From: Rhodopirellula sp.
GTDB lineage: Bacteria; Planctomycetota; Planctomycetia; Planctomycetales; Planctomycetaceae
Direction of reading: 5' to 3'
Length of the DNA: 37,237 nucleotides
Assembly (NCBI GenBank): GCA_013203845.1
Contig: JABMPE010000561.1
Span: forward strand, 1-37,237
Part shown: one piece after another, positions 1 to 37,237 of the stretch
Layout of the letters: each line of letters opens with the position of its first letter
Numbering within the stretch: the stretch's first letter is position 1
Program-made: the position numbers and the translations under genes
The notes under the pieces: model-generated
What the model saw: only the letters and a program-made list of their open reading frames with translations
The model's database searches: none
What the model was told of the DNA's origin: nothing

Positions 1-1460
1 AGCGGGAACGGTTCGTTGATCAGCTGCTCGACAACGAAGATTACATCCGCAACTCAACCAGCATCTGGGGCAACCTGCTCGTCGGGCGGTCGAACAATCG
101 AGGCGGCGGACGGGCGGCTCTGGACCAGTGGCTTCGAAACGCGATCTACAAAAACATCCCGTACGACCAGTTTGTGAAAGAGTTGATCACGGCTGAGGGA
201 AGCAGTGATGAGAACGGTGCCGTCGTGTTTCTCTCCAGCCATTTGAATGAAATGGCCGTTCCCGCCACGGCCATTACAGCACGGTTATTTCTCGGCAGGC
301 AGTTGCAATGCACGCAGTGTCACAACCACCCGTTCAACGACTGGCAGCAGGCTCAGTTCTGGGGGATGAATGCCTTTTTCCGAGGAACGCGCCGACAGGG
401 AAATCCCAACCGTGGAGCGGTGACGCTGACAGACAGTCCTGCTGCTCTGGTCGTCGATTTCGAAAAACGCAACGGCACGATGCAGACTGCCAGACGACAG
501 TTTTTTGATGGCGACGGCACTCAGCTCGCGGCACTCGACGTGACGGTCGATATTCTGGAACTGAGAGAGCGTGGCCAGAAACGAGCATTGGCGCGGCCTC
601 GTGAAGAACTTGCCAACTACATCATCGACCCCACCAAACCATATCTAGCAGAAACTCAGGTGAATCGTGTCTGGGGACAACTGTTTGGATACGGCTTCAC
701 GAAACCAGTCGATGACATGGGGCCGCACAACCAGCCATCTCATCCGAAATTGCTGAGTTACCTCGCCGGTCAGTTTCGGGAAGCGGGTTATGACAGCAAA
801 CGGTTGATTCGGTGGATCGCCGCCAGCGAAGCGTACAACCTGACCAGTCGATTCAACGATGGAAATCTCGACGACAATCCAGCGGCAGGGGAGATGGCAC
901 TTTTCAGCCACATGTATCTCAAGCAGTTCCGCGCCGAGCAGCTTTACGATTCGCTGCTGATTGCGACCGCCGCTGACCAGGCGAATCGAACTTCTGAGCA
1001 GGCCGAGAATCAGCGAGCCACCTGGTTACGGCAGTTCGTTCAGACCTTCGGGACCGACGAAAACGACGAGAGCACCTCGTTCAATGGAACGATTCCTCAG
1101 GCGTTGCTGCTGATGAATGGCCAGCTGATGAACAACGCGCTGGGCGGTGGCGATGGCAGCTTCCTGCGGAGGGTCGTGCTGTCGGCCACCGGACGACCGG
1201 ACGAAGATGACAAAACGGCTCCAACGACGGTGAAGCAGGCTCGGCTTGCGGCAACTCGCGCAGCCCGCTCCAGAAATAAAAACACGCCAGCGAAAATCGA
1301 AACACTGTTTCTGGTCGCCTTGTCGCGGAAGCCAACCGCCACAGAACTCGACGCGTTCAACGATGTCTACGCCAGAGGTAACTACCGCGATCCGGTCGTC
1401 GGTCTGCAGGACATCTTCTGGTCGCTGCTGAACTCGAACGAGTTCGTGATTAACCACTGA
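1..1460 (+). CDS. DUF1549/DUF1553 protein, 5' end cut by window
   Basis: This is the 3' part of a planctomycete DUF1549/DUF1553 protein. The reading frame is open from base 3, so the start lies outside the window and about 485 codons are visible. The visible part begins in late DUF1549 (a 'PYDQFVKELI' segment). It then carries a cysteine motif, CTQCHNHPF, of the CxxCH type seen in this family near base 310, and a DUF1553 region with 'VNRVWGQLFGYG' and 'LSRKPTATELDAF'. It ends in the typical 'LLNSNEFVINH'. Members are usually large secreted or periplasmic proteins with an N-terminal cytochrome-like domain and are encoded next to a DUF1501 protein. Their biochemical role is not established. Here no DUF1501 gene follows: the next gene is convergent murG, about 60 bases away. 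The partner, if any, would have to be upstream of the window. Confidence 0.9.
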   Translation, partial: RERFVDQLLDNEDYIRNSTSIWGNLLVGRSNNRGGGRAALDQWLRNAIYKNIPYDQFVKELITAEGSSDENGAVVFLSSHLNEMAVPATAITARLFLGRQLQCTQCHNHPFNDWQQAQFWGMNAFFRGTRRQGNPNRGAVTLTDSPAALVVDFEKRNGTMQTARRQFFDGDGTQLAALDVTVDILELRERGQKRALARPREELANYIIDPTKPYLAETQVNRVWGQLFGYGFTKPVDDMGPHNQPSHPKLLSYLAGQFREAGYDSKRLIRWIAASEAYNLTSRFNDGNLDDNPAAGEMALFSHMYLKQFRAEQLYDSLLIATAADQANRTSEQAENQRATWLRQFVQTFGTDENDESTSFNGTIPQALLLMNGQLMNNALGGGDGSFLRRVVLSATGRPDEDDKTAPTTVKQARLAATRAARSRNKNTPAKIETLFLVALSRKPTATELDAFNDVYARGNYRDPVVGLQDIFWSLLNSNEFVINH

Positions 1461-1521
1461 AGGTTGAGCTGAGTATTTCGAGCTGAGCGTCGAGTGGTCT
1501 CGCGTATCAGTCAAACCAGAG

Positions 1522-2631
1522 TCAGTCGATCAGTAACTTCAGAATCGCGACCACTTCGGCCGACGCGTTTGGACGACCGAAGGTCTTCATGGCGTCGCGC
1601 ATGTCGAGCAATCGTTGACGATCAGTCAGCAGAGGCAGCAGGACTGAAACCAGATCAACCGGCGCGAAGCTTCGGTCGGGTGATGCAGCGATGACCGCCG
1701 CATTTGAATCAGCAAACCACTGCGCATTCTTTGTCTGGTGATCGTCCGCAGCGGTCGGGTACGGGATCAGAATGGCGGGAATACCGACGGCGGCCAGTTC
1801 GGCCAGCGTCGTGGCGCCGGCGCGAGCGATTGCCAGCGTGGCGGTCGCCAGTCGAGTCGGCAGGTCCGCAAAGAACGGTGCAACTTCGTGTGAAATTCCG
1901 CAACTTGAATAAGTAGCGCGAGCGTCGTCCTCACCGTCTGGTCCTGTCTGATGAACAATGTGCCAACCTGCAAGTTCGCTGGCCAAGCGGTCGACAGCGC
2001 TGGTGACTGACTCGTTGACCTGTCGTGAGCCGAGGCTTCCTCCGAGGACCAGCAGTGTCGGAGGATTAAATGGAAGTGGCTGATTCGAAAGTGCGAGTTG
2101 TCGGATCTCGTCACGCAGAGGGTTGCCGGTTACGTGCGAGATGGCTTGCGCCGGCAGGTGTTGAGCAGAATCTTTGAAAGTCAGGCAGATGGGGTGCCAC
2201 CTCGACAGCCAGCGATTCGCTTTTCCTGGAACCGTGTTCTGCTCAAGCAGAACGCACGGCACGCCACTCCGTCTGGCAGCCAGGCCGAAGGGCACGCTGG
2301 CGAAACCGCCCAGGCCTATGATGGCGGCAGGTCGATCCTGGCCGATCACTCGACGCGCTTCGCGAAACGCCTTCCAGTGAGAAAGTACGAAACGATGCGG
2401 TCGGCGTTTCAAAACGTTCAAGGGAAGAGTTTCACACGCCGAGTAGTCGAAGCCGGTTGGTTCGAGCATCTGCTGTTCGACAGGACGACCAGAACCGACG
2501 AAGCGAATTCGGCAATTTGACTGCTCGCATCGCAACTGCTCAGCGACGGCAATCCCGGGAGCCAGATGCCCACCGGTGCCGCCTCCAGCGAAGATGTACA
2601 GCGGCGGCTTTGTGTCGGTATGGTCGCTCAA
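1522..2631 (-). CDS. murG: UDP-GlcNAc:undecaprenyl-PP-MurNAc-pentapeptide transferase MurG
   Basis: MurG adds GlcNAc from UDP-GlcNAc to lipid I, making lipid II, on the inner face of the cytoplasmic membrane. The 369-residue length is normal. The glycine-rich loop GGGTGGHLAPG lies at residues 16-26. A second glycine loop (VLGGSLGSRQVNE) and the sugar-nucleotide segment 'ARAGATTLAELAAVGIPAILIPYP' are in the C-terminal half. The start read here is TTG; its last bases overlap the TGA of the upstream phosphodiesterase gene by four bases (TTGA), so the two are probably translationally coupled. It is the last gene of the cyclase-phosphodiesterase-murG run, away from a normal mur/fts cluster. The presence of a MurG agrees with planctomycetes making peptidoglycan. 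Confidence 0.95.
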   Translation of the reverse strand: MSDHTDTKPPLYIFAGGGTGGHLAPGIAVAEQLRCEQSNCRIRFVGSGRPVEQQMLEPTGFDYSACETLPLNVLKRRPHRFVLSHWKAFREARRVIGQDRPAAIIGLGGFASVPFGLAARRSGVPCVLLEQNTVPGKANRWLSRWHPICLTFKDSAQHLPAQAISHVTGNPLRDEIRQLALSNQPLPFNPPTLLVLGGSLGSRQVNESVTSAVDRLASELAGWHIVHQTGPDGEDDARATYSSCGISHEVAPFFADLPTRLATATLAIARAGATTLAELAAVGIPAILIPYPTAADDHQTKNAQWFADSNAAVIAASPDRSFAPVDLVSVLLPLLTDRQRLLDMRDAMKTFGRPNASAEVVAILKLLID

Positions 2632-3395
2632 TGAAACTGGTACGTCCTGCCTGGTTCGCCGATCTCAACGTTCGGCAGGTTGAGTTCTGTCAGTTCTTTC
2701 TTGATCTGCTCGTCGAACGCCGTCTTGATATGGATGGCGATGACTCGCGCAGGTTGTGTGAGTTTTTTAAGCTCTCCGGCAAACATATTTGGTGTGAGAT
2801 GCATCGCCTTCTCGGCGAGCCAGCCCATGTGGTTGGGAAAGCTGGCTTCCAGAAAAACAGCCTGCAGGTTTTTCTGCTGGTTGATGACTTCCCAGATGCG
2901 GGTGGTGGGATTCGTGTCTGAGACGATGGCGATGGCTGCTTCATCGTCTTCCAGGATAAAGCCCAGTGCCGGAACAATATGATCGAGAGCGACCGGCGTA
3001 ACTTTGACTCCATCAACTTCGACAGTCGTTTCAGTCTGGATTTCCTGCATTTTCAGGAACGGCGTTTCCTCACCCGACAGACGGATCATGTCCGGCCAGA
3101 TTCGCTCGTTGAAGACGTGCTTCTGCAGGCAATCCAGAACATCGGCGTTGCCATAGACCATGGGGCATTCAGGGCTCGGAACGTAAACGTTGTCGATAAA
3201 GATCGGCAACGATGCCAGATGGTCCGTATGCGAATGCGAAATGAAAACATGCTTGACACGTTTCTGCACGTCCAGCGGCGAAACAAATCCGATGCTTCCC
3301 GCGTCGATAACGATCGAATCGTTAACGATGTACGACGCCAGGATCTGTTGCCGTGGTCCATGACCGACCGACGACTCGACCAAAGTGATTTTCAC
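2628..3395 (-). CDS. Class II 3',5'-cyclic-nucleotide phosphodiesterase (metallo-beta-lactamase fold)
   Basis: This 255-residue protein has the metallo-beta-lactamase fold and resembles bacterial class II (PDE1-like) cyclic-nucleotide phosphodiesterases, which hydrolyse 3',5'-cAMP or cGMP using two metal ions. The metal motif HSHTDH is at residues 54-59. Further candidate ligands are H139 in VALDH, D160 in IVSDTNPT and H222 in IAIHIK. The segments 'FLEASFP', 'HLTP' and the C-terminal 'NVEIGEPGRTY' are characteristic of the family as I know it. The start is GTG. The gene lies 61 bases downstream of the FHA-cyclase gene and overlaps murG by four bases, so it is in a good position to break down the product of its neighbour. 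Preference for cAMP or cGMP cannot be told from sequence. A general MBL hydrolase is the main alternative. Confidence 0.85.
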   Translation of the reverse strand: MKITLVESSVGHGPRQQILASYIVNDSIVIDAGSIGFVSPLDVQKRVKHVFISHSHTDHLASLPIFIDNVYVPSPECPMVYGNADVLDCLQKHVFNERIWPDMIRLSGEETPFLKMQEIQTETTVEVDGVKVTPVALDHIVPALGFILEDDEAAIAIVSDTNPTTRIWEVINQQKNLQAVFLEASFPNHMGWLAEKAMHLTPNMFAGELKKLTQPARVIAIHIKTAFDEQIKKELTELNLPNVEIGEPGRTYQFH

Positions 3396-3456
3396 GTAAC
3401 CTACCCGTCCTTCCGAATGTAGTGCTGCTGCACGGGTACCTTGATTTGATTTGGTA

Positions 3457-5226
3457 TTACTTCTGCGTCATGTGGATGACGCCCGCCCAGTCGCTGGGCG
3501 GTTCGTAGCCATTCTGTGCGATGTGGATCGTCAGGAAGTCCTTCGTTCTATCCTCGACCGGCAGCCCGTTCAGCAGTTCCATCGACGTTTTCCAGTTTCC
3601 GTCGATGAGTGCATCGACAGCATTTTCGTACAGAATGATCGACTCGTTGCTGACGGTGTCGTCGACCGAATGTGGCGGCAGCAGCTCGAACACCGTCATG
3701 TCGGTATTCATGCCGACCGGTCTGACTCGAGCCAGCTTGCGACATCTAAGATCGTCATTGTTCAGCTTCTTCACGTAACTGGCAGTCACTTCGTCAATCA
3801 CGATTGATGCCCGCAGCTGCTTGCTCATTGTTTCTAGTCGTGCGCCCATGTTGACGACCGGCCCGAACGCTCCGACTTTAATTTGTTCGGTCGTTCCAAT
3901 TCGTCCTGCGATTGCCCGACCATGAGAGATTCCGATACCGACCGTGAATCCACACAAGGGGCTTTCGGGCATGGTCATGGCCCGGCGGAAAGCCTGGTGA
4001 ATGTGGATTGCTGCGCGACAGGCCGCAACTGGCCCTTCTTCGTTATCACTGGGCCAGCCCCAGAAACCGAGAGCAGCATCACCCTGGAAATCGGCAATGA
4101 CGCCGTCGTAGCGGATGATCCCGGCGGTCATGACTCCCAGCGCTTCGCTGACTCGGTCGAGTAATTCGCGGAGGTTGTCCTTCGCTTCTTCGGACTTTTT
4201 CGAGAACCCGCGTACGTCGCAGAAGAGTACGGTGATGTCCTTTTCGCGAGGTTCCAGAATGTCCTCGGTGCCGGCAGTTCGTACGGCTTCGATGACCGCG
4301 GGCGAGAAAAACTGCGCCAGTCCAGCCTGCTGACATTCCAGCGTTTTTACATGGCGAATTGAGCCGATGAGGTCGCAGATCAGCTCTGTAAATCGCAGGT
4401 CACCCTTCAGGTCTGTTTCGCTGACGGAGGTCGCTCCAGGGGAACCAAACTGTCCAGAGACATATAACGCCCAGCCCCGCGAATGCTCACCTTTGAAAGG
4501 AATGCAGAAAGCCCAGTCCAGATTACCGGTCACCGTAAATGCAGGATTGGAATCGTCGGTGTCCTGCCAGATATGGAGGATGCCTTCCGACCGTTCAATG
4601 GCCGCGGCGATCAGACGACGGCTGGGGTTAAATCGACCGATGTCGTCATCACGACTGTCCCATTGCATCATCAACGGCTCGTCATCGACCGACATGTTCG
4701 GTGGATAGCGCACGCAGGCTGCGGCACGTGAATGTGGCATTGCGTCTAGCATGACTTTCACGGCAGCCTGTGCCAGCTCCTTGTCAGTGCGCGTCGCGGA
4801 AATTGCTTCCGGCAGCTTCGCGAGTACATCCAGGCGTTCTTCCGCGTTCTGAAATTTGAACTGCTTCAGCTGGTCCGGTCCGAATGATTGTTCTTCAAGA
4901 TGCGAAGCCGACAATCCATCGGAAACCCCAACGGAAACCAGCTGGAACATCGTCTGCCCAATTCGAAATCCCTGTCCGGCAGAAATGTTGAATTCGCGCG
5001 TGTCGACTTCCTGGAAATAGACCGGATTGCGAGCGGCATCGAGTCGTTTGACGCCGATTGACTGGCCTTTCAGAGTGATCTCACAGTGCTCACGCGAGAT
5101 CAACAGGTCCCACGGAACAGCCCAGCCATTGCGCGGAGCTCGACCAATGCGAATGACTTCGCCAGCCGGAATCTCCCTTCGCCATTGCTGGTTGGCTTCG
5201 GGACCGTTGACCATCAACTCCATCAT
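3457..5226 (-). CDS. FHA-GAF-class III adenylate/guanylate cyclase-like protein
   Basis: This is a 589-residue soluble signalling protein. An FHA phosphothreonine-binding domain occupies about residues 5-98, with the binding residues visible as GR at 28-29 and SREH at 44-47. A GAF-like sensory region spans roughly 130-295. A class III nucleotide cyclase domain runs from about 328 to 500. The metal-binding aspartates are D337 (LFCDVRGFS) and D383 (FQGDAALGF), and the transition-state pair is N459/R463 (VVNMGARLE). The two residues that normally choose the purine are not canonical: the usual Lys position is D379 and the usual Thr/Asp position is G452. ATP or GTP preference is therefore open. 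A C-terminal stretch of about 70 residues follows. It heads an operon with a cyclic-nucleotide phosphodiesterase. GAGGA lies about ten bases before the first of two adjacent ATGs. Confidence 0.9.
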
Positions 5227-5249
5227 CTACGATGAGTCCTCGCTGTACC

Positions 5250-5278
5250 GAAATAGTTGGTGTCCCAGAGGTTTTCAA
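5250..5278 (-). promoter_or_regulatory. Possible promoter of the cyclase operon
   Basis: On the minus strand TTGAAA (5278-5273) is followed after 17 bases by TATTTC (5255-5250), about 25 bases before the cyclase start codon. The -35 is good and the -10 matches only half of the sigma-70 consensus. This is a weak prediction. Confidence 0.25.
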
Positions 5279-5725
5279 AATCTAATGAGATCGTAAGTTC
5301 ATACGGAACATCACAGCGGGAGCGGTAGTCTCAGACTTCGTCAGTTAATTCCGGAGTGGCGACTTGCTGGCGAGAACATCGACACGAACGTCCAACAAAT
5401 TCGAACTGGATGGTTGATTGATGATACTTCGAACTTTCCGGTGAGACACGTTGTTCCGGCAAACTGCGAGACTCTGATCGGTTGAATTATCGTAACCATC
5501 ATTCTGCACTGACTTTGGAGTGCAATTGATCGTACCCGAATCAGCCAAAACCCATCAAGAACAGAAGATTTGACGTGAGGTGTGCCAGAAGTGGCGTTGA
5601 CCTGCCGAAATACGGGGTCGCAGAGAGGACCGGCTGATGCTCCTGATGCATCAATGGCAGCCGCTTATCCGAAATGTTTGCCTCATCTGACAGGTTCGAC
5701 TAATCCGTCATGTTCGCCCCATTCG

Positions 5726-5752
5726 GAAACTTTCTGTGACCGGGAAAGTTTC
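5726..5752. repeat. 9-base perfect inverted repeat
   Basis: GAAACTTTC (5726-5734) and its exact reverse complement (5744-5752) are separated by nine bases. No T-run follows on either strand, so it is not an obvious terminator. It could be an operator or a chance hairpin in the gene-poor gap upstream of the small hypothetical gene. Confidence 0.4.
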
Positions 5753-6111
5753 ACCAGGCGGATCTCCGATAGAGCTTGCGTGGGACCGCGTCTGGTCCTC
5801 GGGCTCTAATTACGTTCCGGCGACCGCTGGGTATCAACACACAGCAGCAGTAGCGGTCAATGCGACGTATCTGGCTTGAGGAAGTCGTTCCTTCGGCGGG
5901 TTTTCGGACGTCTCGTCTTCCGTGGGAAGATCGGGCGTTCTCCATGAATTCCGGCTGACAGATCACAGGTCGGTGAATGTTCCAACACCGATTCCGGAAT
6001 GCGATTTCGCAGAGTGACTTACTTTCGTCCGGCTTCCCCTGTCGGACCAATGGATCCGATGTGCATGGAGGTGACACACTCGTCTCATCGATTGACTGAG
6101 GGTCCTCACCA

Positions 6112-6471
6112 ATGAATTTTGACAATGTTTCTGCAACCACCGAACTCATTACTGATCGGCGGTCAGCAAACCGACGCGTTTCCAGGAAATCCGTAGCAGC
6201 TGCTCTGGATGTGGAACTGGACGTGTCGGACGACGAAGAAGAAGTACGTGAAGCGCTGCCCGAACGCCGCACCAAGGTGGAACGGCGTCGCCAGATTGAT
6301 CCAACAACCTGCGAACGTGACTACGGCGATGCCGAAGTCGAGTTCATGGGCGCCATGGACAACTACAAGCGTCGAAGTGGTCGGCAGTTTCCAACGTGGA
6401 GTGAAGTACTGGAAGTGCTGCACAGCCTCGGCTACCGCAAGGTGGCGGAACCTGTCGAAATTGAACTCTAA
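6112..6471 (+). CDS. Small conserved hypothetical protein (planctomycete type)
   Basis: A 119-residue protein of unknown function. The N-terminal two thirds are highly charged: an Arg-rich stretch (DRRSANRR), an acidic run (DVSDDEEE), then a second basic stretch ([10 protein letters not shown]), probably disordered. The C-terminal part (residues about 75-112, including '[18 protein letters not shown]' and '[13 protein letters not shown]') looks like a compact folded domain and resembles short hypothetical proteins I associate with planctomycetes. It has no signal peptide or membrane segment. GAGGG lies upstream of the ATG at a usable distance. It is followed 30 bases later by a strong intrinsic terminator and is probably transcribed alone. 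Codon phase and the clean terminator support it as a real gene. I do not recognise its function. Confidence 0.75.
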
Positions 6472-6500
6472 GAGGAGTTCAAAAGCTGGTTACGGAGACG

Positions 6501-6527
6501 GGGGCGGTGAGGCCACACCGCCCCTTT
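6501..6527 (+). terminator. Intrinsic terminator after the small hypothetical gene
   Basis: A perfect 9-base GC-rich stem, GGGGCGGTG (6501-6509) with CACCGCCCC (6516-6524), has a six-base loop and is followed by TTTC. It fits termination on the plus strand; there is no T-run for the minus strand. Confidence 0.8.
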
Positions 6528-6609
6528 CTGCATTTCCTCGCCCTCTGTATCTGCGGTGAGGAGCCCCCGGATTCTTCGGTGAGGAATCGTCTGAGGTCGA
6601 ACGGCGCGA

Positions 6610-8115
6610 TCAGCGAGCCAACAGCGTAATCGCTCGTCGCGTGATTTCCTGCCCGCCGCTGCGGACAACCAGAAAGTATTGTCCCGGCAACAGGGACTCA
6701 GGCAGCACGAAGGCGTAGCTCACACGCAGCATGCTCCTGTCGGCGACCTGGCCAACTCGATCGATAATGTGACCATCAACGTCGTGCAGATTGCACTCAA
6801 TCCACATGTCTTCGTGGGGCGGGTTCAACGTACACTGGGCGACGATTGGATCGCCATGCCGGAAAACTTCTTTGCGATCCATCAGCACATCGCCCAGCAT
6901 GTCCGATCCAATGCTGAATGACAGATATTTGTCCGATTCGCGGATCCGTTCTGATCGCCGCAGCATGGGCACGATGACGGCTGGATCGAGTTCCTGAAGC
7001 TGCCATGCTCCTTCTGCGCGTCGGCTGCCCAGTGGATCGAGCTGGTACTCAACGCCGACGCCGCCAAACGTGACCAGCAGCACGACCGCGGCAAAAACCA
7101 GCGAAGCCTGACGCGGAGTCACTGTGGGAATCGCCTGGCCCAACGACTCAAAGGCTGAACGAATTCGAGCGAACAGACTGTTACCTCGCTCTTCCAATCG
7201 TTTGAAGAATGCTGCCAGCCAGTTGATGTCTTCTTCGTAAATAAACGAGGCGTAGATCGAGAAACAGACGAGTGGGAAGATATAGAGTCCCAGCAGGAAT
7301 GTGGTTCCAAGGTGAAACGCGATGCCAAGTCCAATCATGAGGATGCGGCTCCAGCCACGCCAGGCGATGAATATGAAGAGAACTTCCCACAGAACCGTGA
7401 TGTATGCCGAAACGACGAGGGTCGCCGGGTAGAACGAAAGGTATTCACCGACAGGGTTCGAGTTGTTGACGTTTGTCAGTAGCCAGTGAAGCATCTGATC
7501 GCTGCTGAAGAACGCCGGTGTGTGCATTTTCGTAAACGCTGCGCCAAGGTACACGACGCCGATCATCAACTGCATCAGTCGACGAGGCCACACAGCAAAT
7601 CGTTGAGGTTCCTGCAGCAGCGAGTCGGCGGTCCCGCTTCGCTGGCGGGCTCTGCGTTTCAGAAAACTGTCGACCGACCAGACAGCTCCACAGTTTGACA
7701 GGGACAGAATCAGTAACCCGTGCGCCGCGATGGCAGAATACTTCGTCAGTGTCGACAGACAGTCCAGCAGATTCAGATACGTGTAGAGGACCAGCGAAAT
7801 GCACAGTGAAATGCGAGTACACCAGCCAAGACTCGATGTCACCAGAGTTAGAACGAGCAGCGTCGCGAGAGCAACGGCCATGGGACCGCTGGGGATCGGC
7901 AGGAAATCGAAGTATCCGTAGTTGTCTGCAAGTGGCGCGACGGCGCCATCCAGCGAAAACAATTCTCTGGCATGGAACCAGCGTGGCGCCATCACCAGCA
8001 ACAGAACCAGTGGAAGCAGAATGCGTACCGCTGCCATGCCGTACGGCACTTCTTCGGCAAAGAAAAAGTCAGCGAGAGAATTCCGCTTCGCTTCGGGGGC
8101 GTTCTGGTGACTCAT
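6610..8115 (-). CDS. HTTM (vitamin K carboxylase-like) membrane protein
   Basis: A 501-residue protein with an N-terminal polytopic membrane region of the HTTM type, related to the membrane part of vitamin K-dependent gamma-carboxylase. Visible marks are 'FAEEVPYGMAAVRILLPLVL' at the N-terminus, several long hydrophobic segments through about residue 300, and 'VYLGAAFTKMHTPAFF', which includes the lysine conserved in the family. After a further membrane segment (about 347-364, 'ASLVFAAVVLLVTFGGVGV') the C-terminal 130 residues are soluble and beta-rich. The ATG is preceded by GGAG about seven bases away. It lies 58 bases downstream of a membrane-anchored unknown protein, and the two are probably one transcript. 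Bacterial HTTM proteins have no settled substrate, so the function stays open. Confidence 0.85.
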   Translation of the reverse strand: MSHQNAPEAKRNSLADFFFAEEVPYGMAAVRILLPLVLLLVMAPRWFHARELFSLDGAVAPLADNYGYFDFLPIPSGPMAVALATLLVLTLVTSSLGWCTRISLCISLVLYTYLNLLDCLSTLTKYSAIAAHGLLILSLSNCGAVWSVDSFLKRRARQRSGTADSLLQEPQRFAVWPRRLMQLMIGVVYLGAAFTKMHTPAFFSSDQMLHWLLTNVNNSNPVGEYLSFYPATLVVSAYITVLWEVLFIFIAWRGWSRILMIGLGIAFHLGTTFLLGLYIFPLVCFSIYASFIYEEDINWLAAFFKRLEERGNSLFARIRSAFESLGQAIPTVTPRQASLVFAAVVLLVTFGGVGVEYQLDPLGSRRAEGAWQLQELDPAVIVPMLRRSERIRESDKYLSFSIGSDMLGDVLMDRKEVFRHGDPIVAQCTLNPPHEDMWIECNLHDVDGHIIDRVGQVADRSMLRVSYAFVLPESLLPGQYFLVVRSGGQEITRRAITLLAR

Positions 8116-8173
8116 GCCCGTTCTCCAGTTTTCTGAGCGTTTACAGCCTTCATCAGCCGACTCGATTGATCAG

Positions 8174-8806
8174 CTAGTGTGAAAGCGACATTGGTCTTGA
8201 GCCGGTATCTGAAACCTGCACCTGTGACTGCATTTCCAGGAAGGGCCGATTGCGATTCGCGTCCGCGGTCAGGCGGGGGTTGTCTGACAGGCACAATTTT
8301 GCCTGATAGTCGAACCACGCCAGATTCGACACCTGCAGTTCCCCGTTCCCGTCGAGGATCTTCAGGAGGTGGAAGTACGAGTGAGGGTCTTTCGGCTCGG
8401 TATACCGCTCAGCCCAGAGCTGGTCCGGCAGGTTGAACTTCTTCGCCCAGGTTTCCTGCACGACAAAGATCTGCTGAATGGGCTCGTGTTCCGTGTGCCG
8501 CAGAGTGCTCAGAGCCAGAGCCCCCGAATGCATCGTAAACGGGTCATAGTGGTGACGTTCAATGTCTCCAAACGGGCGATAGTCACCCCACGGAGCGGGA
8601 GCCAGGTTGTAGTATTTGCCACTTTCGCCCTGACCGATGATGTGAGTCCGGTCTTCGTAGGCCGACCAGCCGCAGAACATATCCCACACAATGAAATACA
8701 TGGAAGGATGGGCACCTGTGCGGTAATGCAAGGCGTGCGATCCGAGGCCCAGTGCCAGCACACCGAGATAAGCGACGATCGTTCCGACCGCGAGCAACCG
8801 TTTCAT
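8174..8806 (-). CDS. Membrane-anchored protein of unknown function, partner of HTTM gene
   Basis: A 210-residue protein with one N-terminal hydrophobic segment (residues about 3-23, 'RLLAVGTIVAYLGVLALGLG') acting as signal anchor or uncleaved signal. The rest is soluble and rich in aromatic residues and His, with the striking stretches 'FIVWDMFCGWSAYEDRTHI' and 'YYNLAPAPWGDYRPFGDIE'. The frame stays open upstream, but the ATG at 8806 is preceded by AAAGGAG at ideal distance and is followed by the hydrophobic segment; the longer version begins with low-complexity basic sequence. It is 58 bases upstream of the HTTM gene, in the same direction. I do not recognise the family. The context suggests it works with the HTTM protein at the membrane. 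Confidence 0.8.
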   Translation of the reverse strand: MKRLLAVGTIVAYLGVLALGLGSHALHYRTGAHPSMYFIVWDMFCGWSAYEDRTHIIGQGESGKYYNLAPAPWGDYRPFGDIERHHYDPFTMHSGALALSTLRHTEHEPIQQIFVVQETWAKKFNLPDQLWAERYTEPKDPHSYFHLLKILDGNGELQVSNLAWFDYQAKLCLSDNPRLTADANRNRPFLEMQSQVQVSDTGSRPMSLSH

Positions 8807-9045
8807 TCCGTCACTCCTTTGACGACGTAAACCGAGAAGTCGCGAGACTATGCGATAGCTCTGAAAACAGGTCAAGATGTGATTTCTCGATCGATGGCGA
8901 CAGCTCAGCGGTCTGTGTCTGAATCTGCTCGATGGACGAGACCGTTTGACGCTCGCGCGTTGCGCGAAGATACTCGCGAGGCTCCTTAACGGAGTTCTTG
9001 AGATTAACTGACAACACAGGCACCCACTCACGAAGGCTGATCGCC

Positions 9046-10500
9046 ATGGTCTGGCTCCTGAATTGCCCGAATCGAAAAACCCTTTTCTTCTGCTGTGTGA
9101 CTCTCGTGTTGAAGGCTGTTGCCGAACCGGAAATCACAGTCGCAGCGGACCCGGCCCGACCAAACATCATCTACATCATGGTCGACGATCTGGGTTACGG
9201 GGACCTGGGCTGCTTTGGCCAGAAGGTGATACAGACGCCAAATCTTGACCGCATGGCCGCCGAAGGAATGCGACTGACCGATTACTATGCTGGCCACACC
9301 GTCTGTCGACCGTCGCGGCTGGTGTTGTGGCTCGGGCAGCATGTGGGGCACACCGGCCTGACCGGAAACCGTCCTCGCAGTCTGACTTCCACCGAACCGA
9401 CTGTCGCGAAAGTCCTGAAGAACGCTGGCTACAAAACCGGCGGCGTTGGCAAGTGGGCACTCGGGCATGTCGAAGACCCGTCCGAAATCAACAACGCCGG
9501 GCATCCCAACAAGAACGGTTTTGACTACTGGTTCGGGTACCTCAACCAGAGCAACGCTCACAACTATTATCCGACCTACCTGTGGGAGAACGACCAGCAG
9601 GTTCCGTTACCTGGAAATGTCATCGATCTCAACCCCGCTGGTCGTGGCCGGGTTTCCTCCAAACGAGTGAGCTACTCGCACGACTTCATGACCGACGCCG
9701 CGTTCCGCTTTGTCCGTGACAACAAAGACAATCCTTTCCTGTTGCACATTCACTGGACGATACCGCATGCCAACAATGAAGGCGGGCGTGTTCTGGGCGA
9801 TGGCATGGAAATTCCCAGCTACGGCATTTATGCCGACAAAGACTGGCCGAATACCGAAAAGGGTTTTGCGGCGATGATTACTTATATGGACGCCGACGTC
9901 GGACGACTCTTCAAACTGCTCAAAGAGTTGAAGCTCGACGACAACACACTCGTCGTCTTTACGTCCGACAATGGCCCTCACCACGAAGGCGGCCACGATC
10001 ACGAATACTTCGACTCGAACGGCCCGTTGAAAGGCTTCAAACGGTCGATGCACGAAGGTGGCTACCGCGTGCCGACGATCGCTCGCTGGCCGGGAAAAGT
10101 CGCCGCCGGTATGACATCCAATCACCCTTGCGGCGGCTACGACTTCTTTGCAACCGCCTGCGAGCTGACCGGAGCCAGACTTCCGCCGAATCTCGACAGC
10201 ATTTCGTACCTGCCGACGTTGCTCGGTCAGCCTGAACAGCAGAAACGGCACGAGTACCTCTACTGTGCGAGTCTTGAAGGTGAAACCTCTGTCGGCGTCC
10301 GATACGGAAACTGGAAGCTCGTCCAATACCGCCCGGCAAAGAACAATCAGAAAACGAAGCAACCGCTGACGCCTGTCAAACCTGACTGGCGACTGTACGA
10401 TCTGACAAAAGACATCGGAGAAGAACACAACATTGCCGCCGACCATCCTGAGATCGTAGAGAAGATTCTCGGCTTCCTGAAACGCGATGGCCTGCTGTGA
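9046..10500 (+). CDS. Exported arylsulfatase-type sulfatase (formylglycine family)
   Basis: A 484-residue sulfatase that hydrolyses sulfate esters. A hydrophobic N-terminus (LFFCCVTLVLKAVA) suggests export. The metal aspartates are D47/D48 (IMVDDLGYGDLG), the modification motif is C87-R-P-S-R91, whose Cys is converted to formylglycine, and D308/N309 (FTSDNGP) are metal ligands. A typical 'GPLKGFKRSMHEGGYRVP' segment follows. The usual Thr-Gly after CxPSR is Leu96-Gly97 here, which is odd. The start at 9046 is chosen because GAAGG lies upstream and the hydrophobic segment follows; an upstream TTG would put a charged stretch in front of it. The substrate is unknown. It is followed at 66 bases by a ceramidase-like gene on the same strand. 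An anaerobic or FGE-type maturase gene is not seen in the window. Confidence 0.93.
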   Translation: MVWLLNCPNRKTLFFCCVTLVLKAVAEPEITVAADPARPNIIYIMVDDLGYGDLGCFGQKVIQTPNLDRMAAEGMRLTDYYAGHTVCRPSRLVLWLGQHVGHTGLTGNRPRSLTSTEPTVAKVLKNAGYKTGGVGKWALGHVEDPSEINNAGHPNKNGFDYWFGYLNQSNAHNYYPTYLWENDQQVPLPGNVIDLNPAGRGRVSSKRVSYSHDFMTDAAFRFVRDNKDNPFLLHIHWTIPHANNEGGRVLGDGMEIPSYGIYADKDWPNTEKGFAAMITYMDADVGRLFKLLKELKLDDNTLVVFTSDNGPHHEGGHDHEYFDSNGPLKGFKRSMHEGGYRVPTIARWPGKVAAGMTSNHPCGGYDFFATACELTGARLPPNLDSISYLPTLLGQPEQQKRHEYLYCASLEGETSVGVRYGNWKLVQYRPAKNNQKTKQPLTPVKPDWRLYDLTKDIGEEHNIAADHPEIVEKILGFLKRDGLL

Positions 10501-10565
10501 GTCCGCAAGAACAAACCACTCAACACGACCTGTTCGATCAATCATCTCCCCGCCAGGAATCCGCC

Positions 10566-11972
10566 ATGAATCAACGTTCGACCTTCGTATTCGCCACGCT
10601 GGTGTTCTGCATTTCCGTGTCGTTGACGTTCGCCGAAGGCCAACCTGAAACATCCTGGCAGGCTGGTGTCAGCAGTGTGAAAATCACGCCCGAAGGACCG
10701 GCATGGATGGCGGGGTATGCATCCCGGGACAAACCCTCTGACGGAGTCGAACTCGATCTCTTCGCCAAGTCGCTTGTCGTCCGAGATGGATCCGGCGAGA
10801 CGCTGGTGATCGTCACACTCGATCTGATCAGCGTTCCCGGCCCGCTGCGAAAACATATTGAAGAGAGACTGGTTCAGTCGAACGGCCTGAAGCCGGCGAA
10901 CCTGGTGATGAACTGTTCCCACACTCACTGTGGACCTGAAATCCGGACGACGGGTTCTGCATTAAGCGGTCTCGACCCGGAACGCCGTGAAAAAGCGGTC
11001 GCCTATGTCGAGAGCCTGCAGACGCGGATTCTTTCTTCGATCGACGCGGCGTTTATCAAACTGGCTCCTGCGAAGCTTTCCTTTCAGAAAGCTCGCGCTG
11101 GATTCGCCATGAACCGCCGTCTGCCGTCGGACACGGGTTACCGGAACAGCCCTAATCCGGAAGGGCGAGTCGACCACGATGTGCCGGTTCTCCGAGTGGA
11201 AGACACTGAGGGAGAAATCAAGGCGATTGTTTTCGGATACGCCTGCCATAACACGACCCTGGGCCTTTACCAGATGAATGGCGATTACGCTGGTTACGCC
11301 CAGAACTACCTCGAAGAGGCACACCCCGGAACCGTGGCCATGTTCATGATGGGCTGTGGTGGCGATCAGAATCCTTACCCGCGTCGTACGCTTGAGCTTG
11401 CCAAACAGCATGGCCGGACGCTGGCAACTGCAGTCGAGGCAGCACTCGAAACTCCCAAACGAGCAATCACGGGCTCTTTGCGAGTCGCCTTTGAAACTGC
11501 CGACTTGAAATACGCCGACGTTCCCACCAGAGACCAGCTCCTCGAACAAGCTCAATCTGCCAATAAGTTCGACAAAAACTACGCGGAGCGGCTTCTGAAA
11601 GAACTGGAAGACGGCACGTTGATAACCAGTTACCCGGCCCCCGTTCAGGTCGTGAGATTCGGAGACGCCGTTCTCTTTGTTGCGCTGCCTGGCGAAACAG
11701 TGGTTGACTACTCGCTTCGCATCAAACGGGAAAACCAGAAGCAGGGCGGTCCGGATGTCTGGGTTGCCGGGTACTCAAACGACGTCTTCGCGTACATCCC
11801 GAGTCTGCGAGTCCTCCTCGAAGGTGGCTACGAAGCTGGTGGCGCCATGAAGTACATGACCACCGTCGTCCAACCCGGAGCATTCACTCCCGACGTCGAA
11901 GAGTTACTGATGAGCCGTATCAACGAACTCGTTAAAGCAACAGCTGAACCCCTGCCCTCATCTGACGAATGA
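10566..11972 (+). CDS. Neutral ceramidase-like exported protein (PF04734 type)
   Basis: A 468-residue protein with a signal peptide (residues 1-23, ending near SLTFAEG) and overall resemblance to neutral/alkaline ceramidases, zinc amidases that split the N-acyl bond of ceramide. Candidate zinc ligands are present: H119/H121 in CSHTHCGP, H228 in YACHNTT, the Glu in LPGETVVDYS and the Tyr in YSNDVFAYIPS. The hexapeptide that carries the nucleophilic Ser in characterised enzymes (GDVSPN) reads GDQNPY (residues 266-271), so that Ser is absent. The protein may therefore use another mechanism or substrate. The ATG at 10566 has AGGAA six bases upstream. A GTG overlapping the sulfatase stop is open in frame but would bury the signal peptide. 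It is probably cotranscribed with the sulfatase. Confidence 0.85.
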   Translation: MNQRSTFVFATLVFCISVSLTFAEGQPETSWQAGVSSVKITPEGPAWMAGYASRDKPSDGVELDLFAKSLVVRDGSGETLVIVTLDLISVPGPLRKHIEERLVQSNGLKPANLVMNCSHTHCGPEIRTTGSALSGLDPERREKAVAYVESLQTRILSSIDAAFIKLAPAKLSFQKARAGFAMNRRLPSDTGYRNSPNPEGRVDHDVPVLRVEDTEGEIKAIVFGYACHNTTLGLYQMNGDYAGYAQNYLEEAHPGTVAMFMMGCGGDQNPYPRRTLELAKQHGRTLATAVEAALETPKRAITGSLRVAFETADLKYADVPTRDQLLEQAQSANKFDKNYAERLLKELEDGTLITSYPAPVQVVRFGDAVLFVALPGETVVDYSLRIKRENQKQGGPDVWVAGYSNDVFAYIPSLRVLLEGGYEAGGAMKYMTTVVQPGAFTPDVEELLMSRINELVKATAEPLPSSDE

Positions 11973-12002
11973 ATCACACAGGTTGTTAATGTAGAGTCAG
12001 TA

Positions 12003-13088
12003 TTACCAGCGTTCGACCGGGCCGTTGGGGACTTTCACCAGCGCCGTTGCGATTCTCGATTCCCGCTCGCCGTGACGTCGCCGGATCTCGTCGACAATCT
12101 TTTCGAATTCGTCGAACGATTCGAAACGGCGAAGGCGATCTTCGAGGTCTTCCGGAACGCCGAGTCTCGCCCCATACCAGCCAGCGAACTTTCGAAACAG
12201 TTTGCAGCTGTGCTCTTCGTGCTGCTCGGTCATCAGCCGGAAATGACGACGGAGAAAATGAACCTGCTCGTCTGCGGTCGGTTCGAAACTCCAGTCCCTG
12301 TTCTGCGACGCCAGTTCAAGCCGGCGAAAGATCCAGGGGTCGAGCATCGCGCCGCGACCGATCGCGATGGCCGAACAGCCCGTCGAATTCTGCATCGCCT
12401 GTGCGTCTTCGACCGAACGCACGTCACCATTGCCGACGACCGGAATCTGCTGCACGGCTTCGACAACCAGGCGAATGCCGTCCATGTCAACCGTGCCGCC
12501 GAATCCCTGGGCTCGGGTTCGACCATGAATCGTGATCGCGGCAACACCGAGTTGCTCAAACGCCGAGGCCAGTTCCGGCGCGGTCAGAGACTCACGGTTC
12601 CAGCCGAGCCTCATTTTGACGGTGACCGGAATGGCGACTGCGTTGACAACACGGGAAACCAGTTCGCATGCCGAATCGAATTCACACGCGATTTTCGCGC
12701 CGCCGCCCTGGCCATTCACCTTGGCCATCGGGCAGCCCATATTGATATCGACACTTTCGTAACCGCGATCTTCAAGCCACACCGCCGCAGCGGCAAGGAC
12801 GTCCGGCTTGCTTCCGAAGATCTGAATCGACAGTGGGCGGTCAACGTCACTCGTCGCGATCAGGTCGAGCGATTTTGGGTTCAGAGACAACAGCGCCGTC
12901 GCATGCACCAGGTCGGTTGTCGCAAGGCCCAGTCCGCCTAACTCACGCAGCGCAGTTCGAAATGCCAGATGCGTGTACCCGGCCAGAGGAGCAAGGAAAA
13001 ACCGGGATGGCAGAACCCGATCACCAATTCGCAGCTCGCGAGGTTTTGAGGGTTCGACGCGGGAGTCGGAAAGTTTGCCGTTCAACAT
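12003..13088 (-). CDS. tRNA-dihydrouridine synthase (DusB-like)
   Basis: A 361-residue FMN enzyme that reduces specific uridines in tRNA to dihydrouridine using NADPH. Recognisable elements in order are 'FLAPLAGYTHLAFR' (residues 31-44), 'PLSIQIFG' (85-92), 'VDINMGCPMAKVNGQGGGAK' with catalytic C119, 'VTVKMRLGW', 'ITIHGRTRAQGF', 'PVVGNGDVRSVEDA' and 'IGRGAMLDPWIF'. Together these give the TIM barrel and FMN phosphate-binding region of the family, and a C-terminal helical domain follows. Dus subfamily assignment is by impression, so no symbol is given. It is the last gene of a minus-strand run after the SMP-30-like gene (45 bases) and converges with the ceramidase-like gene, with only 30 bases between stops and no obvious hairpin there. 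The start is ATG with a weak ribosome-binding site. Confidence 0.92.
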   Translation of the reverse strand: MLNGKLSDSRVEPSKPRELRIGDRVLPSRFFLAPLAGYTHLAFRTALRELGGLGLATTDLVHATALLSLNPKSLDLIATSDVDRPLSIQIFGSKPDVLAAAAVWLEDRGYESVDINMGCPMAKVNGQGGGAKIACEFDSACELVSRVVNAVAIPVTVKMRLGWNRESLTAPELASAFEQLGVAAITIHGRTRAQGFGGTVDMDGIRLVVEAVQQIPVVGNGDVRSVEDAQAMQNSTGCSAIAIGRGAMLDPWIFRRLELASQNRDWSFEPTADEQVHFLRRHFRLMTEQHEEHSCKLFRKFAGWYGARLGVPEDLEDRLRRFESFDEFEKIVDEIRRRHGERESRIATALVKVPNGPVERW

Positions 13089-13133
13089 TTCACAGGAATC
13101 GTAGAAGGTGGGCGATGACGCGGGCTCAAGATT

Positions 13134-14192
13134 TTAATGTTGAGGTCGGTAAGTGGCTTTGCCGGGGATCGTCGTTCGCATGCTGACCAGCTTTGTGCCG
13201 CAAGCCACGAACAGCGTCTTCAGATCTGCTCCGCCGAACGTGCAATTGGTGATGGTGTCTTCAGGCGTTTCCAGAAAGCCCAGCAGTTTGCCCGCTGGTG
13301 AGACCACGTGAATGCCAGGTCTGGTGTCGAGTGTCTCGCTGGTCTTCCGTGTCGCGTGCAGTCCCGCCGCAACATAGAGGTTCCCCTGAGAGTCGATACA
13401 CATCCCATCACCGCTGCGACCCGGGTAGAAGTTGATCAACGTTCGGCGGCGACTGAGCGAACCATCGGTAGCCAGATCGAACGCCAGGATGTTGCGGTTT
13501 CGGTCGGCGTCGGGGTGAGCTTCGATCAAGTAAAGCGTGCGATTGTCTGGCGAAATGACAATGCCGTTGGGCATGTGGATGTCCGGCCATTTCAGGAGTT
13601 GAGTCAGGCTGCCGTCCGGATCAATTCGGTACACCGCGTTCACGTTGCCTTTCGCGGGATCCTCAACGCCAGGTCTCGATGAGAAGTAGATCCGTCCCGC
13701 AACGTCGCTGCAAAGGTCGTTCGGAGACGCCAGCGGAAAACCGTTGTAGCTATCGGCCAGAACTTTGACCTCGCCGGTTTTCATGTTCGTGCGCGTGACC
13801 CGTTTAGCTCCGCCCTCACAAGCCAGCAGGCTGCCATCGGGTTCAAAGTAGAGTCCGTTGGCGGCGTTGGAGTTCTCGCGAAAGACCGTTAGAGCTTGCC
13901 CATCCCATTTGAGAATTCTGTCGGCGGGGACGTTGGTGAAGTACAGATTTCCGTGAGCGTCTGCTGCTGGACCTTCGGTGAAAACCTTGTCGTCCTTGAC
14001 GGTCGCAAGAACCTTCAGATCGCTGAGATATCGACTGGACTCGAGACCCGCGTACTGATCAGCTACACCTGCCGCGTTCGCAACGCGATCGAAGAGAGCC
14101 ACAGACGCAGTCGCCGTAATGATTTGTGTGACCGCATCGCGACGAGTGATCGCTGGTCGTCTCGTATCTGACGGCTGCTGATGAATTTTCAT
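13134..14192 (-). CDS. SMP-30/gluconolactonase-like exported protein
   Basis: A 352-residue beta-propeller of the SMP-30/gluconolactonase/LRE type, a family that includes calcium-dependent lactonases. The N-terminus has 'TRRDAVTQIITATASVALF', a twin-arginine followed by a moderately hydrophobic stretch, so Tat export is likely. Propeller signatures include 'EGPAADAHGNLYFTNVPADR' near residue 75, 'LASPNDLCSDVAGRIYFSSR', 'MPNGIVISPDNRTLYL' and 'GDGMCIDSQGNLYVAAGLH'. These supply the Glu, Asn and Asp that bind the metal in the family. The ATG at 14192 has GGGAA about seven bases upstream; a longer frame to 14258 lacks a site and would bury the signal. It lies between nadC (100 bases upstream) and the Dus gene, and the link to either is not evident. 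The substrate is unknown. Confidence 0.87.
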   Translation of the reverse strand: MKIHQQPSDTRRPAITRRDAVTQIITATASVALFDRVANAAGVADQYAGLESSRYLSDLKVLATVKDDKVFTEGPAADAHGNLYFTNVPADRILKWDGQALTVFRENSNAANGLYFEPDGSLLACEGGAKRVTRTNMKTGEVKVLADSYNGFPLASPNDLCSDVAGRIYFSSRPGVEDPAKGNVNAVYRIDPDGSLTQLLKWPDIHMPNGIVISPDNRTLYLIEAHPDADRNRNILAFDLATDGSLSRRRTLINFYPGRSGDGMCIDSQGNLYVAAGLHATRKTSETLDTRPGIHVVSPAGKLLGFLETPEDTITNCTFGGADLKTLFVACGTKLVSMRTTIPGKATYRPQH

Positions 14193-14292
14193 GACAAGTT
14201 TCCCGGATTGTGTCTGACACTGAAATTGTGCCTGACGCTGATGAAGTCGGATTGCCACTCAGTCGAACGGCTCAGACTCGCGTGGTCAATGG

Positions 14293-15192
14293 TCAGCCGA
14301 TGTGGTGGAAATCGAACCCGAAGTCGAAACACTGGGCCGAGTGTGTCAGTGCTCCGACGCTGATTCGCTCAACGCCGGTTTCGGCGATTGCCCGGACGGT
14401 TTCCAGCGTGACGCCGCCGGAAGCTTCCAGCAGAACCTGTGGAGCCTTTTCGTTTCGCAGCCGCACCGCTTCGCGGAGCTGGTCGGTGCTCATGTTGTCG
14501 AGCAGGACGATGTCGGGGCCTCCAGCGAGTACGTCGCGGAGTTGCTCGAGCGTGTCGACTTCGAATTCGACGGACACACCATCCGGAGCTGCCGACCGAG
14601 CCTGTCGTACGGCAGCGGCCAGTCGCGAGTTTCCCACCTGTCGAGACCACGATGCGATGTGGTTATCCTTCACAAGGATTCCGTCAAAAAGTCCCATGCG
14701 ATGGTTCGTTCCGCCTCCAGCCCGCACCGCGTACTTCGCGAGACTTCGCCAGCCTGGCAGGGTCTTTCGCGTGTCGAGAATTGTTGCCGCAGTCCCGCTC
14801 GCCGCTTCCACAAACTGGTGCGTGAGGCTGGCGATGCCGCTCAACTGGCTCAGAAAATTCAGTGTCGTGCGTTCGCCGATCAGAATTCCTGCCAGTGGTC
14901 CACCCGCTCTCGCGACAATCTGCCCCGGCTGGACCCGAGTTCCATCGGAAACTTCCGGTACCCATCCGACCAACGGATCAACCTGAGCAAACACCAGTTC
15001 GCCAATCGGCAACCCGGCGACGATTCCAGTTTCGCGGGCAACGACCAGGACTTCTGCCCGGTCAGACTGACCGATCAGCGCGTTACATGTCAGGTCGCCG
15101 ATGCCAGCCAGATCTTCCTGCAGAGCCAGATCGATCAGCCGCGCCGCGGCGTCGCGGTCAGCGTTGGTGAATTCGAGCCTGGAATTCTTCAC
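14293..15192 (-). CDS. nadC: Nicotinate-nucleotide diphosphorylase (carboxylating) NadC
   Basis: NadC converts quinolinate and PRPP to nicotinate mononucleotide, CO2 and pyrophosphate, the entry to the NAD pathway. The 299-residue length is normal. Typical segments include 'ALQEDLAGIGDLTCNAL', 'GERTTLNFLSQLSGIAS', 'ILDTRKTLPGWRSLAKYAV' (residues about 137-155), 'GGGTNHRMGLFDGILVKDNH', 'EFEVDTLEQ', 'DIVLLDNMS' and 'LEASGGVTLETVRAIAETGV'. Together these cover the quinolinate and PRPP binding residues. The start is GTG, with AGG about nine bases before it. It is 12 bases after the DUF3467 gene, so they are very probably cotranscribed. No nadA or nadB is visible in the window. Confidence 0.95.
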   Translation of the reverse strand: MKNSRLEFTNADRDAAARLIDLALQEDLAGIGDLTCNALIGQSDRAEVLVVARETGIVAGLPIGELVFAQVDPLVGWVPEVSDGTRVQPGQIVARAGGPLAGILIGERTTLNFLSQLSGIASLTHQFVEAASGTAATILDTRKTLPGWRSLAKYAVRAGGGTNHRMGLFDGILVKDNHIASWSRQVGNSRLAAAVRQARSAAPDGVSVEFEVDTLEQLRDVLAGGPDIVLLDNMSTDQLREAVRLRNEKAPQVLLEASGGVTLETVRAIAETGVERISVGALTHSAQCFDFGFDFHHIG

Positions 15193-15204
15193 GGCAGCAG
15201 CCTG

Positions 15205-15879
15205 CTAGAATTGAGTCGTGTCGAAGGATTCCGGCTCGATCGGTGGAGGCGGGGGATTCTGATTGTCTTTCAACTTCTTTTCATACTGCGTCCACGAGTG
15301 CTTCAACGATTCGAGCAATCTCGGCACATTCGGAGCTGACAGGAAGACCCGGCTGGAAACGACCGACTTCGGAAAGAACGTTGTGATGAAGTCGAACGAG
15401 AATTCCGTCGGCGTGTGGCCGATCATTACTGCGTTGGCATAGGTGCCGCTCATTTCGGTCTTGCCCCATTTGAGCTGGTCGTACAACTCCTGAGCGTTGA
15501 CCTGCGGCTGTGGTTGATCGGGCTTTGGTTGAGCGGCGTCGGGCAGTTTTGGCTCACCAAATCGCTTTTTGTAGTTTTCAATGTTGTCGGATAGAGCCTG
15601 AATCATCCTCGGGATAACTGGCGGCGGAATCACGACGCGAGCGGCAACCTGGTGCGGCCGAGTCATTCTCAGCAGAAAATCGATCACGAATTCGTGCGAT
15701 CCATTGAGAACGACGGCCCCGGTGCTGAAGACGCCTCGCGCAACATGCTCAGGGACCAGAGCGCCAATCTGACTGTGCTGGATTTCCTGGCTTTGAACGT
15801 CCGGATTCTTCTCAGCATCGTCGTCTTTGTTTGCGTCGTCGGGATCCGCTGGCGGAGTGAAATCGAAGTCGTTGGTCAT
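15205..15879 (-). CDS. Tandem DUF3467 protein
   Basis: A 224-residue cytoplasmic protein of unknown function. It appears to hold two DUF3467-like units. The first is at about residues 48-108 (VVLNGSHEFVIDFLL ... RVVIPPPVIPRMIQAL ... ENYKKRFG). The second is at 144-204 (GTYANAVMIGHTPTEFSFDF ... SRVFLSAPNVPRLLESL ... TQYEKKL). They are joined by a Pro/Gln-rich linker (about 109-135). The N-terminus (residues 4-30) is acidic and the C-terminus contains a PPPPP run. DUF3467 proteins are usually a single unit of about 100 residues, so this looks like a fused duplication. The second unit is closer to the familiar sequence. It heads the run with nadC 12 bases downstream; whether the two act together is unknown. 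Confidence 0.8.
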   Translation of the reverse strand: MTNDFDFTPPADPDDANKDDDAEKNPDVQSQEIQHSQIGALVPEHVARGVFSTGAVVLNGSHEFVIDFLLRMTRPHQVAARVVIPPPVIPRMIQALSDNIENYKKRFGEPKLPDAAQPKPDQPQPQVNAQELYDQLKWGKTEMSGTYANAVMIGHTPTEFSFDFITTFFPKSVVSSRVFLSAPNVPRLLESLKHSWTQYEKKLKDNQNPPPPPIEPESFDTTQF

Positions 15880-16223
15880 AGAAGTTTGCGCCGGTTTTGC
15901 GTAAGAATGCGGATTTCGTGGAAATCAGCCGCAGTTACACAGACAGTTTGTTGAGATCGAGGCTGTTGAATTGAAGTTTGTACCGAGCGGATCAGCTCCG
16001 TCAACTCTGGTTACCAGAAGTTTGGCCTGTCGCGAACAGTCAATCGAAAATCGTTGTAAATTCAAGCGATTCCTGATGATGTGCTGGCGAAATCGGGGGC
16101 TTCGATCAGAGTGGCGGAACTCGAAACGGGCACTTCGATTGAATCTTCATGTCCGCTCGCTAAAGTGTGCGACTTGAATCAGAGGCAAAAGGAATACTCG
16201 TACAGTAAGGCAGTCATTAAAGA
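15880..16223. other. Divergent intergenic region between DUF3467 gene and rpsO
   Basis: These 344 bases separate genes reading outward on both strands and should hold promoters for the DUF3467-nadC run and for rpsO. A candidate rpsO promoter is listed separately. I see no further gene or strong hairpin. Confidence 0.5.
16139..16166 (+). promoter_or_regulatory. Candidate rpsO promoter
   Basis: TTGAAT (16139-16144) and TAAAGT (16161-16166) are spaced by 16 bases, giving a leader of about 50 bases before rpsO. The hexamers match sigma-70 consensus at most positions. Not tested. Confidence 0.4.
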
Positions 16224-16493
16224 ATGTCGATTACAGCGGAAAAAAAGACAGAACTGATTGGTGAATTCAAAAAGTCTGACAACGACACGGGTTCACCTGA
16301 GATTCAGATCGCGGTGCTCAGTCACCGAATTGCGAATCTGACCGAGCATCTCAAGAGTAATCAGAAGGACCATTCGAGCCGTCGCGGCCTGCTGACGCTC
16401 GTGGCGCGTCGTCGCAGCCTTCTGAATTACATCAAGAAGAACAGCGAAGACGCGTACCGGAATATTGTCGAGCAGCTCGGACTGCGAAAGTAG
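16224..16493 (+). CDS. rpsO: 30S ribosomal protein S15
   Basis: An 89-residue ribosomal protein S15 that binds 16S rRNA and starts assembly of the small-subunit platform. It is full length and typical: '[20 protein letters not shown]', '[20 protein letters not shown]' with the RNA-binding His/Asp/Ser region, and '[11 protein letters not shown]'. It has its own strong terminator just after the stop, while pnp follows 537 bases later. The rpsO-pnp order is widely conserved among bacteria, and in several of them S15 regulates its own translation. Nothing in the short leader here settles whether that holds. Confidence 0.97.
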
Positions 16494-16499
16494 CTTTCA

Positions 16500-16526
16500 G
16501 GGCGACGCCATGGCGTCGCCCTTTTT
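16500..16526 (+). terminator. Intrinsic terminator of rpsO
   Basis: A perfect inverted repeat (16500-16521; GGGCGACGCCA and its complement) directly after the rpsO stop is followed by CTTTTTCTTTT on the plus strand. A second small hairpin, GCGAG-CAAA-CTCGC, follows at 16555-16568. Confidence 0.9.
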
Positions 16527-17030
16527 CTTTTGATTGCTCACCAGATGACGTTTGGCGAGCAAACTCGCTCCGGTGCAGGTTCTCCCCTGTTGCGCTGCTG
16601 GAGTTTACCTGTCCCAAACAAAGTTGAGTTCTGCTTGTCGTGGAACTCTCTGACGGCTGACTGGAAGAATCCACCCCGTCGCGATGCGCCGTCTTGAAAC
16701 GCGTCGCTTCGATGCTGAATTGTCGCCCGGATTCAAAGTCGTCGTGTAATTGTCAGTTGTTCGTGTTGGTAGAGGCCCGGTCGTCAGTGCTCAGGTTACT
16801 GAGTGGTCACCGTTTCCGTCTCCACCTCCGGTCTGTTGGGCCTGCCAGTCTTGAAAGCAGGCATTTTGCCGGAGTTATTCCACCAGCAATATTATTGCTG
16901 TGAAAAAATTTGAGACGGTTGTGGTTGTTCGCTCCGAAAACCATCCAGGTATGACTGGTTCTCCGTTCGCCGTTTGCATTCAGGACCCATTGGGGTTGCG
17001 CCGGCGACAATTGTGAAGGAAAGAAATAAG
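16527..17030 (+). other. rpsO-pnp intergenic region with leader hairpin
   Basis: About 500 bases lie between the rpsO terminator and the pnp start, and no open frame here looks like a gene. It contains a perfect 7-base hairpin CAGCAAT-ATT-ATTGCTG (16884-16900) about 130 bases before pnp, followed by an A-rich stretch. In E. coli the pnp leader forms a hairpin cut by RNase III during autoregulation; a similar role here is only a guess. I cannot pick a convincing pnp promoter. Confidence 0.4.
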
Positions 17031-19181
17031 ATGGCTAAAGTAAGAGTCGAACGTGAAATCGGTGGTCGTATTCTCAGCCTCACCACAGGCGAAATCGCCA
17101 AACAGGCAAGCGGTTGCGTCATTGTTCAATATGGCGAAACAACTGTTCTGGTCGCCATTCAGACGGGCACCCCGCGTGCGGGAATCGACTTCTTCCCATT
17201 GATGGTCGATTACCGCGAACGATTTGCCGCGGCCGGTAAGTTCCCCGGCGGATTCCTCAAGCGGGAAGGTCGCCCATCGACTCGTGAGATTCTGACCTGC
17301 CGATTGACCGACCGCCCGATTCGACCGCTGTTCCCGAAGGGGTACAACGACGAAGTCCAGATTATGGGTAACGTCCTTTCTTACGATGGTGAAAACGACC
17401 CGGACGTGCTGTCGATCAACGGAGCCAGTGCTGGTCTGATGATCTCTCCAGCCCCGTTTCTTGGACCCATTGGCGCCGTTCGTGTGGCGCTTATCGGAGA
17501 AGAACTGGTTCTCTTCCCGACTGCCGCTGAACTGGCCGAGAGCAAGCTCGATCTGATCGTCGCCGGCAGCAAAGATTCGGTTCTGATGATCGAAGGTTTT
17601 GGGGATCAGTTGCCGGAAGAGGTAATGGCCGACGCGATCATGTTTGGCCACGAAGCAATCGCCGAACTCTGTGAACTGCAGCTGGAACTGGCTGAAAAAT
17701 GCGGAGTCGCTCCACCGGTTGTTGAAGCTCCGGAAGTCAACCCGTTTGATGCCATCCTGACTGACCGGGCTTATACACGGCTCAAAGAAAGCAAGACCGG
17801 CAAGCAGAAACAGGAACGCCACGCTGTCTCGGATGAAATCAAAGCGGAACTTCAGGCCGAATTCTTCCCGGATGGCGCGGAAGAAACAGCGGATGGCCTG
17901 ACGCTCACTCAGTTCAGCAAGGCCTTCTACAACGTCGGCAAGCAGGCTGTCCGCGACCTCCTGCTGGAAGGGATTCGTCTCGACGGTCGAGCACCTGGCG
18001 ACCTGCGGGCCGTTTCCGGCGACGTCGGAGTCATTCCGCGAGTTCACGGTTCCGCCATCTTCACCCGCGGCGAAACGCAGTCGCTGGCGACGATTACTCT
18101 CGGCACAGCCCGCGACACGCAGCGAGTCGATGGTCCAGTTGAAGAGTACGAAAAGCGATTCATGCTCGACTACAACTTCCCTTCGTACTCGGTTGGCGAA
18201 TGTCGTCCGATTCGAGGACCAGGGCGTCGGGAAATCGGACACGGTATGCTGGCGGAACGGTCGGTCCAATGGGTTCTTCCCAAAGAGGATAAGTTCCCAT
18301 ACGTGATCCGAGCGATTTCGGACATCACGGAATCGAATGGTTCCAGCTCGATGGCGTCGGTTTGCTCGACAACGCTGGCCCTGATGGACGCCGGTGTGCC
18401 GATCAATCAACCAGTGGCCGGTATTTCGATTGGTCTGATCAAAGAGGGCGACAAGTACAACCTCCTGACGGACATTCTGGGTGACGAAGACCACTACGGA
18501 GACATGGACTTCAAAATTGCCGGAACAGGGAAGGGCATCACCGGAATTCAGCTCGACCTCAAAATTGATGGGATCAGCGAAGAGATTATTCGCGCGACTC
18601 TCGAACAGGCCAAGGACGCCCGTCGCGAGTTGCTTCGAATCATGTTGAAGTCTATCTCTCGCCCGCGTCAGGAAATCTCGGACTTCGCTCCACGGCTCCT
18701 GCAGACGAAGATCGATCCAGAGAAGATCGGTCTGCTGATTGGCCCGGGCGGAAAAACGATTCGAGCGCTTCAGGAAGAAACCGGAACCCAGATCGATATC
18801 CAGGAAACCGGCGTCGTGACCATTGCTTCCCGCGAAGCATCGGGTGCAGAGGATTGCCTTGCCCGAATCGAAGCCATGACCGAAGACGTCAAGGTCGGTC
18901 GTATTTACAACGGTCGAGTCAGCTCGATCAAGGACTTCGGAGCGTTCATTGAAATCGCTCCGGGCAAGGATGGGCTTTGTCATATCAGTGAGTTGTCTGA
19001 CGGCTTCGTCAAAAGTGTCGCGGACATCTGCAAAGTTGGTGACACATTCGAAGTCAAAGTCATCGCTGTCGATGATCAGAATCGAGTCAAGCTGTCCCGC
19101 AAAGCCGTACTGGCTGAACGGAACGCCGCCGCAGCAGGCGACGATTCAGATAGCGACGAAGGTGATTCAGTAGACGAATAA
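17031..19181 (+). CDS. pnp: Polyribonucleotide nucleotidyltransferase (PNPase)
   Basis: PNPase degrades RNA 3'-to-5' with phosphate and belongs to the RNA degradosome in many bacteria. The 716-residue product has two RNase PH-like domains. The first has 'GDTTVL'-type sequence as 'YGETTVLVAIQTG', and 'FFPLMVDYRERFAAAGKFPG'. The second has 'PRVHGSAIFTRGETQSLATI' and 'DYNFPSYSVGECRPIRGPGR'. Then come a KH domain ('LLIGPGGKTIRALQEETG') and an S1 domain ('GRVSSIKDFGAFIEIAPGKD'), with an acidic C-terminal tail (DDSDSDEGDSVDE). The start at 17031 is fixed by AAGGAAAG just upstream; an in-frame ATG at 16974 would add 19 residues with no site. It has its own terminator and follows rpsO in the widely conserved order. 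Confidence 0.97.
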   Translation: MAKVRVEREIGGRILSLTTGEIAKQASGCVIVQYGETTVLVAIQTGTPRAGIDFFPLMVDYRERFAAAGKFPGGFLKREGRPSTREILTCRLTDRPIRPLFPKGYNDEVQIMGNVLSYDGENDPDVLSINGASAGLMISPAPFLGPIGAVRVALIGEELVLFPTAAELAESKLDLIVAGSKDSVLMIEGFGDQLPEEVMADAIMFGHEAIAELCELQLELAEKCGVAPPVVEAPEVNPFDAILTDRAYTRLKESKTGKQKQERHAVSDEIKAELQAEFFPDGAEETADGLTLTQFSKAFYNVGKQAVRDLLLEGIRLDGRAPGDLRAVSGDVGVIPRVHGSAIFTRGETQSLATITLGTARDTQRVDGPVEEYEKRFMLDYNFPSYSVGECRPIRGPGRREIGHGMLAERSVQWVLPKEDKFPYVIRAISDITESNGSSSMASVCSTTLALMDAGVPINQPVAGISIGLIKEGDKYNLLTDILGDEDHYGDMDFKIAGTGKGITGIQLDLKIDGISEEIIRATLEQAKDARRELLRIMLKSISRPRQEISDFAPRLLQTKIDPEKIGLLIGPGGKTIRALQEETGTQIDIQETGVVTIASREASGAEDCLARIEAMTEDVKVGRIYNGRVSSIKDFGAFIEIAPGKDGLCHISELSDGFVKSVADICKVGDTFEVKVIAVDDQNRVKLSRKAVLAERNAAAAGDDSDSDEGDSVDE

Positions 19182-19242
19182 GCCACCCGGTCGGCGGTTT
19201 GAGCTTTAATGAAAGCCTGACCAGATGACGTCTGGATGAATA

Positions 19243-19273
19243 AAAAGGGCGAGCAGAAATGCTCGCCCTTTTC
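19243..19273. terminator. Bidirectional intrinsic terminator between pnp and groES
   Basis: A 13-base perfect stem (19243-19255 with 19260-19272) capped by a GAAA tetraloop has A-runs on the left arm and T-runs on the right. It can end transcription of pnp on the plus strand and of the convergent groES-like gene on the minus strand. Confidence 0.9.
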
Positions 19274-19376
19274 TCATTCACGATCGGTTGTTGTTCGTGT
19301 CTGAAGTTCTGCGTGACTTCAGGTGGCATTCCACATGAGTCTGCGGACCGGCAGCTCTGCAATGCCTGTGGATTTT

Positions 19377-19733
19377 TTAAAAGTCGTCGTCCCGCTCGTC
19401 GGCGTCGTCGCTGAAGTCGATGCTTGCTTCAGAACGAGGTGTGCGGCGAAAGACGGCGACGACGTCGTCGATGTCCACCACAAAAAGGACGTTGTCAGAT
19501 TCCAGATCGACGGGAATCGCATTCTTCGGGTGGAAGAGAACCTTGTCGTACTTGCGAACCGGGAAGTCTTCGTCGTTGGCGATCTGAGCGCTGATCTCGA
19601 CGACTCGACCGGTGATCGTCGGAATCTCGGCCTGATCGGGGAGAACGATGCCACCCTTGGTTGTCTGTCGGGCTTCGTCCTTCCGGATCAGGATCCGGCT
19701 GCCCAACGGTTCGACAAATTCCTGATTGCTCAT
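19377..19733 (-). CDS. GroES-like co-chaperonin (Cpn10) with acidic tail
   Basis: A 118-residue Cpn10-family protein. GroES caps the GroEL chamber. The conserved start 'VEPLGSRILIRKDE' (residues 7-20), the mobile-loop segment 'QTTKGGIVLPD' (23-33), 'TGRVVEIS' (41-48), 'KYDKVLFHP' (61-69) and 'DIDDVVAVF' (87-95) are present. Residues after about 97 form a tail ending in many acidic residues (DFSDDADERDDDF), about 20 residues longer than usual. The ATG at 19733 begins exactly at the Cpn10 homology; a longer frame to 19859 lacks homology. No groEL is adjacent and no CIRCE-type repeat is seen upstream. It is probably one of several planctomycete groES paralogues rather than the main one. The symbol is withheld for that reason. 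Confidence 0.85.
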   Translation of the reverse strand: MSNQEFVEPLGSRILIRKDEARQTTKGGIVLPDQAEIPTITGRVVEISAQIANDEDFPVRKYDKVLFHPKNAIPVDLESDNVLFVVDIDDVVAVFRRTPRSEASIDFSDDADERDDDF

Positions 19734-20043
19734 GACTGATTCTGATGCCGCAAGAGTCAATTCTTTTCTCTGGAGAAAGCGTGCGAGCTGGCTCCACGTT
19801 AGTTGCTCATCGTAGCCCACGTGGTCACGATTGGCTAATGGAGGCTTCCTGACAGTCATGAATCGTGTTGCATAACAGCCCAGCCAACAGCTTTAACGAG
19901 AACATTAACGAAGAGTGTGCAGATGGGGGAAATGCCAGAGCAAAGGGCGTCTCGCCTTTGTTTCTGACGATTCCCAGGCAACGAACGGTGTCGTTTGTTT
20001 TGAATGTTGATGCACAGCCCGCAGGAAATCAGGCTCCTGGATT
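19734..20043. other. Gap between larB and groES-like gene
   Basis: These 310 bases hold no credible gene. The only structure I see is a bulged hairpin, CAAAGGGCG-TCT-CGCCTTTG (19941-19960), without a T-run on the minus strand. A minus-strand promoter for the groES-like gene may be here; TTGACT occurs but without a good -10. No CIRCE repeat (TTAGCACTC-N9-GAGTGCTAA) is visible. Confidence 0.4.
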
Positions 20044-20856
20044 TCACGATGCGGCACAAGTTGCTCTGGCGACCATCCCGGCCAGATAAGCGGCTTTGAA
20101 ACCGGCGTCGATGTTGACCACGGCGACGTTCGAGGCGCAGCTGTTGAGCATCGAAAGCAACGCTGCCACGCCGCCGAAGTTCGCTCCGTATCCGATACTT
20201 GTCGGAACGGCGAAGACAGGAACGCTCACATGCCCCGCGACTACCGACGGGAGTGCTCCTTCCATTCCAGCCACGACGACAATGGCATCTGCCTGGCGAA
20301 GCTGCTCGACTCGCCGAAGCAATCGTTGCGGCCCGGCGACACCAACATCGATGATCAGATCAACCTCGCAATTCATCCAGCGGGCGGTTTCGACGGCTTC
20401 TTCCGCGACGGGCAGGTCGCTTGTCCCGGCACTCACCACGGCGACGAGGCCACGACGTTCCTGGTTTTCTGAAGAAATTCGCAGGGTCCGGGCTGTTTCA
20501 TTAAAGAGAGCACCGGGAAATCTGTGGAGTACGGCGGCGGCCTGATACTCATCGACCAGTGTCGCCAGGCATGCCTGGCCTGCGGCGGTCAATGCCTCGA
20601 AAACCCGGACGATGGCTTCTGGAGTTTTTCCGCGTCCGTAAACGACTTCCGGAAATCCGCAGCGTTCGGCACGTCCCAGATCGACACACGCTTCGGGAGT
20701 CTGGGCGACCTCATTCAGCAATGGTTTGTCATTCTGAGAGTATTCAGAAGCGGCGTCACGAGGCGGCGCGTCGAGCAGCAATTCGACGACGTCTGCCAGC
20801 GAGGACGAGCCCCTGACAAGTTGATTGAGCACCGATGCGAGTTGTTCTCTATCCAC
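20044..20856 (-). CDS. larB: LarB, nickel-pincer cofactor biosynthesis (AIR carboxylase-like)
   Basis: LarB carboxylates and hydrolyses nicotinic acid adenine dinucleotide to pyridinium-3,5-biscarboxylic acid mononucleotide, the first step to the nickel pincer cofactor of lactate racemase and relatives. The 270-residue protein has the family's N-terminal 'VDLGRAERCGFPEVVYGRGK' block (residues about 58-77) and a C-terminal PurE-like domain with 'VAVVSAGTSDLPVAEEAVET', 'DVGVAGPQRLL', 'IVVVAGMEGALPSVVAGHV' and 'PTSIGYGANFGGVAALLSML'. The start is GTG with AGGA nine bases upstream. No larA, larC or larE lies in the window, although the remaining genes could be elsewhere. Its substrate derives from NAD metabolism, and nadC is about 5 kb away; I do not read that as a functional cluster. 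Confidence 0.92.
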   Translation of the reverse strand: MDREQLASVLNQLVRGSSSLADVVELLLDAPPRDAASEYSQNDKPLLNEVAQTPEACVDLGRAERCGFPEVVYGRGKTPEAIVRVFEALTAAGQACLATLVDEYQAAAVLHRFPGALFNETARTLRISSENQERRGLVAVVSAGTSDLPVAEEAVETARWMNCEVDLIIDVGVAGPQRLLRRVEQLRQADAIVVVAGMEGALPSVVAGHVSVPVFAVPTSIGYGANFGGVAALLSMLNSCASNVAVVNIDAGFKAAYLAGMVARATCAAS

Positions 20857-21229
20857 GGAGGCGTTTCCTGATTTTGAGCTCAGCGACTTTCGACGCGCGA
20901 CACTCGGTCGGTGTTTTCTGACAAACCGATCCGCCCTGACATCGCCGTTATGACCGCGAATTCTGCTTATCCGGAATAATCGTCACAGTCAGCTCAGACC
21001 TTTTCAATTCGCAAACCCGCAGACGTTTTTCAGCCGGTCAGAGGCGAGCAATAAGAAATACTGGGTCGAGGGCTGGATGTTCCAATCACAACGGTTCGTG
21101 CAGCAACAGTGTCTGCAACGGTATCGGATGGAGCGATTGTAGCGATGTTTTCTGTGTATCGTGGCTTCTAAGCCGGTACTGGCGATCCTCCTGGCGAGCC
21201 GGTCTGGAGCTGCAAACCCGATTCTGACC
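20857..21229. other. Upstream region of larB, no gene seen
   Basis: This is the first 373 bases of the gap between larB (minus) and the structured leader (plus). It presumably holds the larB promoter. No open frame has coding character and I see no strong hairpin or repeat. Confidence 0.4.
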
Positions 21230-21256
21230 TTGACACTGACTTAATCATTCTAAAGT
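21230..21256 (+). promoter_or_regulatory. Candidate promoter for structured leader and HTH-receiver gene
   Basis: A perfect TTGACA (21230-21235) is followed after 15 bases by TAAAGT (21251-21256), the same -10 form as the candidate rpsO promoter. The spacer is short. Transcription would begin near 21262, just before the first hairpin, giving an untranslated leader of about 575 bases. Confidence 0.4.
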
Positions 21257-21261
21257 CATCG

Positions 21262-21830
21262 CCCGGTAAGGACCGAAAGTAAGGTCAGATAGTCGGAGAC
21301 TGATCAGTCTCGTCCTGCAACTTGGAGGGAGCAGGACGGCACTGCCAGACAATGGCTATCTCGGGAGTGGCAGCAGGGAGAGCTGCTCGACAGAACATTG
21401 ATGCAATGGCGATTGGCATCCGTTTCTGTCGCCCGTCGTCAATGACGAGCGGCTGGTCAAAAGAGATAGCTCCTACGAGATATCTTCTGCGACACGTCGG
21501 TCGGAAGAGACGCCCGCAAAGCGAGTCGGTCAGGACTTCAAATCAGGAAGTCCGGGTCGAGACTTTGCGGGGCGACCCTGGAAAATGAGTTTCCTCGAAG
21601 AAGAGAAGAGAAGCGGAGAAACGAAAGTCCTCAGTTTTGTGTTGCCGACGTAAGGCAGGTGAGGAATCGGTGGGAGATACCGATGAATCACCCGGTAACT
21701 GGAGACAAACCCCGACCCAACACCACGGTGGCTCTCAGGAAGGACCCAGCGGCTTAAGAGAGCCAGCCATCGTAGGGGGGTGCAGAATTTCGCGTGAGAC
21801 CGAATGCCTGCATAGCAAAGTGAAACTGGA
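21262..21830 (+). ncRNA. Large hairpin-rich leader RNA, no known family recognised
   Basis: This stretch between a promoter-like site and the HTH-receiver gene has no coding character but many helices readable by eye. They are 21271-21274/21283-21286, palindrome 21296-21311, 21311-21318/21331-21338 (8 perfect pairs), 21342-21347/21368-21373 and 21400-21404/21416-21420. Then come 21436-21440/21444-21448, 21554-21559/21573-21578 (extended past a bulge) and 21643-21646/21654-21657. A compound arm follows: 21658-21662/21688-21692 enclosing 21666-21671/21679-21684 across an opposed GGA/GAA internal loop. Last are 21729-21736/21758-21765 (8 pairs) and 21781-21785/21808-21812. It also holds purine-rich single-stranded stretches, as in structured RNAs. 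Key sequences of RNase P, tmRNA, SRP RNA, 6S, cobalamin riboswitch and group I or II introns were looked for and not found. It could be a cis-acting leader, a separate RNA, or a decayed element. Pairing was judged by eye only. Confidence 0.45.
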
Positions 21831-21837
21831 GCCCGCG

Positions 21838-22410
21838 ATGAAGACGATCTTCACTACTGGACAGGTAGCTAAGATCTGCAAAGTTGCACCACGAACGGTC
21901 AGCAAATGGTTTGATTCGGGACGCCTTCGTGGCTACCGAATTCCTGGTTCCCAGGACCGTCGGATCCCGCGAGAGCATTTGATCCGATTCCTGAAAGAAC
22001 ACGGAATGCCACTTGGTGAACTTGAAGACGAAGCAATGGGTAAAATCCTGCTCGTCGGTGCAGAACCTGTGATCAAGTCTAGCCTGAATGAGATGATTAC
22101 GCCCGAAGACTTCAAAATCGAATACGCCCAAAGCGGATTCGAGGCTGGAATTCAGGCCGAATCGTTGCACCCTGATTGCGTTGTCGTTGACTTCGCTATG
22201 GGCCGTAACGATGCGTTGCTGATCGCTCAGAACCTTCGACGCAACCCCGAGTATTCCGAAACTGTACTGATCGGTCTGCTCAGCGACGAAGACAATGCTG
22301 CCGGTTTCGACCGGACCATCTTTAACGAAACCTTCCGCAAACCGTTCGACTCAGCTCTGCTCGCAGAACGAATTCGAACGCTTGTCGGTCGTAAGAAGCA
22401 GTTCGCCTGA
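21838..22410 (+). CDS. HTH DNA-binding protein with degenerate receiver domain
   Basis: A 190-residue protein. Residues 5-55 form a MerR/excisionase-type helix-turn-helix (TTGQVAKICKVAPRTVSKWF, then RGYRIPGSQDRRIPREHL). Residues 68-185 resemble a response-regulator receiver. D118 (VVVDFA) sits at the phosphorylation site, S149 at the Ser/Thr position, and K168 lies in FRKPF. The acidic pair that binds magnesium in ordinary receivers (VDDE) reads G74-A75-E76, so phosphorylation as usual is doubtful. The domain order, DNA-binding part first, is the reverse of most response regulators. The ATG at 21838 has GGAG seven bases upstream; the frame is open back to 21637 but that part overlaps leader hairpins. 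It stands alone between a long structured leader and further hairpins. The targets are unknown, and no histidine kinase is nearby. Confidence 0.85.
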   Translation: MKTIFTTGQVAKICKVAPRTVSKWFDSGRLRGYRIPGSQDRRIPREHLIRFLKEHGMPLGELEDEAMGKILLVGAEPVIKSSLNEMITPEDFKIEYAQSGFEAGIQAESLHPDCVVVDFAMGRNDALLIAQNLRRNPEYSETVLIGLLSDEDNAAGFDRTIFNETFRKPFDSALLAERIRTLVGRKKQFA

Positions 22411-22420
22411 TCAAAAGCAG

Positions 22421-22490
22421 GTCGGGAGTCATTCGCCAGGGGAAGCTCATGACCGACGTGGCAAGGAAGCCACACAGAACTTAGGTTCTG
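22421..22490 (+). ncRNA. Three consecutive hairpins after the HTH-receiver gene
   Basis: Directly after the stop lie three stems: 22421-22424 plus 22428-22432 pairing with 22454-22457 plus 22449-22453 (one arm with a GGA bulge), GTGGC/GCCAC at 22458-22473, and CAGAAC-TTAG-GTTCTG at 22475-22490. They are packed almost without gaps, which is unusual for a plain 3' untranslated region. They may belong to the same folded RNA as the leader, or protect the messenger's 3' end. Confidence 0.4.
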
Positions 22491-22520
22491 AAGATCAGTG
22501 CGGATATCAGAGTAATCAGT

Positions 22521-22555
22521 AAGGCCCGGTCAGAATTTCTGGCCGGGCTTTCTTT
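22521..22555 (+). terminator. Intrinsic terminator of the HTH-receiver transcript
   Basis: GCCCGG-T-CAG (22524-22533) pairs with CTG-G-CCGGGC (22539-22548), including one G-T wobble, and is followed by TTTCTTTG. The rest of the gap up to the next start (22556-22711) shows no gene; it should contain the promoter of the DUF1501 gene. Confidence 0.85.
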
Positions 22556-22711
22556 GTGCGCTGGTGGAAGTTTTTGCTGGAAGAGAACGCTGATCGAAAG
22601 AGATATTCGCAGACCGTTGCTCTTGATCGTCGGAGATTAGAAGTCAGACTGAATTGGTCCGCGACACGTTTGTGATGTAACCAGACTTCGGTCCAGGCGA
22701 GAGGGACTTCG

Positions 22712-24835
22712 GTGCTTTCGATTCTCAACAAGGGAACACGGCTTTGCGACGGGATATCACGCCGTGAATTGATGCGAGTTGGTTCGCTGACGCTTGGCGG
22801 TCTGTCGCTTCCGCAGTTGCTTGCGGCAAAAGAAATTTCGCAGCCGGCTCCCGTTTTCGACAAAGCTTTTGGCCGTGCGAAGAACGTGATCTTCCTCTAC
22901 CTGGCCGGAGGACCACCTCAGCATGAGACGTTCGATCCAAAACCGCACGCTCCGGACGGAATCCGAGGTCCGTTCAAACCAATCAGCACGAACGTCCCCG
23001 GAATTCAGTTCTGCGAACTGCTTCCTCGCACGGCAGCGATCAGCGACAAACTCGCAATCTGTCGATCGATAGCCACCGACGACAACGTCCATTCATCGAG
23101 TGGTGCATGGGTGCTGACGGGCTACAAGTATCGCGGGCCGAACGCTCGAACGATTCAAGCAACCGACTGGCCGTACTTCGGCTCCGTCGTCAAGCAATTG
23201 AAGCCTGGTGAGAAACTGCCTGCCCTCACTTCCGTCTGGCTGCCGGACATGATGCGACTCAACGAGAACGTGACACCGTCGGGACAGACCGCTGGTTTTC
23301 TCGGACCGCAGTGGAATCCGGAAGTCTTCGTGGGAGACCCCGCCGAACCCACGTACGAAATTGAAAGCCTTCGAGAGACCGACATTACTCCGGTTCAGCT
23401 TGGGCGTCGGCAATCGCTGTTGTCGCAACTCGATGATCGATTTCGACGTCTGGATGATTCGTTCAGAACGTACGACTCATTTCAGCAGCAGGCATTCGAT
23501 CTGCTGACATCCGGGCAGGCTCGACAGGCTTTTGACATCGCGCAGGAATCGGATGTCGTTCGTGATCGCTACGGTCGAAACCGTTGGGGACAAAGCGTTC
23601 TTCTGGCACGCCGACTCGTGGAAGCGGGAGTCCGACTGGTTCATGTGCAATGGCCGCGTGAACCTGGTGACAACGCCTCTGATAATCCGCTGTGGGATAC
23701 CCACGCGCAGAATGCCGACCGCGTGGAAGATGTCCTGTGTCCGATGTTTGACGTCGGCTTTTCGGCGCTGATTGAAGAACTCGATCAGCGAGGTCTGTTG
23801 GACGAAACACTGGTCGTGACGATCGGCGAATTTGGCCGCACCCCAAAGATCAACGCGAAGGGTGGTCGCGACCACTGGGGCTCGGTCTTCAGTTTCGCGA
23901 TGGCTGGAGCTGGCATCAGTGGCGGCCAGGTTTACGGATCGAGCGATAAGAACGGTGGTTTTCCGGCAAGTAACCGCGTTCAGCCGGGCGACCTCACCGC
24001 GACGATGTTTCACCTGCTGGGAGTTCCGCACCAGGGATATTTTCTGGACGCTCAGAATCGCCCGCATCGACTGACCGCTGGTGAACCGCTCTGGAAGATG
24101 CTCGGCAGCGAGCCGGCAACGACAGAACGAGTTGCGTCAACTGGGGACATTGCCCGCGTACCACCGTTTGATCCGGCGCGTTATCTCTTCCACACCGATT
24201 TCGTTGGTCGAGACCCGATCAAACCAATCACGGAACCGTCCCGCCCCAAAGGCTGGCGAGCCAGCCCGTTGTATTTGGCGAGTGGTGATAATTCTTTTGG
24301 CGCGATGGTGCTCCGGGATCTTGATCAGCAGACAGCGGCGCTCGGATTCAATCTTGCCGATGGTTCGCCGCTTGAGATCAATCAGAACTCGAAAGTTTAC
24401 CTGGCTCAGGAAGTTCGCAGCCCCTATCCCGGCTTGTACGTTTTCCGTGTTCGACTTCGAGCGGAAGCTTCCTCGCCTGAATTCTTTGCGAACGTCTTCC
24501 GACAGAACTTCACTTGCCGGCTGGCCTTTTTTCAGTTCAACGCTCAAACGAAATTCGTCAATGAATCACGGGAACTTGCTTCAACGACGTTCGAGGTGAA
24601 CCTGGTCGAGCGCGCCTCTGACGAATGGCAGACGGTCGAGCTGTCAAAGAGTTTCGTGAATCCGAATCCCGGTTCGAACTTCTCGTTCGGAGCCGGCATG
24701 GGCGTTTCCATTCAACTGATCAAATCGAGCGGTGGCACGCTGAAGATTGCCGCGAACGATCGAGCGTTCGTGCGAGTGGCCGACGTTGAGCTGGACTTCC
24801 TTGGAAAAGAAGTCAACGAAAACGTCAAAGTCTGA
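22712..24835 (+). CDS. Tat-exported DUF1501 protein with extra C-terminal module
   Basis: A 707-residue DUF1501 protein. The family is sulfatase-like in fold and abundant in planctomycetes, with no proven reaction. The N-terminus carries a Tat signal (SRRELMRVGSLTLGGLSLPQ, residues 16-35). The DUF1501 core runs to about residue 465, with 'NVIFLYLAGGPPQHETFDPK', 'RSIATDDNVHSSSGAWVLTG', 'LVVTIGEFGRTPKINAKGGR', 'DHWG' and 'GDLTATMFHLLGV'. The last 240 residues are not part of a normal DUF1501 protein. They look beta-rich ('YPGLYVFRVRLRAEA', 'NSKVYLAQEV') and could bind carbohydrate or another partner. The GTG start has GAGAGGGA just upstream. Unlike most members it has no DUF1549/DUF1553 gene beside it. 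Confidence 0.9.
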   Translation: MLSILNKGTRLCDGISRRELMRVGSLTLGGLSLPQLLAAKEISQPAPVFDKAFGRAKNVIFLYLAGGPPQHETFDPKPHAPDGIRGPFKPISTNVPGIQFCELLPRTAAISDKLAICRSIATDDNVHSSSGAWVLTGYKYRGPNARTIQATDWPYFGSVVKQLKPGEKLPALTSVWLPDMMRLNENVTPSGQTAGFLGPQWNPEVFVGDPAEPTYEIESLRETDITPVQLGRRQSLLSQLDDRFRRLDDSFRTYDSFQQQAFDLLTSGQARQAFDIAQESDVVRDRYGRNRWGQSVLLARRLVEAGVRLVHVQWPREPGDNASDNPLWDTHAQNADRVEDVLCPMFDVGFSALIEELDQRGLLDETLVVTIGEFGRTPKINAKGGRDHWGSVFSFAMAGAGISGGQVYGSSDKNGGFPASNRVQPGDLTATMFHLLGVPHQGYFLDAQNRPHRLTAGEPLWKMLGSEPATTERVASTGDIARVPPFDPARYLFHTDFVGRDPIKPITEPSRPKGWRASPLYLASGDNSFGAMVLRDLDQQTAALGFNLADGSPLEINQNSKVYLAQEVRSPYPGLYVFRVRLRAEASSPEFFANVFRQNFTCRLAFFQFNAQTKFVNESRELASTTFEVNLVERASDEWQTVELSKSFVNPNPGSNFSFGAGMGVSIQLIKSSGGTLKIAANDRAFVRVADVELDFLGKEVNENVKV

Positions 24836-24881
24836 GTTCGTTGCAGCAATGATCATCAACGATCTGCGACTTCAGGCGAGC

Positions 24882-25727
24882 TTACTGCTGACTCGATTCT
24901 GCGATCTGCTTCAAAGTCGCGAGCAAGCGGCGAGGATCGTCTGACGAGAGCGAGTTCGGGCGATGAGCGAGCAGTTGCCGAGTCTCGTCCAGTTCCCCCT
25001 TCGTGCCGTTGAGATGCAGTCCTTTGCCCGTCGCGCGAACTCGTTTGACCCGAGCCTCTCCGTTTTCGAGCCACTTGGGCCAGAGTCTGATGACATCGAC
25101 CCCTGCTTTGGCGAAATCCTCGATCGTGTCGACCGATGGAATCAACGCCAGCTGCCGCGATTGGGGAAGCAGCGTTCTGAATCGCTTTGCCTGATCGACG
25201 CTTCGGACCCCGACAATTGTTCGAGTCGGATCGCCGTGTGTTCGAATGACGCTCGCCACTTTTCGGTCGTAGTCGTCGCCTTGCTCTTTGAGATCGAGCA
25301 GCAGGTCGATCTTACCTTTGCATTCACGGGCAGCCTCGATCAGCGATGGAATTCGTTCGGCCTCGTACTTCGAGTTGAACCACGAACCGGCGTCGAGCTG
25401 CTGCAACTTAGTCAGCGTTAATGCCGAAGCGAGCCCCTTACCATTCGTTGTGCGATCCAGAGTTATATCGTGCAGGATGAACAACTCGCCGTCCCGGCTG
25501 GTGCGGACATCGACTTCGACCGCAGTTGCACCGACGTCGAGGGCTCGTCGAATCGCCGACACAGTGCACTCGGGCCGCTCCGCACTTGCGCCGCGGTGGG
25601 CGATGATTTGTGTAACGCCAGCGACGGCCTGTGCGATCTCAGCATCGACCTCTTGCGCCACAGCATCAAGGGACCATGTAATCACGATGAGAAGAATTCC
25701 TGGAATCATCTGCGAGATAGCCCACAT
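24882..25727 (-). CDS. Glycerophosphodiester phosphodiesterase, exported
   Basis: A 281-residue GDPD-family TIM-barrel enzyme. It splits glycerophosphodiesters to an alcohol and glycerol 3-phosphate. The N-terminus (PGILLIVITWSLDAVAQ) is a signal peptide, so it acts outside the cytoplasm. Active-site residues in order are H44-R45 (IIAHRGASAE), E53 (PEC, where most members have PEN), E71/D73 (VEVDVR) and H86-D87 (ILHDITLDRTTNGKG), followed by 'DLLLDLKEQ'. The terminal 'TDxP' motif reads SSDDPRRLL. The start at 25727 is the ATG nearest the signal segment; an internal ATG at residue 7 is possible. It converges with the DUF1501 gene, 46 bases between stops. The 275 bases upstream are shared with the divergent M81 gene. 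Confidence 0.92.
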   Translation of the reverse strand: MWAISQMIPGILLIVITWSLDAVAQEVDAEIAQAVAGVTQIIAHRGASAERPECTVSAIRRALDVGATAVEVDVRTSRDGELFILHDITLDRTTNGKGLASALTLTKLQQLDAGSWFNSKYEAERIPSLIEAARECKGKIDLLLDLKEQGDDYDRKVASVIRTHGDPTRTIVGVRSVDQAKRFRTLLPQSRQLALIPSVDTIEDFAKAGVDVIRLWPKWLENGEARVKRVRATGKGLHLNGTKGELDETRQLLAHRPNSLSSDDPRRLLATLKQIAESSQQ

Positions 25728-26002
25728 TGGTTTCGCCTGCCTTTTTTAAAAGAAGGTGTGCTTGTCTGCGGACGTCATCCAATCCTGCCGCGGATTGTCA
25801 GTTGAGGTCGTGACAGGAAGTCGTCCGAGCCGGTTTCTGTATTCGCGACAGTCTTCTCGATTAGCATCCAGATTTTTGCCGGTCAGAAGACCGGAATGCA
25901 GCTCGAATCCATTCGGTGTGTCATTTCAAATTCAACCGATTGATGCCGCTATAGTTGATGTCATCGTAGTCTATGGCACTTTTAAGTCTGAGGAATCGAA
26001 CC

Positions 26003-27502
26003 ATGAGAATCGCGACTGGTGGAATCATTCACGAAACGAGTACGTGTGTCGAATCTCCGACGACGATGAGTCAGTTTGAATTTGATCGCGGAATCATTCG
26101 CGGTGCGGACATTCTGGATCGATTCCGCGGGACAAATGTCTGCACGGGAGGATTCATCACAGGAGCTGAGCAGCATGATTTCGAACTTGTTCCGCTGCTG
26201 CGGGCGTCGGCGTTTCCGAACGGGCTGATCGTTCGCGAAGATTACGATACGATGAAACGTGAAATGCTGGAACGACTCGCCGTGGCCGAGCGTGACGGTG
26301 GCCCAGTCGACGGTGTGCTGCTCGATCTGCACGGGGCGATGGTTGTCGACGGAATCGAAGATGGTGACGGCGACGTCATTCAGGCGTTTCGAGAATACCT
26401 CGGTCCGGATCGTCCGATCGTGGTGACGCAGGATCTGCATGGCAATCACACGCGTGCCAGGGTTGCCGCTGCTGACGCGATCGTCGGCTTCGACACATTT
26501 CCGCATGTCGACATGGCAGAACGAGGCGTCGAAGCTGCTGAGATCATTGCGAGAATTGTTCGTGGTGACATTCGACCGCGCATGGCCATTCATCAGTTCC
26601 CCATGTTCTGGAGTACCGCGTGCCAGGTAACCGCTCACCCGCCGATGGACGAGGTGCTGCGGCAGGTGCATGCGCTGGAAGCCCGACCCGGTATTATTTG
26701 CGTCACGATTGCCACAGGCTTTCCGTGGGCGAATGTGCCGGAAGTTGGCGGCTCGGTCATTGTGGTGGCCGACGGCGACGAAGAACTGGCGCAGCGGACA
26801 GCGGACGAACTTGGAGAGTGGATCTGGGAGCGACGCGAACAATGGCACGCGCCAAAGCTACCGGTTCGCGAAGCATTGCGTCGTGGTGAAGAGATCGGCA
26901 GGTTCCCGATCATTGTGGCCGATCACGCCGACAATACTGGCGGCGGTTCCCCCGGCGATTCGACAGAGGTTCTGCAAACGTTTCTCGACCTGAACCTGCA
27001 GGACGCTTTGGTTCTTTACATGGTCGATGAAGCCGTCGCGAAACAGGCACACGATGCGGGAGTCGGCAGCCGAATCGAAGTCTCGCTGGGCGGAAAGTCG
27101 TCGCCCGTGCAAGGTCCGCCTGTCGAAGCCGTCGCCGAAGTCGTTGCGATTTCCGATGGGCCGTTCGCTTATGATGGCCCGATGTTCGCAGGCCTGACGG
27201 GGTCAATGGGAACGTCGGCGTGGTTAAAGATCGGCGGAGTCAACGTTGTCGTTGTGACCGCCCGCGAGCAGCCATTCGACATGGCCTTTGCACGTTCGCT
27301 CGGCATTGACTGCGCCTCGATGAAATACATTTCCGTTAAGTCGGCAGCACATTTTCGAGCCGCGTTTGAGCCCATCGCTGGCAGCATCTTCAACATCGAC
27401 GCCGCTGGAATCCACACTCACGATTTCAGCAAGCTGCCGTCAAGTCGTCGCACTCGCGACATCTTTCCCGTTGAGATAAAACCGTCGTCTGCGACAAGCT
27501 GA
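26003..27502 (+). CDS. M81 family metallopeptidase, MlrC-like
   Basis: A 499-residue protein of the M81/MlrC family, named after the microcystin-breakdown protein MlrC of sphingomonads. Most members have other, unknown substrates. The family signature 'GGIIHETSTCVESPT' is at residues 6-20. Later come 'VDGVLLDLHGAMVV', 'VVTQDLHGNHT', 'FDTFPHVDMAERG' and 'ADHADNTGGGSPGDSTEVL'. These contain the Asp and His residues expected to hold zinc. The C-terminal part has 'GLTGSMGTSAWLKIGGVNVV'. There is no signal peptide, so it is cytoplasmic. The ATG at 26003 has GAGGAA upstream; an ATG at 25973 would add ten residues of no homology. It is followed 66 bases later by a PhyH-type dioxygenase, probably in the same transcript, so both may act on one small molecule. 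Confidence 0.92.
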   Translation: MRIATGGIIHETSTCVESPTTMSQFEFDRGIIRGADILDRFRGTNVCTGGFITGAEQHDFELVPLLRASAFPNGLIVREDYDTMKREMLERLAVAERDGGPVDGVLLDLHGAMVVDGIEDGDGDVIQAFREYLGPDRPIVVTQDLHGNHTRARVAAADAIVGFDTFPHVDMAERGVEAAEIIARIVRGDIRPRMAIHQFPMFWSTACQVTAHPPMDEVLRQVHALEARPGIICVTIATGFPWANVPEVGGSVIVVADGDEELAQRTADELGEWIWERREQWHAPKLPVREALRRGEEIGRFPIIVADHADNTGGGSPGDSTEVLQTFLDLNLQDALVLYMVDEAVAKQAHDAGVGSRIEVSLGGKSSPVQGPPVEAVAEVVAISDGPFAYDGPMFAGLTGSMGTSAWLKIGGVNVVVVTAREQPFDMAFARSLGIDCASMKYISVKSAAHFRAAFEPIAGSIFNIDAAGIHTHDFSKLPSSRRTRDIFPVEIKPSSATS

Positions 27503-27568
27503 GCCGAAACGGGCAGAGTGACCGTTGGCGCGATGGACATTTTCAATGCTGCTCAGAGGATTGATTCG

Positions 27569-28450
27569 ATGATTGACAAGACAGCGACATCCGGATCACC
27601 GGAACCTGAATGCGACTTCATGAACATCGACCAGACAGATTTCTCGACGATGAGCCGCCCGGAGCAGATTCGGTACCTCGAAGTGGAAGGCTACGTTGTT
27701 CTGCCGAAGATTCTGACTCCGGAAATCATCACGAAACTGAAGAGCGAACTGGCCGACGCAGAAATGTCGCACACCAGTTACAGCACCGCGCAGACGCGAG
27801 CGAACATTCAGCCACAGTGGATCAGCAGGACGGCAGCCGAGCTGATCGGCTATCCGCCGATGATCGAATTTCTCAACGACCTGCTGGGGCCGGACATCGT
27901 GTTTACTCGCGGGTTCTTTCAGCGGACGCTGCATGGTTCACCGGGGATCTCGATGCATACCGACGGGCAGCCGCACGGCTCGAACCTGTTTGGTTATGAA
28001 GGCAGTTGCCCTCGGCTGCTGCGAGTTCTTTACTACCTGGACGATCTGACGCCGGAACGTGCTCCCTTCCGGTTAATTCCCCGTTCGCACCTTTCTTTCC
28101 ATGCCGACGCCAGTCCGTATGCGAGGTACAAGTCGCATCCGGAAGAAATCACGCTGGTCGTTCCCGCCGGCTCCGCGGTGGTGATCCCATCGCTGACGTT
28201 GCATGGCAGCCATCCAAACCTCGATGAGCGCCCGCGCGAACTCCTGCAGATGGGTTACCGTCCAGCGTGGGCCGGGCCCATTCAGCCGGTTGAAGAGTGG
28301 GATGCCGATCTCGTTGCCAACGCGCCGGCCATCGCGAAGCCATTTCTGCAAAGCCTCAATACAAGCGGCGCGGCCTGGGAACAGGAGCACAAACCTGTCG
28401 GCATGAAAACCGAAGCCCCCGGAATCAACCCCAGCCGTTGGGGCGACTGA
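27569..28450 (+). CDS. Phytanoyl-CoA dioxygenase (PhyH) family oxygenase
   Basis: A 293-residue Fe(II)/2-oxoglutarate-dependent oxygenase of the PhyH family, which hydroxylates small molecules such as fatty acyl-CoAs or ectoine. The facial triad is seen as H130-T-D132 (SMHTDGQPHG) and H212 (TLHGSHPN), and an Arg for 2-oxoglutarate lies in 'ERPRELLQMGYR'. The N-terminal 'RYLEVEGYVVLPKILTPEII' is typical. The ATG at 27569 has AGAGGA eight bases upstream. An earlier GTG and ATG in frame (27518, 27533) and a later ATG (27623) are possible, so the start is not certain. It follows the M81 gene by 66 bases. Its substrate is unknown. The next gene, on the opposite strand, is a broken epimerase, with only 25 bases between stops. 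Confidence 0.88.
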   Translation: MIDKTATSGSPEPECDFMNIDQTDFSTMSRPEQIRYLEVEGYVVLPKILTPEIITKLKSELADAEMSHTSYSTAQTRANIQPQWISRTAAELIGYPPMIEFLNDLLGPDIVFTRGFFQRTLHGSPGISMHTDGQPHGSNLFGYEGSCPRLLRVLYYLDDLTPERAPFRLIPRSHLSFHADASPYARYKSHPEEITLVVPAGSAVVIPSLTLHGSHPNLDERPRELLQMGYRPAWAGPIQPVEEWDADLVANAPAIAKPFLQSLNTSGAAWEQEHKPVGMKTEAPGINPSRWGD

Positions 28451-28475
28451 CGAACTATCCGCCCCACTGAGCTCG

Positions 28476-28929
28476 TCACGCACGGGCACGCAGCAGATTC
28501 CGCAGTGCATCTTCAAGGTGGGGCCACTCAAATTGGAAGCCGTCGTCTTCCAGTCTTTTTGAAACGACATAACGGCCGTAGAGGGCGAGGTCTGGGTCTG
28601 TTCGCAGGAGATAGTGAGCACCGAAACGAACCATCCAGCTGAAGGCCGGAAACCCAATGGGCATGCGGATGGCTCGACGCAGATGCCGCATGAACTCCAG
28701 CTGCGACTCAGGATTGGGCGATGATGCGATGTACGTTCCCAGCATCGTCCTGTCAGTCCTCCACCGTCTGCGCGTCCCAACGTCGATGCTTCCACGGACC
28801 GTTCACTTTGGGTTCATTCCGAGAAAGGATCACCACCGAAGTTCCGCGTTCGGCCAGATGGTGAGCGAGCGAAACACCGAGGAATCCACTGCCTCCGGCA
28901 ATGACGACTTTCTTCAGATCATGGGACAT
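28476..28929 (-). pseudogene. Internally deleted TIGR01777-type NAD(P) epimerase
   Basis: The remains of a short-chain-dehydrogenase epimerase of the TIGR01777/DUF1731 type, normally about 300 residues. The first 58 residues are intact from ATG at 28929 (ribosome site GGAGG), with the NAD-binding loop 'VVIAGGSGFLGVSLAHHLAE'. They run into a stop at 28753. The last 90 residues, the DUF1731 end ('[18 protein letters not shown]', '[17 protein letters not shown]', '[19 protein letters not shown]'), are intact in a different frame from 28745 to 28476. The middle, about 145 residues by family length, is missing: there are only a few bases between the two parts. So this is a deletion plus frame shift, not a simple point change. 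Sequence quality inside both halves is good, which suggests a recent loss. The short downstream half has an internal ATG but no catalytic part. Confidence 0.8.
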
Positions 28930-29001
28930 GCTGCCTCCAACTGGATTGACACAGTTGGAACCGCAGGTCAGTCTCATGATTAACAGTAGAAGAGATGAAG
29001 A

Positions 29002-32000
29002 ATGCCAGAAAAACGAAATTCAAACATCAGGTCCGGGAGCGTTTCAACCGTGCAGCAATCGGCAAAGATCTCAGCCGCTGGATTGTGGCTCGCCTTGCTG
29101 CTGTCGAGCACAGCGATGGCTAACGGGCAACCCTTTCAGTCGGAGGACGTTGCGTTCTTCGAACGTCGAGTCCGGCCGATTCTGGTTGAACATTGTGTGA
29201 AATGTCACGGGGACAAGAAGCAGGAGTCCGGGCTGCGGCTCGACAGTCGAACTTTCATCCTGACGGGTGGTGAATCCGGTCCGGCGGCGCTGGCGAAATT
29301 ACCGGACATGAGTTTGCTGATTGCGGCGGTTCGTGGATCGGACGGTCTGAAAATGCCGCCGGATGGTTCTTTGAAAGCGGTCGAAGTCGATGCGCTCGTA
29401 AAATGGGTGCAGCTCGGGCTTCCCTGGCCGAGTGAAGGTTCACCGCGCGACGAGACCACTTCCAATGCTGATACCCATTGGGCGTTCCAGCGTGTGACTC
29501 TTCCGCCGATTCCCGCAGTGAAAGCGACGTCATGGCCCAGGTCCGACATTGATCAGTTCATCCTGTCGAGGCTGGATCAGGCTGGGCTGTCACCGGCAAC
29601 AGAAGCCGCACCACGGACGCTGATTCGACGAGCGACGTTCGATCTGACAGGTCTTCCACCGAGTGTCGAAGAGGTCGCGGCTTTTGAGGCTGAACACCGT
29701 GGCAATCCAGACGCAGCGTATCAAAAACTGATCGATCGACTGCTTGACTCGTCTCAATACGGAGAGCGTCAGGGGCGTCACTGGCTCGACGTTGCCCGGT
29801 ACGCCGACAACAAGGGTTACGTTTTCTTCGAAGAAAATGATTTTCCCTGGGCATGGACGTACCGCGACTGGGTGATTCAATCCTTCAATGAAGATCTGCC
29901 GTTCGACCAGTTTGTGACTCAGCAACTGGCTGCCGATCTGCTGGACACGGGCGACGACAAACGATCGCTGGCGGCAATGGGGTTTCTGACTCTCGGCGCT
30001 CGCTTCATGAACAACACGCACGACATCATTGATGACCGTATCGACGTCCTGACGCGAGGCCTCATGGGGCTGACGGTGACTTGCGCCCGTTGCCACGATC
30101 ACAAGTTCGATCCTATCCCTCAGGAAGACTACTACTCGTTGTATGGAATCTTTCGCAGTTCGCACGAACCGATACTGCGACCGTTGTTTCAAGCAACACC
30201 CAGCACGGATGAGTATCGCGAGTTCGAAACCGGCATGACCGAACGTGTCGCCGCCCTGCGGAAATTCGAAGACGGGCAACGAGAGTTGATCATGAAGGGG
30301 GCTCGTGAGCGAGTGGGCGACTATCTGTTGGCCGTTCATCAGAAGCGGAATCAGCCCAGCACCGAAAACTTCATGCTGCTGGCCGATAAAGGCGGATTGA
30401 TCCCTGCTGTCGTTCATCGCTGGGAGAAGTACCTCAAGCAGGCTCGACACGAGAACGATCCCGTCTGGACTTTATGGGACCGGCTTTCTGACCTTCCCGA
30501 AGAAGGTTTCGACAGAGCGGCAAGCGAAATCATTAAGGTCATGGTTCCAGTCGATCATGCGTCAAAAGAAAAAACAGCACGTGAAGGTACGGCGAACTTT
30601 GCGAATGGTCTCGTGCTGGTCGAGCTCTCAAATTCACATCCGAAGTCGATGGAAGAAGTCGCCAGTCACTACGGGGCGGTGTTCAAGACTGTCGATCAGC
30701 AATGGACCAATGCCTTGAAACTGGCAGGGGCCGGACAATTGCCGACTATACTCCCGAATGCAGACGCTGAGGCGTTGCGACAGGTGCTGTATGGCAGCGG
30801 ATCTCCCCCGATGATTCCCCGACAGCTCGGTTGGGGATTTCTCGATCTGATCCCTGATCGCCCCACGCAAGCCGAATTCAAGAAATTGATCGGCGAGGTG
30901 GAGAAATGGAGCAGAACCGCACCCGGTGCGCCTCCACGCGCCATGGTGCTCGTTGATTCTGAGGTGCCCTATCAGCCTGTTGTGTTCAAACGCGGAAATC
31001 CGAATCGCGAAGGGCAGGCCGTACCTCGTCGGCTCCCGCGAATTCTTTCGCCCAATGAGCGACCGGAATTCAACCGCGGCAGTGGTCGACTCGAACTGGC
31101 CAGAGCGATTGTCGATCCCGCAAACCCGCTCACTGCACGAGTCTTCGTTAATCGAATCTGGAAGCAGCACTTCGGGACGGGCCTGGTTGAGACTCCCAGT
31201 GACTTCGGCCTGCGAAGTTCGCTGCCGACGCATCCGCAACTTCTGGACTGGCTTGCTTCCGAGTTTGTGAACAGCGAATGGTCTGTGAAGAAGCTGCACC
31301 GGCTGATCATGAACTCGGCTGTTTATCGACAATCGTCAGAGCCTTCGAACGAGGCCGTGGCACGAGCGTTGCAGGTCGATGCAGCCAACCGATTACTGTG
31401 GAAGTTTCCGCGCCGTCGGCTGGACTTCGAAGCGACGCGGGATTCGTTACTGGCAGTCTCCGGGGCGCTTGATCGAAAACTCGGAGGCCCACCGAGCAAC
31501 GTACTCAACGGCTTCGTTCCACGACGGACCGTTTACGGATTTGTGAATCGAATGGACCTGCCGGGCCTCATGCGTGCCTTCGATTTTCCGGAACCGGCAG
31601 CGACAAGCCCCGGTCGCGAGGTCACGACAATCGCTCCTCAAGCGTTGTACTTTTTGAATAACGATTTTGTAGCGGAGTGTGCGCGGCGACTGTTGACACG
31701 CAGCGAGATATCCAGATTGAACGAGTCTGGTTCGAAACAGGACAGGATTCACGCCATCTATGGAATCCTGTTTTCCAGACCGGCGACTCCAGATGAGATT
31801 GCGGCAGCCACATCATTTCTCGAAAGATCGCGTCAGGATGCTCCTGAAGCGTCGACTGCCTGGAGCTATGGTTACGGCGGAGTTGATCCGCAGTCGGGAA
31901 GGGTGGTGGAATTTCAGCGGCTGACTTACTGGACCGGTTCCCGCTGGCAGGCGGGGCCCACGCTGCCTGACCCGAAAGTCGGCTGGGTGTTTCACGATAA

Positions 32001-32445
32001 GAACGGCGGGCATCCGGCATCTGCGGAAGATCGTTGTGCGATCAGACGTTGGACGTCACCGGTGTCTGGAACCGTCGAGATCGAATCCCGGCTGAAACAT
32101 TTGCCGGAACCGGGTAACGGAGTTCGAGGACGAATTGTCAGCTCAACGAAAGGAATGCTTGCTGAAGCGAAAGTTGATCACAGCGAAGCCGACCTGAACG
32201 TTACGTCGATCCAGGTCAAAGCTGGTGACACCATCGACTTCGTGGCAGACTGGCAGGGACACATTACAAATGACGAGCACGAATGGCTCATCAGGATTCG
32301 ACTGATTAAATCTGAAGGCGGGACAAACGACTCGTCTGTTGAAGACTGGAATTCTCAGCGAGACTTTGTCGGAGCCGGGTCTGACGTCTGGACGGACTAT
32401 GTTCATGCCCTGATGATGACCAACGAATTCGTGTTCCCTGATTAG
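29002..32445 (+). CDS. Cytochrome-like DUF1549/DUF1553 protein with inserted beta-rich module
   Basis: A 1147-residue exported protein. An N-terminal hydrophobic segment (about 24-40) is a signal sequence. A planctomycete cytochrome-like domain follows with heme-type motif C65-VK-C68-H69 (HCVKCHGDKKQESGLRLDSR). DUF1549 spans about 175-385, including 'LIRRATFDLTGLPPSVEEVA', 'ERQGRHWLDVARYADNKGY' and a second CxxCH, C361-AR-C364-H365. DUF1553 begins near 680 ('PANPLTARVFVNRIWKQHFG', 'TTIAPQALYFLNNDFV'). Between 'ATPDEIAAATSFLERSR' and the terminal 'ALMMTNEFVFPD' lies an extra segment of about 145 residues, beta-rich, perhaps a binding module. The DUF1501 gene 69 bases downstream is the usual partner. 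The biochemical activity of the pair is not known. It starts at ATG 29002, divergent from the broken epimerase. Confidence 0.92.
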   Translation: MPEKRNSNIRSGSVSTVQQSAKISAAGLWLALLLSSTAMANGQPFQSEDVAFFERRVRPILVEHCVKCHGDKKQESGLRLDSRTFILTGGESGPAALAKLPDMSLLIAAVRGSDGLKMPPDGSLKAVEVDALVKWVQLGLPWPSEGSPRDETTSNADTHWAFQRVTLPPIPAVKATSWPRSDIDQFILSRLDQAGLSPATEAAPRTLIRRATFDLTGLPPSVEEVAAFEAEHRGNPDAAYQKLIDRLLDSSQYGERQGRHWLDVARYADNKGYVFFEENDFPWAWTYRDWVIQSFNEDLPFDQFVTQQLAADLLDTGDDKRSLAAMGFLTLGARFMNNTHDIIDDRIDVLTRGLMGLTVTCARCHDHKFDPIPQEDYYSLYGIFRSSHEPILRPLFQATPSTDEYREFETGMTERVAALRKFEDGQRELIMKGARERVGDYLLAVHQKRNQPSTENFMLLADKGGLIPAVVHRWEKYLKQARHENDPVWTLWDRLSDLPEEGFDRAASEIIKVMVPVDHASKEKTAREGTANFANGLVLVELSNSHPKSMEEVASHYGAVFKTVDQQWTNALKLAGAGQLPTILPNADAEALRQVLYGSGSPPMIPRQLGWGFLDLIPDRPTQAEFKKLIGEVEKWSRTAPGAPPRAMVLVDSEVPYQPVVFKRGNPNREGQAVPRRLPRILSPNERPEFNRGSGRLELARAIVDPANPLTARVFVNRIWKQHFGTGLVETPSDFGLRSSLPTHPQLLDWLASEFVNSEWSVKKLHRLIMNSAVYRQSSEPSNEAVARALQVDAANRLLWKFPRRRLDFEATRDSLLAVSGALDRKLGGPPSNVLNGFVPRRTVYGFVNRMDLPGLMRAFDFPEPAATSPGREVTTIAPQALYFLNNDFVAECARRLLTRSEISRLNESGSKQDRIHAIYGILFSRPATPDEIAAATSFLERSRQDAPEASTAWSYGYGGVDPQSGRVVEFQRLTYWTGSRWQAGPTLPDPKVGWVFHDKNGGHPASAEDRCAIRRWTSPVSGTVEIESRLKHLPEPGNGVRGRIVSSTKGMLAEAKVDHSEADLNVTSIQVKAGDTIDFVADWQGHITNDEHEWLIRIRLIKSEGGTNDSSVEDWNSQRDFVGAGSDVWTDYVHALMMTNEFVFPD

Positions 32446-32514
32446 GCTGCTTGTGAGCCACGATTTACCTCGAACAAGCTTTCTCCCGTGTTTGACTGTT
32501 GCAGAAGTTTTCTC

Positions 32515-33951
32515 ATGAATCAGCCAATGGCGAACTGCTCAAAACTGAACATGCCTCGGCGTGAACTGCTGCGCCGATCAGGCACCGGTTTTGGGTTGCT
32601 GGGCCTCGCCGGGCTGCTCGATTCCGAAACGGTATCAGGTAACGATCAAACGCCGAACAACACAGCGGTCAGTCCACTTGTTCCGAAATCACCGCACTTT
32701 GAACCAAAGGCGTCGCGGGTTGTGCATCTATTTATGAATGGAGGACCATCGCAAGTCGACACGTTTGACTATAAGCCTCAGCTGGAGACGCATCATGGTC
32801 AGGCTGTTCCTTCAGGAAACCTGAGGACCGAGCGGCTCACGGGTGGCCTGATGATGTCTCCATTTCGATTCAGACGTCGCGGCGAATCTGGCCTGTGGGT
32901 CAGCGAAATGTTCGAAAAGACAGCGGCCCACATCGACGACATGGCGATCATCCGGTCGATGTACGCCGAGGTGCCGAATCACGAACCGTCGCTCATGCTT
33001 ATGAACTGCGGAGACGGTCGACTGCCTCGACCAAGCTTCGGCGCGTGGGTGACGTACGGACTCGGAACAGAAAATCAGAACCTGCCGGCGTTTCTTGCGA
33101 TGTGCCCAGGCGGGTATCCGATCGTCGCGACCAGGAACTGGCGGTCGGCGTTTCTGCCAGGGGCGTGTCAGGGAACTTACATCAACACACAGCACACCGA
33201 CGTCGAAAAACTCATCGAGAATATTCGCAACAGCCGGTTGCCGCTTGCCGAACAGCGGCGGCAGCTTGATCTCACTCAGCTGCTGAACAGGCAACACTCG
33301 AAGGAGCGACTGCTCGATCCGCAACTGGAGTCGCGAATCGAATCTTTCGAGCTGGCGTTCCGTATGCAGTCCGAAGCGGGCGAAGCCTTCGACATCAGCC
33401 GCGAGCCGAAACACATTCAGGAAACGTATGGCAGCGGTACGCACGGTCGGCAGTTGCTGATCACTCGACGTCTACTTGAGCGTGGCGTCCGTTTCATTCA
33501 GGTGTGGAGTGGCGGCGGACAACCCTGGGACAATCACAGCGACCTGGAGAAGAATCATCGAAATCTTGGTGCTGAGTGGGATCAGCCAATCGCGGCCTTT
33601 CTCGGTGATCTCAAGCAACGAGGAATGCTGGATTCAACACTCGTTCAATGGGGCGGCGAATTCGGTCGCACGCCAGTCGCTGAGAAACCAGCCCTCAACG
33701 GTCGTGACCACAATCACTACGGATTCACCTGCTGGCTTGCTGGTGGCGGAGTCAAAGGCGGTCAGGCTTACGGCGAGACCGATGAGTTTGGATTTCGAGC
33801 GGTCGACAAGCCTGTTGCTGTTCACGACCTGCACGCCACCATGCTGCATCTGCTCGGTATGGATCATACGAAGCTGACCCATCGCTATGCCGGTCGGGAC
33901 TTTCGCCTGACCGACGTGCATGGCGAAGTCGTTGAGGCGCTCATCGCTTAG
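32515..33951 (+). CDS. DUF1501 protein, partner of the DUF1549/DUF1553 gene
   Basis: A 478-residue DUF1501 protein of normal length. The N-terminus has a Tat-like motif 'PRRELLRRSGTGFGLLGLAG' and so is probably exported folded. Core segments are 'VVHLFMNGGPSQVDTFDYKP', 'IRSMYAEVPNHEPSLMLMNC', 'LVQWGGEFGRTPVAEKPALN', 'GRDHNHYGFTCWLAGGG', 'DLHATMLHLLGMDHTKLTHR' and the end 'YAGRDFRLTDVHGEVVEALI'. Two earlier or later starts are possible (GTG at 32488, ATG at 32527); 32515 is taken because it keeps the signal at a normal distance, but no ribosome site is good. It lies 69 bases after its DUF1549/DUF1553 partner, almost certainly one operon. Unlike the other DUF1501 protein in this window it has no C-terminal extension. 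Confidence 0.9.
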   Translation: MNQPMANCSKLNMPRRELLRRSGTGFGLLGLAGLLDSETVSGNDQTPNNTAVSPLVPKSPHFEPKASRVVHLFMNGGPSQVDTFDYKPQLETHHGQAVPSGNLRTERLTGGLMMSPFRFRRRGESGLWVSEMFEKTAAHIDDMAIIRSMYAEVPNHEPSLMLMNCGDGRLPRPSFGAWVTYGLGTENQNLPAFLAMCPGGYPIVATRNWRSAFLPGACQGTYINTQHTDVEKLIENIRNSRLPLAEQRRQLDLTQLLNRQHSKERLLDPQLESRIESFELAFRMQSEAGEAFDISREPKHIQETYGSGTHGRQLLITRRLLERGVRFIQVWSGGGQPWDNHSDLEKNHRNLGAEWDQPIAAFLGDLKQRGMLDSTLVQWGGEFGRTPVAEKPALNGRDHNHYGFTCWLAGGGVKGGQAYGETDEFGFRAVDKPVAVHDLHATMLHLLGMDHTKLTHRYAGRDFRLTDVHGEVVEALIA

Positions 33952-34057
33952 ACGACGACTCCTCTCAGAAGATTCTTCCTGACTTCATTTTCCTTTCGGC
34001 GCTGGCCTGCTGAAGTCTCGACGCCCTCTCAAGCCATTTCCGGAAGTTCTACCAATC

Positions 34058-35842
34058 ATGATCCGACGAAGTCTTGTCTGCCTGTCGCTGTTAGCCGTTG
34101 CTGTTTTCACGTCGCGTGACGTCCTGGGTGCCGAGTCTGAGGAGACGCAGGCGGCAACAAAGGCCTTTCACCAGTTGATCGATAGCGAGTGGCAATGGAC
34201 TCTGCGGAACGATCCGGAATTCGCGTCGTGGCTTGGCGATCATCGTTACGATGATCGCTGGCAGGATCTGAGTTCGGAAGCCATTCAAAGCCGCCACGAA
34301 TACCGGAAGTCGGTGCTGGTTGATCTGGCGCAGATTGATTCGACACGGCTGTCGAAGCAGGATCGTGTCAGTTATGAGTTGTTCCGAGGTCAGCACCAGG
34401 ACGCCGTCGATGCTTTCAGGTTTGGCTGGCACCTGGTTCCGCTGACTCAACGCGACGGAATTCAGGATGCAGGTTCGCTCGCCTCGTCACTGCGGTTTGA
34501 GACGGTCAAAGATTACGAAGCGTGGAACGCCCGGCTTGACCGTTTTCCCGAATATATGGATCAGACGCTGGCTCTGATGCAGGAAGGAGTCGATCGGCGC
34601 ATCGTTCACGCTCGTGTTGTGATGACTCGCTTGCCGGCGCAGATTCGGCAGCAGATTGTCGAGGACCCGACGCGAAGTCTGTTCTACAAACCGTTCCGTG
34701 AGATGCCGGATGCAATCTCGATCGAGAAACAGGATGAACTGAAAGCTGGGGGTGAGGCCTTGATCCGCAGGCGAATCGTGCCCGCTTACACGAAGATGCT
34801 GCGTTTCTTTGAGGACGTTTACCTGCCCGCGTGTTTCGAAAAGGCTGGCGTCGGGCAGATTCCACACGGCAAAGAGTTTTACGCTTTGCGGGCTCGGCAG
34901 TTCACCACGACCGATCTGACGCCGCCACAGATACACGACATCGGCCTGCGCGAGGTGCAGCGGATCCGCGGCGAGATGGAGCAGGTCATGCGGACGGTCG
35001 GCTTTGAGGGATCGTTCGCTGCGTTTCTGGAGCACCTTCGCAACGATCCAAAGTTTTACTACAACGATCCGAACGAGCTTCTCGCCGAATACAAAGCAAT
35101 TTGCCGCCGCATCGATCCTCAGCTGCCGAAGATGTTTGGGCGGCTGCCAAGGCGGCCATACCAGCTGGAGTCCATTCCTGAACACCTCGCGCCCGACACG
35201 ACAACTGCTTACTACCGTCCGCCGTCAGCGGATGGCGGACGCAACGGAACGTACTTCGTCAATCTCTACCGCCCGGAGACGCGTCCGAAATACGAGATGG
35301 AGGTGCTCTCCGTTCATGAGGCCGTGCCGGGACACCATCTGCAGATCGCGCTGGCTCAGGAGCTGGAGGGTATCCCCGAGTTCCGTCGTTATGGAGGCTA
35401 CACGGCGTTCATTGAAGGCTGGGGACTTTACTCGGAGCGGCTTGGCTACGAGCTGGGGCTCTATCAGGATCCGTACTCGCAATTCGGCCAGTTAACGTAC
35501 GACATGTGGCGAGCTGTTCGCTTGGTCGTCGACACTGGTATTCATGATCAGCGCTGGTCGCGACAGCGGGCGATCGACTTCTTTGCCGCCAACGCCGCGA
35601 AGTCGATGCACGACATTGAAAACGAAATCGATCGGTACATCGCCTGGCCGGGTCAGGCTCTCGCTTACAAGATCGGGCAGCTGCGAATCCTGGAATTACG
35701 CCAGAAAGCCGAAAAAGAACTCGGTGACAGATTCGACCTGCGAGCGTTTCATGACACGATTCTCGGCCAAGGCGCGGTCACGCTGCATGTGCTGGACGGA
35801 ATCGTCGAAGACTGGATCGCCGAGCGGAAAGTGAAGGAATAA
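34058..35842 (+). CDS. Exported DUF885 peptidase-like protein
   Basis: A 594-residue DUF885-family protein. The family has the gluzincin fold and is expected to be zinc metallopeptidases. A signal peptide is at residues 1-24 (SLVCLSLLAVAVFTSRDVLG). The metal motif H420-E421-AVPG-H426-H427 is present, and the further Glu is likely in 'AFIEGWGLYSERLGYELG'. Other family segments are 'HRYDDRWQDLSSEAIQSR' near the N-terminus, 'YYRPPSADGGRNGTYFVNLY', and 'IDRYIAWPGQALAYKIGQL' near the end. GGAAG lies before the ATG. It stands alone, 106 bases after the DUF1501 gene, and may or may not belong to that operon. Peptide substrates are unknown; a role in extracellular protein use is likely. Confidence 0.92.
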   Translation: MIRRSLVCLSLLAVAVFTSRDVLGAESEETQAATKAFHQLIDSEWQWTLRNDPEFASWLGDHRYDDRWQDLSSEAIQSRHEYRKSVLVDLAQIDSTRLSKQDRVSYELFRGQHQDAVDAFRFGWHLVPLTQRDGIQDAGSLASSLRFETVKDYEAWNARLDRFPEYMDQTLALMQEGVDRRIVHARVVMTRLPAQIRQQIVEDPTRSLFYKPFREMPDAISIEKQDELKAGGEALIRRRIVPAYTKMLRFFEDVYLPACFEKAGVGQIPHGKEFYALRARQFTTTDLTPPQIHDIGLREVQRIRGEMEQVMRTVGFEGSFAAFLEHLRNDPKFYYNDPNELLAEYKAICRRIDPQLPKMFGRLPRRPYQLESIPEHLAPDTTTAYYRPPSADGGRNGTYFVNLYRPETRPKYEMEVLSVHEAVPGHHLQIALAQELEGIPEFRRYGGYTAFIEGWGLYSERLGYELGLYQDPYSQFGQLTYDMWRAVRLVVDTGIHDQRWSRQRAIDFFAANAAKSMHDIENEIDRYIAWPGQALAYKIGQLRILELRQKAEKELGDRFDLRAFHDTILGQGAVTLHVLDGIVEDWIAERKVKE

Positions 35843-35886
35843 TTGCGACGCTTCTTCCAGCCTACGGCTACTGCCGCGTAAACGAC

Positions 35887-36132
35887 CTACTCATCGAGGG
35901 TGGACTCGAAGTCAGGCAGCTCCACGAAGTCGGGCTTTTCAGAGACAACGTCTTTCAGCGATGGGGGAGGCACCGAGTAATAAACCGAGCTGCCGGTCGA
36001 CATCGGTGGCGAGTGGCGGTTCATTCGCCAGAGGCGGTGCGGTTTCAGATTGTGCAGCAGGCTGTCGCAGCCCGTGGCGGATCCCAGAACCAGACCGGCA
36101 AGAACGAAAAAAATTAAACGGGAGGCGGGCAT
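35887..36132 (-). CDS. Small lipoprotein of unknown function
   Basis: An 81-residue protein with a lipoprotein signal: 'RLIFFVLAGLVLGSATGC' at residues 5-22, with Cys22 as the likely lipid-modified residue after ATG. The mature part is about 60 residues, basic at first and Pro/Ser-rich in the middle (HSPPMSTGSSVYYSVPPPSL), ending acidic. No domain is recognised. The start at 36132 has GGAG eight bases upstream and puts the signal at the N-terminus; the frame stays open far upstream but that part has no signal and overlaps the rpsA leader. It converges with the DUF885 gene and is divergent from rpsA. Confidence 0.75.
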   Translation of the reverse strand: MPASRLIFFVLAGLVLGSATGCDSLLHNLKPHRLWRMNRHSPPMSTGSSVYYSVPPPSLKDVVSEKPDFVELPDFESTLDE

Positions 36133-36799
36133 GGCGTGACTCCGATAGAGTATCTGAGGACGTGGTGGCGTCAAATGATTTGCGGCGTGCAATGATCTGA
36201 AAATGAACGACGCCGGGACGCCAGGACGGGAGCGGGAGTCTAGAGCCCAGCGGAAAGTGGGTGAAGACGAGCTTTCGAGGAACGTTTTCACAGAGATTGT
36301 CCCATTTTCAAGGTTGAATCTGTGGCGGGTCGGTTTCTGAGAATCCAATAGAAACCCTGTATCTCTGGGTAGCTGGATCGAATCCGGCGATGGTATAGTC
36401 CGCGGCTCGTCCGTGTGACGAAAGCGGCGTTTACCCTGTGGTTTTCGGGATCTGTTTTCCGAACAGGGTGGACATTTACCCTTAGCAACTGATGACAGTG
36501 CCTGCATGACGTGTGTCGACCGAGAGCTTTGCTGATCGGGTGACAGACGTTTTTTTTGTTGGCTGCCTGCCAGTCCGCGGGATTTGGACAAGGATCTGAA
36601 TCGGCCGCGATGAATCGCCTGCCAGATCGATGCGCCTCTCATCACAACTCAATGCTGTGCCATGAGATGCGTTGTCTTTTCTGAACAGGACGAACTGACT
36701 GGAGCATGCTCCACTGCAGCCACACTGACTGCTCTTTCCGGACAGATTTCGTATATCCGAAGAAGTAGAGTTGCTGACTAATGATGAGTGAGAGTCTCG
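36133..36799. other. 667-base region upstream of rpsA
   Basis: No gene is seen. It should hold promoters for the lipoprotein (minus) and rpsA (plus). TATAGT at 36394-36399 is a possible -10 but has no good -35. A hairpin lies at 36433-36469 (next entry), and an imperfect palindrome TTCGTATATCCGAA lies about 50 bases before rpsA. Ribosomal protein S1 regulates its own translation in E. coli; whether this leader does the same is unknown. Confidence 0.4.
36433..36469 (+). promoter_or_regulatory. Leader hairpin upstream of rpsA
   Basis: ACCCTGT (36433-36439) and ACAGGGT (36463-36469) pair perfectly, and TTCGG (36444-36448) with CCGAA (36459-36463) extends the arm, sharing one base. No T-run follows, so it is not a simple terminator. 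It may be a leader structure of the rpsA transcript. Confidence 0.35.
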
Positions 36800-37237
36800 A
36801 TGGTTGATCGTAACCTGCTGCGTGAGTTCCACATTCCCGATGAAGTGCTCGACGCGGAATTCCGCCAGGCAATGGGCGAGGCCGGTGTTGCTGATGAGGA
36901 CACCGACGACCTGGAAGTTTACTACAACATGGCGCCGATGGCGTTCGATCCGGGCAAGATTGTCCCCGGCAAAGTGATCCGGCTCGAAGGTGACGACGTG
37001 CTCGTCGATGTCGGGTACAAAAGCGAAGGCGTGGTTTCCCTCGACGAGTGGAATGACCAGCCGACGAAGCCGAAACCAGGGGATGAGATCGAAGTTCTGC
37101 TCGAAGATTTCGAAGACGAATTCGGCCTCGTACTGCTTTCGAAGCGGAAAGCCGACCGGATTCGCGAGTGGGAAAAGATCATCAACACCCACGCCGAAGG
37201 CGATGTCGTCAAAGGCAACGTTGTTCGCAAAATCAAG
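36800..37237 (+). CDS. rpsA: 30S ribosomal protein S1, N-terminal part
   Basis: The first 146 codons of ribosomal protein S1, which binds messenger RNA on the small subunit; the 3' end is outside the window. After an N-terminal segment (residues 1-50) comes the first S1 repeat, 'GKIVPGKVIRLEGDDVLVDV' to 'LLSKRKADRIREWEKI', including 'GYKSEGVVSLDEW'. The beginning of the second repeat ('AEGDVVKGNVV') is cut at the window edge. The ATG is at 36800 and the frame is open to the last base. Distinguishing true S1 from another S1-repeat protein needs the rest of the gene, but this N-terminus and 'EGVVSLDEW' fit rpsA well. Confidence 0.9.
   Translation, partial: MVDRNLLREFHIPDEVLDAEFRQAMGEAGVADEDTDDLEVYYNMAPMAFDPGKIVPGKVIRLEGDDVLVDVGYKSEGVVSLDEWNDQPTKPKPGDEIEVLLEDFEDEFGLVLLSKRKADRIREWEKIINTHAEGDVVKGNVVRKIK

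Follow-up and report, generated by a model that had tools for sequence, protein, structure and literature searches.

In the planctomycete Rhodopirellula sp., a long stretch of DNA without genes precedes the gene of a small regulator, which raises the question of whether this stretch is read as a leader RNA and, if so, what such an RNA could do for the gene that follows. The window, that is, the whole stretch of DNA that was analysed, comprises 37,237 nucleotides and derives from a genome of 8.5 Mb assigned to the family Planctomycetaceae. The initial annotation of this DNA had proposed a large structured leader RNA that belongs to no catalogued family, and this central proposal is supported by the lack of an Rfam match, by conservation and by covariation. 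The comparison set covered the family, including Gimesia, Fuerstiella, Schlesneria and Planctomicrobium.

The gene-free stretch and the regulator gene

The stretch is bordered by a divergent gene, which starts at 20856 on the minus strand and encodes an AIRC domain (Pfam), and by the ATG at 21838, and no protein-like gene is located between them. Chance ORFs are broken by indels among the relatives, with a 5-base difference in all of them; a hidden small ORF in the leader was rejected due to these disrupted reading frames, and the earlier statement that the stretch contains no gene is thereby borne out. Positions ~20950-22550 are conserved within the genus, and both flanks drop to ~50% identity. 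The part between the divergent genes that lies 5' of the boxes described below (20950-21230) shows ~80-90% conservation within the genus; the sequence 3' of the stop codon (22410-22550) is conserved there as well. The gene itself and the end of its transcription unit are as follows:

21838..22410, plus strand: protein of 190 aa with a BldC/excisionase-type HTH and a receiver-like domain (Pfam HTH_17 and Response_reg)
22524..22555, plus strand: terminator-like hairpin with a T-rich tail, read from the sequence; a stricter terminator scan did not report it

Both Pfam domains confirm that the leader is followed by an HTH-receiver gene, as had been annotated, and a homologue is present in 57 of 59 relatives. 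In NCBIfam, the HTH is nearest to BldC and excisionase, with the BldC match remaining under its curated cut-off. Among 107 orthologues of two families, the HTH is almost invariant and the receiver always carries Asp118 and Lys168; in place of the N-terminal acidic pair usual for receivers stand Gly and Ala/Ser/Val/Thr, and one acidic residue is retained. As the phospho-acceptor Asp and the Lys are retained and the N-terminal acidic pair is lost, the protein sequences suggest an atypical receiver. The terminator-like hairpin suggests that the transcript of this unit contains a single gene.

Paired boxes and the predicted start of the RNA

Upstream of the regulator gene, two short boxes are conserved at a fixed distance from each other, followed by the putative leader:

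21251..21257, plus strand: TAAAGTC box, the 5' half of a promoter-like pair
21274..21278, plus strand: CGAAA box, second half of the pair, after a nearly constant 16-nt spacer of variable sequence
21284..21294, plus strand: 5'-terminal bases of the predicted RNA, conserved (GTCAGATAGTC; consensus across the family GTCAGACGGTT)
21285..21837, plus strand: predicted structured leader RNA as a whole

In 56 of 77 Planctomycetaceae loci, the motif YTMAAGTC lies 400-590 nt 5' of the ATG of this gene, usually followed by 16 nt, CGA and then GTCAGACGGTT. A second family of the class possesses the strict form YTAAAGTC-N16-CGA followed by ATTAGTCTTGACGGTCAGG, which is located 350-510 nt upstream in 22 of the 27 loci with enough upstream DNA. 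Since YTAAAGTC-N16-CGA is found 350-590 nt upstream in both families, the long leader is probably older than their split. The constant length and variable sequence of the spacer suggest that the pair is an alternative-sigma-type promoter or a protein site, and transcription is predicted to start, probably, a few bases 3' of the CGAAA box, near 21285. A genome-wide regulon of the TAAAGTC-N16-CGA pair was rejected, as 13 matches were found compared to 34 for a reversed control.

The initial annotation had placed the promoter at TTGACA (21230-21235) and TAAAGT (21251-21256) and the start of the RNA near 21262. These two elements are 15 nt apart, however, and a sigma-70 scan with a spacing of 16-18 nt found no promoter. 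Furthermore, TTGACA at this distance is a feature of the genus and a small number of neighbours and is absent from this place in most of the family, whereas the pair that is conserved is YTAAAGTC-N16-CGA. The TTGACA/TAAAGT promoter was thus abandoned, and the conserved boxes TAAAGTC and CGAAA move the predicted start to near 21285.

A conserved three-way junction next to the start codon

It had been argued earlier that the abundance of hairpins in this stretch points to a functional RNA. Indeed, the plus strand outperforms dinucleotide shuffles in folding energy (z = -3.7, none of 100 shuffles as good); however, the minus strand reaches an even lower value (z = -4.7), and among the relatives the mean z of the leader equals that of coding regions (-2.4). 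The hairpin-richness of the plus strand therefore stands as an observation and is weak evidence when taken alone. Folding energy was rejected as evidence for an RNA, and because the minus strand and coding regions fold equally well, it is covariation that decides.

The best-supported part of the leader is 21710-21837, which adjoins the start codon. An alignment across genera is possible for the final ~145 nt up to and including the start codon; it comprises an outer helix (CCCC/GGGG), an inner one (CGGTGG/CCATCG), the short hairpin A, hairpin B (GGCT..AGCC) and hairpin C, which adjoins the ribosome site. In the window, these elements are located as follows:

21710..21780, plus strand: three-way-junction domain
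21710-21713/21777-21780, plus strand: helix H1 of the junction
21725-21731/21767-21773, plus strand: helix H2 of the junction
21732-21744, plus strand: hairpin A of the junction, weak in the window
21751-21754/21761-21764, plus strand: hairpin B of the junction
21781..21812, plus strand: hairpin C, separating the junction from the ribosome binding site
21828..21831, plus strand: GGAG ribosome binding site in the conserved context GGAG(AG)CCCGC

The covariance model R1, built from 12 sequences of these ~145 nt, matches the window at 21710-21854. R1 matches 154 of 170 Planctomycetaceae genomes and 56 of 58 genera, almost always once per genome, and every match examined sits at the start of the HTH-receiver gene; the conservation among relatives that the earlier proposal had named as a check is thus found throughout the family. 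Outside the family, R1 yields weak matches only, which are anchored at the start-codon region and owe most of their score to it. Without the ribosome site and the start codon, the model still scores 92, 82 and 68 bits at three loci outside the model-building set and 65.5 bits in the window, and the signal therefore does not originate from the start codon. In one genome (G015), two diverged leader copies are present on contigs C70 and C117, the second of which ends at the contig end just inside the gene; they are probably due to mixed strains in the assembly.

Covarying pairs, the other check that had been named, were found in number. Across 59 aligned loci, 91.4% of the pair cells are standard pairs compared to 79.1% in shuffles, 21 of 23 pairs have changed on both sides compared to 12.2 in shuffles, and the covariation score is 0.408 compared to 0.183; all five measures beat 500 of 500 shuffles. 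When one strand is slid by a single column, the covariation score falls to ~0.1 and the signal is lost. An all-against-all test of 10,878 column pairs in 53 non-redundant sequences ranks the five pairs of hairpin C as the top five, and among the top 17 there are 10 modelled pairs; alignment A2 had been adjusted to the structure, and in a sequence-only alignment several modelled pairs rank high, but are mixed with unsupported pairs. In the genus of the window, hairpin C differs in sequence and retains its pairing. G-U pairs outnumber A-C combinations (106 vs 36), and the RNA is therefore read from the plus strand.

The 5' arms of the leader

For the remainder of the leader, seven close relatives were aligned from the boxes to the start codon. 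This alignment contains 96 predicted pairs, 14 of which are compensatory compared to 6.6 in shuffles (none of 500 shuffles reached this number). Two arms are located as follows:

21389..21430, plus strand: arm with the helix 21389-21395/21423-21430 around the conserved GATGC..GGCGATTGGCATC hairpin
21658..21692, plus strand: compound arm with an inner helix and a GGA/GAA loop

Most pairs of the helix 21389-21395/21423-21430 carry compensatory changes in a six-sequence set, and the GATGC..GGCGATTGGCATC hairpin is found again in other genera. The compound arm had been highlighted in the initial annotation for its opposed GGA/GAA internal loop. The arm itself and its inner helix, with compensatory changes at 21669-21671/21679-21681, are supported; the loop, however, is missing from the nearest outgroups, L122 and L123, and is genus-specific. 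Positions ~21440-21560 are nearly genus-specific as well, and the structure predicted for the 5' half of the leader draws on a few related sequences only.

Comparison with known RNA families

Membership in an Rfam family was defined as a score at or above the gathering threshold of that family. Neither the window nor any of 20 relatives drawn from several families matched an Rfam 15 family, and a permissive search of 20850-22720 returned sub-threshold matches only. RNase P, tmRNA, SRP, 6S and other Rfam families were thus rejected, in agreement with the earlier statement that the RNA belongs to no recognised family, and literature searches found no description of this leader. It appears to be a new family of a known kind, the structured leader RNAs, with a length and depth of conservation that are unusual for a small regulator. 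The Rhodopirellula-1 motif is listed as a possible cis-regulatory RNA of Planctomycetes, with a table entry that names Proteobacteria and Planctomycetes and gives no Rfam number (PMC2864571). Compared by this table entry only, the motif may coincide with part of the leader.

Like riboswitches and cis-regulatory leader motifs (Weinberg et al. 2010, PMC2864571), the leader possesses a conserved covarying domain directly 5' of one gene family and helices that adjoin the ribosome site. Unlike these motifs, it has no Rfam family and no known ligand, to which the downstream gene offers no clue either, serves a regulator gene rather than metabolism or transport, and is much longer, with ~350-590 nt between the boxes and the AUG. 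The autogenous leaders of the ribosomal-protein type are also structured, precede a single conserved gene and likely act on translation; here, however, the product is a DNA-binding regulator. The regulatory RNA of planctomycetes is little charted, and the leader adds a tested covariance model for RNA catalogues.

Proposed function and alternative explanations

The leader combines covarying structure with a same-strand position upstream of one gene family, as is generally expected of a structured cis-regulatory leader. Our preferred reading, which we hold with moderate confidence, is that the stretch is the 5' leader of the HTH-receiver mRNA and represents a new structured cis-acting RNA family, likely involved in the control of translation initiation or linked mRNA stability. 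Among the three functions that had been suggested, a cis-acting leader fits best because nearly every genome has one copy, located at the start of the same gene. Its action is best read as control of translation or mRNA stability, given that no terminator-like site was found in the leader and that the conserved domain reaches the ribosome site. The lack of a terminator-like site argues against attenuation; the silence of the terminator scan is weak evidence, however, since it also missed the evident hairpin at 22524-22555.

In predicted folds, the mean probability of the GGAG being unpaired is 0.48 in Planctomycetaceae and 0.27 in the second family, and it amounts to 0.61 in the window. The merely partial pairing of the site in the window counts against the preferred reading, as does the outcome of a search for a covarying alternative pairing that would hide the ribosome site, which found none. 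A conserved switch in which 21768-21777 pairs with the start region and hides the start codon was set aside: the predicted helix is restricted to the nearest relatives, shows no variation among them and does not persist in other genera. A pairing between the GUGAAGAUC segment and codons 4-7 was rejected, being only a little stronger than in shuffles (-13.6 vs -11.2 kcal/mol) and absent in the genus of the window.

According to the mechanism proposed here, transcription would begin near 21285, just 3' of the YTAAAGTC-N16-CGA boxes, and the RNA would form variable arms followed by the conserved three-way junction, consisting of the CCCC..GGGG outer helix, the inner helix and two hairpins, and then a final, separate hairpin placed directly 5' of the GGAG ribosome site and the AUG. 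The junction domain may then recognise a factor, the signal itself being postulated, and the response would act on translation initiation or on coupled mRNA stability. A leader of this kind would mean that a regulator found almost universally in the class is subject to unusually elaborate control by RNA, and the question of which signal is sensed can be directly tested in cultivated relatives such as Gimesia.

It is conceivable, though rather unlikely, that the leader instead serves as a protein-binding site, either for the encoded HTH-receiver protein in a feedback loop or for a CsrA-type translational repressor that binds GGA in the hairpin loops and at the ribosome site. Genes for CsrA are unusually numerous in Planctomycetia, with 10 matches in this genome and 2-16 in the relatives (~40 examined), the GGA trinucleotides of the leader tend to be unpaired (0.57 vs an average of 0.36), several of them in fully open loops, and the ribosome site itself is a GGAG. 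The 2-16 CsrA genes per genome together with GGA in open loops make a CsrA-type mechanism attractive, and loop GGA, a GGAG ribosome site and many CsrA genes are features shared with CsrA/Rsm-controlled leaders and RsmY-type RNAs. However, GGA is no more frequent in the leader than in shuffles (17 vs 16.6), the ANGGA core falls short of expectation (3 vs 4.3), and neither is enriched across the family, so that an enrichment of CsrA motifs was rejected; in addition, the loop of hairpin B contains no GGA in the genus of the window. The sole RsmY match is far below the threshold (19.2 bits vs 57) and lies in the 3' region at 22452-22551, where it ends in the terminator-like hairpin.

We consider it improbable that the leader gives rise to, or also serves as, a separate trans-acting RNA: its length and several domains exceed the needs of a simple switch, but it is almost always present in a single copy, every examined case lies at the start of this one gene, its structure extends to the ribosome site, and no terminator-like site was found before the gene. 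That the region is conserved DNA with regulator binding sites and no RNA function is highly improbable, since DNA sites would not be expected to show compensatory changes within nested helices or more G-U than A-C, even though the TAAAGTC-N16-CGA boxes resemble protein-recognised DNA and the region 5' of them (20950-21230) is conserved in the genus as well.

A probably related leader in a second family

An extension of the cis-acting reading, which we put forward only tentatively, is that the leader belongs to a new class of large, ancient riboregulators present in at least two families of the Planctomycetia, in which the junction senses a signal and thereby sets the translation of the near-universal BldC-like HTH-receiver regulator. 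In the second family (loci L044-L055 and L212-L241), the gene is preceded by a conserved leader of its own, whose 3' hairpins are different. A GGAGG..CCTCC hairpin occupies the position of hairpin C, accompanied by a CTCGC..GCGAG hairpin and then the GGAGTCC ribosome site; these hairpins are conserved and offer little variation for covariation testing. Both the paired upstream boxes and the GGAG site are kept in this family.
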